Origin: Streptomyces formicae
Lineage (GTDB): Bacteria > Actinomycetota > Actinomycetes > Streptomycetales > Streptomycetaceae
DNA: 64,000 bases
Assembly (NCBI RefSeq): GCF_002556545.1
Contig: NZ_CP022685.1
Location: 5,682,001 to 5,746,000 of the forward strand
Direction: 5' to 3'
The notes under the pieces were generated by a model that searched no databases, had not been told where the DNA came from, and saw only the letters and a list, made by a program, of their open reading frames with translations. Positions within the stretch are counted from its first letter, which is position 1; the number at the start of each line of letters is the position of its first letter. The position numbers and the translations under genes were made by a program. Of this stretch, positions 1 to 64,000 are shown piece by piece.

Positions 1-74
1 TCGACAAGGGGATGTTCGGGGCGGTGGGTCTGCTGACCGTGGCGAACATCTTCATCGCGGTGCTCTGGACCTGA
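1..74 (+). CDS. C-terminal tail of a membrane protein (partial)
   Basis: Only the last 23 codons are inside the window, read in the frame that ends with TGA at 72-74. They encode a hydrophobic stretch (LLTVANIFIAVLW) that looks like a final membrane helix, ending directly in a short polar tail. Nothing else of the protein is visible, so the family cannot be named. A strong hairpin 8 bases downstream suits the end of a transcription unit. Frame and stop are read directly. The membrane assignment is inferred from composition. Confidence 0.55.
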   Translation, partial: DKGMFGAVGLLTVANIFIAVLWT

Positions 75-82
75 GTTTTCCG

Positions 83-142
83 CCCTCTACGCGCGCGTGG
101 CCCGCATCCCCTGGAGGATGCGGGCCACGCGCGCGTAGAGGG
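83..142 (+). terminator. 27-bp perfect hairpin, probable terminator
   Basis: Bases 83-109 and 116-142 are perfect reverse complements (27 bp) around a 6-base loop. The hairpin starts 8 bases after the stop of the upstream gene. The 3' part of the stem (CGCGTAGAGGGTGCTT) is directly repeated once, just after the hairpin. Long GC-rich stems without a U-tract are usual for Streptomyces terminators. Confidence 0.8.
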
Positions 143-292
143 TGCTTCGCGTAGAGGGTGCTTTTCGGTCGGCCGGGGTTGCACCTTCCGTAGCGGCATG
201 TGGTGCGGTGGACCTGCGCCCCGATCACTGCTTGCCCGATTACTACTTGCCTGATCCCTACGTCCCGATCCCTTGAGGAAAGGCCCCGGCTC

Positions 293-1213
293 ATGCGTTC
301 GTCTTTCACGCCGCCCCGCCAGGTCAAGATCGGGGACGCGGCGGCCTTCGTCGGCAGCACGCCACGAGCGATTCGCCACTACCACGAGATCGGTCTGCTC
401 CCCGAGCCCGAGCGGGGCGGCGACGGCCGTCGCCGCTACGGGTACGAGGACATGATCCGCCTGCTGTGGATCCGCAAGACCGCCGACGCCGGGATCGCCC
501 TGGACGACATCCGCGACGCCTTCACCACCGACACCGCCTCTGCCGGGGCGGACGGCGGGGACGGCGGAGACGGCATCGCGGGCGTCCTGGAGCGGCTGGA
601 GGAAACCCTCGCCGAGCAGGAGGCGGAAGTGCGGCGGCAACGGGCCGCCGTGCGGCGGATGCGCACCGAGGGCAGCCGGACGGGCCTGCTCTCCGACTTC
701 GTCACCGCACGCCTCAAGGACCTGCCGGAGGGCTCCCTGCGCCAGGCGGACCTGGACGGTCTGCTGGTCACCGAGCGGATCTTCGGTCCGCTCGGCGCGG
801 CCGTCCAGGCCACCCGCTTCATCGCCCTGGCCACGCATCCCGCTCTGCGGAAGGAATCCGACCGCATCGAGGACGCCGAGGAGGCGCTCGACGACAGCGT
901 CGCCGTCGACGATCCACGGGTGGCTCAAGTGGCCGTCGAGCGGCACGCCTTCGAGAACGCCCTCTACGCCGTCATCGAGGAGTCCGGCCTGGCCGCGGAC
1001 GACGACGCCCTCTTCGACGCCTGGGACGCCCTGCACCCTGCTACCGCCGCTGACGGCGAGGACGAGGCCGACCTCGGCTCAGGCGGGCGGCAGGCCGACT
1101 CCATGAGCGTCCTCGAAGCCACGGGCAAGATGCCCTACGACTTCTCCCCGGCCCGCCTGCGCTGTATGGAACTGGCCGAAGAACTGTCCGCCCAAGACCC
1201 ACCCGCACCCTGA
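293..1213 (+). CDS. MerR-family transcriptional regulator
   Basis: A 306-residue protein with an N-terminal MerR winged helix-turn-helix at about residues 11-80. Diagnostic pieces are KIGDAAAFVG, the RAIRHYHEIGLLPEP segment and RRRYGYEDMIRLLWI. A predicted coiled coil follows (about 100-135, rich in Glu, Arg and Gln), as in MerR dimers. The last 170 residues form an acidic, mostly helical domain I do not recognise. No cysteine cluster is present, so a metal-sensing role is unlikely; the C-terminal domain more likely takes a small molecule or a partner. An ATG in frame at 200 is possible, but ATG 293 is preferred because GAGGAAAG lies about 12 bases upstream and the MerR homology starts right after it. 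No neighbour suggests a target. Confidence 0.8.
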   Translation: MRSSFTPPRQVKIGDAAAFVGSTPRAIRHYHEIGLLPEPERGGDGRRRYGYEDMIRLLWIRKTADAGIALDDIRDAFTTDTASAGADGGDGGDGIAGVLERLEETLAEQEAEVRRQRAAVRRMRTEGSRTGLLSDFVTARLKDLPEGSLRQADLDGLLVTERIFGPLGAAVQATRFIALATHPALRKESDRIEDAEEALDDSVAVDDPRVAQVAVERHAFENALYAVIEESGLAADDDALFDAWDALHPATAADGEDEADLGSGGRQADSMSVLEATGKMPYDFSPARLRCMELAEELSAQDPPAP

Positions 1214-1251
1214 GACCTCGCCGATCGGCCCCTTCCGTACTCAGGCCGTAC

Positions 1252-2460
1252 TCAGGCGGGACGCACCACGCTGTGGATCGGCATGTAGTAGATCGACTCG
1301 ACGCGGACGTTCGCGCCCGGCTTCGGGGCGTGGATCATCTTGCCGTTGCCGATGTAGATCCCGACGTGGCTGATGTCGTCGTAGAAGAAGACCAGGTCGC
1401 CCGGCTTGGCGTCGGCCGTCTTCACCGTCGTGCCGACCTTCACCTGGTCCCACGTGGTGCGCGGCAGGGAGATCCCGGCGGCCTTCCACGCGTCCTGGGT
1501 GAGCCCGGAGCAGTCGTAGGAGTCGGGGCCCGTCGCGCCCCAGACGTACGGCTTGCCGATCTGGGCCTCGGCGAAGTCGATCACCTTCGCGGCCTTGGTG
1601 GCGTAGCTGCCGTCCGTGCTCCCCGAGCCCGAACCGGTGCCCGAGCCCGATCCGGAGCCGGAACCCGAGCCGGAACCGGAGTCCTGGCCCCCGTCCTTCT
1701 CCTTCTGCTTCTCCTTCTGGGCCGCCTCTTCCGCCTTGCGCTCGCGCTCCGCCTCGGCGGCCTGCTTGCGGGCCAGCTCCTCGGCCTTGCGCTTGGCCTC
1801 CTGCTCCTTCTTTCGCTCGATCGACGCGAGCCTGGCCTTCTCCTCCGCGGTCAGCTCCGACAGGAGCTTGCGGGCCTCGCCCAGCTTCTTCTGGACGGTC
1901 CGCTTGCTCGTCCTGAGGTCGTCCCGCGAGTCGGTCAGCGTCTTGAGGCTCTTCGCCGCCTTCGTGCGCTGCTTCGTCGCCGAGACCTGCTCGGTCTGGT
2001 AGTCGTCGACCGCCTTCTTCTGGCGCTCGGTGAGCCGGTCCGACAGGTGGTTCTGGTCGAAGTAGCCCTGCGGATCGTTGGCGAGCATCATCGTCGCCGT
2101 CTCGGAGACGGCGCCGGTGCGGTACTGCGCGGCGGCGAAGGAGCCGAGCTCCTGGCGGGCCTCGTTCAGCTTCTCGGTGCGCTTGGCCACGTCGTCCAGG
2201 AGATGGTCGACCTTCTTGCGCTGCTTGCCGGTCTTCTCCTTGGCCGAGTTGTACTTCTGGGTGGCCACGCCCGCCTGGTGGTAGAGGTCGTCGACCTTCT
2301 TCTGCACTTCTTCGAGGCTGGGCTTCGTCGGCGCTGAGGGGGCCGCCTGCGCGCTCTGCGACAGGAGTGCCACCGAGGTGAGGGCGGCCGTGGTGATGCC
2401 GATGGCGGGGGCCGTGCGTTTACCGGCTGCCCGGGTCCGCGGCTTGCGGTGCGACGCCAA
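1252..2460 (-). CDS. Secreted NlpC/P60 peptidoglycan endopeptidase
   Basis: A 402-residue exported cell-wall hydrolase expected to cut peptide stems of peptidoglycan. In order: a basic N-terminus and signal peptide ending near SAQAAPSAP; a long Lys/Glu/Ala-rich coiled coil (about residues 45-250); a Gly-Ser linker; and a C-terminal NlpC/P60 domain. The catalytic Cys lies in YDCSGL and the His in HVGIYIGNG. The start is TTG at 2460, because GGAAGGAG lies seven bases upstream; the longer in-frame reading would translate the riboswitch. The architecture matches RipA/SwlA-like hydrolases, where the coiled coil restrains the catalytic domain or binds divisome partners. A c-di-AMP riboswitch occupies the leader, so expression should follow c-di-AMP and osmotic or cell-cycle state. 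It is divergent from pcrA. Confidence 0.92.
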   Translation of the reverse strand: MASHRKPRTRAAGKRTAPAIGITTAALTSVALLSQSAQAAPSAPTKPSLEEVQKKVDDLYHQAGVATQKYNSAKEKTGKQRKKVDHLLDDVAKRTEKLNEARQELGSFAAAQYRTGAVSETATMMLANDPQGYFDQNHLSDRLTERQKKAVDDYQTEQVSATKQRTKAAKSLKTLTDSRDDLRTSKRTVQKKLGEARKLLSELTAEEKARLASIERKKEQEAKRKAEELARKQAAEAERERKAEEAAQKEKQKEKDGGQDSGSGSGSGSGSGSGTGSGSGSTDGSYATKAAKVIDFAEAQIGKPYVWGATGPDSYDCSGLTQDAWKAAGISLPRTTWDQVKVGTTVKTADAKPGDLVFFYDDISHVGIYIGNGKMIHAPKPGANVRVESIYYMPIHSVVRPA

Positions 2461-2479
2461 GAGAGGCGACTCCTTCCGT

Positions 2480-2632
2480 AGACCGCCTACCGGGTTAGCT
2501 GTCGGGTTCGGGCGGACGATCCGGAAGGTTGCCCTACGGTCCCGTACGTCGTGCTTCGTACGGGGCCGATTCACCCCAAGGTCTTGGTGGGTCCCCGGCT
2601 CCGACCATGTCGAACTCGGCGGAGGCCACCCG
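2480..2632 (-). promoter_or_regulatory. ydaO/yuaA c-di-AMP riboswitch
   Basis: Read on the minus strand, the leader of the NlpC/P60 gene carries the conserved ydaO blocks in order: GGAGCCGGGGACCCA, GGGGTGAATCG, a variable hairpin (CCCGTACG paired with CGTACGGG), then CCCGAACCCGACAGCTAACC and GGTAGGCGG. The closing stem pairs CCGCC near 2620 with GGCGG near 2486, and the ribosome binding site follows within 15 bases. In Streptomyces this class precedes cell-wall hydrolase genes, where c-di-AMP binding lowers expression. No separate long terminator stem is obvious, so control may be by sequestering the ribosome site or by early termination. The outer boundary is approximate. Confidence 0.93.
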
Positions 2633-2842
2633 TTCCCGGCGGGGTTCGCCGGTGGGGGGACGAGCAGCCCGCGCAGCACGCTAGCCAACTCGTGTGGCCC
2701 GTGTGAAGGTTGATGTTCGATATGCCCGATACATTTTCGTGACTTTTCGAAGCGCCCGATGGGGGCATGCCGCGCGAAAGCGGAGCGTGACCGCCCGGGG
2801 GCGGGACGTCATCGGGCGGAGGTGGCCGGAACCCGGGGCGGG

Positions 2843-2865
2843 TTGTCAGTGGGGCCGCCTAGACT
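2843..2865 (+). promoter_or_regulatory. PafBC/RecA-NDp-type promoter of pcrA
   Basis: TTGTCAGTGGG at 2843-2853, a 6-base spacer and TAGACT at 2860-2865 match the mycobacterial RecA-independent DNA-damage promoter bound by PafBC (TTGTCRGTGGC-N6-TANNNT). One position (G for C at base 11) differs. The predicted start site (about 2872) is only a few bases before the pcrA ATG at 2875, so the transcript would be nearly leaderless even though GGGAGG precedes the ATG. Confidence 0.75.
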
Positions 2866-2874
2866 CGGGAGGCG

Positions 2875-5439
2875 ATGAGCAGCCTCTTTGATGACAGCTT
2901 CCTGGCGGACCTGCAGCCCTCACGGGCCGCGGACGAAGAGCCCCCGCCGCCACCCGAGGACACCGCTCCGGAGCCCGTTCCGGACGATCTGTTCGACGGG
3001 AAGTTCGACGCGCCCATGACCCGGGACACGCACTACCGCGGTGGTGCCCCGCGCCCGGTCATCGACCCGGCGACGCTTCTCGACGGTCTCAACGAGAACC
3101 AGCGCGCGGCCGTCGTGCACGCGGGCTCCCCGCTGCTCATCGTCGCCGGTGCCGGTTCCGGCAAGACCCGCGTGCTGACCCACCGCATCGCGTACCTCCT
3201 CGCCGAGCGCGGCGCCCACCCCGGCCAGATCCTCGCGATCACCTTCACGAACAAGGCCGCGGGCGAGATGAAGGAGCGCGTCGAGCAGCTCGTCGGCCCC
3301 CGGGCGAACGCGATGTGGGTGTCGACGTTCCACAGCGCCTGCGTCCGCATCCTGCGCCGCGAGTACAAGAAGCTGGGCTTCACGTCCTCCTTCTCGATCT
3401 ACGACGCCGCGGACTCCAAGCGTCTGATGGCCCTGGTCTGCCGCGATCTGGACCTCGACCCGAAGAAGTTCCCGCCGAAGTCCTTCAGCGCCAAGATCTC
3501 CAACCTGAAGAACGAGCTGATCGACGAGGAGGACTTCGCGGGCCAGGCCGCCGACGGCTTCGAGAAGACCCTCGCCCAGGCCTACGCGATGTACCAGTCC
3601 CGCCTCCGCGAGGCGAACGCACTGGACTTCGACGACCTGATCATGACGACGGTCCACCTCCTGCGCGCCTTCCCCGACGTCGCCGAGCACTACAGGCGCC
3701 GCTTCCGGCACGTCATGGTCGACGAGTACCAGGACACCAACCACGCGCAGTACGCCTTGGTGCGCGAGCTGGTCGGCCCCTCCGGAGGCGAGGGCGACGA
3801 CCCCGGCGAGCTCTGTGTGGTGGGTGACGCGGACCAGTCGATCTACGCCTTCCGCGGCGCCACCATCCGCAACATCCTCCAGTTCGAGGAGGACTACACG
3901 GACGCGACGACGATCCTCCTGGAGCAGAACTACCGCTCCACGCAGACGATCCTGACCGCCGCGAACGCGGTCATCGAGCGGAACGAGAGCCGCCGCCCGA
4001 AGAACCTGTGGACCAACCAGGGCGCGGGCGCGCGCATCACGGGATACGTCGCGGACACCGAGCACGACGAGGCGCAGTTCGTCGCCGACGAGATCGACCG
4101 GCTCACCGACGCGGGCGACGCGAAGGCGGGCGACGTCGCGATCTTCTACCGTACGAACGCGCAGTCCCGTGTCTTCGAAGAGATCTTCATCCGCGTCGGC
4201 CTGCCCTACAAGGTCGTCGGCGGCGTGCGCTTCTACGAGCGCAAGGAGGTCAGGGACGTCCTCGCGTACCTGCGCGTGCTCGCCAACCCCGAGGACGCGG
4301 TGCCGCTGCGGCGCATCCTCAACGTCCCCAAGCGAGGCATCGGCGACCGCGCCGAGGCGATGATCGACGCGCTGTCCCAGCGCGAGAAGATCTCCTTCCC
4401 GCAGGCGCTGCGCCGCGTCGACGAGGCGTACGGCATGGCCGCCAGGTCGACCAATGCCGTCAGGCGTTTCAACACGCTGATGGAGGAGCTGCGGACCATC
4501 GTCGAGTCCGGCGCGGGCCCGGCGGTCGTCCTGGAGGCCGTGCTCGAACGGACCGGCTATCTCGCCGAGTTGCAGGCGTCCACCGACCCGCAGGACGAGA
4601 CGCGCATCGAGAACCTCCAGGAACTCGCCGCCGTGGCGCTGGAGTTCGAGCAGGAGAGCGGCCAGGCCGCCGGAGCCACCGAAGCCACCGAAGGCGCGGA
4701 GGGCGACGGCGGGGAGAACGCGGCGGACGCGGAGGGTGCCGGGGAGGCGGCCGGTGCCGCGACCACCGGTTCGCTCTCCGACTTCCTGGAGCGCGTCGCC
4801 CTGGTCGCCGACTCCGACCAGATCCCGGACGAGGAGGACGACGGCTCCGGAGTCATCACCCTGATGACGCTGCACACCGCCAAGGGCCTCGAATTCCCCG
4901 TGGTCTTCCTGACCGGCATGGAAGACGGCGTCTTCCCGCACATGCGCTCGTTGGGGCAGGTCAAGGAGCTGGAGGAGGAGCGGCGCCTGGCGTACGTGGG
5001 CATCACGCGCGCGCGTGAGCGGCTCTATCTGACGCGGTCCTCGATGCGCAGCGCCTGGGGCCAGCCCTCGTACAACCCGCCGTCGCGCTTCCTGGAGGAG
5101 ATCCCGGACACCCACCTGGACTGGAAGCGGACGGGCGCGGTCGGCGCCCCGGCGTCCTCGGGTTCGTCGGGTTCGTCTGGTCCGGCCGGCGGCATCGCCT
5201 CGTCGCTGTCCTCGTCGCGGTCGCGCTCCGGGGGCGCGCAGGGGTTCGCCACGCGCCGTGCGACGGAGAAGCCGGTGGTCGCGCTCGCGGTCGGCGACCG
5301 GGTCACGCACGACCAGTTCGGCCTCGGGACCGTGGTTGGCGTCAAGGGATCGGGTGCGAACGCCGAGGCGACGGTGGACTTCGGCGAGCCCAAGCCGAAG
5401 CGGCTGCTGCTGAGGTACGCGCCGGTGGAGAAGCTCTAG
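2875..5439 (+). CDS. pcrA: ATP-dependent DNA helicase PcrA (UvrD/Rep family)
   Basis: An 854-residue superfamily-1A 3'-5' helicase acting in nucleotide excision repair, replication-fork maintenance and clearing of recombinase or RNA polymerase from DNA. The family motifs appear in order: the Q-motif region (LNENQRAAV), Walker A (AGAGSGKT), Walker B (VDEYQDTNHAQY), GDADQSIYAFRGA, the EQNYRST motif, TLHTAKGLEF, and YVGITRARERL with the arginine finger. A Glu/Ala/Gly-rich insertion (about residues 600-625) lies before motif V. The C-terminus has the PcrA/UvrD tail ending in a Tudor-like fold (GDRVTHDQFGLGTVVGV), which contacts RNA polymerase in relatives. The N-terminal 60 residues are acidic and proline-rich. 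A DNA-damage-type promoter lies directly upstream. Cell-wall hydrolase genes lie on both sides, oriented leftward. Confidence 0.97.
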   Translation: MSSLFDDSFLADLQPSRAADEEPPPPPEDTAPEPVPDDLFDGKFDAPMTRDTHYRGGAPRPVIDPATLLDGLNENQRAAVVHAGSPLLIVAGAGSGKTRVLTHRIAYLLAERGAHPGQILAITFTNKAAGEMKERVEQLVGPRANAMWVSTFHSACVRILRREYKKLGFTSSFSIYDAADSKRLMALVCRDLDLDPKKFPPKSFSAKISNLKNELIDEEDFAGQAADGFEKTLAQAYAMYQSRLREANALDFDDLIMTTVHLLRAFPDVAEHYRRRFRHVMVDEYQDTNHAQYALVRELVGPSGGEGDDPGELCVVGDADQSIYAFRGATIRNILQFEEDYTDATTILLEQNYRSTQTILTAANAVIERNESRRPKNLWTNQGAGARITGYVADTEHDEAQFVADEIDRLTDAGDAKAGDVAIFYRTNAQSRVFEEIFIRVGLPYKVVGGVRFYERKEVRDVLAYLRVLANPEDAVPLRRILNVPKRGIGDRAEAMIDALSQREKISFPQALRRVDEAYGMAARSTNAVRRFNTLMEELRTIVESGAGPAVVLEAVLERTGYLAELQASTDPQDETRIENLQELAAVALEFEQESGQAAGATEATEGAEGDGGENAADAEGAGEAAGAATTGSLSDFLERVALVADSDQIPDEEDDGSGVITLMTLHTAKGLEFPVVFLTGMEDGVFPHMRSLGQVKELEEERRLAYVGITRARERLYLTRSSMRSAWGQPSYNPPSRFLEEIPDTHLDWKRTGAVGAPASSGSSGSSGPAGGIASSLSSSRSRSGGAQGFATRRATEKPVVALAVGDRVTHDQFGLGTVVGVKGSGANAEATVDFGEPKPKRLLLRYAPVEKL

Positions 5440-5460
5440 GCCCGGTGGAGAAGCTCTAGG
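5422..5460 (+). repeat. Tandem duplication of the pcrA 3' end
   Basis: About 19 bases ending in the pcrA stop (CCGGTGGAGAAGCTCTAGG) occur twice back to back, at 5422-5440 and 5442-5460, separated by one C. The second copy is untranslated. It looks like a recent slippage duplication with no effect on the protein. Confidence 0.85.
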
Positions 5461-5514
5461 GACTGTCGTGGTCCCGCGGGGTCGGTGGCCCTGCGGGACG
5501 GCGGCGCTCGCCGC

Positions 5515-7017
5515 CTACGTCGGGTCGAGGCCGTGGCTGCGCAGCCACGGCAGCGGGTCGATCGCGGAGCCGCCGCCGGGACGCACCTCGAAGTGCAGGT
5601 GCGGTCCTGTGGAGTTGCCCGAGTTGCCGGAGAAGGCGATGGGCTCGCCCGCCTTCACCGGGCCGCTGGAGATCTTGTGCGTGGAGAGGTGGCAGTACCA
5701 GGTCTCCGTGCCGTCCTTGGCGGTCACGATCGCCATGTTGCCGTAGGCGCTGTTCCACTTCGTGGAGACGGTGCCGTCGGTCGCGGCGAGCACCTCCGTG
5801 CCGTACGACACGGGGAAGTCGATGCCGGAGTGCGCGGACATCCAGTTGACGCCCGCCTGGCCGTAGTACGCGCTCAGGCCGTGCTGCTTCACCGGCAGCG
5901 CGAACTTGGGGCGCAGCCGCTCCTTGCGCGCGGCCTCCGCGGCCGCCTTCTTCTCGGCCGCCGCCTTCTGGGCCTTGAGGTCGATGCGCTCCTGCGTGCG
6001 GCTCGCGCGGTCCGCGAAGTCGCCCGCGTCGGCGGAGAGGTTCGCCAGCTGGGTGTCCAGCTTGTTGTTGGCGGCGGACGGCTTCACGGACGTGGGGTCC
6101 GGGGCCGACGCCGTCGTGTCTTTGCTCTCGTCCCCGCCGAAGCTGCCCACGGACGCGGCGGCGACACCCGCGACGCCCATCACGCAGGCCGACGGCACGG
6201 CGACGGTGAAGAGCGCGGAGCGCTTGGCGGGGGAGCGGCGGCGGGTCCTCGAGCGGCCCGTGCCGCCCGCTCCGCGTCCGCCGCGGGGGGAACGGCCCTC
6301 GGCCTCGGTGCCCAGGGGCTCCCCGATCGGTTCGAGGTCCTCGTCGTCGGCCTCGTAGGCGGCCGCTTCGGCCTCGTACGCGGCCTCGGTCGCGTAGGGG
6401 GTGTCGGCCTCGTACGCGGTGTAGGGGTCGTACGGGTCGTACGCCTCGGCGGGTTCGTACGACTGCGGTTCGTGCGGTGCGGGGGACTCGTAGGTCCCGC
6501 CCGCCGAGTTCCACGCGGTCGCGTCGTACGCACCCGTGTCGTACGCACCCGTCTCGAAGGTCTGTGTGTCCCACTGGCCGGTGCTCGACGGCTGGTTCCA
6601 GGCGGTGGCGTCCCACTGGCCGCTGGTGTCGGGGCCCGGCTGCGAGGGGATGTCGGCGAGCTGCTGATAGCTGCCCGTCGCCCACATCCCGGTGGTGTCG
6701 TAGCTGCCGGTGTCGTACGTGGCCGCGTGGTGCTGCGCCGCGTACGCGTCGTAGTTGAGCGTCTGCTGGGTGCCGGTGGTGGTCGCCCACTGGCCCGTGT
6801 CGTACGTGCTCTGGCCGCCGCCGTTCATGTCCCCGAAGAGGGGGTCGGCGGCGAAGCTGCCGGTGTCGAAACTCCCGGTGCTGAAGCTTCCGGTGGCGTA
6901 GGCGTCATGCCCCTGGGGAGCGGCATGGTGCTGGTCGTACGTCGCGTAGTGCGCGTGGTCGGCGCCGGGTGCCGAGGGCGGGGGAGTCGAGCTCCCCGAC
7001 GGGTGACGGTCGTTCAC
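5515..7017 (-). CDS. Membrane-anchored M23 (LytM-type) peptidase with long disordered tail
   Basis: A 500-residue protein. The first 240 residues are low-complexity and probably disordered, rich in Tyr, Thr, Gly, Asp and Trp, with repeated units such as YDTGSY, GSFDTG and GQWDT. An Arg/Lys-rich segment and one membrane helix (FTVAVPSACVMGVAGVAAA) follow, then a short coiled coil (about 320-375). The C-terminal M23 domain has HSGIDFP and HLHFEV, giving the zinc ligands and catalytic His. The topology would place the tail in the cytoplasm and the peptidase outside, acting on peptidoglycan cross-links. GTG 7017 is chosen because AAAGAG lies six bases upstream; TTG 7020 is possible. It ends about 75 bases after pcrA, tail to tail. 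Confidence 0.88.
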   Translation of the reverse strand: MNDRHPSGSSTPPPSAPGADHAHYATYDQHHAAPQGHDAYATGSFSTGSFDTGSFAADPLFGDMNGGGQSTYDTGQWATTTGTQQTLNYDAYAAQHHAATYDTGSYDTTGMWATGSYQQLADIPSQPGPDTSGQWDATAWNQPSSTGQWDTQTFETGAYDTGAYDATAWNSAGGTYESPAPHEPQSYEPAEAYDPYDPYTAYEADTPYATEAAYEAEAAAYEADDEDLEPIGEPLGTEAEGRSPRGGRGAGGTGRSRTRRRSPAKRSALFTVAVPSACVMGVAGVAAASVGSFGGDESKDTTASAPDPTSVKPSAANNKLDTQLANLSADAGDFADRASRTQERIDLKAQKAAAEKKAAAEAARKERLRPKFALPVKQHGLSAYYGQAGVNWMSAHSGIDFPVSYGTEVLAATDGTVSTKWNSAYGNMAIVTAKDGTETWYCHLSTHKISSGPVKAGEPIAFSGNSGNSTGPHLHFEVRPGGGSAIDPLPWLRSHGLDPT

Positions 7018-7073
7018 CAACTTCTCTTTCGCCTCGGCAGCAGGGGCAGAGCAGTGCGGCGACTGTACCCGGC

Positions 7074-7101
7074 GGTATACGGGCGCGACAATCTTCGTCA
7101 G
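7074..7101 (-). promoter_or_regulatory. Candidate promoter of the M23 peptidase gene
   Basis: On the minus strand CTGACG (7101-7096), a 16-base spacer and TATACC (7079-7074) resemble a housekeeping sigma promoter and would give a leader of about 50 bases before the GTG at 7017. I checked the leader for ydaO blocks and found none. Confidence 0.4.
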
Positions 7102-7209
7102 GTTTCGTGGTCTCAGGAAACGGGCATTCGGCCGTCTTTCGGTGGTCTGTGGGCACAGCTTTGGCCCTGCGTTCGATGACCGTTCGACGTTTGGGCGGCG
7201 ATTTCGGGG

Positions 7210-8130
7210 TCAGGCGACCGTCAGCCCGCCGGGCGCGCCCTTGGCGTCGGTTCCCGGACGTGCCAGGTCCAGCGCCTGGATGATGCCGTTGGCGACTGCG
7301 GGGTGCACCGGGAGTGCCAGGTGACCGATGCCGGTGACGCGGACGTTCTGCGCGGTCAGGTCGGGGTGGTCGACGCAGGCCGTCTCCAACGGGGCCATCA
7401 GCTGGTCGAGGTCGCTCCAGAAACTCACGAAGTGCGTGCGGCAGCCCGGCGCCGGTTCCTTCAGTTCCTCGATCACCGCTGAGCCCGGGCGCATCTGCCG
7501 GACGATCGGGTGCGCGTCGGCGAGGGGCACGACGCGGGTGCCCGTGTGCGGCGTGCCGAGGGTGACCAGCGTGCGTACGCGGACGTCGCCGCCGAGGCGC
7601 TGCGCGTAGTAGCGGGCGATCAGGCCGCCGAGGCTGTGCCCCACGACGTCGACCCTGGCGTGGCCCGTGCGCTCGCAGAGCTCCTCTATATGGCGGCCCA
7701 GCAACTCGGCCGCGGTGCGGACGTCGCACGTGAGCGGCGAGTAGTTGAGGGACTCCACGCGGCGGCCGCCGTGTTGGGCCAGGGCGCGGCGCAGCAGCAC
7801 GAAGACGGAGCGGTTGTCGATGAAGCCGTGCAGGAGGAGCACCGGGGGCCTGGCGTCCGGAGGGAGGCGGGGGGCGTCCGGGGGCGGCTGGAGCGGGGTC
7901 GCCCTGCGTTCCTGGGCGATGCCCGAGGGATAGAGGAGGAGGTGTCCCGCGAGGATCGTCAGTTCCAGGGCGGTCGCCTTGAGGAGGGCCAGGGAGGTGC
8001 GTTCCGTTCTGGCCTTCGTCTGGGCGCGGGAGCGCGTCAGGAGGGAGAGGGGCGGGAGTTTCGGCAGCAGCCAGCCGAGCTGGCTGATCGTGCTGAGTGG
8101 GCGAAAGGGGTGGACCCCTGTCATCGGCAT
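7210..8130 (-). CDS. Alpha/beta-hydrolase, triacylglycerol lipase-like
   Basis: A 306-residue serine hydrolase of the alpha/beta fold. It has an HG oxyanion motif (VLLLHGF), the nucleophile elbow GHSLGG (catalytic Ser) and candidate Asp (SDLDQL) and His (GIGHLALP) positions in the right order. The family acts on lipid esters or other acyl esters; substrate cannot be read from sequence. An N-terminal hydrophobic region (LTILAGHLLLYPSG, about residues 55-70) suggests membrane association rather than a classical signal peptide. ATG 8130 is supported by GGGAGGT just upstream. It is divergent from icmB, 415 bases away, and does not share an obvious operon. Confidence 0.85.
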   Translation of the reverse strand: MPMTGVHPFRPLSTISQLGWLLPKLPPLSLLTRSRAQTKARTERTSLALLKATALELTILAGHLLLYPSGIAQERRATPLQPPPDAPRLPPDARPPVLLLHGFIDNRSVFVLLRRALAQHGGRRVESLNYSPLTCDVRTAAELLGRHIEELCERTGHARVDVVGHSLGGLIARYYAQRLGGDVRVRTLVTLGTPHTGTRVVPLADAHPIVRQMRPGSAVIEELKEPAPGCRTHFVSFWSDLDQLMAPLETACVDHPDLTAQNVRVTGIGHLALPVHPAVANGIIQALDLARPGTDAKGAPGGLTVA

Positions 8131-8545
8131 CGTCGACCTCCCGATTGGCGCACGGGAGGACGGCTCTGTCCCCCGTGTGCCCTAGGGGGAGTCGTGGGCG
8201 AGGAGCCGGCTGTGCGGAGGGGGCTTCTCCGTGCCCCCGTGCGGTGGCGCGCTGCGCCCCGAGCGGTGCGCTCCTTGCCCCCGTGCATCGCCGATGCGCC
8301 GGACCACCACACCGTGCGGCTGCCGGTGTGGTGGTCCGGCGATCTCGTCGCGGCTCCCCTCGCGCCTGGTCCGGTCCGGATGCGGAGCGTGAACTCCCGG
8401 GTGACGGAGCGACGCGCAGCGAACGTGTCCCAACGTGTGATTTCCCCCTCGCTCTCCACCGTGAAACTGCCGGGTGCGCGATGCTGGGGATAACGTTCGT
8501 TCACTTGCCCCGCCGTTCGTGCGGTGTGGGGACATGGAGGCAGTG
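8131..8545. other. 415-bp divergent intergenic region with inverted and direct repeats
   Basis: I see no coding sequence here; the open frames lack ribosome sites and have shadow composition. It holds a 17-bp perfect inverted repeat (8297-8313 with 8325-8341, 11-base loop) and two AACGTGT copies 10 bases apart (8422-8428, 8432-8438), one helical turn, like a regulator site upstream of icmB. The long hairpin resembles a terminator although no convergent gene needs one. Confidence 0.6.
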
Positions 8546-8962
8546 ATGGGTGTGGCAGCCGGTCCGATCCGCGTTGTGGTCGCCAAGCCGGGGCTCGACG
8601 GGCACGATCGTGGGGCCAAGGTGATCGCGCGGGCGTTGCGGGACGCCGGTATGGAGGTCATCTACACCGGGCTGCACCAGACGCCCGAGCAGGTGGTGGA
8701 CACCGCCATCCAGGAGGACGCCGACGCGATCGGTCTCTCCATCCTCTCCGGAGCGCACAACACGTTGTTCGCGCGCGTCATCGAGCTGCTCAAGGAGCGG
8801 GACGCGGAGGACATCAAGGTGTTCGGGGGCGGGATCATCCCGGAGGCGGACATCGCGCCGCTGAAGGAGAAGGGCGTCGCCGAGATCTTCACGCCCGGGG
8901 CTACGACGACGTCGATCGTCGAGTGGGTCCGGGCCAACGTGCGGCAGACCGCCGGGGCGTAG
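8546..8962 (+). CDS. icmB: B12-binding small subunit of isobutyryl-CoA mutase (methylmalonyl-CoA mutase C-terminal family)
   Basis: A 138-residue stand-alone cobalamin-binding domain. The signature DGHDRG (D-x-H-x-x-G, with the His that ligates cobalt) is at about residues 19-24, followed by the typical [10 protein letters not shown] and FGGGIIPE segments. Free-standing domains of this length are the small subunit of coenzyme B12-dependent acyl-CoA mutases. In Streptomyces IcmB pairs with IcmA, encoded elsewhere, to interconvert isobutyryl-CoA and n-butyryl-CoA for valine catabolism and polyketide starter supply. ATG 8546 is chosen because GGAGG lies five bases upstream; ATG 8534 and an earlier frame are possible. 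A small subunit of another mutase cannot be excluded. Confidence 0.85.
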
Positions 8963-8989
8963 GGCGTAGGGCGTAGGGCGTAGGGCGTA
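8955..8989 (+). repeat. Five tandem copies of GGGCGTA
   Basis: Five perfect 7-base units start inside the last codons of icmB and continue through its stop (8960-8962) into the space before the convergent DUF5691 gene. Only the first unit overlaps coding sequence, so the array can vary in length freely. Confidence 0.9.
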
Positions 8990-8997
8990 CGGCGCGG

Positions 8998-10584
8998 TCA
9001 GGGGGTCAGCTCCGTGGTGATCGCGGCTCTCAGGCGGAGCGTGGTCACCAGGCGTTGGAAGGCTTCCGACCAGTAGCCGCCCGCGCCGGGCGAGGCGTTC
9101 TCCGATTCGTCGGGGACGGCCGTGAGGGCCTCCAGGCGTACGGCCTCCGCGGGGTCCAGGCAGCGTTCCGCCAGGCCCATCACCCCGCTGAAGCTCCAGG
9201 GGTAACTGCCCGCGTCCCGGGCGATGTTCAGGGCGTCGACCACCGCGCGGCCCAGCGGCTCCGCCCAGGGGACCGCGCAGACGCCGAGGAGCTGGAAGGC
9301 TTCCGAGAGGCCGTGCGCGGCGATGAAACCCGCCACCCAGTCGGCGCGTTCCCGCGGGGGAAGGGACGCCAGGAGCTTGGCGCGTTCGGCCAGGGAGACC
9401 GCTCCTGGGCCCGCGGCGTCAGGGGACGCGGGAGTGCCGAGCAGCGCCCTGGACCACGCCGCGTCCCGCTGTCGTACGGCCGCCCTGCACCATGCCGCGT
9501 GCAGTTCGCCGCGCCAGTCGTCGGCCACCGGGAGCGCCACTATCTCGGTGGGCGTGCGGTTGCCCAGGCGGCCCTGCCAGCTGTTGAGCGGGGCCGAGTC
9601 CACCAACTGGCCCAGCCACCAGGAGCGTTCGCCACGGCCGGTGGGGGGCTTGGCGACGACGCCGTCCCTTTCCATGGCCGCGTCGCACTCGTGCGGGGCC
9701 TCCACGGTCAGTGTCGGCGTGCTCGCCACGTGGTCCACGGCCACGCAGGAGGCCGCACGGGCCGCCATCCGCGCGGCCAGGGCCGATGCGGGGAGCGCGG
9801 AGAGCAGTTCGGCGGCCGTGGCGCGGACGTTGCGGCTGCGGTCGGTGAGGGCCTCCTCAAGGAAGGGCTCGTCCGCTTCGCAGAGGCCCGTGCGGAGGGT
9901 GTCGAGGAACATCAGGCGGTCCTCCGCGCGCTCCGTCTGCCAGGTGGTGGACAGCAGGGCGCGGGCCGCTTGCGCGTCGTGCTCCCTGAGGGTGGTGAGC
10001 AGGGCGACCCGCTCGGCGAACAGGCCCTCCTCCCACAGTTGTTGAACCTGCGCCGTGTCCGTGGGGTCCGGGAGCGCCATGCCGCCGCCCGGGGTGGAGC
10101 GCAGCGCGAACTTCCAGTCCGGGTTGAGGCGGGCCAGCCACAGGGCCCGGGGGCCCGCGAAGGTCAGTGCCTGGGGGCGCAGGTCCGTGCGTCCGCGTGC
10201 CGCGTTGAGCAGGGCGGGCAGCAGTTCGGGCGGCGCCCCGTAGCCCCGCGCGTTCGCCAGGGAGAGCCACTGGGGCAGGAGTTCCATCAGGTCCGGTGCC
10301 GCGCCCCTTCTGCCGCTGCCGCCGGAGCCCGGCTGGTCGGTGAGGAGCGTCGCGAGGCGTTGCCTCGCCGCGGGAGGCAACGGTGGCCTCGGGTCGTCGG
10401 CGGCGGGCTGGGGCGGTGCGGCCGCCGGGGCGGGGCGCAGACCGGCCCTGCGGCGTACGGTCTGTGCCGCCGCCTGGTCGAGGAGCGTGAGCGGTGCCTC
10501 CTTGCCGGGTGTGGAGAGCGCGCGGCGGTCCGTGCCGAGGAGGGCCGTGGTGACGAGCTCCTCCCAGGGCGTGAGCGCGGGCAT
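8998..10584 (-). CDS. DUF5691 family protein of the MoxR/VWA module
   Basis: A 528-residue soluble, helix-rich protein with no catalytic motif I recognise. I assign it to DUF5691 by its opening (TPWEELVTTALLGTDRR) and its constant partnership with SWIM, MoxR, DUF5682 and VWA genes. The region around residues 240-310 (EEALTDRSRNVRATAAELLSAL and following) reads like HEAT-type repeats, suggesting a scaffold or adaptor. The start ATG 10584 has AGGAGG five bases upstream; the open frame extends further 5' but overlaps the previous gene. It lies 17 bases downstream of the SWIM gene and is probably co-transcribed from the PafBC-type promoter at 11964-11986. The role is inferred from context only. 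Confidence 0.8.
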   Translation of the reverse strand: MPALTPWEELVTTALLGTDRRALSTPGKEAPLTLLDQAAAQTVRRRAGLRPAPAAAPPQPAADDPRPPLPPAARQRLATLLTDQPGSGGSGRRGAAPDLMELLPQWLSLANARGYGAPPELLPALLNAARGRTDLRPQALTFAGPRALWLARLNPDWKFALRSTPGGGMALPDPTDTAQVQQLWEEGLFAERVALLTTLREHDAQAARALLSTTWQTERAEDRLMFLDTLRTGLCEADEPFLEEALTDRSRNVRATAAELLSALPASALAARMAARAASCVAVDHVASTPTLTVEAPHECDAAMERDGVVAKPPTGRGERSWWLGQLVDSAPLNSWQGRLGNRTPTEIVALPVADDWRGELHAAWCRAAVRQRDAAWSRALLGTPASPDAAGPGAVSLAERAKLLASLPPRERADWVAGFIAAHGLSEAFQLLGVCAVPWAEPLGRAVVDALNIARDAGSYPWSFSGVMGLAERCLDPAEAVRLEALTAVPDESENASPGAGGYWSEAFQRLVTTLRLRAAITTELTP

Positions 10585-10601
10585 CCTTGCCTCCTGAGGT
10601 G

Positions 10602-11957
10602 TCAGCACAGCGGGATCGTTCCTTCCGCGTCCTTCGGCCAGGCCGCCAGCGGGGTGAAGCCGCGGTGGCCGCACTCCCCGAACACCGTGAGCGGTGCGCC
10701 GCCGGACAGCGCCACCAGGCGCCACAGGCCCGGTCGGGACGCGGCCGACGGGGAGAGGGGGAGCGCCAAGTCCTCTTCAGGGTCCGTCAGTTGCCAGCCG
10801 TCCGTGGACTGGGTCGGGGTGACGTCGGCCAGGGTCACGGGGTGCGACTCCAGCCAGGGGTCCTTTCGCAGGGCCTCTCCGTAGTGGGCCGTCGCCTCGG
10901 ACACGCGGACGCCCGGTGGGCGCAGCGGTGTGGGGGCCGGGGCGGTGAACTGCTCGCCGAGGTCCGCGCGGAGCCGGATCCCGCCCGGGTACCACGACAG
11001 TGCGGCGTCGAGGGCCAGGCCCACCGGCAGCGCGAGCGACGGGGCCCGGCCCGCCGCCCCGTAGGAGAGAAGCAGTGCCGTGCGGCCCGATTCCGTGCCG
11101 TACATCCATATGCGGCGCGTGGTGAGCTTGCTGTCCGCCGTGTCGTACTGCGCGAGCACCAGCCAGTGGTCCCGCAGGGGCGGCCCCTGGGGCTGGGCGG
11201 GCAGGCCGACGCGGGAGCGGACCGTGGCGGCCAGCTCGTCCGGCAGCTCTTCGCGGTGCAGCCAGCCCTGGTCGAGGAGGTGCAGGAGCGCGCACTCCTC
11301 AAGGAGACGGACCGGCCAGCCGTGGCCCGAGGACGGGATCGCCCCCAATTCGCGCACGCGCGCGGCCAGTCCGGGAGCCTGCGCGTCGACCATGCGGGCG
11401 GCTGTCTCCTCCCACAGGCCGTACCCCGTCTGCTCGGCCGCCGCCGTGCCGCCGCGCAGCAGGTCGGACAGGCGCTGCTCCAGCTCCGTCACGCCCGCAG
11501 TGATCCGCTCGGCCCGCTTCTCCGCGCGGCGGTGTGCCGCTTCGGGGTCGGCGGGGGTGGACGATGGGGGCGAACTCCGCTTCTCCGCCGTTCTCTTACG
11601 GCGCGTCGCCAGCCACTCCTCCGCCCAGGCCGGAGGCTCGCCCTCCGGCACCGTGCCGTCCTGGCCCGCCCAGACGAGCAACAGTCCGAGCGCGTGCTTG
11701 CACGGGAACTTGCGGCTCGGACAACTGCATTTGTACGCCGGGCCGGCCGCCTCTCCCGCGCACGTGATGTCGACGACCGTCTGATACGGCTTGCTGCCAC
11801 TGCCCTTGCACAGGCCCCACACCGTCCCCTCGCCAGAACTGCCCGCCTCCGACCATGGTCCTGCGACACCGAGTTTGCTGCCCGCCTTGCGTGACGGGGC
11901 ATCAGGAGCCAGTGCCAGCACCTGATCCGCCGTCCAGCGCACCCCCTGCTGAGTCAT
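10602..11957 (-). CDS. SWIM zinc-finger protein (YehQ-like)
   Basis: A 451-residue protein with a SWIM zinc finger near residues 75-87 (CSCPSRKFPCKH, the C-x-C-x(n)-C-x-H pattern). SWIM fingers mediate DNA or protein contacts in recombination-linked and chromatin proteins. The rest is helical with charged Arg/Glu stretches (about 120-160) and a long C-terminal region of unknown fold. In E. coli, yehQ encodes a SWIM protein next to MoxR and VWA genes, as here. ATG 11957 falls exactly at the predicted start site of its PafBC-type promoter, and no convincing ribosome site precedes it. The mRNA is therefore probably leaderless. The next gene, DUF5691, follows after 17 bases. Confidence 0.88.
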   Translation of the reverse strand: MTQQGVRWTADQVLALAPDAPSRKAGSKLGVAGPWSEAGSSGEGTVWGLCKGSGSKPYQTVVDITCAGEAAGPAYKCSCPSRKFPCKHALGLLLVWAGQDGTVPEGEPPAWAEEWLATRRKRTAEKRSSPPSSTPADPEAAHRRAEKRAERITAGVTELEQRLSDLLRGGTAAAEQTGYGLWEETAARMVDAQAPGLAARVRELGAIPSSGHGWPVRLLEECALLHLLDQGWLHREELPDELAATVRSRVGLPAQPQGPPLRDHWLVLAQYDTADSKLTTRRIWMYGTESGRTALLLSYGAAGRAPSLALPVGLALDAALSWYPGGIRLRADLGEQFTAPAPTPLRPPGVRVSEATAHYGEALRKDPWLESHPVTLADVTPTQSTDGWQLTDPEEDLALPLSPSAASRPGLWRLVALSGGAPLTVFGECGHRGFTPLAAWPKDAEGTIPLC

Positions 11958-11963
11958 GTCTCG

Positions 11964-11986
11964 AAGGTAGGTGCCGCCACTGACAA
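11964..11986 (-). promoter_or_regulatory. PafBC/RecA-NDp-type promoter of the SWIM-DUF5691 arm
   Basis: On the minus strand TTGTCAGTGGC (11986-11976), a 6-base spacer and TACCTT (11969-11964) fit the RecA-independent damage promoter TTGTCRGTGGC-N6-TANNNT perfectly. Counting seven bases past the -10 puts the start site at 11957, the A of the SWIM gene's ATG. It forms an inverted pair with the motif at 12036-12046. Confidence 0.8.
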
Positions 11987-12035
11987 TCGACCGGGAAGCG
12001 GTCATCGGTGCAGGTCAGAGGCTTGCTCGGGGCGA

Positions 12036-12058
12036 TTGTCAGTGGCGTGGTGCACGGT
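12036..12058 (+). promoter_or_regulatory. PafBC/RecA-NDp-type promoter of the MoxR-DUF5682-VWA arm
   Basis: TTGTCAGTGGC at 12036-12046 is identical to the core on the other strand 50 bases away. After a 6-base spacer the -10 is CACGGT, which keeps A2 and T6 but not the first T, so basal activity may be weaker than for the divergent arm. The predicted start near 12065 leaves a 46-base leader with GGAGGGGG before ATG 12111. Confidence 0.68.
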
Positions 12059-12110
12059 GGAGACACATCCGGGCCAGATGCGTCCGGACGAGCTGGAGGG
12101 GGATCGCTCC

Positions 12111-13289
12111 ATGACCGTTTCCGTCGACTCGACGACGTCCGCGACCGCGAACGGGCCCGTGCCCGCGACTGATTCCGTGACTGATTCCGCGAGCGGTTCC
12201 GTGAGCGGCGCGGAGGTCCTGCGGCCGCATGCCGAGGACGCGTTCGCCGACGAACTCGCCGCGCTCGGCGCGCAGGACGACCGGCCGCGTCCCGCCCGCT
12301 GGAAGCTCTCGCCGTGGGCCGTCGCGACGTACCTGCTCGGCGGCACGCTGCCCGACGGGACCGTGATCACACCGAAGTACGTGGGGCCGAGGCGCATCGT
12401 CGAGGTCGCCGTCACCACGCTCGCCACCGACCGCGCCCTGCTCCTGCTCGGCGTGCCGGGGACCGCCAAGACCTGGGTGTCCGAGCATCTGGCCGCCGCG
12501 GTCAGCGGGGACTCGACCCTGCTCGTGCAGGGCACGGCGGGCACCCCCGAGGAAGCCATCAGGTACGGCTGGAACTACGCGCAGTTGCTCGCGCACGGGC
12601 CGAGCCGCGACGCGCTCGTGCCCAGCCCCGTCATGCGCGCCATGTCCGAGGGCATGACGGCGCGGGTCGAGGAGCTGACCCGCATCCCCGCCGACGTGCA
12701 GGACACGCTGATCACGATCCTGTCGGAGAAGACCCTGCCGATCCCGGAGCTCGGGCAGGAGGTGCAGGGCGTGCGCGGCTTCAACCTCATCGCCACCGCC
12801 AACGACAGGGACCGCGGCGTCAACGACCTGTCGAGCGCGCTGCGCCGCCGGTTCAACACCGTCGTCCTGCCGCTGCCGGAGAGCGCGGACGCCGAGGTCG
12901 ACATCGTCGCGCGCCGCGTCGACCAGCTCGGCACGTCACTCGAACTGCCCACAGGGCCTGAGGGGTTCGACGAGATCCGGCGCGTCGTCACCGTCTTCCG
13001 CGAGCTGCGCGACGGCGTCACCACCGATGGGCGTACGAAGGTGAAATCGCCCAGCGGCACGCTGTCGACCGCCGAGGCCATCTCCGTCGTCACCAACGGC
13101 CTCGCGCTCGCGGCCCACTTCGGGGACGGCGTGCTGCGCCCCGGTGACGTCGCGGCGGGCATCCTCGGCGCCGTCGTGCGCGACCCGGCGGCGGACCGCG
13201 TGATCTGGCAGGAGTACCTCGAAGCGGTCGTGCGCGAGCGCGACGGGTGGAAGGACTTCTACCGTGCCTGCCGCGAGGTGAGCGCGTGA
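12111..13289 (+). CDS. MoxR-family AAA+ ATPase (YehL-like)
   Basis: A 392-residue AAA+ ATPase of the MoxR group, probably the YehL subfamily. MoxR ATPases work as chaperones or remodellers with VWA-domain partners. Visible motifs are Walker A GVPGTAKT (114-121), sensor 1 IATAN (227-231) and RRRF (245-248) with the arginine-finger position. The Walker B site reads ARVEELTR (184-191), so the usual DE is EE, a conservative but notable change. The first 60 residues are Ser/Thr-rich and probably disordered. ATG 12111 has GGAGGGGG upstream; the earlier in-frame TTG would lie inside the promoter. Its stop overlaps the DUF5682 start (GTGA), implying coupled translation and a stable complex with the two following products. 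Confidence 0.9.
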   Translation: MTVSVDSTTSATANGPVPATDSVTDSASGSVSGAEVLRPHAEDAFADELAALGAQDDRPRPARWKLSPWAVATYLLGGTLPDGTVITPKYVGPRRIVEVAVTTLATDRALLLLGVPGTAKTWVSEHLAAAVSGDSTLLVQGTAGTPEEAIRYGWNYAQLLAHGPSRDALVPSPVMRAMSEGMTARVEELTRIPADVQDTLITILSEKTLPIPELGQEVQGVRGFNLIATANDRDRGVNDLSSALRRRFNTVVLPLPESADAEVDIVARRVDQLGTSLELPTGPEGFDEIRRVVTVFRELRDGVTTDGRTKVKSPSGTLSTAEAISVVTNGLALAAHFGDGVLRPGDVAAGILGAVVRDPAADRVIWQEYLEAVVRERDGWKDFYRACREVSA

Positions 13290-15739
13290 CGACGGCACGG
13301 GAGCCGCTGCTGCTCGGGGTGCGGCACCACGGTCCGGGATCCGCGCGTGCGGTGCGGGCCGCGCTCGAGGAGGGGCGGCCCGGGGTCGTCCTGGTCGAGG
13401 GGCCGCCCGAGGCCGACGCCCTGGTGGCGCTCGCCGCCGACGAGGGGATGCGGCCGCCGGTCGCGCTGCTCGCGCACGTGGTGGACGAGCCCGGCCGTTC
13501 GGCGTTCTGGCCGCTCGCGGAGTTCTCTCCGGAGTGGGTGGCCATCCAGTGGGCGCTCGGCCAGGGCGTGCCGGTGCGGTTCATCGACCTCCCCGCGGCG
13601 CACTCGCTCGCCCTGCGCGCCGAGGAGCGGAGCGAGGACGAGAGCAAGGGGGAGGGCGAGCCCGAAGGCGAAGGTGAGGGTGAGGGTGAGGGTGAGGCCG
13701 AAGGCGAGGGGGGAGCGGAGGGTGGCCGGGATGATGTGCGGATCGATCCCCTCGCCGTGCTCGCCGAGACCGCCGGGTACGACGACCCCGAGCGCTGGTG
13801 GGAGGACGTCGTCGAGCACCGGGGACCCGGCGACGACGCGTTCGCACCGTTCGAGGCGCTCGGCGACGCCATGACGGCGCTGCGCGAGGAGTACGGGGAC
13901 GGCGGGCACGCGCGCGACCTGACGCGCGAGGCCTACATGCGCATCCAAGTGCGCGCGGCGCAGAAGGAGTTCGGGGCGGGCGGGGTGGCCGTGGTGTGCG
14001 GCGCCTGGCACGTTCCCGCGCTGCGGCGGAAGGTCACGGTGACCGCCGACCGCGCGCTGCTCAAGGGCCTGCCCAAGGTGAAGGCCGAGATGACGTGGGT
14101 GCCCTGGACGCACCGCAGGCTCTCCCGCACCAGTGGGTACGGCGCGGGAATCACGTCACCCGGCTGGTACGGCCACCTGTTCGGCGCCCCCGACCGGCCC
14201 GTCGAGCGCTGGATGACGAAGGTCGCGGGGCTGCTGCGCGCCGAGGACAGGCCGGTGTCGTCCGCGCACGTCATCGAGGCGGTGCGGCTCGCCGACACGC
14301 TCGCCGCGATGCGGGGGCGGCCGCTGGCGGGGCTCACCGAGGCGACCGATGCCGTACGGGCGGTGATGTGCGAGGGCTCCGACGTGCCGCTCGGGCTCGT
14401 GCACGACAGGCTCGTCGTCGGGGACGTCCTGGGGGAGGTGCCCGACGCGGCGCCCGCGGTGCCGTTGCAGCGCGACCTCACCCGGATACAGCGCAGGCTG
14501 CGCCTCAAACCGGAGGCGCTGGAGCGGCAGTTGGAGCTCGACCTGCGCAAGGAGACCGACGCCGCGCGCAGCACCCTGCTGCACCGGCTCAGGCTGCTCG
14601 GCATCGGCTGGGGCGATCCGGCCGCGTCCCGGGGGAGTACGGGCACGTTCCGGGAGACCTGGCGACTGCGCTGGGATCCTGAGCTGTCCGTGCGGGTCGC
14701 GGAGGCGGGGGTGTGGGGGACCACGGTGCTCGGCGCGGCCACGGGCAGGGCGTCGGCCGACGCGGTCGAGGCGGTCGCCCTCGCCGATGTCACCTCCCTC
14801 GCGGAGCGGTGTCTGCTCGCCGAGCTGCCGGACGCGCTGCCCGTGGTGATGCGGGTGCTCGCGGACCGGGCGGCGCTGGACACGGACGTTGGCCACCTCG
14901 CACAGGCGCTGCCCGCGCTGGTGCGGTCCCTTCGGTACGGGGATGTTCGGGGGACCGGCACGGAGGCGCTCGGCGAGGTCGCCCTCGGGCTCGCCGAGCG
15001 GGTCTTCGTCGGGTTGCCGCCTGCGTGCGCGGGGCTCGACGCGGACGCGGCACTGGCCATGCGGGGGCATGTCGACGTGGTGCACCAAGCGGTCGGGCTG
15101 CTGGGCGAGCTGGCGTCGTCGTCGGCTACGGGCGACGCCCAGGACGTCCGCGTCCGGTGGTACTCCGTGCTGCGGAAGCTCGCTGGGCGGGAGGCCGTCG
15201 CCGGAGTCGTACGCGGGCGGAGTGTGCGGTTGCTCCTGGACGGCGGGGAGTTGGGGGACGAGGACGTCGCCCGGCTCATGGGGCTCGCGCTCTCCCGGGG
15301 AAGCGCGCCCGCCGAGGGCGCCGCCTGGATCGAGGGGTTCGTCGGGGGCGCGTCCGGCGGCGGGATGCTGCTCGTGCACGACGAGCGGCTGCTCGGACTG
15401 GTCGACGACTGGCTGAGCGGGGTCTCCGGCGACGCGTTCACCGACGTACTGCCACTGCTGCGGCGCACGTTCTCGGCGTACGAGCCAGGGGTGCGGCGGA
15501 CGTTGGGGGAGCTGGTGCGGCGTGGTCCCGGCGGGGGGTCGTCCGGCGCGGTGGCCACGGTCGCGGGAGGGATACCCGGGTTCGATCCGGAGATCGACGC
15601 GGTGCGGGCGGATGCGGTGCTGGCGGTTGTGGAGTTGCTGCTTGGGGCTGGGGCTGGGGCTGGGGCTGGGGCTGGGGCCGGGACGGGGTCCGGGGCCGGT
15701 GCGGGTGATCACAACGACCTTGTGGGGGTGGGCCGATGA
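13286..15739 (+). CDS. DUF5682 family protein (YehM-like), possible TraB/TIKI/ChaN-type hydrolase
   Basis: An 817-residue cytoplasmic protein that I place in DUF5682, as in E. coli yehM. The N-terminal 250 residues carry GVRHHG (11-16), VLVEGP (35-40) and GAWHVP (239-244). That is the GxxH...E...GxxH pattern of the TraB/TIKI/EreA/ChaN superfamily, some members of which are metal-dependent proteases or esterases. This is my inference and not an established activity. A Glu-Gly repeat (about 121-145) interrupts that domain. The long C-terminal part is helical, with a Gly-Ala repeat near 790-803. The GTG start at 13286 overlaps the MoxR stop, and the TGA at 15737-15739 overlaps the VWA start, so the three are translationally coupled. 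Confidence 0.85.
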   Translation: MTTAREPLLLGVRHHGPGSARAVRAALEEGRPGVVLVEGPPEADALVALAADEGMRPPVALLAHVVDEPGRSAFWPLAEFSPEWVAIQWALGQGVPVRFIDLPAAHSLALRAEERSEDESKGEGEPEGEGEGEGEGEAEGEGGAEGGRDDVRIDPLAVLAETAGYDDPERWWEDVVEHRGPGDDAFAPFEALGDAMTALREEYGDGGHARDLTREAYMRIQVRAAQKEFGAGGVAVVCGAWHVPALRRKVTVTADRALLKGLPKVKAEMTWVPWTHRRLSRTSGYGAGITSPGWYGHLFGAPDRPVERWMTKVAGLLRAEDRPVSSAHVIEAVRLADTLAAMRGRPLAGLTEATDAVRAVMCEGSDVPLGLVHDRLVVGDVLGEVPDAAPAVPLQRDLTRIQRRLRLKPEALERQLELDLRKETDAARSTLLHRLRLLGIGWGDPAASRGSTGTFRETWRLRWDPELSVRVAEAGVWGTTVLGAATGRASADAVEAVALADVTSLAERCLLAELPDALPVVMRVLADRAALDTDVGHLAQALPALVRSLRYGDVRGTGTEALGEVALGLAERVFVGLPPACAGLDADAALAMRGHVDVVHQAVGLLGELASSSATGDAQDVRVRWYSVLRKLAGREAVAGVVRGRSVRLLLDGGELGDEDVARLMGLALSRGSAPAEGAAWIEGFVGGASGGGMLLVHDERLLGLVDDWLSGVSGDAFTDVLPLLRRTFSAYEPGVRRTLGELVRRGPGGGSSGAVATVAGGIPGFDPEIDAVRADAVLAVVELLLGAGAGAGAGAGAGTGSGAGAGDHNDLVGVGR
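15644..15679 (+). repeat. GGGGCT hexamer array inside the DUF5682 gene
   Basis: Five perfect GGGGCT units and one GGGGCC unit encode alternating Gly and Ala near the C-terminus. Units of six bases keep the frame, so length changes would add or remove Gly-Ala pairs without disrupting the protein. Confidence 0.88.
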
Positions 15740-16905
15740 GCGGGGCTACGGATGAGCGGCTGCGGCGGTGGCGGCTCGTGCTCGGTGGGGGTGACGCGGA
15801 CGGCACGGGGTGCGGGCTCGCCGGGCAGGACGCGGCGATGGACGGGGCGCTCACCGCGTTGTACGGGGGAGGGGACGCCAAGGGAGCCCGGGGGCAGGAG
15901 CGTTCGGCGGGGCTCGGGGGATCCGCGCCGTCCGTGGCGCGTTGGCTCGGGGACATCCGGACGTACTTCCCCTCGTCCGTCGTCCAGGTCATGCAGCGCG
16001 ACGCCATCGACAGGCTCGGGCTCTCCACGCTGCTCCTGGAGCCCGAGATGCTGGAGGCCGTCGACGCGGACGTACACCTGGTGGGGACGCTGCTCTCCCT
16101 CAACAAGGCCATGCCGGAGACCACCAAGGAGACCGCGCGGGCCGTCGTGCGCAAGGTCGTCGACGACCTGGAGAAGCGGCTCGCGACGCGGACCCGCTCC
16201 ACGCTGACCGGTGCCCTCGACCGCAGCGCGCGGGTCAGCAGGCCGCGCCACCACGACATCGACTGGAACCGCACGATCGCGGCCAACCTCAAGAACTACC
16301 TGCCGGAGCACGGGACGATCGTCCCCGAGCGCCTGATCGGGTACGGGCGCGCTTCCCAGTCGGTGAAGAAGGAGGTCATCCTCTGCATCGACCAGTCGGG
16401 GTCGATGGCCGCGTCCGTCGTCTACGCCTCGGTGTTCGGCGCCGTGCTCGGTTCCATGCGGTCGCTCAACACGCGGCTCGTCGTCTTCGACACGAACGTC
16501 GTCGACCTGACCGATCAGCTCGACGATCCGGTGGACGTCCTGTGCGGTACGCAGCTGGGCGGCGGGACCGACATCAACAGGGCGCTCGCGTACTGCCAGT
16601 CGCAGATCACCCGGCCCGCGGACACGGTCGTCGTCCTGATCAGTGATCTCTACGAAGGCGGCATACGCGACGAGATGCTGAAGCGGGTCGCGGCGATGAA
16701 GGCGTCCGGGGTGCAGTTCGTGACGCTGCTCGCGCTCTCCGACGAGGGGACGCCCGCGTACGACCGCGAGCACGCGGCGGCGCTCGCCGCGCTCGACGCA
16801 CCGGCCTTCGCCTGCACGCCTGACCTCTTCCCCGACGTGATGGCCGCGGCGATCGAAAGGCGCCCACTTCCCATACCGGACACGACAGCGGGGAACAGGA
16901 CATGA
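15736..16905 (+). CDS. VWA-domain protein (CoxE/YehP-like)
   Basis: A 389-residue protein with a helical N-terminal half and a C-terminal von Willebrand A domain. The metal-ion-dependent adhesion site is complete: DQSGS (219-223), the Thr in GGGTDIN, and the Asp in ISDLYEGG. VWA proteins of this kind are the obligate partners of MoxR ATPases and usually carry substrate recognition. It resembles E. coli YehP. ATG overlaps the DUF5682 stop (ATGA). The gene ends the rightward arm; no clear terminator hairpin was noticed in the 170 bases before the next gene. Confidence 0.9.
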   Translation: MSGATDERLRRWRLVLGGGDADGTGCGLAGQDAAMDGALTALYGGGDAKGARGQERSAGLGGSAPSVARWLGDIRTYFPSSVVQVMQRDAIDRLGLSTLLLEPEMLEAVDADVHLVGTLLSLNKAMPETTKETARAVVRKVVDDLEKRLATRTRSTLTGALDRSARVSRPRHHDIDWNRTIAANLKNYLPEHGTIVPERLIGYGRASQSVKKEVILCIDQSGSMAASVVYASVFGAVLGSMRSLNTRLVVFDTNVVDLTDQLDDPVDVLCGTQLGGGTDINRALAYCQSQITRPADTVVVLISDLYEGGIRDEMLKRVAAMKASGVQFVTLLALSDEGTPAYDREHAAALAALDAPAFACTPDLFPDVMAAAIERRPLPIPDTTAGNRT

Positions 16906-17074
16906 ACGCGCATCGGTAACAGGGGACTTGCGCGACTGCGGGCGTCCCGTGCGAGGATCGTCGCACCGCACTCGCGGAGCGATACGTTCCGCTCCGCTCC
17001 GCCGTGCCGCATGTGCCGCACGTGCACCCGCCCTGACGCGGGCATCCCTTCTGCCGCAGAGGACCCCTCCCGCT

Positions 17075-17926
17075 GTGACTTCCGCTTCCGCAGCCGCTCC
17101 GACCGGTTCCGCCGGGCGCTTCGTGCGCACGGTGGCCGGGCGGCGCGCGCTGCAAGTGGTGCTGTTGCTGGGCGGGTTGCTCGTGCTCGGGTTCCTCTCC
17201 GGGGAGCGGGCGCAGGCGGCGGACGGGCCACTGGGCGATGGCTCTGCGCCTCGGCAGGTGCAGCCGCTGCCCCTCAAGCAGGCCGAGCCGGTCGAGCGGG
17301 CGGAGCCCGTCGCCCCGGCGGTGCGGCACGTTGCCGAGCCGGTCGCCGAGCCGGTCGCCGAGCCCGTTGCCGAGCCCGTCGTGCGTCCTGTCGGTGAGGC
17401 CGTGCACGAGGCGGCCGGTGGCCTGCGCGAGGCGCCTTCGCCGTCGGAGCTCTTGCCTCGGCAGCGGCCTCTTCCGGGAACCGGTGACGGTGACGGACGT
17501 GGCGGCGGGCCCGAGGCAGAGCCCGCGCCCGCTCCGGACGCCGCGCCGCACGGTGACAGCCCGGCTGCGCACGAGCGCACGCACCGGTCCGAGCGGCCGG
17601 TCCGGCCGCAGGTCGGCTTGGCGTACGGAACGGGGAGTTGGCATCCCGGTCCCGGACTCGGCGCCGACGGGGACCGACGCGTCGATCCCCGTCACAGCAA
17701 GAGCGAGTACGGCACCGGGCACGAGTCCCCGCCCGCGCCCGCCCATCCCGGCGGCTCCCTCGGCAACGCGTCCGCCGGTGACGGCGGCGTGGCGCGGCAC
17801 GGCGATCTGCACGCCGCGGTGCTCGACGGCCGTGCGCCGGTCCGGCTCCTCTCCGGGCCCGGGCGCGCCGCGGACTCCGTGCCGACCCGCGACAGACAGC
17901 GGGACATTCCCGAATTCCCTGGCTAG
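17075..17926 (+). CDS. Exported repeat-rich protein of unknown function
   Basis: A 283-residue protein with one N-terminal hydrophobic segment (residues 26-46, VVLLLGGLLVLGFLSGERAQA) that acts as a signal peptide or anchor. The rest is low-complexity: Ala-Glu-Pro-Val repeats (four copies of AEPV near residues 85-105), then Pro/Arg/Gly-rich sequence with no recognisable domain. GTG 17075 is chosen because GAGGA lies about 12 bases upstream and it places the signal peptide near the start; an ATG 147 bases earlier is less likely. Composition suggests a flexible cell-wall or surface protein. The next gene also encodes a small exported repeat protein. Confidence 0.6.
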   Translation: MTSASAAAPTGSAGRFVRTVAGRRALQVVLLLGGLLVLGFLSGERAQAADGPLGDGSAPRQVQPLPLKQAEPVERAEPVAPAVRHVAEPVAEPVAEPVAEPVVRPVGEAVHEAAGGLREAPSPSELLPRQRPLPGTGDGDGRGGGPEAEPAPAPDAAPHGDSPAAHERTHRSERPVRPQVGLAYGTGSWHPGPGLGADGDRRVDPRHSKSEYGTGHESPPAPAHPGGSLGNASAGDGGVARHGDLHAAVLDGRAPVRLLSGPGRAADSVPTRDRQRDIPEFPG

Positions 17927-18067
17927 GGCAGCCCTTTCCCCGCGATGACCTGCCGCGCGGGGGCGGAACAGGTCTGCCCTCCGGTTCCCCTAGGTCTCCG
18001 TACATCTCCGTACGCCTCGGGACCGGATCCACAGCCAGAGCACGAATTCGAAGGATCTGACGCAAGC

Positions 18068-18766
18068 ATGAACAAGAACATCCGCCGTTCCCTCGTCATA
18101 GCCGCCGGTGTCACGAGCGCGTGGGCGCTCGGTTCGGCCGTCGCCAGCGCGGACGAGCTGCCCCAGCACTCCATCGCGGTGCCGGACCAGGCGTCCGACG
18201 CGGTCGCCGACGTCCAGGGCAAGACCACCGACGTCACCGATGTCACCGACGGCTCCGCCGTGGGCCAGGTCAAGAAGGTCGCGACCGGTGCCGCCGCCAA
18301 GGTGAAGTCCGTCGACACCGCACCCACCGTCGACACCGACCAGGTCAAGGACAAGCTCCCCACCCAGGACAAGCTCCCGACCCAGGACAAGCTCCCGGCC
18401 CCGGACAGGCTCCCGGCCCCGGACACGCTGCCCACCCAGGACGACGTCCAGGTCCCCGACGTCCAGGCCCCCGACACGGACATCGACTACCTCTTCGGTC
18501 CCCTCTCGGCCTTCGCCCCGGACCTGGAGGGCGCCGTGTCCCCGGCCGTCGACCAGACCTCGGCCTCCGTCCTGCCCCCCGTCGCCGCCACCGCCGTCGA
18601 CGGCGTCGTGCCGGTCGCCGAGCAGGCCGTGGGTGACGTGTCGTACCTGGCGCAGGACGTGACCCGCACCGTCACCCCCGACGCCGGGGCCCTCGCGGGC
18701 AACGCCGTCACCGGTGTGCGGGGTGTGACCGGCGACATCACGCCGGGTTACGTGTACACCGGCTGA
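18068..18766 (+). CDS. Small secreted repeat protein of unknown function
   Basis: A 232-residue secreted protein. A typical Sec signal peptide (MNKNIRRSLVIAAGVTSAWA, cleavage likely after ASA near residue 28) precedes an acidic Val/Asp/Ala/Pro-rich mature region. Six near-identical short units (DKLPTQ, DKLPAP, DRLPAP, DTLPTQ types) occupy about residues 95-122. No enzyme motif is visible. The TSAWALGSAVASA style of leader is common in Streptomyces surface proteins. A hairpin follows the stop, so it is transcribed alone or with the preceding gene. Confidence 0.75.
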   Translation: MNKNIRRSLVIAAGVTSAWALGSAVASADELPQHSIAVPDQASDAVADVQGKTTDVTDVTDGSAVGQVKKVATGAAAKVKSVDTAPTVDTDQVKDKLPTQDKLPTQDKLPAPDRLPAPDTLPTQDDVQVPDVQAPDTDIDYLFGPLSAFAPDLEGAVSPAVDQTSASVLPPVAATAVDGVVPVAEQAVGDVSYLAQDVTRTVTPDAGALAGNAVTGVRGVTGDITPGYVYTG

Positions 18767-18789
18767 TCGCGGGAGCAACTGGAGCAAAC

Positions 18790-18819
18790 GGGCGGCCCCT
18801 GGCGCAGCAGGGGCCGCCC
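18790..18819 (+). terminator. Hairpin terminator after the secreted repeat protein
   Basis: GGGCGGCCCCTG (18790-18801) pairs perfectly with CAGGGGCCGCCC (18808-18819) around a 6-base loop, 24 bases past the stop codon. Confidence 0.75.
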
Positions 18820-18841
18820 CCGGCCCGCGGGGCGGGTGATC

Positions 18842-18857
18842 TGTGACAGTCATCACC
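18842..18857. promoter_or_regulatory. Candidate CRP/GlxR-like operator upstream of sucC
   Basis: TGTGA-N6-TCACC is one base from the actinobacterial CRP/GlxR palindrome TGTGA-N6-TCACA. A second TGTGAT half-site lies at 18865-18870. A good -10 (TAACCT, 18902-18907) follows about 45 bases downstream, with no clear -35. The arrangement would suit control of the succinyl-CoA synthetase operon. Confidence 0.4.
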
Positions 18858-19054
18858 GCCCAAATGTGATCTGCGATTTAGGGACCTACGGCCCGCGGCG
18901 ATAACCTGCGAGACGGACATGCCGCGTACCGGACTCCGTCCTACGCCTCCCTTGTGACAGCGCAGTCACGTTGCCCTCCGCGGCACGCCCACGCAGACAG
19001 CTGACACCAAAGCAGCGAGATCGCAGCGAGATCACGGAAAAGGGACGGACGCGC

Positions 19055-20233
19055 GTGGACCTGTTCGAGTACCAGGCGAGGGACCTCTTCGCCAAGCACG
19101 GTGTACCGGTGCTGGCCGGTGAAGTCATCGACACGCCTGAGGCGGCGCGCGAGGCCACCGAACGACTGGGCGGCAAGTCGGTCGTCAAGGCACAGGTGAA
19201 GGTCGGTGGCCGCGGCAAGGCCGGTGGCGTGAAGCTGGCCGCCAACCCCGACGAGGCCGTCGCTCGTGCGACGGACATCCTCGGCATGGACATCAAGGGC
19301 CACACGGTCCACAAGGTGATGATCGCCGAGCTGTCCCCGGAGATCGAGGCGGAGTACTACGTCTCGTACCTCCTCGACCGCACCAACCGCACCTTCCTCG
19401 CCATGGCGTCGGTGCAGGGCGGCATGGACATCGAGGAGGTCGCGGAGAAGACCCCCGAGGCCCTCGCGAAGGTCCCGGTCAACGCCGTCGAGGGCGTGAA
19501 CATCGAGAAGGCCCGCGAGATCGTGGCCCAGGCGAAGTTCCCGGCCGAGGTGGCCGAGGGCGTCGCCGAGGCGATGGTGACTCTGTGGGACACCTTCGTC
19601 GCCGAGGACGCGCTCCTCGTCGAGGTCAACCCGCTGGTGAAGACCAAGGACGGCCGCATCCTGGCCCTGGACGGCAAGGTCTCGCTCGACGAGAACGCCG
19701 ACTTCCGCCAGCCCGACCACGAGGCTCTTGAGGACAAGGCCGCAGCCAACCCGCTCGAGGCTGCCGCCAAGGCCAAGAACCTCAACTACGTCAAGCTCGA
19801 CGGCGAGGTCGGCATCATCGGCAACGGCGCCGGTCTGGTCATGTCGACCCTGGACGTCGTCGCGTACGCCGGTGAGAACCACGGTGGCGTGAAGCCCGCC
19901 AACTTCCTCGACATCGGTGGCGGCGCCTCCGCCGAGGTCATGGCGAACGGCCTGGAGATCATCCTCGGCGACTCGGACGTCAAGTCCGTCTTCGTCAACG
20001 TCTTCGGTGGCATCACCGCGTGCGACGAGGTCGCCAACGGCATCGTGCAGGCCCTCGAGCTGCTCGCCTCGAAGGGCGAGAAGGTCGAGAAGCCGCTGGT
20101 CGTGCGCCTCGACGGCAACAACGCGGAGCTGGGTCGCAAGATCCTGAGCGACGCCAACCACCCGCTCGTGCAGCGTGTGGACACCATGGACGGCGCGGCC
20201 GACAAGGCCGCCGAGCTCGCGGCCGCGAAGTAA
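19055..20233 (+). CDS. sucC: Succinyl-CoA synthetase beta subunit (ADP/GDP-forming)
   Basis: A 392-residue ATP-grasp subunit of the TCA-cycle enzyme that converts succinyl-CoA to succinate with nucleotide triphosphate formation. It begins [18 protein letters not shown], the family hallmark, and has the [15 protein letters not shown] nucleotide-binding segment (about residues 40-56) and the C-terminal [15 protein letters not shown] motif that contacts the phosphohistidine of the alpha subunit. Length is normal. GTG 19055 is preferred because the homology starts there and AAAAGGGA lies upstream. sucD follows 21 bases later in the same operon. Confidence 0.97.
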
Positions 20234-20254
20234 GGGACGAGGGACAGAACAGCC

Positions 20255-21139
20255 ATGGCTATCTTCCTCAACAAGGACAGCAAGGTCATCGTCCAGGGCA
20301 TGACCGGTGCCACGGGCATGAAGCACACCAAGCTCATGCTGGGTGACGGCACCAACATCGTCGGCGGCGTGAACCCGCGCAAGGCGGGCACGAAGGTCGA
20401 CTTCGACGGCACCGAGGTACCGGTCTTCGGCTCGGTCAAGGAGGCCATGGAGGCCACGGGCGCCAACGTGTCCGTCCTCTTCGTGCCGCCGGCCTTCTCC
20501 AAGGCCGCCGTCGTCGAGGCGATCGACGCCGAGATCCCCCTCGCCGTCGTCATCACCGAGGGCATCGCCGTCCACGACTCCGCCGCCTTCTGGGCGTACG
20601 CGAAGTCGAAGGGCAACAAGACCCGCATCATCGGCCCGAACTGCCCCGGTCTCATCACCCCGGGCCAGTCCAACGCCGGCATCATCCCGGGCGACATCAC
20701 GAAGCCGGGCCGCATCGGCCTGGTCTCGAAGTCCGGCACGCTGACGTACCAGATGATGTACGAGCTCCGTGACATCGGCTTCTCCTCGGCCGTCGGCATC
20801 GGTGGCGACCCGGTCATCGGCACGACGCACATCGACGCCCTGGAGGCGTTCGAGGCCGACCCCGACACCGACCTGATCGTCATGATCGGTGAGATCGGCG
20901 GCGACGCGGAGGAGCGCGCGGCGGACTACATCAAGGCCAACGTGACGAAGCCGGTCGTCGGCTACGTCGCGGGCTTCACCGCGCCCGAGGGCAAGACCAT
21001 GGGCCACGCCGGTGCCATCGTCTCCGGCTCCTCCGGCACGGCGCAGGCCAAGAAGGAGGCGCTTGAGGCCGCTGGCGTCAAGGTCGGCAAGACGCCTACC
21101 GAGACGGCGAAGCTGGCTCGCGCCATTCTCGCGGGCTGA
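20255..21139 (+). CDS. sucD: Succinyl-CoA synthetase alpha subunit
   Basis: A 294-residue CoA-binding subunit that forms the enzyme with SucC. An N-terminal Rossmann domain ([15 protein letters not shown]) binds CoA, and the active-site His that is phosphorylated lies in [14 protein letters not shown] (about residue 250). The domain order and length are those of the family. ATG 20255 has GGGAC upstream. A strong terminator follows, so sucCD ends here. Confidence 0.97.
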
Positions 21140-21164
21140 GCTGGCCCCTGGCCTTTAGCAGTCG

Positions 21165-21205
21165 AAAGTGGGCCCGCACCTCTTCTTGAGGTGCGGGCCC
21201 ACTTT
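21165..21205 (+). terminator. Terminator of the sucCD operon
   Basis: An 18-bp perfect stem (21165-21182 with 21188-21205) closes on a 5-base loop and is followed by TTGTTTT, giving a classical intrinsic terminator. Confidence 0.93.
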
Positions 21206-21237
21206 TGTTTTCGGCTGCGGGGGTGTGGGGGCTTGGC

Positions 21238-21301
21238 GCGCAGTTCCCCGCGCCCCTTGCGGAGTTCCCCGCGCCCCTTTGCGCAGTTCCCCGCGCCCCT
21301 T
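21238..21301 (+). repeat. Three tandem copies of a dispersed 21-bp Streptomyces repeat
   Basis: GCGCAGTTCCCCGCGCCCCT-like units stand at 21238-21258, 21259-21279 (one mismatch) and 21281-21301. The same unit in reverse orientation recurs at 34893-34912. They lie between the sucD terminator and the convergent XRE gene. The family is common between Streptomyces genes; its function is unknown. Confidence 0.85.
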
Positions 21302-21323
21302 AAGGGGCGACCCTCCTGGCCGC

Positions 21324-22724
21324 CTACCTCGGCTGTGGCTTCAAGCGGGCCTCGTCGTTCGGTAGTTCCGCTCGGAGTTTCTCGCGGAGTTCCGTTTCCT
21401 CGTATGAGAGCGGGCCCGGGCCCATGCGGGCCGGGATTCCGCTGATGGCCTTGCCCGGTGCCTGTGGGGGCTCGTAGTGCGTGGGGGCCGTTCTCAGGGT
21501 GAGGGCCGTCGCGCCGATGATCAGGGCCGTGAAGGCGATCGCCGTGCGGGTCCAGAAGCGGGCGCGGTGTTCGCTGCCGGTGCGGATGCGTGCGGCCTCG
21601 GGCGTGCCCAGTTTCTCCGCGCCGCCCAGTTCGCCGAGGCGCCGGTGCAGCGCGTCGGGCGTGGCCAGGTCGGGCAGGCGTTCGGCGACCGCCTCGCGCG
21701 CGTGCAGGAGTCGGTTGGCCGCCGCGGGCGTGCTCGCCTCCGTCTCGGCCGCGGTCTCGGGCAGGTCGAGCCCGACGCCGTCGTAGAGCAGCAGCGTGCG
21801 GCGCTGCGCGGGCGGCAGGCTCAGGAGTACGTCGAGGAACGCGCGGTCGGCGGGTTCGGCGGGCGGTGCGTCGGGGTGCCGCTGGCTGGGCCGGAAGCGG
21901 TGCCAGGGGGACATCGCGTACTCGTACGCCGCCGCGCGCACCCAGCCCGCGGGGTCACGGTCGACGGCCACCTCGGGCCAGCGCTGCCAGGCCAGTTGGA
22001 AGGCCCGCTCCACCGACTCCTGGGCGAGGGTCCTGTGCCCGGTGAGCAGATACGTCTGGCGTACGAGGCCGGGGGCGCAGTGGGTGCAGAGCGCGTCAAA
22101 CGCCTGGGCGGGGGTGAGGGCGGGCCGATCCGGCTGTGCGGAGCTGACCGGGTCGGGTGACGCGGGGGCCGTCCGCCGGGTTCCGACCGGCGCCGGGCCG
22201 CGGTGGGGGAGCTTGCGGGAGCCGCGCGGGGTCGCCTGCGGCTTCGACGCGCGTTGGGCGGTGGGTTCGGGCCGGGTCCGTGATCTGCCGCGGTCGGCGG
22301 TGGCGAGGGCGGCGATCTTCAAAGGGCCGGGGCGTACGGGGTTCGGGTGCGCGGAGCCGTGGTGTGGCGTGGAGCCGTGGAGCGGCGCGGAGCCGTTGCG
22401 CGAGGTGCCGTTCTTCGGCTTCGGGGATGGCTCCGGGGACGGCTTTTCAGGGGCGGAGGGCCCGTAAGAGGGCGTGGGCTCGGCCGTCCGGCCTACGCCT
22501 GCCGGAGGCCGCGCGGACTGTTCGTCCGCGATCGCGTCGAGCAGCTTCGCGTACGCGTCGCGCTTGCGCCCCCGCGGGCTGGTGCGGCCCGTCTCCCACG
22601 AGCGCACGGTCTCCCGGGTGACGCCCACCTTCGCGGCGACGTCGGCCTGGCTCAGCGACTTCGCCTCGCGCAGCCTGCGGCGTTCCTTGGGGGACGGCAG
22701 AGGCGTGGCAGGGCTCTGGGTCAT
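21324..22724 (-). CDS. Membrane-anchored fusion of XRE helix-turn-helix and ECF-sigma-like domain
   Basis: A 466-residue protein. An XRE/Cro-type DNA-binding domain (residues 15-65, [20 protein letters not shown]) is followed by a Pro/Ser-rich linker. Then comes a region that reads like ECF sigma region 2 ([35 protein letters not shown]) and region 4 ([20 protein letters not shown]). One membrane helix (about 385-405, [17 protein letters not shown]) and a short external tail follow. The sigma-like part lacks an obvious intact -10 recognition helix, so it may be a binding module and not a working sigma factor. ATG 22724 has GGAGA upstream. Function is inferred from domains only: a membrane-tethered regulator. 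Confidence 0.78.
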
Positions 22725-22873
22725 CGGACTCTCCGCGCGGTGGGCCGACGTGCGGCGAACGGCCGGGCGCAGCCGTTCCGCCGTACGAAAAAGTACATAA
22801 ACGTATCTTGAGCGACACTTCGGGTATTCGCCTGTTACGGGAAGAAAGCGCGTGTCGTTGGGAGCATGGCCGG

Positions 22874-24637
22874 GTGAACCGACCGACCGACCTCAGCGCC
22901 TCGTCGTCGCCGCCCGCGAAGCCGCAGCCGCCGCAGCAGCAGCCGCAGTCACAGCCGCTGCCGCTGACCGCACGGGACGGTGACCGTTCGCCGGGACTCG
23001 CCACCTGCGTCGTCGGCGGGGCCGTCGCCGCGGGGCTCGGGCTCGGCTCGTTCGCCGTCCTCGTGATGGTGCTGTGGATCAGCTCGCCCTACCCGGACAG
23101 CGGACCCGGCGGCGCCCTGCACGTGGCGGCTGGGCTCTGGCTGCTCGCCCACGGCACCGAGCTGATCAGGACGGACACGCTCTCCGGGGTGCCCGCGCCG
23201 GTCGGCGTCACGCCGCTGCTGCTCGTCGTCCTGCCGGGCTGGCTCGTGCACCGGGCGGCCAGGGACGCGGCGGCCCCCGAGGGGCGCGGGCACGAGGTGC
23301 GCGCCGCGTGGTGCGGGGTGGTGGCCGGGTACCTGCTGGTCGGCGCGGCCGCGACGCTCTACGCGGCGGGCGGTGAGCTGCGGGCGTCCTGGGTCAGCGC
23401 CGCCGTGCACCTGCCGCTGCTCGTGGTGGTCGCGGCCGGGTTCGGGGTGTGGACGGCGCACGGCCGTCCGCGCGGGCCGCTGCCGGTGGCGCTGCGTGGG
23501 GTGCTCACCGCGCTGCCCGACGGGGTGCGGGCGCTCTTCGTACACGGCTTCTTCGTGCGCAGGCGGGCGCTGGCGCTCGCCCGGGCAGGGGCGGCGGCGA
23601 CGCTGGTGCTCGTCGGCGGTGGCGCGCTGCTCGTCGCGGTCTCCCTGGTGCTGCACGCGGGCCCGATGCGGGAGTCGTTCGCGCAGGTCACGGACGTGTG
23701 GTCGGGGCGGTTCGCGGTGCTGCTGCTCGCCCTCGCGCTGGTGCCGAACGCGGCGGTGTGGGGCGCCGCCTATGGACTCGGCCCCGGCTTCGCCCTGGGC
23801 ACGGGGACGGTGGCGGGCCCGCTGTCCGTGGGCGCGGGGCCGCTGCTCCCGCCCTTCCCGCTGCTCGCCGCGGTGCCTCCCGAGGGGCCGGGATCCCCGT
23901 TGACCTGGGCCGCTGCCGGAGTGCCCGTGGCGGCAGGGCTGATGGTCGCGTGGTGCACGGTGCGGGCGGCGGCCCCGGCTTTCGGCGAGCGGGACGAGGC
24001 GTGGTCGCGGGGCCGGACGGCCGCGGGCGCGGCGGCGGCCTCGGCCGTGTGCGGTGCGGCGACGGCGCTGCTCAGCGCGCTCGCGGGCGGGCCGATGGGC
24101 GTGGCCGTGCTCGCCGACTTCGGTCCGGTGTGGTGGCAGACAGGAGCGGCGGCGCTCGGCTGGGCTGCGCTGGTCGGGGTGCCGGGTGCGCTGGCGCTGC
24201 GGGCGTGGCGGCTGCGGGAGCCGCAGCCCGCGGCGCCGAAGGAGGCGGTGGTGGGGGAGCCCGCGACGGAGGGCGGGCGGCGGTCCTGGCTTTCGCACCT
24301 CGCGGTGCCCCGGCCGCACCTGCCCCGGGTGCGGGTGCCGATGCCTCGCGTACGGGGGAGGGTGCGCATGCCGAAGGTCCGGCTGCCGTGGCCCGCCCGT
24401 GCCTCCAAGACCCCCAAGCCCCCCGGGGGCGCCTCGTCCGCCGAGCCCGTCGCACCGGCCGTGCCCGACTTCGAGCCGTACGACTTCGAAACCGCGCCCG
24501 CCTGGCACGACGAGTCCCGCCGCGAGGCCCGCTGGCAGGCGCTCATGGAGGCGGGGCGGGCCCCGGAACCGGGCGCTCGGACGGCCTCGGAACTCCCGCA
24601 GGAACGCGAAGGGCCCGTTCACCCCGGCTCGGGGTGA
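22874..24637 (+). CDS. DUF6350 polytopic membrane protein
   Basis: A 587-residue integral membrane protein with roughly 10-12 hydrophobic helices between residues 40 and 460, and Pro/Gln-rich N-terminal and Pro/Arg-rich C-terminal cytoplasmic tails. I place it in the DUF6350 group common next to purN in Streptomyces; no transport or catalytic motif is visible. GTG 22874 is chosen because GGGAG precedes it by about nine bases; the frame is open to 22808. The last codons form one arm of a 15-bp hairpin that continues past the stop. It is divergent from the XRE fusion gene. Confidence 0.75.
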
Positions 24638-24645
24638 ACGGGCCC
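24611..24645. terminator. Bidirectional terminator overlapping a coding end
   Basis: GGGCCCGTTCACCCC (24611-24625) pairs perfectly with 24631-24645 around a 5-base loop. The left arm encodes the final residues of the DUF6350 protein (stop at 24635-24637). It also lies 28 bases past the end of the leftward gene stopping at 24674, so it can serve both. Confidence 0.85.
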
Positions 24646-24673
24646 GGAAGGACCTCGCGGCGGGGCGGGAGCG

Positions 24674-25444
24674 TCAGTCGTCCTGCTCGCCGAGGAGCGG
24701 GCGCAGCGGCTTCGGCAGCAGGTCCTCGCAGGACTGCTTCGACGCGCTGGTGAGCGCGTCGTCCACGCACGTGTAGTAGTCCCGGTACACCAGCTGCGCC
24801 GTGAACGTGGCCGCCACCATGGCCAGCGCGAGCGCGCCCGTCACCAGGCCGCTGATCGCCGCCGTCGTCTGCGGCCGCGTGCTGGTCGGCGCCTGGTCGG
24901 CCTGCGGTGTGCCCTCGCGGCCCGCGGGCGCGGCGGCCGTGGGGTCGGGGGTGCGCCGCTTGGCGCGCAGCGACTGGACGGCCCACATCAGCGCGAGCGC
25001 GCCGAGCAGCAGCGCGACGTACCGCCAGCCGAAGAGCGCGAAGAAGAAGCCCCACATGCCGGAGAGCAGGGCGTAACGCGCGCGGCGCTGGGCGGGGTCG
25101 GTCGGGTCCCAGCGCATGCCACCGCCGTTACCGCCGGGGCCCGACGGGCCCTCCTGGCCGGGGCCGTTCTGCTGGCCGGGGCGCTCGCCGAAGCCGCCCT
25201 GGGAGCGTCCCGGCTGCCGGTCGCTCCACTGGCTGCCCCAGGGGGAGCCGCCGCCCGCACCGTCCTGGTCGGAGTCGCCCGAGGGGCGGCGCGGCTGCCA
25301 GGGCCGGTCCGGAGTCCCCTCCGGCGGCGGCGCGAAGGGGTTGTCGTCGTCCTTGCCCGTTCCCTGCCGGTCCGAGTCCCGGGACTTCGGTCCCTGGGAA
25401 TCGGAATCCTGCGGTGGAGACGAAGGGCGGCTACGGTCCGGCAT
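24674..25444 (-). CDS. Membrane protein with disordered Pro/Gly/Gln-rich N-terminus
   Basis: A 256-residue protein. Residues 1-115 are hydrophilic and disordered, rich in Pro, Gly, Ser, Asp and Gln. Two or three membrane helices follow (about 128-160, [20 protein letters not shown]; about 195-222). A short C-terminal domain contains two Cys ([19 protein letters not shown]) that could form a disulfide outside the cell. No known domain. ATG 25444 is favoured, with AGGGGAAG upstream. It is convergent with DUF6350 and divergent from purN. Confidence 0.7.
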
Positions 25445-25698
25445 CAGGTGTGCGTCTTCCCCTTGGTAGGGCCGTGGTGGAGCCTTCGTGCGGTGGCTCG
25501 GCAACTCGGCATTCGTCGGTATTGAGGCGCCTTTCCCACAGACGCTACCTTCCCCCCGCGCCACCGTCCCGTGAGGGGCGGTTCCGGGTGCCGGTATCGT
25601 TGCTGGCGGTCGGCCGCTTCGTAGGGTTCCCCGTATCGCGGGGCACGAAGCCTTCGTACGACCATACAAAGACGCACTTCCCGAGAAAGGGCCCCGCT

Positions 25699-26337
25699 GT
25701 GGCCAAGAGCGCTGTGGTCGCGCGCCCCAAGCGCCTCGTCGTGCTGGTGTCCGGGTCGGGCACGAACCTGCAGGCCCTGATCGACACCATCGGCGAAGAG
25801 GGCGCGCGGGGCTACGGAGCCGAGATCGTCGCGGTCGGTGCCGACCGCGACGGCATCGCGGGCCTGGAGCGTGCCGAGCGCGCCGGGATCCCGACCTTTG
25901 TCTGCCGGGTGAAGGACCACGCGACCCGCGACGAGTGGGACGCGGCGCTGGCCGAGGCGACCGCCGCGTACGAACCCGACCTGGTGGTCTCCGCCGGGTT
26001 CATGAAGATCGTGGGGAAGGCGTTCCTCGCGCGCTTCGGCGGGCGGTTCGTGAACACGCACCCCGCGCTGCTGCCCAGTTTTCCGGGGGCCCACGGTGCG
26101 CGCGACGCGCTCGCGTACGGCGTGAAGGTCACCGGTTGCACCGTCCACTTCGTCGACGACGGCGTCGACACCGGCCCGATCATCGCCCAGGGCGTGGTCG
26201 AGGTCCGGGACGAGGACGACGAGAGCGCTCTGCACGAGCGCATCAAGGAAGTCGAGCGCACGCTGCTCGTCGATGTCGTGGGGCGTCTGGCCCGGCACGG
26301 CTACCGCATTGAGGGACGAAAGGTTCTTATCCCGTGA
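25699..26337 (+). CDS. purN: Phosphoribosylglycinamide formyltransferase (GAR transformylase)
   Basis: A 212-residue enzyme of de novo purine synthesis that transfers the formyl group of 10-formyl-tetrahydrofolate to glycinamide ribonucleotide. It has the [10 protein letters not shown] phosphate-binding loop, the catalytic Asn and His in [12 protein letters not shown], and the catalytic Asp in [13 protein letters not shown] 25699 has GAGAAAGG upstream. Its stop overlaps the purH start (GTGA), so the two are co-translated. The formyl donor is supplied via folD and glyA products, both encoded in this window. Confidence 0.96.
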
Positions 26338-27929
26338 CCGCCGAAGCTACGAACGCCAACGCAGCTATGAACACCGACGCTGCGCAGCGCCCCATCAAGC
26401 GCGCGCTCGTCAGCGTCTACGACAAGACCGGCCTGGAAGAGCTCGCGCGCGGGCTGCACGAGGCGGGCGTCGAGCTCGTCTCCACCGGCTCGACCGCCGC
26501 GAGGATCGCCGCCGCCGGGGTGCCCGTCACCAAGGTCGAGGAGCTCACCGGCTTCCCCGAGTGCCTGGACGGCCGCGTCAAGACGCTGCACCCGAAGGTC
26601 CACGCGGGCATCCTCGCCGACCTGCGCCTGGAGGACCACCGGCGCCAGCTCGCCGAGCTCGGTGTGGAGCCCTTCCAGCTCGTCGTGGTGAACCTGTACC
26701 CCTTCAAGGAGACCGTCGCCTCGGGCGCCACCCCCGACGAGTGCGTCGAGCAGATCGACATCGGCGGCCCCTCGATGGTCCGCGCGGCCGCCAAGAACCA
26801 CCCCTCGGTCGCGGTCGTCACCGACCCGAAGCGCTACGCGGACGTCCTGGCGGCGGTCACGGCGGGCGGCTTCGACCTGGCCGCGCGCAAGCGCCTCGCG
26901 GGAGAAGCGTTCCAGCACACGGCGGCGTACGACGTGGCGGTCGCGAGCTGGTTCGCGGACGGCTACGCGGCCGCCGACGAGTCCGGCTTCCCCGAGTTCC
27001 TCGGCGCCACGTACGCGCGCAAGAACGTGCTCCGCTACGGCGAGAACCCGCACCAGGGCGCGGCCCTCTACGTCGACGGCAACGGCGGTCTCGCCGAGGC
27101 CGAGCAGCTGCACGGCAAGGAGATGTCGTACAACAACTTCACGGACACGGACGCCGCGCGCCGTGCCGCGTACGACCACGACGAGCCCTGCGTCGCGATC
27201 ATCAAGCACGCCAACCCGTGCGGCATCGCGATCGGTTCGAACGTCGCGGAGGCGCACCGCAAGGCGCATGCCTGTGACCCGCTCTCCGCGTTCGGCGGCG
27301 TGATCGCCGTCAACCGCCCCGTCTCCAAGGAGATGGCCGAGCAGGTCGCCGAGATCTTCACCGAGGTCATCGTCGCGCCGGAGTACGAGGACGGCGCCCT
27401 CGAAGTCCTCACCAAGAAGAAGAACATCCGCGTGCTGCGCGCCCACCGGGCGCCGTCCAACGCCGTGGAGGTCAAGCAGATCGACGGCGGCGCGCTGCTC
27501 CAGGTCACCGACCGGCTCCAGGCCGACGGCGACAACCCCGCCAACTGGACGCTCGCCACGGGCGACGCCCTGAACGAGGGCGAGCTCGCCGAGCTGGCCT
27601 TCGCCTGGAAGGCGTCCCGCGCGGTGAAGTCCAACGCGATCCTGCTCGCCAAGGACGGTGCCTCGGTCGGCGTCGGCATGGGCCAGGTCAACCGCGTCGA
27701 CTCCGCGAAGCTCGCCGTCGAGCGCGCGGGCGAGGAGCGGGCCCGTGGCTCCTACGCCGCCTCCGACGCGTTCTTCCCCTTCCCCGACGGTCTGGAGATC
27801 CTGACCGCCGCGGGCGTCAAGGCCGTGGTCCAGCCCGGCGGTTCGGTCCGCGACGAGCTGGTCGTGGAGGCCGCGAAGAAGGCGGGCGTCACGATGTACT
27901 TCACGGGGACGCGGCACTTCTTCCACTGA
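26334..27929 (+). CDS. purH: Bifunctional AICAR transformylase/IMP cyclohydrolase
   Basis: A 531-residue enzyme for the last two steps of IMP synthesis. The N-terminal cyclohydrolase domain (about 20-150) begins [19 protein letters not shown] and has STGSTAARI. The C-terminal formyltransferase domain contains KHANPCG (the Lys-His catalytic motif, about residue 290) and ends in [10 protein letters not shown], which is conserved. GTG 26334 overlaps the purN stop. A strong terminator follows. Its substrate AICAR (as ZMP/ZTP) is the ligand sensed by the riboswitch before glyA at 60.8 kb. Confidence 0.97.
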
Positions 27930-27945
27930 GCCGCACCCTGACACG

Positions 27946-27988
27946 ACGGTGGCCGCGTCCCTCCCCCGAGGAGGGACGCGGCCACCGT
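27946..27988. terminator. Bidirectional terminator between purH and a convergent gene
   Basis: ACGGTGGCCGCGTCCCTC (27946-27963) pairs perfectly with 27971-27988; one more C-G pair closes a 5-base loop. It lies between the purH stop (27929) and the stop of the leftward gene at 28016. Confidence 0.88.
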
Positions 27989-28015
27989 TCGTGCCCCGTG
28001 CCGGGGCCGACTCGC

Positions 28016-28648
28016 TCAGTAGCGAGGGCGGTTGAACCACGCGGTGCCGCTGGGGACGACGGGCGCGAGGGTGATGATGACGGCGAAGACGACCCAGATG
28101 AGCGGGCCGATGATCGCGGTCGCCAGGCCCGTGTCCAGGCCGACGAAGAGGTAGATGAGGCCGACGATGCCGCCGAGCGCGCCGTAGACCACCGTCGTGA
28201 TGCGCACGCCCTGGCCGCCTCGGCCGAACTTCACGCCGAGCGTGATCGAGAGGGTGGCGAGAGCGGCGGCGATGAGCGCGAAGACCACGAACAGGCCGGT
28301 GGCCGCGTCACCGAAGCCCGCGTCGTCGAGGCCGAACTCGTCGGCGCTGTCCGAGACGTCGTTGGCGACGGCGGCGCCGTAGAGGAAGCCGATGGTCGAC
28401 AGGATCTGCACCGAGGAGATCAGGAACAGGAAGACCCGCGCGGTCATCAGGAGACCCGGCATCGACTGCTGCATCATGTTGCCGCCCGGGTAACCGGGGT
28501 AGCCCGGGTAGCCGGGCTGCTGCGGGTAGCCGTAGCCCTGCTGCGGCGGGACGCCGGGCGGGGCCTGCTGGGGATAGCCGTACCCGGGAGCGGCCGGGGG
28601 CTGCTGGGGCGGCTGCCCGTATGGGTTGTTCGGGTCGCCGTAACTCAT
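28016..28648 (-). CDS. Pro/Gln/Tyr-rich small integral membrane protein
   Basis: A 210-residue protein with a 60-residue N-terminal tail of PGYGYPQQ-type repeats and four predicted membrane helices (about residues 65-90, 115-140, 150-172, 178-200). Such tails followed by a four-helix unit are widespread in Actinobacteria and have no assigned function. ATG 28648 has GGAGGAAG upstream. It is convergent with purH and divergent from folD. Confidence 0.75.
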   Translation of the reverse strand: MSYGDPNNPYGQPPQQPPAAPGYGYPQQAPPGVPPQQGYGYPQQPGYPGYPGYPGGNMMQQSMPGLLMTARVFLFLISSVQILSTIGFLYGAAVANDVSDSADEFGLDDAGFGDAATGLFVVFALIAAALATLSITLGVKFGRGGQGVRITTVVYGALGGIVGLIYLFVGLDTGLATAIIGPLIWVVFAVIITLAPVVPSGTAWFNRPRY

Positions 28649-28902
28649 GGCGGTCTTCCTCCGTCGGGTGGTGCTGGGGACGACGCGGAGCACCATGGAG
28701 GAAGTTCTACAGATGCGGTCCGTCCCCCCGACACTGCCGCGGCACTGTGCCGCACATCGTTCTTTAGCCACGGCTTATTTGTCCAGCCGTATTCCGTATG
28801 TGTTGTGCAAGTGCAACCTCGCTGATCAGCGGCGGAACGGCGGTGCGCCCGGGGGAGTGCCCTGATTGGTACCGGGCGGGGCTCATCCGGGAAGATGGGG
28901 GC

Positions 28903-29757
28903 ATGACCGCCCAGATTCTCGATGGCAAGGCCACCGCAGCCGCGATCAAGTCCGAACTGACCGCCCGCGTGGCGGCCCTGAAGGAGAAGGGCGTCACGCC
29001 CGGACTCGGTACCGTCCTGGTCGGCGACGACCCGGGCAGCCAGAAGTACGTCGCGGGCAAGCACCGCGACTGCGCGCAGGTGGGCATCGCCTCCATCCAG
29101 CGCGAACTGCCCGCCACCGCCTCCCAGGAGGAGATCGAGGCGGTCGTCCGCGAGCTCAACGAGGACCCGTCCTGCACGGGCTACATCGTCCAGCTCCCGC
29201 TGCCCAAGGGCATCGACGAGAACCGCGTCCTGGAGCTGATGGACCCGGACAAGGACGCCGATGGCCTGCACCCGATGAACCTCGGCCGCCTCGTCCTGAA
29301 CGAGCCCGCGCCGCTGCCCTGCACGCCGTACGGCATCATCCGGCTGCTCCGGCAGCACGACGTGGAGATCAAGGGCGCCGAGGTCGTGGTCGTGGGCCGC
29401 GGCGTGACCATCGGCCGGCCGATGCCGCTCCTCCTCACCCGCAAGTCCGAGAACGCCACCGTCACGCAGTGCCACACCGGCACCCGTGACCTGGCCGCGC
29501 ACCTGAAGCGGGCCGACATCATCGTCGCCGCCGCGGGCGTGCCGCACCTGATCAAGCCCGAGGACGTGAAGCCGGGCGCCGCCGTCCTGGACGTCGGCGT
29601 CTCGCGCGACGAGAACGGCAAGATCGTCGGCGATGTCCACCCGGGCGTCGCCGAGGTGGCAGGCTGGATCTCCCCGAACCCGGGCGGCGTCGGCCCGATG
29701 ACCCGCGCACAGCTCCTGGTGAACGTGGTCGAGGCGGCGGAACGCTCCGCGAGCTGA
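28903..29757 (+). CDS. folD: Methylenetetrahydrofolate dehydrogenase/methenyl-THF cyclohydrolase
   Basis: A 284-residue bifunctional enzyme converting 5,10-methylene-THF to 10-formyl-THF, the donor used by PurN and PurH. Family markers are the [10 protein letters not shown] segment with the catalytic Tyr and Lys, [12 protein letters not shown], the NADP-binding [17 protein letters not shown], and the C-terminal [16 protein letters not shown] 28903 fixes the normal length. The DUF3017 gene follows 19 bases later in the same operon. Confidence 0.97.
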
Positions 29758-29776
29758 ACGGGAAAGGTGCCAGGCC

Positions 29777-30250
29777 ATGAGTGCAGGACCTGAGCCGGGG
29801 CAGACCCCGGATGCTCCCGAGGCCAAGGGCGCGGTCAGCGCGCCGAGCCCGGACGGGCGGCCGCGGAAGGTGACGCGCCGCTTCCCGCTGTTCACGCGGG
29901 ACACCGCGCGGCCCGAGGGCGGCGGCCGCGCGGCGCCCGGCGACGCGCCCGCGCCCGCCCGGCAGTGGCCCCTGCTCACCGTGGTCTCCACGGTCGGGCT
30001 CGGCCTGCTGATCACCGCGCTCGACGCGTTCCGCTTCGGCACGATACTGATCGGTCTCGCGCTCATCGGCGGCGCCGTGCTGCGCTGGATGCTGCCGGAC
30101 GTGGGGATGCTCGCGGTCCGTTCGCGGTTCACGGACATGGTCACGTACGGCGTGCTCGGCGGCGCGATCGTGCTCCTGGCGATGATGGCGCAGCCGGACC
30201 CGATCCTGGAGATCCCGTTCCTGGACGACACGCTGCACTACACGATCTGA
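29777..30250 (+). CDS. DUF3017 membrane protein
   Basis: A 157-residue protein with a 70-residue charged Pro/Gly/Arg-rich N-terminus and three hydrophobic helices (about 72-90, 93-108, 125-142). It belongs to DUF3017, regularly found right after folD in Actinobacteria; the reason for that linkage is unknown. ATG 29777 follows the folD stop by 19 bases with a GGGAAAGG ribosome site. A terminator hairpin follows. Confidence 0.82.
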   Translation: MSAGPEPGQTPDAPEAKGAVSAPSPDGRPRKVTRRFPLFTRDTARPEGGGRAAPGDAPAPARQWPLLTVVSTVGLGLLITALDAFRFGTILIGLALIGGAVLRWMLPDVGMLAVRSRFTDMVTYGVLGGAIVLLAMMAQPDPILEIPFLDDTLHYTI

Positions 30251-30283
30251 ACCACCCCGCCCCTCGCGCGCGCCGCTCGAGTG

Positions 30284-30323
30284 ACGATGGCCCGTCCTTC
30301 CCCCGGAGAGGACGGGCCATCGT
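30284..30323 (+). terminator. Terminator after the folD-DUF3017 operon
   Basis: ACGATGGCCCGTCC (30284-30297) pairs with GGACGGGCCATCGT (30310-30323), extended inward by T-A and G-U pairs, 34 bases past the stop. Confidence 0.85.
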
Positions 30324-30480
30324 CGCTCCCGTCCGAACTTACGGACCCGCCCGGCGCACGTCATCGCGTGGGGGGTGGAGGTCCGGGTCACCTTGCGCGG
30401 TAGCCGCGCGGTTCCTACAACTTCCGCGGTACCGCCGCTGGTTGACGTGACGCCGCCCGCACGCGGGCTACGCTGCGGCG

Positions 30481-31662
30481 ATGCGGATCCACCCCCTAGT
30501 CGTCGACGCGCTCATCGCGGTCGCCCTGACCACGGTGGCCGTGCTGCTCGGACAGGAGGCCCTGCGGCAGGGATGGCCCGAACTCGACGCCAGGGCGTAC
30601 GTATTGGTGGGTCTTGTCAACCTGCCGGTCGTGTTCAGGAGCCGGGCGCCGCTCACGGTCCTGCTCGTCGTCCACCTCGCGTGCGCCGTGTACGTCACCC
30701 TGGGCTACTGGCCCGTGGTGAACACCTTCGGACCCATGATCGCCGTCTATACGGTCGCGTCCGTGTACCCCGTCCGCGTCTCCCTGCCGGGCGCGGCCCT
30801 GATGTGCGCCGTATGGATCTACGCCGGTCTCATCAGCAAGGACGCCGTGATGGCGTCCGTCGTGGGACAGGCCGTCGGCTTCTCGCTCGTGCTGTGGCGC
30901 TTCGGCTACGTCGCACGTCAATCCGCCGAACTGGCGCGGCAGTTGAAGCGCGAGCAGGACGAGCGGGCGCGGCGCGAGGTCGCCGAGGAGCGCGGGCGCA
31001 TCGCCCGCGAACTGCACGACGTCGTCGCCCACCACATGTCGGTGATATCCGTGCAGGCGGGCCTCGCACGGTTCGTCTTCACCTCCGACCCCACCACCGC
31101 GCACGCGGCCCTCGGCACCATCTCGGGGACCAGCGGCGAGGCCCTCGAAGAGCTGCGCCGCATGCTGCGCGTGCTGCGGTCGGGGCCCGACGACGGCGAG
31201 GAGGGGCCCGAGGCCCCCGACGCGCCCATGCCCGGACTCGCCAGGCTCGGCGAGATGACGGAACGGCTGAGCGCCGGGGGCCTCCCCGTCGAGTTGCGCG
31301 TCACCGGCACGCCGCGCGAGGTCGCGCCCGGCGTCGAACTCTGCGCGTACCGCGTGGTCCAGGAGGCTCTGACCAACGTCATCAAGCACGCCCCCGGCGC
31401 CACCGCGACCGTCGAACTCGGCTATCTGCCCCACCACATCGAGGTGTCCGTCACCAACACCCGGCCGTCCGGCGGAGAGGGGGGTATTCCGGACAGACTA
31501 CGGACCGGTAGCGGGCACGGCTTGCTTGGGATGCGGGAGCGGGCCAAGCTCTACGGCGGGACGATCAGCATCGGCCCGCTGAGCGAGGGAGGGTTCGCCG
31601 TGCGACTCACCCTGCCGACCTCGGCGCGGGCCGCAGCGCAGGGGGACGACGCTACGGAATGA
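30481..31662 (+). CDS. NarL/DesK-type sensor histidine kinase
   Basis: A 393-residue membrane kinase. Four or five N-terminal helices (residues 5-150) form the sensor. A dimerisation/phosphotransfer region has the H-box ELHDVVAHHMSVISVQ (phospho-His at about residue 178). The C-terminal HATPase domain shows EALTNVIKHAPG (N-box) and GHGLLGMRERAKLYGG (G-box). This is the HisKA_3 group that pairs with LuxR-type response regulators, as encoded next. The signal is not deducible. ATG 30481 begins the homologous region; the ribosome site is weak. The regulator gene follows after 4 bases. Confidence 0.92.
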   Translation: MRIHPLVVDALIAVALTTVAVLLGQEALRQGWPELDARAYVLVGLVNLPVVFRSRAPLTVLLVVHLACAVYVTLGYWPVVNTFGPMIAVYTVASVYPVRVSLPGAALMCAVWIYAGLISKDAVMASVVGQAVGFSLVLWRFGYVARQSAELARQLKREQDERARREVAEERGRIARELHDVVAHHMSVISVQAGLARFVFTSDPTTAHAALGTISGTSGEALEELRRMLRVLRSGPDDGEEGPEAPDAPMPGLARLGEMTERLSAGGLPVELRVTGTPREVAPGVELCAYRVVQEALTNVIKHAPGATATVELGYLPHHIEVSVTNTRPSGGEGGIPDRLRTGSGHGLLGMRERAKLYGGTISIGPLSEGGFAVRLTLPTSARAAAQGDDATE

Positions 31663-31666
31663 CCGG

Positions 31667-32350
31667 ATGACCGGCTGCATCAAAGTGCTCGTCGTGGACG
31701 ACCAGTTCCTCATCCGTGCGGGCCTGGTGGGGCTGCTCAGGGCTGCGCCGGGCGTGGAGGTCGTCGGCGAGGCGGGCGACGGCGCCGAGGCGGTCGCGCT
31801 CGCCGCGCGGACTCGGCCCGACGTGATCCTCATGGACATCAGGATGCCGGGCATGAGCGGCATCACCGCGACCACGAAGATCCTCGCGCAGGCGCCCGAA
31901 CCGGCGCCGCGCGTCCTGGTGCTCACCACCTTCGACCTCGACGAGTACGTGTACGGGGCGCTGCGGGCCGGAGCCTCCGGGTTCCTGCTCAAGGACTCCG
32001 GGCCCGAACGGCTGCTCGCCGCGGTGGCGGCGGTCGGGGGCGGTGACGCGCTCTTCGCGCCCAGCGTGACGCGGCGCCTGGTCGAGGCGTTCGCCCGGCA
32101 GACGGCGGGGCCCGGTGGCGCGGGCGACGAACCGCCGCCCGATCTGGGGGCGTTGACCCTGCGGGAGGTCGAGGTCCTCAAGCTCATCGCGCGCGGTCTG
32201 ACCAACGCGGAGATCGCCGAGCGGCTCTACATCAGCGAGGCCACGGTCAAGACGCACCTCAACCGCACGATGAGCAAGCTCGACCTGGACAGCAGGGCGC
32301 AGGCCGTGGTGGTGGCCTACGAGACGGGGCTCGTCACGCCCGGGGGCTGA
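31667..32350 (+). CDS. NarL/LuxR-family response regulator
   Basis: A 227-residue regulator. The receiver domain has acidic pocket DD (VLVVDDQF), phospho-acceptor Asp in VILMDIRMPGMSG (about residue 54) and Lys in FLLKDSG. The C-terminal LuxR helix-turn-helix reads LTLREVEVLKLIARGLTNAEIA through SEATVKTHL (about 160-205). It is the cognate partner of the kinase 4 bases upstream. No target operon is visible; the next gene (tendamistat-like) lies on the other strand. Confidence 0.94.
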   Translation: MTGCIKVLVVDDQFLIRAGLVGLLRAAPGVEVVGEAGDGAEAVALAARTRPDVILMDIRMPGMSGITATTKILAQAPEPAPRVLVLTTFDLDEYVYGALRAGASGFLLKDSGPERLLAAVAAVGGGDALFAPSVTRRLVEAFARQTAGPGGAGDEPPPDLGALTLREVEVLKLIARGLTNAEIAERLYISEATVKTHLNRTMSKLDLDSRAQAVVVAYETGLVTPGG

Positions 32351-32417
32351 GGGGCCCGCGATCCGGTGCGGAGGCGGGCCCGGTGGTTCAGCACCTGGTG
32401 GTTCATCGTCCAGTGGT

Positions 32418-32747
32418 TCAGCAGGTGACGACCTTGCCGTAGGAGCCGCGGCCCCAGTTCCACTCCCACTGCTCGCCGTGCTGGTAGGTCAGGCACGGCG
32501 AGTCGTTGCCCCAGTCGATGACGACCTTCAGGTGCATGGCCTCGCCGCAGAGGTTGGTCACCTTCACGTACTTCTTGTGCTTGATGACGTCCCGCTTCAC
32601 ACAGGACGGGGCGGTGCCCTGGATCGCGGTGGGCGCGGTGGCCGGTGCCGCCGCTGCCGTGGGCGCGATGGCCAGGCCCGTGGCGAGGAGGGCGGAGGCG
32701 GCGAGTGCGCCCGTGGTGAGGCGGGCGAGACGGTTGCCGTGTGTCAT
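32418..32747 (-). CDS. Small secreted protein with tendamistat-like cysteine pattern
   Basis: A 109-residue secreted protein. A signal peptide (RLARLTTGALAASALLATG, cleavage near AAAAP) leaves a mature domain of about 75 residues with four Cys spaced 17, 17 and 23 residues apart (SCVKRD, NLCGEA, SPCLTY, VVTC). The opening APSCV and the pattern recall alpha-amylase inhibitors of the tendamistat family (two disulfides, beta-sandwich). However, the Trp-Arg-Tyr inhibitory triad is absent; HKKY stands at that place. Amylase inhibition is therefore unlikely, although the fold may be the same. ATG 32747 has GAAGGG upstream. Confidence 0.7.
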   Translation of the reverse strand: MTHGNRLARLTTGALAASALLATGLAIAPTAAAAPATAPTAIQGTAPSCVKRDVIKHKKYVKVTNLCGEAMHLKVVIDWGNDSPCLTYQHGEQWEWNWGRGSYGKVVTC

Positions 32748-33390
32748 GTCCGGGGCCCTTCGTGAGGTGGGTGCCGCGTCGCGTCGCGGTTCCTCACGAA
32801 CTCTGCCTACCCGCCGTGCTCGTGCGTGGCTGAACATGGCCGGTGCGCGCTTCTTCGACCCTTTCGTGGGACGGCGCGCGCCCAAACCTGAGACGGCGCC
32901 CGTCCTCACCCCCGTGGGAGGACGAACGCCGCCGGTCAGCGCGCTGGTTCCGGTGGGAATCAGCCGATGTAAGCGATGCGTTTCGCTTGAGATCCAGAGT
33001 CATGGACCCGCCAACCCCGGACAAGGGATGACCGGCCCCTGTGGCACGGAGGTGACCATTCCGCAACGGTGTTCGGGGCGTGCAACGAGCTTGGTCCGAT
33101 GTCCGTACGAGCGGAAGGAATCGGTCAACTCTCCCAATCGGGACGCTCTGTGACGTCCCGGACCGGTCCCAGGGGTTCCGCATCGTGGAGCGGGGCGGCG
33201 GTGGGACACTGGTCCGCGAATCGCGGGGAGTGTGACGCTGCACGCCAGTGGCCCGAATGCTCCCGTGCGCCCCCACGGCCGGAACTGACATCCTGACTTT
33301 GCGCATCCCTCTGGGTAGTCCAGAACGGGATGGCGGCAAGACGGACGCGCGGGGGCAGGACAGGCACGTACGGGGGGAATAGGGGGAGCA
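32748..33390. other. 643-bp intergenic region, no gene recognised
   Basis: Open frames on both strands look like shadows. Features seen are a hairpin near 32890-32930 (CGTCCTC with GAGGACG) and a 6-bp inverted repeat AAGCGA-N6-TCGCTT near 32968-32985. The ribosome site GGGGGAG stands before ATG 33391. Base composition drops slightly around 33040-33130, as in a promoter region for the rightward HTH gene. Confidence 0.5.
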
Positions 33391-34542
33391 ATGCCTCGTT
33401 GGAAGGCGCTACCGGATGAGCTCGACCCGCAGGTCAGGGAGTTCGCCAGCCAGTTGCGCAGGCTCGTCGACCGTAGTGGGCTGAGCATCGCGGCGGTGTC
33501 CGACAGGACCGGCTACAGCAAGACGTCGTGGGAGCGCTATCTGAACGGGCGACTGCTCGCGCCCAAGGGGGCGATCGTCGCGCTCGCCGAGGTCACCGGG
33601 ACGCCTCCGGTGCATCTCATCACCATGTGGGAGCTGGCGGAGCGGGCGTGGAGCCGTTCCGAGCAGCGGCACGACATGACCATGCAGGCGATCCGGATCT
33701 CGCAGGCGCGGGCGGCGTTGGGGGAGTTGGGCCAGAACCCGGGCGGTTCGTCCAAGGCGTCCAAGACGCCCAAGGGCAAGGGGGACGGGGCGGCTGCGCG
33801 GAACGGGGGCGGGGGGATCGGGAGCGCTACGGGGATCGCGGGCCCGGCCGGAGTCTCCCCCACGGTGCCGCCGCAGCGCCCTGCCCCTTCCCCGGCCCCT
33901 TCTCCTTCCCCTTCTCCTTCTCCACCCGGTGGTGCTTTCGGCGCTCCATCGTCTTCGTACGGAGACGTGTCCGCGTCGGCGTTCGGTGCCGGTGGCGTTC
34001 CGCCTCAGGGGGAGGACGGAGGTGCCGGGGCTTCTCCTGACGGCCAGCGGCGGCGTCGGAAGCTGACGATGTTCCTCGCGGGGACGGTGGGGGCGCTGGT
34101 CGTGATCGCCGCTGCCGTGCTGTTGACGCGGGGCGGCGACGACAAGAAGGACGAGGCGAAGCCGTCGGCTACGCCCAGTTCCAGTCGTGCGAAGTTGCCC
34201 GCGGGGGTCGAGTGCAGTGGGACGGACTGCGCGGGCAAGGATCCCGAGAACATGGGGTGCGGCGGCGAGTTGGCGAGGACGACGTCGCGGGCCACGATCG
34301 GCAAGACGGTGATCGAGGTGCGCTTCAGCAAGGTGTGCGGGGCCGCTTGGGCGCGGATCACGCAGGCGGCGCCCGGGGACACGGTGGAGATCACCGGGGG
34401 CGGTGGGGGTGCGGGGGCGAAGCAGAAGGGGACGGTGAGCAAGAACTTCGACGCGTATACGCCGATGGTGGCGGTGAAGAACGGCACGGCGGCAAAGGCG
34501 TGCGCGACGCTTGCGTCTGGCCAGACGGGTTGCACGACGTAG
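33391..34542 (+). CDS. HTH-DUF2690 membrane regulator
   Basis: A 383-residue protein. An N-terminal XRE-like helix-turn-helix (about residues 22-70, SIAAVSDRTGYSKTSWERYL) is followed by a Gly/Pro/Ser-rich linker (about 125-215), one membrane helix (FLAGTVGALVVIAAAVLL, about 230-248) and an external DUF2690 domain with five Cys (GVECSGTDCAGKDPENMGCG and later). Such HTH-TM-DUF2690 proteins are numerous in Streptomyces and are presumed to link an outside signal to gene control. GGGGGAG precedes ATG 33391. No partner gene is adjacent. Confidence 0.85.
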   Translation: MPRWKALPDELDPQVREFASQLRRLVDRSGLSIAAVSDRTGYSKTSWERYLNGRLLAPKGAIVALAEVTGTPPVHLITMWELAERAWSRSEQRHDMTMQAIRISQARAALGELGQNPGGSSKASKTPKGKGDGAAARNGGGGIGSATGIAGPAGVSPTVPPQRPAPSPAPSPSPSPSPPGGAFGAPSSSYGDVSASAFGAGGVPPQGEDGGAGASPDGQRRRRKLTMFLAGTVGALVVIAAAVLLTRGGDDKKDEAKPSATPSSSRAKLPAGVECSGTDCAGKDPENMGCGGELARTTSRATIGKTVIEVRFSKVCGAAWARITQAAPGDTVEITGGGGGAGAKQKGTVSKNFDAYTPMVAVKNGTAAKACATLASGQTGCTT

Positions 34543-34569
34543 CTGCCGGTGTCGCCTTGGGTTCGTCGT

Positions 34570-34867
34570 GGGGGCGGGGCCGCGGGGGTATGTGCGTACT
34601 CGCCGTCCCAGATGACCGCCAACGGACTTGCTTCCCTGCCCCCGTCACTTATGTGCTCCGTGCGCACATACCCCCACGTCCCCTCGCGCGCGCTCGCGAC
34701 CGTCCCCCGGCGGGGGTTCCCGGCCCCCACCGGGCCGCAGTCGCTGTTCGACCGGAGGGGACGTGGCGGTATGTCCGCCCGGAGCACATGTGGCCACGTG
34801 CCGAGGTGCCCGGAGTGTGGCGGCCATCTGGGACGGCGAGGACGGACATACCGCCGCGGCCCCGCAC
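34570..34867. repeat. Foldback element: imperfect inverted repeat with about 116-bp arms
   Basis: The outer parts 34570-34620 and 34819-34867 are inverted copies at roughly 90% identity. The inner parts 34650-34685 and 34755-34790 are inverted copies with about 32 of 36 matches. The arm middles diverge, and the loop is about 70 bases. Within each arm GGTATGTSCG also appears at both ends in opposite orientation, so each arm can fold on itself. There is no open reading frame or clear target-site duplication. Confidence 0.82.
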
Positions 34868-34892
34868 CGGACCACCGGGCGGGGCCCCCTTC

Positions 34893-34912
34893 AGGGGCGC
34901 GGGGAACTGCGC
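34893..34912 (-). repeat. Reverse copy of the dispersed repeat at 21238-21301
   Basis: AGGGGCGCGGGGAACTGCGC is the exact reverse complement of the first 20 bases of the unit found three times after sucD. It sits just outside the right end of the foldback element. Confidence 0.85.
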
Positions 34913-35191
34913 AAAACCCCGTGTGACACCACACCGGACGTGGGCAAGAAGCCCCCACCCCCCACCCACCCGGCAGGGAACCACGCACCCCAGACCCGAC
35001 CAGAGAGAAAAAACGGCGACAGGGGGGAATGACCCGCTCCCCGGAGGGCAGGCGCACCGTACCCCCACGGGAGTGGTCACACCCCCACGGCGGCCGCCAC
35101 GCTCCCTCTCCCGAGGTGGCGGCCGCCCCCCGCCACAGAGGCTGTGGGCCGGGCCACACAGGGCCGGGGGTCAGGGGGAGTCGGAGCGCGA

Positions 35192-36333
<1,142 letters not shown>

Positions 36334-36340
36334 TTCGGTT

Positions 36341-36391
36341 GGTGAACGCCCCTTGGCGGCCGCTTCGTGCGGCCGCCAAGGGGCGTTCACC
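36341..36391. terminator. Bidirectional terminator after mdh
   Basis: A perfect 23-bp stem (36341-36363 with 36369-36391) closes on TTCGT. It stands between the convergent ends of mdh (36333) and the MFS gene (36410). Confidence 0.93.
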
Positions 36392-36409
36392 GTTCTTCGG
36401 GCGTGTTCG

Positions 36410-37852
36410 TCAGGCGCGGGGCTCCCGCTTGCCGTAGCCCAGCGTGACCAGACCCGCCGACGCGATCACCACCAGCGCCACGATCCGCAGCGCCGCCTCC
36501 ATCCCGCCCGCGAAGCCGTCCCCGCCGTGCGAGGCCAGGGTCGTGCCGGTGACGGCCACGCCGAGTGCCGCGCCCACCTCGCGTGCCGAGGTGCTGAGGC
36601 CGGAGCCGAGACCCGCCTGGTGGGGCGGGAGCGAGGTGACCACGCTCATCGTGAGCGCGGGCATGCACAGGCCCGTGCCCGCCGAGATGATCAGCAGCCA
36701 GCAGGCGTAGACCGCGTAGGGCGTCGCGCCGGTCGCGGTGGACGCGCCGAGCAGGCCGGTGCCGATCAGGAGCAGACCGCCGCCGACCACCGGACGGGGG
36801 CGCCCCGCCCAGCGCGCGGCGAGCCGGGGGATCAGGACCATGCCGATCGTGAGCGGGATGATCGCCAGGCCCGCGCGTGCGGCGCCGTACCCCTTCTCGT
36901 ACTGCAGGAACTGCGAGTTGACGTAGAAGAGCGAGAAGAGGCCGAAGAAGCTCGCCGCCGTGCCCAGGGTCGCCGCGCGCAGCTGCGGCGAGGCGAAGAC
37001 CCGGGGGTCGAAGAGGGGCGCCCGGGAGCGCAGCCCGTGGCGGACGAAGAGGGCGATGAGTACGGCGCCCGCGGCGAAGGCCGTCAGGATGCGCGCCGAC
37101 GTCCAGCCGTGCAGCGGGCTCTCGATGATGCCGAAGAGCAGGGCGAGCAGCCCGCCGGTGAGCAGGAGCGTGCCGACGGGGTCGAGGGACGGGGCCTCGA
37201 CTGCCTTGTCCGTACGGGGAGTTGTCAGGGCGGCGGCCAGGGCGAGCAGGGCGGCCAGCGGCACCATCACCCAGAACAGCGCCTGCCAGGGCAGGTAGGA
37301 GCCGATGAGCCCGCCGCCGATGTTGCCCGCGAGGCCGCCGAGTCCGGCGGACAGGGCCCAGGAGGCGAGGGCGCGCGGGCGGTGGGCGAGCGGGGTGACG
37401 CGCATCAGGATCGACAGGGTGGCGGGCATGATCAGCGCGGCTCCCGCGCCGGAGAGCGCGCGGCCCGCGATCAGCGTCGCCGGTACGGCGGCGAGCGCGC
37501 TGACGGCGGCGCCCGCGGCGAAGAGGCCGAGACCGGCGAGGAGCGCGCCCTTGCGGCCGTAGCGGTCACCGAGCGCGCCCGCGGGGATGAGTAGGCCCGC
37601 GAAGGCGATGACGTAGGCGTCGACGGTCCACAGGAGCTGGCTGGGGGAGGGGTGCAGCGCGGACGAACTCAGCTGCGGGACAAGGAGGTTGATGGCTGCG
37701 ACCATGCCCTGGGCGACGAGTACGCAAGCGCACAGGACGAGCAGGGTCGAGCGGCGCGGGGGCGGCGGGGAGGGTGCGGAGGCCGGTGCGGGAGGCGCGG
37801 AGGTCGGGGTGCGGGCCGGGGTGTCGGCGGGCGTGCGGGCAGGCGAGGGCAA
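36410..37852 (-). CDS. MFS drug exporter, DHA2-type (14 helices)
   Basis: A 480-residue major-facilitator transporter with about 14 membrane helices, probably a proton-driven exporter. Markers are GALGDRYGRKGALL (motif A between helices 2 and 3), AGRALSGAGAALIMPATLS (motif B region) and a GNIGGGLIGSYLPWQALFWV-like motif C segment. The first 35 residues are a Pro/Ala/Thr-rich cytoplasmic tail. TTG 37852 is preferred because GGAGGAG stands five bases upstream; ATG 37894 is the alternative. It is divergent from the LysR gene 93 bases away, which probably controls it. Substrate is unknown. Confidence 0.88.
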   Translation of the reverse strand: MPSPARTPADTPARTPTSAPPAPASAPSPPPPRRSTLLVLCACVLVAQGMVAAINLLVPQLSSSALHPSPSQLLWTVDAYVIAFAGLLIPAGALGDRYGRKGALLAGLGLFAAGAAVSALAAVPATLIAGRALSGAGAALIMPATLSILMRVTPLAHRPRALASWALSAGLGGLAGNIGGGLIGSYLPWQALFWVMVPLAALLALAAALTTPRTDKAVEAPSLDPVGTLLLTGGLLALLFGIIESPLHGWTSARILTAFAAGAVLIALFVRHGLRSRAPLFDPRVFASPQLRAATLGTAASFFGLFSLFYVNSQFLQYEKGYGAARAGLAIIPLTIGMVLIPRLAARWAGRPRPVVGGGLLLIGTGLLGASTATGATPYAVYACWLLIISAGTGLCMPALTMSVVTSLPPHQAGLGSGLSTSAREVGAALGVAVTGTTLASHGGDGFAGGMEAALRIVALVVIASAGLVTLGYGKREPRA

Positions 37853-37944
37853 GACTCCTCCTCGGGAGCGTCGTGGTGGGGGATGCCCGTTCACCGTAGG
37901 CTCGGCAGTGACCTGCTTTCCAGTGCATCTTTTGCAGGGGATGA

Positions 37945-38892
37945 ATGCGCGTGACGCAATCCGGATCAGAGGGCGCCCCCGTGGGTGCCGCGGGGCTCGA
38001 CCTCAATCTGCTCGTCGCCCTCGACGTGCTGCTCGACGAGCAGAGCGTGTCGGGCGCCGCGCGGCGGCTGCATCTGTCGGAGCCCGCGATGAGCCGCACC
38101 CTCGGCCGCGTCCGCAAGGCCCTGGGCGATCCGATCCTGGTCAGGGCGGGCCGCCAGATGGTGCCCACGCCGCACGCGCTGGCCGTGCGGGCCGAGGTGA
38201 GCGCGGTGGTGGAGCGGGCCCGCGCGCTCTTCGCGGGGCCCGGCGCCGTGGACCTGCGCACGGTCTCGCGCACGCTCACGATCCTCGGCACCGACGCCTT
38301 CGCCGCCGTGTACGGCCCCGGGCTCTTCGCCCGCGCCGCCGAGGAGGCTCCCGGCGTACGGCTCCGGTTCCTCGGCGAGAGTCATCTGGACGCGCCCCTG
38401 CTGCGGCAGGGCATCGCCGACCTGGAGGTCGGCGTGATCGACACGACCTCGCCCGAGGTGCACGTCGAGCACTTCCACGACGACCGCATGCTCGGTGTCG
38501 TACGACCCGGACACCCGCTGCTCAAAGGGGAGTTGACGGCGCGTCGGCTCGCGGACGCGGCGCATCTGACCGTCTCGCGCCGGGGGCGTCTGGCCGGTCC
38601 GCTGGATGCCGCGCTCGCCGAACTCGGCCTGAGCAGGCGGGTGGTGGGCAGCATGGGGACGTTCTCGTCGTCCGTCTTCGTCCTGCTGCGCACCGATCTG
38701 GTGGGCCTCGCCGCCTCGTGGATCCGTCCCCTGGCGGAAGGTCTGGGGCTCGTCACCTTCGACGTGCCCCTCGACCTGCCGCTGCTCCCGCTGGGCATGG
38801 CCTGGCACCCGCGGCACGACGCGGATCCCGCGCACGCGTGGCTGCGCGGGTGCGTGCGGGACCTCCTGGCGCGGGAGGGGGGGGGCGAGTGA
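37945..38892 (+). CDS. LysR-family transcriptional regulator
   Basis: A 315-residue regulator with an N-terminal winged helix-turn-helix (about 18-78, LNLLVALDVLLDEQSVSGAA, SEPAMSRTLGRVRKALGDPI) and a C-terminal inducer-binding domain. The N-terminal segment is closest to the NodD/LinR/ClcR-type group that reads DLNLL. The gene is divergent from the MFS exporter; LysR proteins commonly control the divergent neighbour, and the 92-base gap has T- and A-rich positions suited to a T-N11-A box. GCAGGGG precedes the ATG. Confidence 0.9.
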   Translation: MRVTQSGSEGAPVGAAGLDLNLLVALDVLLDEQSVSGAARRLHLSEPAMSRTLGRVRKALGDPILVRAGRQMVPTPHALAVRAEVSAVVERARALFAGPGAVDLRTVSRTLTILGTDAFAAVYGPGLFARAAEEAPGVRLRFLGESHLDAPLLRQGIADLEVGVIDTTSPEVHVEHFHDDRMLGVVRPGHPLLKGELTARRLADAAHLTVSRRGRLAGPLDAALAELGLSRRVVGSMGTFSSSVFVLLRTDLVGLAASWIRPLAEGLGLVTFDVPLDLPLLPLGMAWHPRHDADPAHAWLRGCVRDLLAREGGGE

Positions 38893-38941
38893 CCCGCCCC
38901 CGTGAGTCGGGCGAAGGCGAGTGACCCGCCGCGCTCCCGCG

Positions 38942-39256
38942 CTACCTCGCCGCCGCCTCCTTCGTCAGCTGTACGGCCGCCACCAGGCTCAGGCCCGGCT
39001 CCGCCTGCCGCAGTGACTTGACCGCCGCCACCGCGTCGAGCTCCCCTTCGTACCCGGCGTCCGCGAGCCGTCGGCGGACCCACCGGGCGCGCAGCTCGGC
39101 GTCCCCGCCCTCGGCGGCAGCCGCGACGAGTGCGGCCGCGCGTTCGAGGCCCGGCCGCTCCGCCTCGCTCGCGTCCGCCAGTGCCGCCCGGATCGACTCC
39201 GCGATCGCGTCCGCGTCGCGCAGTACCACCACTGCCGTCTCCCGCTTGCCGAACAT
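38942..39256 (-). CDS. Small hypothetical protein, L7/L12 C-domain-like ending
   Basis: A 104-residue acidic, helical protein. The last 30 residues (AVKSLRQAEPGLSLVAAVQL) resemble the ribosomal L7/L12 C-terminal motif (I-K-x-L-R...L-x-x-A-x-x-L), a fold reused in small actinobacterial proteins of unknown role. ATG 39256 is chosen for the GGGAG eight bases upstream; ATG 39286 is the alternative. Divergent from the small HTH gene. Confidence 0.6.
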   Translation of the reverse strand: MFGKRETAVVVLRDADAIAESIRAALADASEAERPGLERAAALVAAAAEGGDAELRARWVRRRLADAGYEGELDAVAAVKSLRQAEPGLSLVAAVQLTKEAAAR

Positions 39257-39321
39257 GCCGGTCACTCCCATGCAGTTGCTCATCATTGCTTACCTGCTCA
39301 TGAATGTAGTAGTTCTTATAC

Positions 39322-39567
39322 ATGAGCGAGCAAGTGCACAACAGGTTGGCGATGGTGCGCGCCGAGCGGAAGGTGTCGCGCCAGAGCCTGGCCGAGGCGG
39401 TGGGGGCCCACTACCAGACCATCGGCTACATCGAGCGGGGGCAGTACAACCCGAGCCTCGACCTCGCGCTGAAGATCGCGAAGTTCTTCGAGCTGCCGGT
39501 CGAGGCGCTGTTCTCCCTCGACCCGTTCCGCCCGCTCACCGATCAGGTCTACGGGAGGAATCAGTGA
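39322..39567 (+). CDS. Small XRE/Cro-type DNA-binding protein
   Basis: An 81-residue protein that is almost only a helix-turn-helix domain (residues 6-60, SRQSLAEAVGAHYQTIGYIE followed by NPSLDLALKIAKFFELPVE). It belongs to the small YozG/HipB-like repressors found paired with a short membrane protein. Its stop overlaps the start of the membrane gene (TGATG). The upstream sequence is unusually AT-rich (TAGTAGTTCTTATAC just before the ATG), so the transcript may be leaderless or autoregulated. Confidence 0.87.
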   Translation: MSEQVHNRLAMVRAERKVSRQSLAEAVGAHYQTIGYIERGQYNPSLDLALKIAKFFELPVEALFSLDPFRPLTDQVYGRNQ

Positions 39568-40148
39568 TGAGCGGCAAGGGCGCGCGGCAGGGGCAGGCAC
39601 AGGCGCAGGCGCGGATGACCGGATACGACCGGCGCATGTACGCGATCATGAACCGCCGCGAGGCCGCCCCGCTGTACGCCACCGCGGGCCGCCGCCGCGT
39701 CGTCGTCGTCGCCCACATGGCGCTGACCGCGCTCGGCATCGCGTGCTGGCTCTACTCCGTGCTCGGTGACGAGCGCTGGGCGACGTTCGGGATCCTCGGC
39801 GTCCTGCTGCCGTGGTGCGTCGCGACCGGCGTGATCAACGGCGCCACCCGTGGCCTCCTCGAACTGCGCGCCCGCGCCCTGGACGAGCGTCAGCGCGCCG
39901 AGAAGGACCGCGTGGTGACCCGCGCCCACCAGGCGATGATGTGGCTGCTGCTCGGCGCGACCGTCGCCGTGGGCTGCGCGGGCCTCGCCGGGTTCGAGGT
40001 CGAGGGGCTGATCTTCCCCGTGCTGTTCAGCGTGTTCGTCGTGCACTGGCTGATGCCGCTGTGGATGGCGGGCCTGACGGCCGCCGACGAGCCGGTGGAC
40101 GAGGCCGACGAGGCCGACGAGGTCGACGGGGAGCCGGTCGGGGTCTGA
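39567..40148 (+). CDS. Small membrane protein paired with an HTH repressor
   Basis: A 193-residue protein with a Lys/Arg/Gln-rich start, four predicted helices (about 46-68, 72-92, 124-146, 150-172), a charged loop (RALDERQRAEKDRV) between helices 2 and 3 and an acidic tail with Glu-Ala-Asp repeats. Membrane proteins of this size next to a small XRE gene often act with it in stress sensing; no domain name can be given with certainty. GGGAGG precedes the start; GTG 39564 is equally close. Confidence 0.75.
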   Translation: MSGKGARQGQAQAQARMTGYDRRMYAIMNRREAAPLYATAGRRRVVVVAHMALTALGIACWLYSVLGDERWATFGILGVLLPWCVATGVINGATRGLLELRARALDERQRAEKDRVVTRAHQAMMWLLLGATVAVGCAGLAGFEVEGLIFPVLFSVFVVHWLMPLWMAGLTAADEPVDEADEADEVDGEPVGV

Positions 40149-40158
40149 GCCGGGTGGC

Positions 40159-41007
40159 TCAGATCTTCTGGAGTTGCCGCTGGAGCTTGGAGACGTCGAC
40201 CGACTCGTCGGCCGACGGCGTCTTCGAGGGGACCGGTTTGTCGTAGTCGGAGAAGGTCGTCGTCGTGTCGTCGCCGTCGCCCTTCTCCACCGCCTTCAGC
40301 AGGTACGGCTTGCCCTCGGTGGCCACGTAGAGAGTGGTCTCCTTGCCGTCGTCCTTGCCGGTCAGCGGGATGACGTCGGTGCCGTCGAGGGTGGTGGGCT
40401 CGCCCTTGGCCAGCGACTTCGTCGCGTCGTCGGAGTCGTCCTCGATCTCCTTCTGGACCTTGCGGAGGTCGCAGACCTCGGAGACCTCCCTGAGCATCAC
40501 ATCGCTCGTGGTGCCGTGGACGTAGCGGTTCTTGAAGATCTCGGCCGCCGCTTCGCCCTCGCCGCCGGGCACCTGCGTCTTCCAGAACTTCTCGTCCGGC
40601 TTCACCCACACCTTGTCGCCGCGTTTGACCAGCTCAAGAGCGGCGCCGTTCGCCATCTTCATCGAGCCGACGCAGTTGCCGTCGCGGTCGAGGGTCAGTT
40701 CCATCGACGCCGGGTCGTCCGAGTCCGAGTCGGTGTCCGCGTCGGAGTCGGACTCGGTGTCCGAATCCGTGTCCTTCGTGGCGTCCGAGCCCGTCGCTCT
40801 CATCGAGATGTGCACCGATTTCGCGTCGAGCAGTTCCTGCTTGGCCTTGTCGGAGATTTCCCGTGCGCTCAGGTTCCCGACACCACCGGTCCTGTCCTTG
40901 ACCTTGTCCTTGCCGTCGCCGTCCGACGAACATGCGGGGAGGATGAGGAGGGCGGCCGCGCAGCAGGCCGCACTCCCCGTCACGCGCTTCCTGGACATTC
41001 TGCTCAT
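40159..41007 (-). CDS. Lipoprotein, LppX/LprG-like
   Basis: A 282-residue exported lipoprotein. The lipobox is LPAC (Cys at residue 26). A short acidic Asp/Ser/Glu-rich repeat (about 75-98, SDTESDSDADTDSDSD type) follows, then a domain typical of actinobacterial LppX/LprF/LprG-type proteins (SMELTLDRDGNCVGSM, KVWVKPDEKFWK and a TTLYVATEGKPYLLKAV strand). These bind or shuttle lipids at the cell surface, but the ligand is unknown here. ATG 41007 with GGAGGTGAC upstream. It is divergent from the betaine genes. Confidence 0.8.
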   Translation of the reverse strand: MSRMSRKRVTGSAACCAAALLILPACSSDGDGKDKVKDRTGGVGNLSAREISDKAKQELLDAKSVHISMRATGSDATKDTDSDTESDSDADTDSDSDDPASMELTLDRDGNCVGSMKMANGAALELVKRGDKVWVKPDEKFWKTQVPGGEGEAAAEIFKNRYVHGTTSDVMLREVSEVCDLRKVQKEIEDDSDDATKSLAKGEPTTLDGTDVIPLTGKDDGKETTLYVATEGKPYLLKAVEKGDGDDTTTTFSDYDKPVPSKTPSADESVDVSKLQRQLQKI

Positions 41008-41163
41008 TCCGTCACCTCCGGTGACAAACTATGCATCGAGCGTACGTTTGGGTCCGAGTGCCCGCACGCGCAGTGACACAGCGCACTTTCAGCCACGGGT
41101 TGCGCATGCTTTCTCCACCTCAGGGCAGGTGCACCCGGCTACCGCGAGTGACAGGCGGGGCAA

Positions 41164-42693
41164 ATGACAGGAACGGAAGGCAAACGGGACGTGTCCGCAC
41201 AACAGACCATCCATGTGGGCGGAGAGTGGCTGAGCGCCGCCTCCGGCGCCACCCGCGAGATCCTCGACCCGGCGGACGCCAAGCCGTTCGCCGTGATCGC
41301 CGAGGGCTCCACGGAAGACGCGGACGCCGCCATCGCAGCCGCCCGCACCGCCTTCGACGAGGGCCCCTGGCCGAGCACGCCGGTCGCCGAGCGCGCCGCG
41401 CTCCTGCGCAGGGTCGCCGACCTCCTGGTGCGTGACCGCGAGGAGATCGGTCTCCTGGAGAGCCGCGACGCGGGCAAGACCCTCGAAGAGGGCCGGGTCG
41501 ACGTGGACTGCGTCGCCGACGCCTTCCGCTACTTCGCCGATCTCGTCATCGGTGAGGGCGCGGGCCGTGTCGTCGACGCCGGGTCCGACGACATCCACAG
41601 CGTCGTCGTGCACGAGCCCGTCGGCGTATGCACGATGATCACGCCCTGGAACTACCCGCTCCTGCAGGCCAGTTGGAAGATCGCCCCGGCGCTCGCGGCG
41701 GGCAACACCTTCGTCATCAAGCCGAGTGAGGTCACTCCGCTGACGACGGTCGCGCTGATCGAGCTGCTCGTCGAGGCGGGCCTGCCCGCCGGTGTCGCCA
41801 ACATCGTGACCGGCCCGGGACACACCGTCGGCGCCCGCCTGTCCGACCACTCCGACGTCGACCTGGTCTCCTTCACCGGCGGCCTCGTCTCCGGCACCAA
41901 GGTCGCCCAGGCCGCCGCGCTCGGCGTGAAGAAGGTCGCCCTGGAGCTCGGCGGCAAGAACCCCAACGTGGTGTTCGCCGACGCCTGCGCCACCGACGAG
42001 GACTTCGACACCGCCGTCGACCAGGCGCTGAACGCCGCCTTCATCCACAGCGGGCAGGTCTGCTCCGCCGGTGGCCGCCTCATCATCGAGGAGTCGGTCC
42101 GCGAGCGCTTCGTCGCCGAACTCGCCCGCAGGGCCCAGCAGATCAAGCTCGGCCGGGGCACCGAAGAGGGCGTCGAGTGCGGCCCGCTCGTCTCCCAGCA
42201 GCAGCGCGAGAAGACCGAGGCGTACGTCGCCTCCGCCCTGGCGGAAGGCGCGGTGCTCCGCTCCGGCGGCAAGCGCCCCGAGCCCAGCGACGTCCGTCCC
42301 GCCGAGGGCTACTTCTACGAGCCGACCGTGCTCGACCAGTGCCACCGCGAGATGAAGGTCGTCCGCGAGGAGGTCTTCGGGCCCGTCCTGAGCGTCGAGA
42401 CCTTCCGCACCGAGGACGAGGCCGTCGCGCTCGCCAACGACACCGAGTACGGCCTCGCGGGCGCCGTGTGGACCACCGATGCGGGCCGCGCCCGCCGCAT
42501 GGCCCGCCGGATGCGCCACGGCACCATCTGGATCAACGACTTCCACCCCTACCTGCCGCAGGCGGAGTGGGGCGGCTTCGGCAAGAGCGGCGTCGGGCGC
42601 GAGCTCGGCCCCGCCGGACTCGCCGAGTACCGCGAGTCCAAGCACATCTACCAGAACCTGGCGCCACAGCCGGTCCGCTGGTTCGCGGGCTGA
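41164..42693 (+). CDS. betB: Betaine-aldehyde dehydrogenase-like NAD(P) aldehyde dehydrogenase
   Basis: A 509-residue aldehyde dehydrogenase. The catalytic Cys lies in HSGQVCSAGG (about residue 300), the general-base Glu in LELGGKNPNVVFAD, and the cofactor loop in SFTGGLVSGTKVA. Given the choline-dehydrogenase-like gene and betaine ABC importer that follow in the same direction, the likely reaction is betaine aldehyde to glycine betaine; the substrate is inferred from context. ATG 41164 has GGCGGGG upstream; GTG 41191 with GGAAGG is also possible. A GC-rich hairpin separates it from the next gene. Confidence 0.85.
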   Translation: MTGTEGKRDVSAQQTIHVGGEWLSAASGATREILDPADAKPFAVIAEGSTEDADAAIAAARTAFDEGPWPSTPVAERAALLRRVADLLVRDREEIGLLESRDAGKTLEEGRVDVDCVADAFRYFADLVIGEGAGRVVDAGSDDIHSVVVHEPVGVCTMITPWNYPLLQASWKIAPALAAGNTFVIKPSEVTPLTTVALIELLVEAGLPAGVANIVTGPGHTVGARLSDHSDVDLVSFTGGLVSGTKVAQAAALGVKKVALELGGKNPNVVFADACATDEDFDTAVDQALNAAFIHSGQVCSAGGRLIIEESVRERFVAELARRAQQIKLGRGTEEGVECGPLVSQQQREKTEAYVASALAEGAVLRSGGKRPEPSDVRPAEGYFYEPTVLDQCHREMKVVREEVFGPVLSVETFRTEDEAVALANDTEYGLAGAVWTTDAGRARRMARRMRHGTIWINDFHPYLPQAEWGGFGKSGVGRELGPAGLAEYRESKHIYQNLAPQPVRWFAG

Positions 42694-42713
42694 GCCCCGG
42701 CACGTAGCGGTTC

Positions 42714-42741
42714 GCGCGGGGCGGCACACACCGCCCCGCGC
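42714..42741 (+). terminator. Hairpin between betB-like and GMC oxidoreductase genes
   Basis: GCGCGGGGCGG (42714-42724) pairs perfectly with CCGCCCCGCGC (42731-42741) around CACACA. It is inside an apparent operon, so it may be an attenuator, a partial terminator or an mRNA-stabilising element. Confidence 0.6.
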
Positions 42742-42834
42742 ACGTACGTCAAGCACCTTCACCCCCCCGAGCACCCCCCGCTCATTACGCGCAAGCACCT
42801 TGGCACGACCTCGCAGGAAGAGGAGCACGCAGGC

Positions 42835-44366
42835 ATGTCTGACCAGACCGAGTACGACTACGTCATCGTCGGTGGCGGCACCGCGGGATCGGTGATCGCG
42901 TCCCGCCTCACCGAGAACCCCGACGTCACCGTCGCCGTCATCGAGGGCGGCCCCAGCGACATCGACCGCGAGGACGTCCTCACGCTCCGCCGCTGGCTCG
43001 GCCTGCTCGGCGGCGACCTCGACTACGGCTACACGACCACGGAACAGCCGCGCGGCAACTCGCACATCCTGCACAGCCGCGCCAAGGTGCTCGGCGGCTG
43101 CTCGTCGCACAACACCCTGATCTCCTTCAAGCCGCTGCCCTCCGACTGGGACGAGTGGGAAGAGGCGGGCGCGGCCGGCTGGGGCGCCAAGGCCATGGAC
43201 CCCTACTTCGGCAAGCTGCGCAACAACATCGTGCGCGTCGCCAAGAAGGACCAGAACCAGATCGCCACCGACTGGGTCGAGGCGACGAAGACCGCGCTCG
43301 GCGTCCCCGAGGTCGTCGGCTTCAACGACAAGCCCTTCGACGAGGGCGTCGGCTTCTTCGACCTCTCGTACCACCCGGAGAACAACAAGCGCTCCTCCGC
43401 TTCGGTCGCCTACCTGCACCCCCACATGGAGGCCGGTGACCGCCCCAATCTCCACCTCTTCCTGGAGACCTGGGCCACCAAGCTGGAGCTGGAGGGCAAG
43501 ATCGCGCGCGGCGTCCACATCCGTACGAAGGAGGGTGTGGAGAAGCTCCTCACCGCCCGTAACGAGGTGCTCGTCTGCGCCGGGGCCGTCGACACGCCGC
43601 GCCTGCTCATGCACTCCGGCATCGGCCCGAAGAAGGACCTCGAAGCCCTCGGCATCCCGGTCGTACACGACCTGCCGGGCGTCGGTGAGAACCTCATCGA
43701 CCACCCCGAGTCGGTCATCGTCTGGGAGACCAACGGGCCGCTGCCCGGCAACTCCGCGATGGACTCGGACGCCGGTCTGTTCGTGAAGCGGGACCCGGAC
43801 CACAAGGGCCCGGACCTGATGTTCCACTTCTACCAGATCCCGTTCACCGACAACCCGGAGCGCCTGGGCTACGAGCGCCCCGAGCACGGTGTGTCGATGA
43901 CGCCGAACATCCCCAAGTCCCGTGCCCGCGGCCGTCTCTACCTGACGTCGGCGGACCCGGAGGTCAAGCCCGCGCTCGACTTCAGGTACTTCGAGGACGA
44001 GGGCGACTACGACGGGCAGACCCTCGTCGACGGCATCAAGCTGGCGCGGAAGGTCGCCGAGGCCGAGCCGTTCAAGAAGTGGCTCAAGCGCGAGGTCTTC
44101 CCCGGCCCCGAGGTCACCGACGACGCCGAGATCAGCGAACTCGTGCGCAAGGCCGCACACACCGTCTACCACCCTGCGGGCACCTGCCGAATGGGTGCTT
44201 CCACTGATGAACTCGCAGTGGTGGACCCGGAGTTGAAGATCCGGGGCATGGCCGGAATCCGTATCGCGGACGCATCCGTCTTCCCGACGATGCCCGCCGT
44301 GAACCCGATGATCGGAGTACTCATGGTCGGGGAGAAATGTGCCGAGATGCTGGGCGGTGACGGCCG

Positions 44367-44370
<4 letters not shown>
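42835..44370 (+). CDS. betA: GMC-family oxidoreductase, choline dehydrogenase-like
   Basis: A 511-residue FAD enzyme of the glucose-methanol-choline family, probably oxidising choline to betaine aldehyde. FAD binds at [19 protein letters not shown] and VIEGGP; the GMC signature [14 protein letters not shown] is near residue 80; the catalytic His lies in [11 protein letters not shown] (about residue 448). Length is slightly below the 550 residues of E. coli BetA. ATG 42835 has AGGAAGAGG upstream. Its stop overlaps the ABC ATPase start (ATGA), which supports joint use of synthesis and import. An alternative alcohol substrate cannot be excluded. Confidence 0.83.
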
Positions 44371-45481
<1,111 letters not shown>

Positions 45482-45482
<1 letters not shown>

Positions 45483-47449
45483 TGGCCACCGCCACCGCAT
45501 CGAGTCCCGTACGAGATACCGGAATCGGTGCGCTCCTGAGGCACCGTGCCGTCGGCAAGCTCCTGCTGCTCGCCGTCGCCGCGGCCGTCGTCGTGCCGAT
45601 CCTCAACGCCAAGTGGGCGTCCGGCGCCTGGCCGGACGCGCTCACCGTCGACCTGACCGAGCCGCTGGGCAAGACCACCGACTGGATCATCGACAACCGG
45701 GACAGCCACTGGCTGTTCACCTACTTCTTCGGGCACATCAGCAACGCCATCGTCCTCTCGGTGCGCGGCGTCTACCTGGTGCTGCTCGCCGCGGGCTGGG
45801 CCGGTGTGACCGCCGCCGCCGGGCTCATCGCCTGGCGCGTCGCGGGCGTCAAGCTCGCCGTCATGGCCGCCGCGTCGTTCGCCGTGTGCGGACTGCTCGG
45901 CATGTGGGTCCCGACCATGCAGACGCTCGCCCTGATGATCGTGGCCGTCCTCGCCTCGGTCGTCCTCGGCCTGCTGCTCGGTCTCGCGGGCGGGCTCAAC
46001 GACCGGATCTTCCGGATCCTGCGCCCGGTCCTGGACACCATGCAGGTCCTCCCCGCGTACGCGTACCTGCTGCCGTTCGCCCTCGTCTTCGGCATGGGCG
46101 TCCCCGCGGCCATCATCGCGACGGTCGTCTACGCGGCCCCGCCCATGGCCCGGCTCACCGCGCTCGGCCTGCGCGGCGCCGACGGCGGCGTGATGGAGGC
46201 GGTCAGCTCGCTCGGCGCGACCGCGCGCCAGCGGCTCTTCTCCGCGCGCCTGCCGCTCGCCCTCAAGCAGCTGATGCTCGGCGTCAACCAGACGATCATG
46301 ATGGCGCTCTCCATGGCCGTCATCGCCTCGGTGATCGGCGCCGGCGGCCTCGGCGACCGCGTCTACCAGGCGCTTTCCACCGTCGACGTCGGCCAGGCGC
46401 TCGCCGGCGGCATCCCGATCGTGCTGCTCGCCGTCGTCCTGGACCGGGTGACCGGCGCCGCGGGCGAGCGCATGGGCGCGCACGTCGAGGACGACTCGCC
46501 GCTGCGCGGCTGGCGCGGCTGGTCGATCGCGGCCGCCGTCACCGTCGTCGCCGCGCTCGCCGCCCGCTTCGCGGACCGCGTGGACTGGCCGACCGGCTGG
46601 GTCGTCAACATCGCCCCCTCGGTCAACACGGCCAAGGACTGGATGGTCGACCACCTCTACACCGACGTGCCCGTCGTCGGCGGCACCGCCGACTGGGCCG
46701 CGCACTTCACCACCTGGGTCCTGAACCCGGTCCGCGACGGCCTCCAGGGACTGCCCTGGTGGTCGGTCCTGCTGATCGTCGCCGCGCTCGCCTGGCTGAT
46801 CGGCACCTGGCAGACGGCGCTCACCGCCGTCGCCGCGATGGGCGCGATCGGCGTGCTCGGCGTGTGGAACAAGTCCCTCGACACGCTCTCGCAGGTCCTC
46901 GCCGGTGTCGCCGTCACGCTGGTGCTCGGCTTCGCGATCGGCGTCGCCGCCTCCCGCAGCGCACGGCTCGAACGCCTGCTGCGCCCGGTGCTCGACGTCT
47001 TCCAGACGATGCCGCAGTTCGTGTACCTCATCCCGGTCGTCGCCCTCTTCGGCATCGGCCGCGCCCCCGCGGTCGCCGCGGCCGTCGTCTACGCGCTGCC
47101 CGCCGTCGTCCGCATCACCACGCAGGGCCTGCGCCAGGTCGACGCCGCCGCGATGGAGTCCTCGCGCTCCCTCGGCGCCACCAGCTGGCAGCAACTGCGC
47201 CAGGTCCAGCTGCCGCTGGCCCGCCCCGCGCTGCTCCTCGCCCTCAACCAGGGCGTCGTCCTGGTCCTCGCCGTCGTCGTCATCGGCGGTCTGGTCGGCG
47301 GTGGCGCGCTCGGCTACGACGTGGTGTTCGGCATCGCGCAGGGCGACCTGGCGACCGGCCTGGTGGCCGGTGCCGCGATCGTCTGCCTCGGCCTGATGCT
47401 CGACCGGGTCACGCAGCCGACGGAACGCCGCGCGAAGAAGGGAGCGTGA
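45482..47449 (+). CDS. proW: Glycine betaine ABC importer, double-length permease
   Basis: A 655-residue membrane protein in which two ProW/OpuAB-like permease units are fused. Each half has its own EAA loop contacting the ATPase: EAVSSLGATARQRLFSARLP (about 239-258) and ESSRSLGATSWQQLRQVQLP (about 559-578). At least twelve membrane helices are predicted. The two units are only partly similar, suggesting an old duplication. One polypeptide would supply both transmembrane halves that a normal importer builds from two copies. ATG overlaps the upstream stop; the receptor lipoprotein follows after two bases. Confidence 0.9.
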
Positions 47450-47451
47450 CC

Positions 47452-48417
47452 ATGCGGGTACGTACGCGTGTGACCAGTGCGGTCACGGCGGTCGGCGCGC
47501 TGCTCGCGCTCTCCGGCTGCGGTGCCGCCGACATGACCAAGCAGGCGTCGCCGTACGCGAACGCCGCCGGGGCCAAGACGGTGACCCTCTCGGTCCAGTC
47601 CTGGGTCGGCGCGCAGGCGGACGTCGCCGTCGCCGAGTACCTGCTCAAGAACGAGCTGGGCTACCGGGTCGACAAGGTCCAGATCGACGAGGTCCCCGCC
47701 TGGGACGCCCTCAGCCAGGGCCGCGTCGACGCGATCATGGAGGACTGGGGCCACCCCGAGCAGGAACAGCGCTACGTCAAGGACAAGAAGACGATCGTCC
47801 CCGGTGGCGACGTCGGCGTGACGGGGCACATCGGCTGGTACGTCCCGACGTACTTCGCCAAGAAGCACCCGGACGTCACCAACTGGAAGAACCTCAACAA
47901 GTACGCCGACCAGTTCCGTACGTCCGAGAGCGGCGACAAGGGCCAGCTCATGGACGGCTCCCCGTCGTACGTGACGAACGACAAGGCCCTCGTGCAGAAC
48001 CTCGGCCTCGACTACGAGGTGGTCTTCGCGGGGTCCGAGGCGGCGCAGATCACCCAGATCGAGCAGTTCGCCAAGAAGCAGAAGCCGTTCCTCACCTACT
48101 GGTACAAGCCGCAGTGGCTGTTCGAGAAGGTGCCGATGACGGAGGTGAAGCTGCCCGAGTACAAGGAGGGCTGCGACGCCGACCCCGCCAAGATCAAGTG
48201 TGCCTACCCGCACACGCCGCTCCAGAAGTACTTCAACGCGGACTTCGCCAAGAACGGCGGCGAGGCGGCGAAGTTCCTGAAGAACTTCACGTGGTCGGAG
48301 GCGGACCAGAACGAGGTCTCCCTGATGATCGCCGACAAGAAGATGTCGCCGGACGACGCGGCGAAGGCGTGGATCGACAAGAACCCGTCGAAGTGGAAGG
48401 CGTGGCTTCCCAAGTAG
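47452..48417 (+). CDS. proX: Glycine betaine ABC importer, substrate-binding lipoprotein
   Basis: A 321-residue extracellular lipoprotein (lipobox LSGC, Cys at residue 23) of the OpuAC/ProX type. The mature domain starts VTLSVQSWVGAQADVAVAEY and has the Trp- and Tyr-rich segments (AIMEDWGHP, TYWYKPQWLFEKV) expected to form the aromatic cage for trimethylammonium compounds. It follows the permease by two bases (AGGGAGCG as ribosome site). A terminator 22 bases after the stop ends the betaine cluster. Confidence 0.92.
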   Translation: MRVRTRVTSAVTAVGALLALSGCGAADMTKQASPYANAAGAKTVTLSVQSWVGAQADVAVAEYLLKNELGYRVDKVQIDEVPAWDALSQGRVDAIMEDWGHPEQEQRYVKDKKTIVPGGDVGVTGHIGWYVPTYFAKKHPDVTNWKNLNKYADQFRTSESGDKGQLMDGSPSYVTNDKALVQNLGLDYEVVFAGSEAAQITQIEQFAKKQKPFLTYWYKPQWLFEKVPMTEVKLPEYKEGCDADPAKIKCAYPHTPLQKYFNADFAKNGGEAAKFLKNFTWSEADQNEVSLMIADKKMSPDDAAKAWIDKNPSKWKAWLPK

Positions 48418-48439
48418 GGCGGTCGTTTCCGTCGTGCCG

Positions 48440-48471
48440 GTGCCGGGTGCCTCTTCGGAGGCACCCGGCAC
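48440..48471 (+). terminator. Terminator of the betaine cluster
   Basis: A 14-bp stem (GTGCCGGGTGCCTC with GAGGCACCCGGCAC) closes on the tetraloop TTCG. It is followed by short CGTCTCTACGTCT direct repeats (to about 48513) that run up to the convergent gene. Confidence 0.88.
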
Positions 48472-48506
48472 TTCCACGTCTCTACGTCTTCTGCGTCTCT
48501 ACGTCT

Positions 48507-49238
48507 CTACGCCCAGGTCAACTCGTCCGCGATGCCCCGCAGCGCCGACATCGTCCGGTGCAGCAGACCGGGCCCGAACGTGATCCGCGTGGCGCCGAGC
48601 TCGCCCAGCTCCCTGAGGGAGGGGCCACCCGGCCTGGCCACCACGTTCAGCGGCCCCTCGATCCCGGCCCGCAGCACGGGGATCGCCTCGACCGGCGCCA
48701 GGATCGGATAGACGCAGTCCGCGCCCGCCGCCACGTACAGGCGGGCCCGCTCCACCGCACGCTCCGGATCGGTGACGCCTCGTACGAACGTGTCGACCCG
48801 CGCGTTGATGACGAGCCGCTCCCCCGCGGCCTCCCGCACCTCGGCGAGCCAATCCGCCTGCTCCCGGGGGTCGCGGAGAGCCTCCGCGCCCTTGCCTCCG
48901 GAGGAGTCCTCCAGGTTGCAGCCGACCGCGCCCGCTTCGAGGAGCCGGTCCACCAGCTCCCCGGCGCCGAGGCCGTAGCCCGCCTCCGCGTCCATCGTCA
49001 CCGGCACGGAGACCGCCCGGGTGATCCGGGCGACCGCCGCGAACATCTCGTCCGGCGGCACCTGACCGTCCTCGTACCCGAGGGAGAGGGCGATCCCCGC
49101 GCTCGGCGTGGCGAGCGCCGGGCTGCCCGCCTCCTCGAAGACCCGTGCGCTCGCGGCGTCCCACGGCCCGGGGAGGACCAGCGGATCGCCGGGCGCCCGG
49201 TCGTGGTGCAGGGCGCGCAGCGTCTCGACGGCGCTCAC
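48507..49238 (-). CDS. Isocitrate lyase/PEP mutase superfamily protein
   Basis: A 243-residue TIM-barrel enzyme of the ICL/PEPM superfamily. It has PGPWDAASARVFEEAG, the substrate-loop motif MDAEAGYG, and metal-site segment GCNLEDSSGG (about residues 105-114). These enzymes cleave or form carbon-carbon or carbon-phosphorus bonds on 2-oxoacids; members with this short length are often annotated as carboxyphosphonoenolpyruvate mutase or methylisocitrate-lyase-like. Its GTG start at 49238 overlaps the stop of the AhpD-like gene (GTGA), so it is the third gene of an operon that starts at 50202. Substrate unknown. Confidence 0.82.
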   Translation of the reverse strand: MSAVETLRALHHDRAPGDPLVLPGPWDAASARVFEEAGSPALATPSAGIALSLGYEDGQVPPDEMFAAVARITRAVSVPVTMDAEAGYGLGAGELVDRLLEAGAVGCNLEDSSGGKGAEALRDPREQADWLAEVREAAGERLVINARVDTFVRGVTDPERAVERARLYVAAGADCVYPILAPVEAIPVLRAGIEGPLNVVARPGGPSLRELGELGATRITFGPGLLHRTMSALRGIADELTWA

Positions 49239-49681
49239 CACGCGGGCCCGCCGGGCGCGATGCGGCGGCTGACCATCAGCCGGTTCCAGCTGTTGATGAC
49301 GGCGATCAGGCCGATGAGATGGGCGAGTTCGGCCTTGCCGAAGTGCTTGGCCGCCACCTCGTACACCGCGTCGGGGACGAATCCCTCGGTCAGGACGGTG
49401 ACCGCCTCGGTCAGCGCGAGCGCCGCACGCTCGCGCTCGGTGAACAACTCCCCGGCCTCTTCCCAGGCGTTGAGGAGCGCGATGCGCTTCGGCGTCTCGC
49501 CGCCCTCCAGAGCGGCGTCCACGTGCATGTCGAGGCAGAACGCGCACGCGTTGATCTGCGAGGCGCGCATCATCACGAGCTCGGCGAGCACGGGATCGCC
49601 GAGCCCCTGCTTGGCGGCGCCGCTCAGCGCGCTCATCGCGCCCGCGACGCCCTTGTCCAAGTGCGTGGTACGGGCGGTCAC
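49235..49681 (-). CDS. Carboxymuconolactone decarboxylase/AhpD-like protein (second paralogue)
   Basis: A 148-residue helical protein of the AhpD/CMD family. The redox motif is CAFCLDMH (Cys-x-x-Cys with following His), preceded by MRASQINA, as in AhpD-type peroxidase partners. It is clearly paralogous to the gene just upstream (shared ALTEAVTVLTEGFVPDAVYE and AHLIGLIAVINSWNR segments). GTG 49681 overlaps the upstream stop and the stop overlaps the next start, so the three genes are translationally coupled. A role in peroxide or organic-hydroperoxide reduction is family-based. Confidence 0.88.
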   Translation of the reverse strand: MTARTTHLDKGVAGAMSALSGAAKQGLGDPVLAELVMMRASQINACAFCLDMHVDAALEGGETPKRIALLNAWEEAGELFTERERAALALTEAVTVLTEGFVPDAVYEVAAKHFGKAELAHLIGLIAVINSWNRLMVSRRIAPGGPAW

Positions 49682-50202
49682 TTGGTCTCCCCGGCCTTGT
49701 AGTGGCCCGGCACCATGCGGGTGGTGACGCCGAAGCGGTTCCACGCGTTGATGACCGTGATCGCGGCGATGAGCTGGGTGAGCTCGGCCTCCTCGAAGTG
49801 CTCGGCGGCCGATGCGTACACCTCGTCCGGCACGAATCCGTCGGTCAGGACGGTGATCGCCTCGGTCAGCTCGATCGCGGCGACCTCCTTGGCGGTGTAG
49901 AAGTGCCGCGACTCGTCCCAGGCGCTGAGCTGGATGATCCGCTCGACGCTCTCGCCCGCCGCGAGGGCGTCCTTGGTGTGCATGTCGAGGCAGAACGCGC
50001 AGTGGTTGAGCTGCGAGGCGCGGATCTTGATGAGCTCGAAGATCACCGGGTCGAGGCCCTTACGGGCGGCCGTGTCGAGCTTGATCATGGCCTTGAAGAC
50101 CTCGGGGGCGTGCTTCGCCCAGTCCAGGCGGGGGCTGTGCTCGTGGACGTACTCCTTGGTGGCGCCCGTCGTGGTCCCGGTGGTGTTCTCGTTCGTCGTC
50201 AT
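49678..50202 (-). CDS. Carboxymuconolactone decarboxylase/AhpD-like protein (first paralogue)
   Basis: A 174-residue AhpD/CMD protein with a 25-residue Thr/Asn-rich extension. It carries the CAFCLDMH redox motif after KIRASQLNH and the ITVINAWNR segment. It begins the leftward operon of two CMD paralogues plus an ICL/PEPM-like gene. ATG 50202 has a weak ribosome site. The pyridoxal-type MocR regulator is divergent, 47 bases away, with its ATG at 50250, and is the likely controller. Confidence 0.88.
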   Translation of the reverse strand: MTTNENTTGTTTGATKEYVHEHSPRLDWAKHAPEVFKAMIKLDTAARKGLDPVIFELIKIRASQLNHCAFCLDMHTKDALAAGESVERIIQLSAWDESRHFYTAKEVAAIELTEAITVLTDGFVPDEVYASAAEHFEEAELTQLIAAITVINAWNRFGVTTRMVPGHYKAGETK

Positions 50203-50249
50203 GGGATCGAGCCTACGGTCGGGGTAGCCCACGGGTATGGTCCATTTCC

Positions 50250-51680
50250 ATGGGAGAAACATGGGCCACTTTGGGCGTCGACCTGCACCTGGAGACGGGC
50301 GGTGAGGCGTCGCGCGGCGGGGTGCGCAAGGGGCTGACCGACGCGCTGCGCGAGGCGGTGCGGGGCGGCCGCCTGGCTCCCGGCACGCGCCTGCCGTCGT
50401 CCCGCTCGCTCGCCGTCGACCTCGGCATCGCGCGCAACACCGTCGCCGACGCGTACGCCGACCTGGTCGCCGAGGGCTGGCTCACCGCGCGGCAGGGTTC
50501 GGGCACGCGGGTGGCCGAGCGGGTCGTCGCGCCGCCGGTGCGGGCGGCGACGCCGCGCAGGAAGGGCGGGGCGCCGACGTACGACCTCACGCCCGGCACC
50601 CCCGACCTGTCCGCGTTCCCGCGCACCGAGTGGCTCAAGGCGGCCCGCCGCGCGCTGGCGGCCGCCCCCAACGACGCGCTCGGGTACGGCGATCCGCGCG
50701 GCCGCGTCGAACTGCGCGAGGCGCTCGCCCGCTACCTCGCGCGGGCCCGTGGCGTGCGCGCCGACCCCGACCGCATCGTCGTCACGGCCGGTTTCGTGCA
50801 CGGCCTCTCGATCCTGGGCAGGGTGCTGCGGCAGCGCGGCGTGCGGGAGGTGTCCGTGGAGTCGTACGGCCTGGACGTCCACTGGAACCTGCTGCATCGC
50901 GCGGGCCTGCGCACGGCGCCGCTCGACTTCGACGAACTGGGCACGTGCACGGCCGGGTTGGGGTCCGGCAGGTCTGGCGGGTCGGGCGCGGGCGCCTCGA
51001 AGGCGGTGCTCCTCACCCCCGCGCACCAGTTCCCGATGGGCGTGCCTCTGCGGCCCGAGCGGCGCGCGGCGGCCGTCGACTGGGCGCGGCGCGAGGGCGG
51101 ACTGATCCTGGAGGACGACTACGACGGCGAGTTCCGCTACGACCGCCAGCCCGTCGGAGCCCTCCAGGGCCTGGACCCCGAACGCGTCGTCTACCTGGGC
51201 ACGGCCAGCAAGTCGCTCGCCCCGGGACTGCGCCTCGGCTGGATGGTGCTGCCGTCCGCGCTGCGCGACGAGGTCCTCGGCGAGAAGGACGCGTCGGGCT
51301 GGTCGTGCGGCGCCCTGGACCAGCTGACGCTCGCGGAGTTCATCACCTCGGGCGCGTACGACCGTCAGGTGCGCGCCGCCCGCCTGCGCTACCGGCGCCG
51401 CCGCGACCACCTGGTGGCCGCGCTGGCCGAGCGCGCCCCCGAGACCCGCGCCACCGGCATCGCGGCCGGCCTGCACGCGGTCGTCGAACTCCCGCAGGGC
51501 ACCGAGCAGTCCGTCGTCCAGGCCGCCAACTGGGAGCGCCTCGCGGTGCAGGGCCTGTCCCGCTTCCGGCATCCGCGCGCGGCGGTGCGGCAGGCGGACG
51601 CGCTGGTGGTGGGGTACGGGACACCGGCGGAGCACGCGTGGGCGGGGGCGCTGGAGGCGCTGTGCCGGGTGCTTCCGTGA
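50250..51680 (+). CDS. MocR/PdxR-family GntR regulator with aminotransferase domain
   Basis: A 476-residue protein. Its N-terminal GntR winged helix-turn-helix (about 20-90, LPSSRSLAVDLGIARNTVAD) is fused to a fold-type I aminotransferase domain (about 120-470). The PLP-binding Lys lies in GTASKSLAPGLRLGW and the conserved DDYDGEFRYDRQP is intact, so it should bind PLP. MocR members sense PLP or amino-compound adducts; PdxR controls PLP synthesis, but no pdx gene lies nearby, so a local role on the divergent CMD operon is more likely. The 47-bp gap has ATGGTCCA and TTCCATGG repeats that could be its site. Confidence 0.9.
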   Translation: MGETWATLGVDLHLETGGEASRGGVRKGLTDALREAVRGGRLAPGTRLPSSRSLAVDLGIARNTVADAYADLVAEGWLTARQGSGTRVAERVVAPPVRAATPRRKGGAPTYDLTPGTPDLSAFPRTEWLKAARRALAAAPNDALGYGDPRGRVELREALARYLARARGVRADPDRIVVTAGFVHGLSILGRVLRQRGVREVSVESYGLDVHWNLLHRAGLRTAPLDFDELGTCTAGLGSGRSGGSGAGASKAVLLTPAHQFPMGVPLRPERRAAAVDWARREGGLILEDDYDGEFRYDRQPVGALQGLDPERVVYLGTASKSLAPGLRLGWMVLPSALRDEVLGEKDASGWSCGALDQLTLAEFITSGAYDRQVRAARLRYRRRRDHLVAALAERAPETRATGIAAGLHAVVELPQGTEQSVVQAANWERLAVQGLSRFRHPRAAVRQADALVVGYGTPAEHAWAGALEALCRVLP

Positions 51681-51723
51681 AGGGCCGCCGGTTGCTTCCC
51701 CGGGCGCCAGCGGGCGTTCGAGC

Positions 51724-52599
51724 TCAGCTCCTCGGCGCGGGCCGGGTCAACTCCTCGGGTCCGTCGGCCTGTTCCGGCGCCTCGCCGAACCGCGCCAGCG
51801 CCAGCGCGCCCGCGACCGCCACCGCGAAGCCGAGGACCGCCAGCCAGGCGAGCCCTTCGCGGGTGCGGTCGCCGAGCCAGACCACGCCGACGAGCGCCGG
51901 GCCGACCGTCTCGCCGATCACCATTCCCGCGGTGGCCGTGGTCACCGAGCCGCGTTGCAGGGCCGAGGTGAGGAGCAGGAAGGCGGCGCCTCCGCCGAGC
52001 AGCAGGGCGTACGTCGCCGGGTTGGTGACGAGCGCGCCGGGGGAGATGTCGTCGATCAGGCGTACGGTCACCTCGACCACGCCGAAGCCGAAGCCCGCGC
52101 CCAGGCCGAGCGCGAGGGCCCGGCCCCGGTCGGGCAGTCGGCCCGCCACCGCGCCGAGGAGCAGGACGGCGAGCGCGACGCCCAGCATCACGTAGCGAAG
52201 CGTGGTCGAGCCGGTGCGTTCCCCCTCGTCCCCGGACGCCAGGCCCAGCATCGCGAGGCCCGCGCAGACGACGCCCACCGCGCCCCACTCGACGCCGCTG
52301 AGCCGTACGTGCAGGAGGCGCGCGGCGACCACCGCCGTGACGGCGAGGCTCGCGGCGAGGGCCGCGCCCACCGCGTAGATCGGGATGGAGCGCAGGGCGA
52401 CGATCTGGAGCAGGAAGCCGAGTCCGTCGAGCGCGAGTCCGGCGAGGTAGCGCCACTGGCGCAGGGCGCGCAGGAGCAGCGCGGGGTCGACGCCGGACCC
52501 CGTGCCGGGCGCGGTGGCGCGGGCGGCGACCGCCTGGAGGACCGAGGCCGTGCCGAAGCAGACCGCTGAACCGAGAGCGCAAATCATCCCAAGAGACAC
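51724..52599 (-). CDS. DMT-superfamily (EamA-like) transporter
   Basis: A 291-residue membrane protein with nine or ten helices and an internal twofold repeat, like EamA drug/metabolite transporters. The first helix (GMICALGSAVCFGTASVLQA) and the pattern of short Gly/Ala-rich helices fit. The substrate cannot be predicted. GTG 52599 and ATG 52587 are both possible starts; neither has a good ribosome site. Convergent with the MocR gene and divergent from the YgiB-like gene. Confidence 0.8.
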   Translation of the reverse strand: MSLGMICALGSAVCFGTASVLQAVAARATAPGTGSGVDPALLLRALRQWRYLAGLALDGLGFLLQIVALRSIPIYAVGAALAASLAVTAVVAARLLHVRLSGVEWGAVGVVCAGLAMLGLASGDEGERTGSTTLRYVMLGVALAVLLLGAVAGRLPDRGRALALGLGAGFGFGVVEVTVRLIDDISPGALVTNPATYALLLGGGAAFLLLTSALQRGSVTTATAGMVIGETVGPALVGVVWLGDRTREGLAWLAVLGFAVAVAGALALARFGEAPEQADGPEELTRPAPRS

Positions 52600-52751
52600 G
52601 AAGTGACTGTAGAGGAAGGCGAGTCAAAGGAGACCCAAGGGATCCAACGGACCCAAGGGACACCGAGGGGAGGCGCCCGCCGGGGCGTGCCGGGTGTTAC
52701 CTACGCTGATCGGCGATCAACGTACGAAGCAGGACGACGGGGGAGCGGAAC

Positions 52752-53144
52752 ATGGCACAGAAGCAACCACGGCGGCTGCGGTCCAGCACGGTCGTACTCG
52801 GCGGCATGGGCGTCCTCGCCGCCGCCCTGACCTCCTGCGGCTCGGACCCGGACCGGCGCTGCGTGGACCGGGACAGTTACGACGCGCTCCTCGGCTACAA
52901 GATCGTCAGCGACAAGGGCTGCAAGACGGGGACATCGGGACGCAAGACGGGCGCGGGCGCCTCGTACGGCACCGGCACCGGAAAGGGCACCGGCACCGCC
53001 AAGGGTTCCGGCCGCACCGATCCCACCTGGTACTACGACGCCGACGTCGACGGCCGCTATGCCGATCACGGCACCTTCAGCCGCAGCGAGGCCGTCGACC
53101 GCGACGGCTTCGGCTGCTCGGGCAGCGGCAGCGGCGGCGGCTGA
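52752..53144 (+). CDS. YgiB-like lipoprotein
   Basis: A 130-residue lipoprotein (lipobox LTSC, Cys about residue 29) with a Cys-containing segment (DRRCVDRDSYDALLGYKI, KGCK), a Gly/Thr/Lys repeat (GTGTGKGTGTAKG) and a C-terminus ending in a Gly/Ser-rich tail. Its position directly before a glutathionylspermidine-synthase-like gene matches E. coli ygiB-ygiC, where YgiB is a DUF1190 lipoprotein; sequence similarity is only partial. Short GAGACGC tandem repeats (53143-53184) separate the two genes. Confidence 0.6.
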   Translation: MAQKQPRRLRSSTVVLGGMGVLAAALTSCGSDPDRRCVDRDSYDALLGYKIVSDKGCKTGTSGRKTGAGASYGTGTGKGTGTAKGSGRTDPTWYYDADVDGRYADHGTFSRSEAVDRDGFGCSGSGSGGG

Positions 53145-53184
53145 GACGCCGAGACACGAGACGCGAGACGCGAGACGCCGAGAC

Positions 53185-54378
53185 ATGGAACGCCGCACCA
53201 TCGACCCCCGCCCCGGCTGGCAGCAGACCGTCGAGGACCAGGGGCTCGTCTACCCGCTCACCCGCTACCCCGACGACTCGCTGCGCCCCTACTGGGACGA
53301 GAGCGCGTACTACGTCTTCTCCCTCCCCGAGGTCGAGGCGCTGGAGGAGGTCGTCGAGGAACTGCACGCGATGTGCCTCGCCGCGGCGGAGCACATCGTC
53401 GCGCACGACCGCTTCGGCGACCTCGGGATCACGGACCCGAGGGTGGTCGACGCCGTCGCCGAGGCATGGCGCCGCAAGGCCGAACTCCCTTCCCTGTACG
53501 GGCGGTTCGATCTCCGATACGACGGCACGGGCCCGGCCAAGATGCTGGAGTACAACGCCGACACCCCCACGTCCCTGGTCGAGGCGGCGAGCCCCCAGTG
53601 GTTCTGGATGGAGGAGCGCTTCCCCGGCGCCGACCAGTGGAACTCCCTCCACGAACGCCTGGTCGACGCCTGGAAGAAGCAGGCCCCGCTCCTTCCGCCC
53701 GGCGGCCCCCTGTACTTCGCGCACTCCGCCGCCGATGAACTCGGCGAGGACCTGATGACGGTCGCGTACCTGCGCGAGACCGCCGAACAGGCGGGCCTGG
53801 CCGCCGAATCCATCTCCATGGAGGACATCGGCTGGGACCGGCTCTCGGGCCGCTTCGTCGACAAGAAGCTGCGCTTCATGCGGAGTTGCTTCAAGCTCTA
53901 CCCGTGGGAGTGGCTGACCGCGGACCGCTTCGCGCCGCACGTCCTGGAGACCCTCGACAACGGCGGCGGCACCGGCTCCACGCTGTGGATCGAGCCCGCC
54001 TGGAAGATGCTGCTCTCCAACAAGGCGCTGCTCGCCGTGTTGTGGGAGCTGTATCCGGGGCACCCGAACCTGCTGCCCGCGTATCTGGACGGGCCGCGCG
54101 AGCTGGCCACCACGCGGGGCTACGTGGCGAAGCCGCTGCTCGGCAGGGAGGGCGCGGGGGTGACCGTGCACGAACCGGGTGAACGGGGTGCCGCACTCCT
54201 GCCCCGTGAAGAGCCCTGCTGCTATCAGGAGTTGGCGCCCCTGCCGGACTTCGACGGCAACCGCGTCGTCCTCGGCGCGTGGGTCGTCGAGGACGAGGCG
54301 GCGGGACTCGGCATCAGGGAATCGGCGGGGCTGATCACGGACGAGTACGCCCGGTTCATCCCTCATGTGATCCTGTGA
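53185..54378 (+). CDS. Glutathionylspermidine-synthase-like ATP-grasp protein (YgiC type)
   Basis: A 397-residue protein of the GSP-synthase ATP-grasp family. It shows RFDLRYDGTGPAKMLEYNADTP (about 110-130), the Trp-rich EEASPQWFW-type segment, LRFMRSCFKLYPWEWL (about 230-245), and a C-terminal GREGAGVTVHEPG glycine-rich loop that may bind ATP. YgiC-type proteins are shorter than E. coli GspSA because they lack the amidase domain, and their substrate is not glutathionylspermidine in most bacteria; Streptomyces uses mycothiol. ATG 53185 has no strong ribosome site. Its 3' end overlaps the convergent gene by 23 bases. Confidence 0.85.
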   Translation: MERRTIDPRPGWQQTVEDQGLVYPLTRYPDDSLRPYWDESAYYVFSLPEVEALEEVVEELHAMCLAAAEHIVAHDRFGDLGITDPRVVDAVAEAWRRKAELPSLYGRFDLRYDGTGPAKMLEYNADTPTSLVEAASPQWFWMEERFPGADQWNSLHERLVDAWKKQAPLLPPGGPLYFAHSAADELGEDLMTVAYLRETAEQAGLAAESISMEDIGWDRLSGRFVDKKLRFMRSCFKLYPWEWLTADRFAPHVLETLDNGGGTGSTLWIEPAWKMLLSNKALLAVLWELYPGHPNLLPAYLDGPRELATTRGYVAKPLLGREGAGVTVHEPGERGAALLPREEPCCYQELAPLPDFDGNRVVLGAWVVEDEAAGLGIRESAGLITDEYARFIPHVIL

Positions 54379-55387
54379 CGGCGCCGATACGGACCAGCAT
54401 CTTGCCGGTGTTCGCCCCGCGCAGCACCCCGAGGAACGCCTCGGGCGCCCGCTCGATGCCGTCGACGACGGTCTGCTCGGTGCGCAGTGCGCCGTCGGCG
54501 AGCAGCGGCGCCGCGCGGCCGATCCACTCAGGGAACAGATCGAGGTGGCTGGTGACGAGCATGCCGCGCAGCGTCGCCTCCTGCTTGGCGGCGTGGAAGA
54601 GGTTGTTCGGTCCCGGCACGGGCCCGGTCGCGTTGTAGGTGCTGATGGCGCCGACCAGCGCGATGCGGCCGCCGGGACGTATCGCGCCGATCGCGGCCTC
54701 CAGGTGGTCGCCGCCGACCGAGTCGAGGTAGACGTCCACGCCGTCGGGCGCGGCCTGGGCGAGCTGCTCGGGCAGGCCGCCCGCGCGGTAGTCGATGGCG
54801 GCGTCGTACCCGAAGGAGTCCAGGAGCTTCTTCGTCTTCGCGGGACCGCCCGCCGAGCCGATCACCCGGGAGGCGCCGAGCTCGCGGGCGATCTGCCCGG
54901 CGACACTGCCGACCGCGCCCGCCGCGGCCGAGATGAGGACGACGTCGCCCTCGCGCACCGGAGCGGTGCGGGTCAGCGCGGCGTACGCGGTCAGACCCGT
55001 CGTGCCGAGTGGGCCGAGGTAGGCGTCGGCCGGGGCGATCGAGGTGTCGACGACCGTCGCGGCGGCGGCGTCGACCACGGCGTACTCCCGCCAGCCCAGG
55101 AAGTGCGAGACGGTGGCGCCGACCGGCACGGCGGGGGCGTTGGACGCGACGACCTCGCCGAGCGCGCTGCCCTCCAGCGGCGCGCCCAACTGGAACGGCG
55201 GGATGTAGGACGGCACGTCGTCCATGCGGCCCCGCATGTACGGGTCGACCGACATCCAGGTGTTGCGTACGAGGATCTGCCCCTCGGCGAGCTCGCCGGG
55301 TACCTCGGTGGTGGCCAACTCGAAGTCGGCGGGGGTGGGTTCGCCTGTGGGGCGGGCGGCGAGGCGGATTTCGCGGGAGAGGGTCAT
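54356..55387 (-). CDS. NADPH-dependent MDR oxidoreductase (curcumin-reductase/leukotriene-dehydrogenase type)
   Basis: A 343-residue zinc-independent medium-chain reductase. It has the family start (NTWMSVDPYMRGRMDD), the NADP loop SAAAGAVGSVAGQIARELGA (about 150-170) and the YDAAIDYRAGG and PGGRIALVGAIS segments. The group reduces double bonds of alpha,beta-unsaturated ketones with NADPH. ATG 55387 has GGAAGGAA upstream. It overlaps the ATP-grasp gene tail to tail by 23 bases and is divergent from the large regulator gene, 137 bases away, which may control it. Confidence 0.9.
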   Translation of the reverse strand: MTLSREIRLAARPTGEPTPADFELATTEVPGELAEGQILVRNTWMSVDPYMRGRMDDVPSYIPPFQLGAPLEGSALGEVVASNAPAVPVGATVSHFLGWREYAVVDAAAATVVDTSIAPADAYLGPLGTTGLTAYAALTRTAPVREGDVVLISAAAGAVGSVAGQIARELGASRVIGSAGGPAKTKKLLDSFGYDAAIDYRAGGLPEQLAQAAPDGVDVYLDSVGGDHLEAAIGAIRPGGRIALVGAISTYNATGPVPGPNNLFHAAKQEATLRGMLVTSHLDLFPEWIGRAAPLLADGALRTEQTVVDGIERAPEAFLGVLRGANTGKMLVRIGAVTGSHEG

Positions 55388-55524
55388 GACGGTTCCTTCC
55401 GGTGCTTCGGGCTTCTTGCGGTGTCGCTCACGGGAACCACCGTGCCGGGTCGCGCGCACGGAACTCTGACGGTCCGCGCACGGGGGCCCGTCAGCGGCCG
55501 TGCGGGCCCGATTAACGTGGCCGT

Positions 55525-58500
55525 ATGCGATTCGAGGTGCTTGGCCCGTTGGTGGTGCGCACGCGGGACGGGGCGGCCGCGCCCGCTCCCGAGCCGAAGG
55601 TGCGCGCGCTGCTCGCCGCGCTCCTCGTGCGGGCGGGCCGCCCGGTCCCGGTGGACACGCTCGTCGACGATCTCTGGGGCGACCGGCTTCCGTCGTCGCC
55701 CGGCAACTCCCTCCAGACGAAGGTCTCCCAATTGCGCCGAACCCTGGAGGCGGCCGAGCCGGGCGGCCGCGGCCTCGTCGCACGCGGTCCTGCCGGATAC
55801 GAGCTGCGCGTCTCGCGCGAGGACGTGGACGCCGACCGGTTCGCTTCGCTGGCCTCGCGCGCGTACGACGCGGGCGCCGATCCCCGTACGAAAGCGTCAC
55901 TCCTGACCGACGCCCTGGCGCTGTGGCGCGGACCCGCGTATGCCGACTTCCGCGACGCCGATTTCGTACGCGAGACGGTCGCGCACCTCGACGAGCAGCG
56001 GCTCACCGCGCAGGAGACCCTGGCCGAACTCCGCCTCGGCCTCGGCGAACACGCGCTGCTCGCCGACGAACTCGCGCCACTGGTCGCGCGGGAGCCCCTC
56101 CGTGAACGGCTGCGCGGCACCTACCTGACCGCCCTGTACCGTTCGGGCCGCACGGCCGAGGCGCTGGAGTCCTACCGAGACCTGCGACTGCGCCTCGCCG
56201 ACGAACACGGCATCGATCCGGGCCCCGAACTCGGCGCCCTGCACGAGGCGATGCTCCGCCAGGACGTGTCCGCCTCGCCTGCCGTGTCTGCCGTGGCGCG
56301 GCCGCTCATGAACCTGCCCGCGCAGGTCACCGGCCTCATCGGCCGCGAACAGGCGGTCAAGCGCGTACGCGAACTGATCATGTCCGGACGCCTGGTCACC
56401 CTCACCGGGCCCGGCGGCGTCGGCAAGACCCGCCTCGCCCTGGAATCGGCGGCGGCCCTGGCGGAGCACTTCCCCGACGGCATCCACCTGGCCGAACTCG
56501 CGGGCACCCGGGGCGAGGTGACCTCCACGGTCGCGGCGGCCCTCGGCATCCGCGACGACGCCCCGGCTGATCCGCCGGAGCCGGAGCCGGGGGCGGCGTC
56601 GGCCTCCTCCGACGGGTCAACCGTGGCATCTGAGGGACTCGGGCAGCCGGGACGGCTTGAGCAGCCCGGTCGGATAGGACAGCCCGGTCGGCTCGGACAG
56701 TCCGGTCGGCTCGGGAGGCTCGGGCGGGCTCTCGCGGGGTGTCGGCTCCTGCTGGTCCTCGACAACTGTGAACACGTCCTCGGCCCCGCGGCCGACCTCG
56801 CCGCCGAACTCCTGCGCCACGCACCGCACCTGCGCATCCTCGCCACCAGTCAGGAGCCGCTCGCCCTGTCCGGCGAGATCATCGAGGCGGTCGCGCCGCT
56901 CGGCGAGGAAGAGGCGCTGCGGCTCTTCGCCACCCGGGCGGCGGCCACCGCGCCCGGCTTCGTCCTCGACGACGGCAACCGCGAGGCCGCCGCCCTCATC
57001 TGCCGCCGCCTCGACGGCATCCCGCTCGCCGTGGAACTCGCCGCCACCCGCGTACGCGCCTTGGGCGTGCACGCCCTCGCCGACCGCCTGCACGACCGCT
57101 TCCGCCTCCTGAACCAGGTCCGCCGCGACGCCCCGGCCCGCCAGCGCACCCTGCGCGCGATGATCGACTGGAGCTGGGAGCTCCTCACGCCCCCGGAACG
57201 CCGGGCCCTGCGTCAACTGGCTGTATTCAGCGGCGATTTCACCCTGGAGAGCGCGGAGGAGGTGCTGTCACCTCCGGAGTCGGTAGGGCCGGAGTCGGCT
57301 GGACCGGAGTCGGTCGGGCCGGAGGCTGCCGGGTCGGAGTCGGCCGGACCGGAGGGTGTCGCGTCCGAGGTGGTCGTGGAGGACGACGTCCTCGACCTGG
57401 TCACCCGCCTGGTGGACCGCTCCCTCCTCACCCCGGCGCCGGGGGCCACCCCCGAGATCCGCTACCGCATGCTCGAATCCGTCACCGCGTACGGCCTCGA
57501 ACGCCTCGACAAGGCCGCCGAGACCGCCACCCTGCGCCGCCGCCACGCCCACCACTTCGCCGCCCTCGCCGAACGCGGTGCCGCCGCCCTGCGCGGCCCC
57601 GGACAACGGAGCTGGCTGCGGCGGCTCGACCGCGAGGCGGTGAACCTGCGCGCCGCGCTGGAGTGGTCCGCCGATGAAGCCGACGCCACCACGGCCCTGC
57701 GCCTGGTCAACGCCCTGACCTGGTACTGGTTCCTGCGCGGCCGCCTCCGCGAGGCCATGCGCTCCTTGGACCTGGCCCTGAACCTCACGTCGGAACCTCA
57801 GGTCCACGCCACGGACCTCCGCTCGGCCCGCACTGCCGCCGCCTCCGCCCACGCCGCCTTCGCCCTGCTGACCGGCGAGGAGACCTGCGCGCACGGCCTC
57901 ACCTGCGAGCGCGAGGCCACCACCCCCGCTGACGCCCGCTCCCGCTGGCTGCTCGCCTTCGCGCGGTGCGGGTTCGACCACACGGCGAGCGAGGATGCCC
58001 GGGTCGACGCGCTGCTCGCCGAGTTCCGGGCCGCGGGCGACCGCTGGGGCGAGGCCGCGGCCCTGTCCACCCGTGCCACCCGCGCCCTCTACCGCGGCGA
58101 CCTCGTGGCCCTGCGCGACAACGCCACCCGCAGCGCTGCCCTCTTCACCGAACTGGGCGACCGCTGGGGCCAGTTGCAGTCGTCAGAACAACTCGGCGTG
58201 CTCGCCGAGATCGCCGCCGACTACGACGAAGCGGCCCGTCTCCAACGCGACGGCCTGCGCGGCGCCGAGGAACTCGAACTCTGGACCGACCTCTCCTTCC
58301 GCCTCTCCCGCCTCGGTAGACTCGCCCTCCTGACCGGCGACGACCCCGCCGCCACCGACCACCACCAGCGCGCGGCCCGCCTCGCCGCCCAGCAGTCGCA
58401 CCGCCCCGCCCAGCAGTTCGCCGAGACGGGCCTGGCCATCGGCGCCCGCCACCGCGGCGACCTGGACACCGCGGAGGAACTCCTCGTGCCCTGGCTGGAC

Positions 58501-58836
58501 TTCAACCGCCGCTTCGGCGTCGACTCCGGCACGGCCTTGATCCTGGCCCAGCTCGGCTACGTCGCCGAACAGCGCGGCGACGCCCCGCGCGCGGAGGAAC
58601 TCCACCGCGACGGCCTGGCCGTGGCCCGCACCACCGGCGACGAACGCGCCGTGGCCCTCGCCCTGGAAGGACTCGCGGGCGCCCGCGCCCTGGCCGACGA
58701 TCCCACCCACGCCGCCGAACTCCTCGGCACCGCGGCCGCCCTCCGCGAGGCAGCGGGCGCGCCCCTGCCGCCCGCCGAACGCAAGGACGTGGGCCGCGCC
58801 CTCCAGCGCATCCGCGCGACCCATCAGCCGTCGTAG
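55525..58836 (+). CDS. AfsR/SARP-type regulator with NB-ARC and TPR domains
   Basis: An 1103-residue STAND-class regulator. Residues 1-95 form an OmpR-like winged-helix DNA-binding domain (FEVLGPLVVR, VDDLWGDRLPSSPGNSL), 100-245 a bacterial transcriptional activator (BTAD) domain, and 265-500 an NB-ARC ATPase (Walker A GPGGVGKTR at about 291; LLLVLDNCEHVL as Walker B; SGEIIEAVAPLG nearby). The rest is TPR-like. Two low-complexity insertions, GRLGQSGRLGRLG-like near 375-410 and VGPESAGPES-like near 585-615, are length-variable. Targets are unknown; antibiotic or stress pathways are typical. ATG 55525 with CGTGGCCGT upstream. Confidence 0.92.
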   Translation: MRFEVLGPLVVRTRDGAAAPAPEPKVRALLAALLVRAGRPVPVDTLVDDLWGDRLPSSPGNSLQTKVSQLRRTLEAAEPGGRGLVARGPAGYELRVSREDVDADRFASLASRAYDAGADPRTKASLLTDALALWRGPAYADFRDADFVRETVAHLDEQRLTAQETLAELRLGLGEHALLADELAPLVAREPLRERLRGTYLTALYRSGRTAEALESYRDLRLRLADEHGIDPGPELGALHEAMLRQDVSASPAVSAVARPLMNLPAQVTGLIGREQAVKRVRELIMSGRLVTLTGPGGVGKTRLALESAAALAEHFPDGIHLAELAGTRGEVTSTVAAALGIRDDAPADPPEPEPGAASASSDGSTVASEGLGQPGRLEQPGRIGQPGRLGQSGRLGRLGRALAGCRLLLVLDNCEHVLGPAADLAAELLRHAPHLRILATSQEPLALSGEIIEAVAPLGEEEALRLFATRAAATAPGFVLDDGNREAAALICRRLDGIPLAVELAATRVRALGVHALADRLHDRFRLLNQVRRDAPARQRTLRAMIDWSWELLTPPERRALRQLAVFSGDFTLESAEEVLSPPESVGPESAGPESVGPEAAGSESAGPEGVASEVVVEDDVLDLVTRLVDRSLLTPAPGATPEIRYRMLESVTAYGLERLDKAAETATLRRRHAHHFAALAERGAAALRGPGQRSWLRRLDREAVNLRAALEWSADEADATTALRLVNALTWYWFLRGRLREAMRSLDLALNLTSEPQVHATDLRSARTAAASAHAAFALLTGEETCAHGLTCEREATTPADARSRWLLAFARCGFDHTASEDARVDALLAEFRAAGDRWGEAAALSTRATRALYRGDLVALRDNATRSAALFTELGDRWGQLQSSEQLGVLAEIAADYDEAARLQRDGLRGAEELELWTDLSFRLSRLGRLALLTGDDPAATDHHQRAARLAAQQSHRPAQQFAETGLAIGARHRGDLDTAEELLVPWLDFNRRFGVDSGTALILAQLGYVAEQRGDAPRAEELHRDGLAVARTTGDERAVALALEGLAGARALADDPTHAAELLGTAAALREAAGAPLPPAERKDVGRALQRIRATHQPS

Positions 58837-59297
58837 TACCCGGGACTCATGATGATGCCGATCTCACGGCTGGGGTCCCCCTTGCCCTCGCCCTTGTGCT
58901 TGAGGTCGATCGACAGGGGCTCTGCCTCCCCCTCGAACTTGAGCTCGGTGATCCAGGTGCTGATCGTGTCGTCGCCGAAGTCCGCGACGACCGGCTTCTG
59001 TGCCGCGTCCCCCCACTTCTTCACCCAGGCCCGGGCGGTCTTCCGCGCTCCGTTGTCGTCCTCCGCCAGCTCGGCGAGACCTTCGGCGTCCCGTTCCTTC
59101 AGCCGCACCAGGGCCTGCTCGACGACGGCCAGCGTCTCCGGTATCGGGCGGCCTGTGACGCTCAGTTCGAGGTCCGCGGTGCCGTCCTTGACGTATCGAG
59201 GGGCCTTGTCCTCCTCGCCGAGTGCGAACTGACAGGCCGCGAACAGCAGCAGTGCCGCCGCCACCAGTGCCCCCCAGTGCCACGCCCGTACCCCCAC
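58824..59297 (-). CDS. Small lipoprotein of unknown function
   Basis: A 157-residue protein with a short basic start, a hydrophobic segment and lipobox LFAAC (Cys about residue 21). The mature part is mainly helix and strand, with no recognised domain; RPIPETLAVVEQALVRLKER and ARAWVKKWGDA are the clearest helices. GTG 59297 starts it. Its 3' end overlaps the regulator gene by 13 bases, tail to tail. Confidence 0.7.
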   Translation of the reverse strand: MGVRAWHWGALVAAALLLFAACQFALGEEDKAPRYVKDGTADLELSVTGRPIPETLAVVEQALVRLKERDAEGLAELAEDDNGARKTARAWVKKWGDAAQKPVVADFGDDTISTWITELKFEGEAEPLSIDLKHKGEGKGDPSREIGIIMSPGYYDG

Positions 59298-59434
59298 AGA
59301 ACCCCACCCCGCACAGCTTCACCAATCCGGACAAAAGAGAAGTAAAGCTATACGGGAACGGGATCGCCCCGCCAGGGTCGAACGTCCTGAAAGGGTCCAT
59401 CTACCTCAAACTGCGCCAAACGACCCGGTCGGAC

Positions 59435-60676
59435 TCAGCTCAGTACGTCCCGCAGCTGGTCGAGCCCCCAGTCCAGATCCTCCTTGCTGATCACCAGCGG
59501 GGGAGCGATCCGGATCGTCGCCCCATGCGTGTCCTTCACCAGCACCCCGCGCTCCATCAACTTCTCCGAGATCTCCCTCCCCGTGCCGTACGACGGGGCG
59601 ATGTCGACGCCCGCCCACAGCCCGCGCCCCCGGACCTCCGTCACCTTGCCCGTGCCGGTGAGCAGCCTCAGCTCCGCGTGGAGGTGCTCGCCGAGTTCCG
59701 TCGCCCGCTGCTGGAACTCACCCGTCGACAGCATGTCGATGACCTCGAGCGCCACCGCGCAGGCGAGCGGATTGCCGCCGAACGTCGACCCGTGCTCGCC
59801 CGGCTTGAACACCCCGAGCACATCGGTGTCGGCGACCACCGCGGACACCGGCACGACCCCGCCCCCGAGCGCCTTGCCGAGCACGTACACGTCCGGCACC
59901 ACGCCCTCGTGCTCGCACGCGAACGTCCGTCCTGTTCTGCCGAGCCCCGACTGGATCTCGTCCGCCATGAACAGGACCCCGCGCTCGCGGGTCAACTCCC
60001 GCACCCCCGCCAGATATCCGGGCGGCGGCACCAGCACCCCGGCCTCACCCTGGATCGGTTCGATGAGCACCGCCACGGTGTTGTCGGTGATCGCGGCCCG
60101 CATCGCCCCCAGGTCGCCGTACGGCACGATCTCGAATCCCGGCGTGTAGGGACCGAAGTCCGCCCGCGCCTCCTCGTCGGTGGAGAAGCTGACGATGGTC
60201 GTGGTCCTGCCGTGGAAGTTGTCGGCCGCGACGACGATCTTCGCCTGCCCGTCGGGCACGCCCTTGACGCGGTACCCCCACTTCCGCGCGGTCTTCACGG
60301 CGGTCTCCACCGCCTCCGCGCCGGTGTTCATCGGCAGCACCATCTCCTTGCCGCAGAGCTCGGCGAGGCGCGTACAGAACTCCGCGAACCGGTCGTGGTG
60401 GAAGGCGCGCGAGGTGAGCGTCACCCGATCCAGTTGTGCCTTGGCCGCATCGATCAGACGGCGGTTGCCGTGGCCGAAGTTGAGCGCCGAGTACCCGGCG
60501 AGCATGTCGAGGTAGCGGCGTCCCTCGACATCGGTCATCCAGGCACCTTCGGCCGACGCGACCACGATGGGCAGCGGGTGGTAGTTGTGCGCGCTGTGCG
60601 ACTCGGCCGAGGCGATCAACTCCTCGGTGGCCGATGACGACGGCGATGACGCAGAAGCAGCTGGCGTGGTCGACAC
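59435..60676 (-). CDS. rocD: Ornithine aminotransferase
   Basis: A 413-residue PLP aminotransferase of the class-III group. It converts ornithine and 2-oxoglutarate to glutamate semialdehyde and glutamate, linking arginine and proline metabolism. RocD markers are NYHPLPIVVASAEGAWM, LDMLAGYSALNFGHGN, MNTGAEAVETAVKTARKWGY, and the PLP-Lys in LGKALGGGVVPVSAV (about residue 265). GTG 60676 has GGAG upstream; the first 25 residues are a Ser/Ala-rich tail. It is divergent from glyA with 242 bases between start codons. Confidence 0.95.
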   Translation of the reverse strand: MSTTPAASASSPSSSATEELIASAESHSAHNYHPLPIVVASAEGAWMTDVEGRRYLDMLAGYSALNFGHGNRRLIDAAKAQLDRVTLTSRAFHHDRFAEFCTRLAELCGKEMVLPMNTGAEAVETAVKTARKWGYRVKGVPDGQAKIVVAADNFHGRTTTIVSFSTDEEARADFGPYTPGFEIVPYGDLGAMRAAITDNTVAVLIEPIQGEAGVLVPPPGYLAGVRELTRERGVLFMADEIQSGLGRTGRTFACEHEGVVPDVYVLGKALGGGVVPVSAVVADTDVLGVFKPGEHGSTFGGNPLACAVALEVIDMLSTGEFQQRATELGEHLHAELRLLTGTGKVTEVRGRGLWAGVDIAPSYGTGREISEKLMERGVLVKDTHGATIRIAPPLVISKEDLDWGLDQLRDVLS

Positions 60677-60790
60677 GGGGTCTCCGTTCGTCGTGCGGCG
60701 TGAGGCGGGTGTGGCGCCCAATTTCTATCGTCGCTCGCATCGTGGACGAAGAAACATGCCGTATCGGCGCGCCAGCTAAGGTGGCCCCTA

Positions 60791-60875
60791 CAGCACGGCG
60801 ACTGGCGCACGGGGAACGGACCCCGAGGAAGCCGTGCGAGGCAGAACCTTCGAGGTGCCGCCCGCCTGGGCACCC
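60791..60875 (+). promoter_or_regulatory. ZTP (pfl) riboswitch upstream of glyA
   Basis: The first stem is GCACGGC (60793-60799) with GCCGTGC (60831-60837). Inside it lie ACTGGCG and the GGGG/CCCC hairpin of the pfl consensus. The terminal block GCCCGCCTGGGCACC (60860-60874) is the conserved CGCCTGGGCA element that contacts the ligand. A promoter -10 (TAAGGT, 60777-60782) puts the start at about 60789, right at the aptamer. ZTP/ZMP accumulate when folate one-carbon units are short, and this class then raises expression of folate genes such as glyA. Confidence 0.92.
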
Positions 60876-60918
60876 CGGGACCACGACCGGACACTCACCG
60901 CTCGCCCCGGAGGACGCC

Positions 60919-62214
60919 ATGACTCTCCCTTCTTCCGCTCGGCCCGGCTCCGGGCCCATCCATCCCGCGTTGACGGCCACCGACCCCGAACTGGCCGCCC
61001 TGGTCGACGCCGAGGAGCGGTTGCAGGCCGACACCCTGCGACTGATCCCCAGCGAGAACTACGTATCCACCGCGGTCCTCGAGGCCTCGGGCACCGTCCT
61101 GCAGAACAAGTACAGCGAGGGCTACCCGGGCCGCCGCTACTACGAGGGCCAGCAGAACATCGACCTCGTCGAGCGTCTGGCCATCGCCCGCGCCAAAGCC
61201 GTCTTCGGCGTCGAGCACGCCAACGTCCAGCCCTACTCCGGCTCCCCGGCCAACCTCGCCGTCTACCTCGCCTTCGCCGAGCCCGGCGACACCGTGATGG
61301 GCATGGCCCTGCCGATGGGCGGCCACCTCACCCACGGCTGGGGCGTCTCCGCCACCGGCAAGTGGTTCCGCGGCGTGCAGTACGGCGTGCGCCAGGACAC
61401 CGGTCTCGTCGACCTCGACGAAGTCCGCGACCTCGCCCTCAAGGAACGCCCCAAGCTGATCTTCTGCGGTGGCACCGCCCTTCCCCGCACCATCGACTTC
61501 GCGGCCTTCGCCGAGATCGCCCGCGAGGCCGGTGCGGTCCTGGTCGCCGACATCGCGCACATCGCCGGACTCATCGCGGGCGGCGCCCATCCCTCACCGG
61601 TGCCGCACGCCGACGTGATCTCCACGACCACCCACAAGACCCTGCGCGGCCCGCGCGGCGCGATGCTCATGTCCCGCGAGGAGCACGCCAAAACCATCGA
61701 CAAGGCGGTCTTCCCCGGTCTGCAGGGCGGCCCGCACAACCAGACCACCGCGGCCATCGCGGTCGCCCTGCACGAGGCGTCCCAGCCCTCCTTCCGTGAC
61801 TACGCCCACGCCGTCGTCGCCAACGCCAAGGCCCTCGCCGAAGCCCTCCTCGCCCGCGGCTTCGACCTGGTCTCCGGCGGCACCGACAACCATCTGATCC
61901 TGATGGACCTCACCCCCAAGGACGTCCCGGGCAAGGTCGCCGCCAAGGCCCTGGACCGGGCCGGGATCGTCGTCAACTACAACACCGTGCCGTTCGACCC
62001 GAGGAAGCCCTTCGATCCCTCGGGCATCCGCATCGGCACCCCCTCCCTCACCTCGCGCGGACTGGGTCCGGAGCACATGGCGACCGTCGCCGACTGGATC
62101 GACCGCTCGGTCACCGCCGCGGGTGCCGGGGACGAGGACGCCCTGACGAAGATCCGGTGCGAGGTCGCCGACCTGATGGCCGCCCACCCGGCCCCGGGCC
62201 TGCCGACCGTCTGA
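60919..62214 (+). CDS. glyA: Serine hydroxymethyltransferase
   Basis: A 431-residue PLP enzyme converting serine and tetrahydrofolate to glycine and 5,10-methylene-THF, the main one-carbon entry into purine and thymidylate synthesis. It has LIPSENYVSTAVLEASG, the YEGQQNIDLVERLAI segment, the PLP-binding Lys in TTTHKTLRGPRG (about residue 242) and the C-terminal IGTPSLTSRG. ATG 60919 has CGGAGG four bases upstream. It is controlled by the ZTP riboswitch in its leader and supplies the methylene-THF that FolD turns into the formyl donor for PurN and PurH. Confidence 0.97.
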   Translation: MTLPSSARPGSGPIHPALTATDPELAALVDAEERLQADTLRLIPSENYVSTAVLEASGTVLQNKYSEGYPGRRYYEGQQNIDLVERLAIARAKAVFGVEHANVQPYSGSPANLAVYLAFAEPGDTVMGMALPMGGHLTHGWGVSATGKWFRGVQYGVRQDTGLVDLDEVRDLALKERPKLIFCGGTALPRTIDFAAFAEIAREAGAVLVADIAHIAGLIAGGAHPSPVPHADVISTTTHKTLRGPRGAMLMSREEHAKTIDKAVFPGLQGGPHNQTTAAIAVALHEASQPSFRDYAHAVVANAKALAEALLARGFDLVSGGTDNHLILMDLTPKDVPGKVAAKALDRAGIVVNYNTVPFDPRKPFDPSGIRIGTPSLTSRGLGPEHMATVADWIDRSVTAAGAGDEDALTKIRCEVADLMAAHPAPGLPTV

Positions 62215-62359
62215 CCCGCCGCCTGATCCGCTGCCTGATCCGCTGCCTGATCCGCCGCCGGAATCCGTCCGCCGTGCTCGCCGTCTGCCCGGCGGGCGCG
62301 GTGGACGGCCACTCACAGGCCCTGCGACTCACAGGCTCGGCGACTCAAGGCCCTGCGGC

Positions 62360-63100
62360 TCACAGGTCCCGCAGCTTCTGGCGGGGCCCGCGATCCTGGG
62401 GCCGTCGCCGCCACGCCGACGCCGCCGCCCAGCCCTCGGTCACCGGCCCGCGCAGCAGCAGCGCGGCGACCGCCCCGGCTCCGGCGCCCGGTATCGCCCA
62501 CCACCATTCGGTGTCGGAACTTCCCCCGCTGCCGCCCCTCGCTTCGGCCGCCTGCGGGTCCTCACGCTTCTCCGGTGCTGCTGGTGCCGCCGGTGTCTCC
62601 TCATCGCTGGGCGCGATCCCGGAATGGCCCTCCTGGGACGCCTTGCCCATCAGCCCCAGCTGCTTGAGCAGGGACCTCAGGCGCTCGGGATCCCTGGCCT
62701 TGTACCAGGTGCCGTTGAGTGATGCGACGTCCGTCGAGCGGTGCACCCAGACGTCCGCGCCCTTCTTGCCGGACAGCGGGGGATAGACGCGGTCCACCCG
62801 CCACGTGCTCACGTCGTGCACCATCCAGGTGATGTTGATCTGGCGGGTGCTTTCGCCGATGCCGAGACCCGGCGGCTGCTCGCCCGGTCCGTCGAGGGCA
62901 CCGGCCGGTTCGAGCGAGCGCTCCAACTGGCCGTACCTCGCGTCGTTGTTGTAGAGCGCCGCCGCCTCCGTGCTCTCCGGTGAGACGAGCAGCACGCTCG
63001 TCGGCCCGCCTGCCACCGCGTGCGGTGCGCTCAGCACCACCAGAGCGGTCGCGGCCGCGAGCCCGACCGCCGATCCCCACGCTCCCCTTGCCTTCCCCAT
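62360..63100 (-). CDS. Secreted membrane-anchored protein of unknown function
   Basis: A 246-residue protein with a signal peptide (about 1-30, VGLAAATALVVLSAPHAVA), an extracellular domain of about 150 residues (ITWMVHDVSTWRVDRVYPPL, STDVASLNGTWYKARDPERL), a Ser/Gly/Glu-rich spacer and a C-terminal membrane helix (about 208-225) with an Arg-rich tail. That is a type-I membrane topology. No domain name can be assigned. ATG 63100 with GGGGGATC upstream. It follows the next upstream gene on the same strand. Confidence 0.75.
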   Translation of the reverse strand: MGKARGAWGSAVGLAAATALVVLSAPHAVAGGPTSVLLVSPESTEAAALYNNDARYGQLERSLEPAGALDGPGEQPPGLGIGESTRQINITWMVHDVSTWRVDRVYPPLSGKKGADVWVHRSTDVASLNGTWYKARDPERLRSLLKQLGLMGKASQEGHSGIAPSDEETPAAPAAPEKREDPQAAEARGGSGGSSDTEWWWAIPGAGAGAVAALLLRGPVTEGWAAASAWRRRPQDRGPRQKLRDL

Positions 63101-63172
63101 GTCCGATCCCCCAGCCGCCCCGCGGCGCGGCCCCTCCGCGCCGGTTCACTTCTGGTACACCGGCCGAGCCGT

Positions 63173-64000
63173 TCAGGTTCCCGATCCGGACGACCCGGAA
63201 GGAACGGATTCGGCGATCTTCAGCGCCCGCTCCTTCGACGCCACTCCTTCGAGCCGCAGCGTCAGCCGCTCGCGGTCGCGCGTCCACAGCAGCGTCGGGC
63301 CCGCGACGCGCTCGGTACGCCGCCACCGGTCGCCGTCGCCGTCCGTCAGCCGGAGGGTGAGCCGATGCGGCTCGGCGAACCACAGCGCCGTCCCCCCGCC
63401 CACGTCGAGCCACTCGGGCAGTTTCGGCACCGTCTTGGCGAAGCCCGGGTCGAGGAGTGCCGGGTACTCGTCGAGCCGTATCGTCCGGCCGTCCTCGTGC
63501 CAGCACAGGGTGAGCAGGGCGCGGCCGCCCGGCTCCCGCGTCACCGACACCGCGGCCGGTGTGCCGAGCGCGCCCGGCACGACGGGCGCAAACCCGGCGA
63601 GGCGCCGGGCCTCGCGCATCGGGAGCGGATCGGCGCACGCGGGCACGCGCGCGCTGGCCGTCGGGGTCGCCGACGGGTCGTACCGCACCTCGACGCCGCC
63701 GAAGTCGAACCACTCGACGACCGCGGCCCGCACCGGAGGCGTGAGCGCGAGCACCGTGAGCAGCCCGCACAGCGCGGCCGTCACCGTTCGCCAGCGTGTC
63801 CGAAGGCCGCGCCGCAGCCGGTGCAGCCGCTCGACGGGGCCGGGCGGCTCGGCCACGGGAGGCGGGATCCTCTCCGCGAGTATCCGCGCGAGGACGCGCT
63901 CGGCCATGGAATCGCCCGGCTCGCCGCCCGCTCCGGGCGCGTCCAGCGACCGGCCCAGCGCCAGCAGCTCCTGGCGCAGCCGCTCCGGCTCGGGCGTGTC
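63173..64000 (-). CDS. Membrane protein with extracellular domain (5' end outside the window)
   Basis: An open frame of 275 codons that continues past the right edge; the ATG at 63907 is probably internal, because the upstream 31 codons (containing PEPERLRQELLALGRSLD) have coding character. The visible part has a cytoplasmic Arg-rich helix, one membrane helix (VTAALCGLLTVLALTPPVRAAV) and an external domain with two Cys (VPACADPLP and LTLCWHE). Actinobacterial proteins of this kind often sit after an ECF sigma gene. It is probably co-transcribed with the gene at 62360, 72 bases downstream. Confidence 0.72.
   Translation of the reverse strand, partial: DTPEPERLRQELLALGRSLDAPGAGGEPGDSMAERVLARILAERIPPPVAEPPGPVERLHRLRRGLRTRWRTVTAALCGLLTVLALTPPVRAAVVEWFDFGGVEVRYDPSATPTASARVPACADPLPMREARRLAGFAPVVPGALGTPAAVSVTREPGGRALLTLCWHEDGRTIRLDEYPALLDPGFAKTVPKLPEWLDVGGGTALWFAEPHRLTLRLTDGDGDRWRRTERVAGPTLLWTRDRERLTLRLEGVASKERALKIAESVPSGSSGSGT

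Follow-up and report, generated by a model that had tools for sequence, protein, structure and literature searches.

Five genes in two divergent arms, lying in a 64,000-nucleotide stretch of the Streptomyces formicae genome (contig NZ_CP022685.1, positions 5,682,001 to 5,746,000; the window), constitute on sequence comparison a second class (class II) of Yeh-type system, SWIM–DUF5691–MoxR–DUF5682–VWA, described here for the first time. Our preferred reading, to which we assign a probability of roughly 0.6, is that class II is a chromosomal machine placed, in Streptomyces, in the RecA-independent (PafBC-type) damage regulon, in which an AAA+ remodeller would work with a hydrolase. The genes, their synteny, the promoter elements, the regulon, the fold prediction and the invariant residues were all computed here.

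Gene content and relation to the Yeh genes

Pfam matches and reading frames in the window bear out the divergent five-gene layout described in a first-pass annotation of this DNA, with DUF5691–SWIM on the reverse strand and MoxR–DUF5682–VWA on the forward strand. The left arm opens with a gene (10602-11957, −) for a SWIM zinc-finger protein (PF04434, 24.9 bits against a cut-off of 19.6) with an intact CxCx7CxH motif (CSCPSRKFPCKH), which a regular expression recovered from 30 of 31 scanned relatives. We corrected its start from 12005 to the ATG at 11957, the residue at which many alignments with relatives begin; this ATG lies 6 nt downstream of the −10 hexamer, and the mRNA is probably leaderless. 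The second gene (8998-10584, −) encodes a HEAT-like DUF5691 protein (PF18944, 588 bits, whole model covered) and starts at an ATG (10584) that lies 17 nt past the SWIM stop and is accompanied by an AGGAGG-like site. The right arm comprises a MoxR-type AAA+ ATPase of the YehL class (12111-13289, +; AAA_5, 125.9 bits), for which an in-frame ATG at 12078 offers an alternative start, a DUF5682 protein (13286-15739, +; PF18934, 996 bits) and a CoxE-type VWA protein of the YehP class (15736-16905, +; PF05762 VWA_CoxE, 201.8 bits), in which the DxSxS...T...D MIDAS residues are visible by eye. Both four-base overlaps that had been reported in this arm are present, GTGA at 13286-13289 between MoxR and DUF5682 and ATGA at 15736-15739 between DUF5682 and VWA.

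The module had also been likened to E. coli yehLMPQ, a gene set for which we know of no explanation of function. This likeness holds for the right arm, since BLASTP aligns MoxR with YehL (40% identity, E 3e-74), DUF5682 with YehM (28% identity) and VWA with YehP (38% identity, E 2e-76), and a SWIM domain is also found in YehQ. It does not extend to the window's own SWIM protein, which has no BLASTP match in the Yeh set and whose iterated profile finds only 9 proteins among the loci, nor to DUF5691, which is absent from the E. coli set; for these two reasons we place the window module in a different class. E. coli yehLMPQ, together with yehF/molR and yehI, is a DUF4132-linked class I system: it has homologues of MoxR, DUF5682 and VWA in the same order and a SWIM-domain protein, but this protein is longer, WGR and DUF4132 proteins are added, and the link to damage that has been reported for it runs through LexA at molR and not through PafBC. 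The window module does not show the combination that marks class I, a YehQ-type SWIM protein with a DUF4132 partner, and the S. formicae genome contains no DUF4132 match at E<=0.001.

Genes of the yehLMPQ type are spread over many phyla, E. coli K-12 being one carrier, and in the literature library searched only two papers, one announcing a genome and one describing a strain collection, mention two or more of the yeh names. Among 80 loci examined, none was assigned both SWIM types, and DUF5691 is present in eight of the nine class II loci. Synteny, whose absence from related genomes had been named in advance as evidence against the module, is conserved across phyla: class II is colinear in four other phyla and in other Actinobacteria and divergently split in Streptomyces, and MoxR, DUF5682 and VWA are adjacent in this order in the window, the nine class II loci and the class I loci listed, with one exception (L182), where DUF4132 is inserted. 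All five class II families are also found on Deinococcus and Rhizobium plasmids; the Hymenobacter locus has no annotated VWA. An iterated search marks WGR in 53 of 92 DUF4132 proteins, a count that may be inflated as Pfam confirms only two of six tested. A DUF5682-like frame in L235, possibly a third class, scores 99 bits in the genome search and 172 and 113 bits with our own profiles; the Pfam scan lists no family for it, and its RHHxP motif is absent.

Fold and candidate active site of DUF5682

The suggestion that DUF5682 may be catalytic is made more specific by a predicted fold. The AF2 model (pLDDT 88 for the full model, 90 for the N domain) comprises a TIKI/TraB/EreA-like hydrolase domain at residues ~1-300 and a HEAT-like solenoid at ~480-747. 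Since this solenoid filled the matches of the full-length fold search, the N domain was modelled separately, and its fold (1-300) matches the TIKI/TraB/EreA/ChaN superfamily, which includes TIKI, EreC, ChaN, HopBA1 and RRSP. We predict, as a description new to this study, that DUF5682 joins a hydrolase of TIKI/TraB/EreA fold to a HEAT-like solenoid; a search for PDB relatives by sequence gave nothing usable. NESP55 (4e-6) and a few other families match single members at lower E than ChaN, which we took as chance. PMT, a TIKI-superfamily toxin according to the sections of PMC6254334 consulted, is not among the N-domain fold matches listed, an observation that weighs neither way.

Seven residues (H14, E38, D101, R214, E215, G239 and H242) are invariant in 68 DUF5682 sequences. 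When motif order, rather than superposition, is used to compare DUF5682 with the motif given in the consulted sections of PMC6254334, the invariant His, Glu and His occur in the order seen in the superfamily, and H14, E38 and H242 form a candidate active site. The first Glu of the 2His/2Glu set is missing, V12 occupying this position of the E-x-H motif, so that, judged by the Ere/RRSP standard, the site is not complete; DUF5682 further differs from its superfamily by the long added solenoid.

A different role, which we consider possible but unlikely, is that of a maturation chaperone for a metalloenzyme in the manner of NorQD, CoxDE or CbbQO: DUF5682, or some other enzyme, may receive a cofactor from MoxR and VWA or be activated by them, the damage promoter only raising supply under stress. 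The presence of the VWA_CoxE and AAA_5 families fits such a chaperone, as does the gene order, in which DUF5682 is flanked by MoxR and VWA both in the window and in class II loci, and the MoxR/VWA couples NorQD, CbbQO and RavA/ViaA are treated as remodelling couples in the parts of PMC9976466 consulted. However, the two intact class II operons whose annotation was read contain no annotated respiratory, carbon monoxide or nitric oxide enzyme. The SWIM, DUF5691 and DUF4132 partners are, to our knowledge, foreign to systems of the NorQD/CoxDE/CbbQO type. The likeness to NorQ-NorD, CbbQ-CbbO and RavA-ViaA, which share a MoxR-type AAA+ protein with a MIDAS VWA protein, may be one of working principle, as the module has a predicted hydrolase besides, together with partners of the SWIM and HEAT-like kinds, and scores 21.6 against a cut-off of 500 with the RavA-ViaA model PRK10997.

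Promoter elements and the damage regulon

A RecA-NDp/PafBC-type element precedes the SWIM arm, and a candidate element of this type the MoxR arm. In the SWIM arm (11964-11986, −) the element is an exact match, TTGTCAGTG-N8-TACCTT, and displays, toward the gene, TGTC(A/G)G-N10-TA-N3-T, a pattern taken from the consensus in the portion of PMC8151990 consulted. Of 30 Streptomyces loci, 29 carry it unchanged and the remaining one with a single mismatch, and pairwise identity across the loci falls from 0.99 in the core to 0.63 in the spacer and 0.42 in the 20 nt upstream. In the MoxR arm (12036-12058, +) the element reads TTGTCAGTG-N8-CACGGT, with one mismatch and an atypical −10. Its core and TGGTGCANNGT are found in 30/30 Streptomyces loci, 27 of them inside the 260-nt scan window; in these 27 scored loci the core is exact, the −10 is always CANNNT and never TANNNT, and the distance from the SWIM start varies between 57 and 214 nt. 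The same variant −10 occurs elsewhere in the genome (L065), ahead of a helicase gene that looks Lhr-like by eye. The two motifs had been described as identical and inverted; the 14-mer GCCACTGACAATCG (11976-11989) does recur as an exact inverted copy, CGATTGTCAGTGGC, at 12033-12046, but identity ends at the −10.

Across the S. formicae genome, TTGTCAGTG-N8-TANNNT yields 25 exact sites and 78 at no more than one mismatch, against 2 for the reversed pattern that served as control. Genes bearing the element include recA, uvrA, uvrB, dnaX and uvrD, and within the window an exact copy outside the module, belonging to the same regulon (2843-2865, +), lies upstream of a UvrD/PcrA-type helicase gene (UvrD-helicase, 317 bits); the Pfam scan of exact-site genes covered all but L002, L013, L015 and L019. 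Exact sites are found in 61/61 Streptomyces genomes (3-40 each, with 3 control matches across all 61). In the phylum panel, genomes outside Streptomyces seldom contain the exact pattern: 1-2 sites occur in 19 of 238, with 9 matches of the reversed control in all 246. The excess over the control, the 61-genome counts and the conservation in 30 loci indicate that the motif is more than chance. PafB and PafC, recognised by eye, are encoded by two genes downstream of a Pup ligase match (L141, 6095-7072 and 5091-6077). The genome-wide regulon, these genes, the Streptomyces conservation and the occurrence of the element on part of the class I operons back the PafBC-type promoter reading of the first-pass annotation.

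It is rather improbable, in our view, that another regulator such as ClgR binds the elements, or that only the SWIM arm is truly PafBC-driven. In favour of the former, ClgR is discussed at P1/RecA-NDp promoters in the sections of PMC5656591 consulted, and a first search of S. venezuelae is stated to have turned up no copy of the PafBC motif of M. smegmatis (PMC9380542, as excerpted); the latter would fit the lack of TANNNT in the MoxR arm. Against this, our pattern contains the M. tuberculosis PafBC consensus, TGTCAG-N10-TA-N3-T (PMC8151990, same portion), and RecA-NDp promoters were noted earlier before S. coelicolor recA and SCO6735 (PMC5087735, in the part consulted). Given the strict pattern in all sampled Streptomyces genomes, the genus should possess a regulon of the PafBC type, a result that bears on the S. 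venezuelae statement. In a pafBC mutant, MoxR1, MoxR2 and the von Willebrand protein MSMEG_5511 are tabled as lower (PMC5656591, same sections). The module resembles the mycobacterial PafBC/RecA-NDp regulon and SCO6735 in promoter element, spacing and gene class, and differs in the conserved variant −10 of one arm; it is not named in the portions of the PafBC/RecA-NDp literature consulted for comparison.

Some actinobacterial class I operons also carry the RecA-NDp element, a finding new here. Of 21 sites with at most two mismatches at class I operons, 15 lie in 5' regions of genes and 6 do not; as three of the 15 come from Lentzea and five from Streptomyces, the p value for this enrichment is optimistic; in Goodfellowiella (L150) the site falls between tandem DUF4132 genes, not ahead of the first gene of the row. 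Two loci were not counted: in L236 (G161) an exact site lies ~2.5 kb before VWA with no long frame starting within 60 nt, and in L238 (G193) some 6 kb, containing further open frames, separate the site from MoxR. Nine non-Streptomyces actinobacterial class II loci contain no PafBC motif at one mismatch or fewer; two have a 2-mismatch site, not at the first gene. Outside the phylum, damage regulation has been reported for molR of E. coli, through LexA, and for WGR/DUF4132 genes of Deinococcus, through DdrO. LexA boxes before operons of other phyla formed no pattern at operon starts among the matches listed. E. coli has a one-mismatch LexA box ~10 nt before yehF (L108, 6450-6465), in a 30-kb scan whose 13 matches against 8.8 expected are not significant alone, and the RDRM is absent from the Deinococcus taeanensis class II operon.

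Proposed mechanism and meaning

We infer damage induction, complex formation, hydrolysis and a target of the module as follows. Damage would generate ssDNA and activate PafBC, which with the housekeeping polymerase would fire both divergent promoters. MoxR may assemble into a ring driven by ATP, with its VWA partner plugging the pore, while the SWIM and DUF5691 proteins would recognise or recruit a target; the ring would then remodel this target and present it to the TIKI/TraB/EreA-like domain of DUF5682 for cleavage. Alternatively, DUF5682 itself may be loaded or switched on by the ring. Counted against this mechanism are the nine motif-free class II loci of other Actinobacteria and the incomplete active site.

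A damage-induced anti-phage or abortive-infection system is an improbable reading: 24 PLSDB records have a DUF5682 match (several of them chromosome-sized), a Shedu SduA nuclease gene of the same genome (L018) has an exact element, and MoxR-VWA ternary systems are proposed as conflict systems in the consulted part of PMC7159879, but the SWIM match is present in 56/61 Streptomyces genomes, nearly always single, there is no variable effector part, PADLOC gave no convincing match (the ATPase hits two IetA models, at best with E 0.014, and the remaining four proteins hit nothing), and the VMAP/beta-propeller MoxR-vWA ternary type does not fit, with bpMoxR at 22.7 bits below its 27-bit cut-off and no effector domain above cut-off on the VWA protein.

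More speculatively, and with little expectation that it holds in full, all Yeh-type classes might be one ancient damage-inducible AAA+ hydrolase machine under the damage regulator of each lineage, with PafBC serving in Actinobacteria, DdrO in Deinococcus and LexA at molR of E. coli. In this picture SWIM/WGR-type partners would find proteins that are trapped on DNA or cross-linked to it, and the MoxR/VWA ring would pull these into the TIKI-like DUF5682 domain, a role comparable, in bacteria, to that of p97 and SPRTN in the repair of DNA-protein crosslinks.

Returning to the AAA+ remodeller with a hydrolase, our results suggest an overlooked damage-response machine, an ATP-driven ring with a predicted hydrolase, that shares the promoter signal of the main DNA-repair genes. 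With the class found in Streptomyces, and some of the related class I operons, placed in a PafBC-type regulon beside recA and uvrAB, a damage role can be tested specifically and cheaply, and H14, E38 and H242 of DUF5682 offer a candidate active site.

Divergent arms and their promoter elements

The window's chromosome is of Streptomyces type and 9.6 Mb long, and the module on it comprises a left arm on the minus strand, encoding DUF5691 (8998–10584) and SWIM (10602–11957), and a right arm on the plus strand, in which MoxR (12111–13289) is joined by a GTGA overlap to DUF5682 (13286–15739), which in turn shares an ATGA overlap with VWA (15736–16905). The outer limits of the module given in the first-pass annotation were right, but its SWIM start should be 11957, because the −10 hexamer of the SWIM arm ends 6 nt ahead of the ATG there and many relatives align from the residue encoded at this position. 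Within DUF5682, low-complexity coding repeats at 13650–13710 and 15640–15700 (a Gly-Glu stretch and a Gly-Ala tail) both fall in low-confidence regions of the structure model.

A SWIM match was detected in 56 of 61 Streptomyces genomes, and 30 Streptomyces SWIM loci were fetched and read for a comparison of the arms. Of these loci, 29 carry an exact copy of the SWIM-arm element and the remaining one a copy with one mismatch; the element ends 6–7 nt before the start in 27/30 (in the other three, our script had set a non-start codon as the start). Within a 260-nt search range, the core of the MoxR-arm element is exact in 27/30 loci, and a wider pattern, TTGTCAGTGG[CTG][GA]TGGTGCA..GT, is present in all 30. 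Among 27 loci, the MoxR-arm element lies anywhere from 57 to 214 nt away from the SWIM start, and the 20 nt upstream of either element show an identity of 0.42; the elements are thus conserved more than the surrounding region. The MoxR-arm −10 is CANNNT, with TANNNT in none of 27 loci, and is thus a real departure from the consensus. A sub-class of one-mismatch sites in the same genome (for example, sites L028, L042, L063, L065 and L078) shares with the MoxR arm a replacement of TANNNT, here by TGC-CANNNT or GTG-CANNNT, and may represent a PafBC promoter variant with an extended −10.

Genome-wide distribution of the element

The promoter pattern searched, TTGTCAGTG-N8-TANNNT, includes the PafBC consensus reported for M. 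tuberculosis, TGTCAG-N10-TA-N3-T (PMC8151990), and its reversed version served as control. The module's own genome contains 25 exact sites and 78 with at most one mismatch (control, 2), and exact sites were found in all 61 Streptomyces genomes, at 3–40 each (control, 3 over all 61). Across a phylum panel of 246 genomes, 27 had a site; with 6–37 sites in each of the eight Streptomyces genomes, 1–2 in each of the other 19 and nine control matches over the entire panel, enrichment of the strict pattern is confined to Streptomyces. A coding start lies 5–9 nt past the −10 at 35 of the 78 sites (12 of the 25 exact ones), while ten other 5-nt distance bins hold 3–16 of the same 78 sites each, a peak that fits leaderless promoters.

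One of the 25 exact sites belongs to the module, and 20 of the 24 remaining downstream genes were scanned with Pfam (all except those at sites L002, L013, L015 and L019). Twelve of the 20 encode repair or replication families, namely UDG, MgsA/RarA, a PD-(D/E)XK nuclease, RecD2-HHH, UvrA, UvrB, MGMT, AlkZ, DnaX, UvrD and RecA, together with a protein that we take, by eye, to be RadA-like. The other eight encode two DEAD-type helicases, ThyX, ribosomal S6, Shedu SduA, a sigma-70 protein, a TPR protein and one protein without a family. Further genes downstream of sites in this genome are, as named by eye, presumably dinB, ruvC, dnaE, recG, lhr and xthA; a Pup ligase gene was also found, followed by genes that we take by eye to be PafB- and PafC-like.

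Three exact elements in this genome (G000) deserve mention. At L018 (G000:C1:4963524–4963546), the element lies 6 nt ahead of the gene with the Shedu SduA C-terminal domain, placing a defence-type nuclease gene under a damage promoter element. L023 (G000:C1:5830098–5830120) adjoins the sigma-70-like gene, which has a SnoaL-like C-terminus and which we take by eye to be SigJ-type; its sequence, TTGTCAGTGGGCTGCGGTAGCTT, was found again in several other Streptomyces genomes. L005 (G000:C1:1383828–1383850) is followed by a 308-aa protein without a Pfam family.

Two classes of Yeh-type system

The E. coli K-12 set consists of yehF (WGR), yehI (DUF4132), yehL, yehM, yehP and yehQ. By BLASTP, MoxR resembles YehL (E 3e-74), DUF5682 resembles YehM (3e-39) and VWA resembles YehP (2e-76), whereas SWIM and DUF5691 had no significant partner in this set. 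Named genomes yielded at least 593 matching stretches when scanned, and the best 80 loci divide into 60 of class I (MoxR-DUF5682-VWA-YehQ; 56 with DUF4132), nine of class II (SWIM, MoxR, DUF5682 and VWA; eight with DUF5691 and two with DUF4132) and 11 that are incomplete; both SWIM types occurred together in none of the 80.

Among these 80, colinear arrangements of all five class II families occur in loci of Pseudomonadota, Bacteroidota and Planctomycetota; they also occur on one Deinococcus and one Rhizobium plasmid and in nine loci of other Actinomycetota (DUF5691 not being seen in one), so that the colinear set spans five phyla, the window's own included. The simplest account of the divergent layout is therefore that Streptomyces rearranged a colinear operon. 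In Chloroflexota, a Roseiflexus locus contains the class II set, but DUF5691 was not detected there. On a Hymenobacter radiodurans plasmid (L234, 7980–10272), the class II copy looks broken, since the annotation splits DUF5682 into three consecutive pieces and shows no VWA gene after it. Five Streptomyces loci (L097–L101, from genomes G161, G023, G193, G107 and G182) contain open frames of 1341–1645 aa of a further DUF5682 sub-family, of VRHHAPSLAAAVPALL type.

The element recurs at related operons. In the 34 actinobacterial loci of the best 80 (649 kb), all nine sites with at most one mismatch lie at a 5′ end on the sense strand, eight at a DUF4132 gene and one at a MoxR gene; the 46 loci from other phyla (806 kb) contain one such site, within MoxR. 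Allowing two mismatches, 15 of 21 sites fall in DUF4132 or MoxR 5′ regions (expected fraction 0.028, p 2e-19, an optimistic value because the 15 include three Lentzea and five Streptomyces loci), and the other 19/34 actinobacterial loci have no site in those regions at this threshold. A class I operon in genome G128 (L237) begins at an exact site, as does a divergent VWA-MoxR-DUF5682-like operon in Streptomyces G023 (L235), whose first frame starts 5 nt past the element. The DUF5682-like frame of the latter (4229–8518), adjoining VWA and MoxR, lacks the RHHxP motif and is matched by other profiles, though not listed by Pfam. Counting against a shared element, the nine non-Streptomyces class II loci have no site with at most one mismatch.

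A proposed model of damage-induced remodelling

RecA-NDp promoters are described upstream of S. coelicolor recA and the UV-inducible SCO6735 (PMC5087735), and as reaching into other Actinobacteria (PMC8223512); for S. venezuelae, one report mentions an initial search without a match to the M. smegmatis motif (PMC9380542). For other phyla, the published damage links concern partner genes, not MoxR-DUF5682-VWA itself: WGR/DUF4132 genes of Deinococcus are reported to be damage-regulated through DdrO, and molR is named among known LexA-regulated genes (PMC11039860). Titles and abstract openings among the listed open-literature matches (on DUF5682, yeh names, MoxR/SWIM/VWA/DUF5691, PafBC, RecA-NDp with Streptomyces, and DUF4132/WGR/YehI) held no link between the module and DNA damage.

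From the observed genes and elements and the predicted fold, we infer every step of the following model, which as a whole we consider about 60% probable. PafBC, whose activation by ssDNA has been described (PMC11804915), would fire both arms when so activated. SWIM and DUF5691 would pick a target, which a MoxR ring with a VWA plug, a general mode proposed in PMC9976466, would remodel and hand to DUF5682. As a bold guess, the targets may be DNA–protein complexes.
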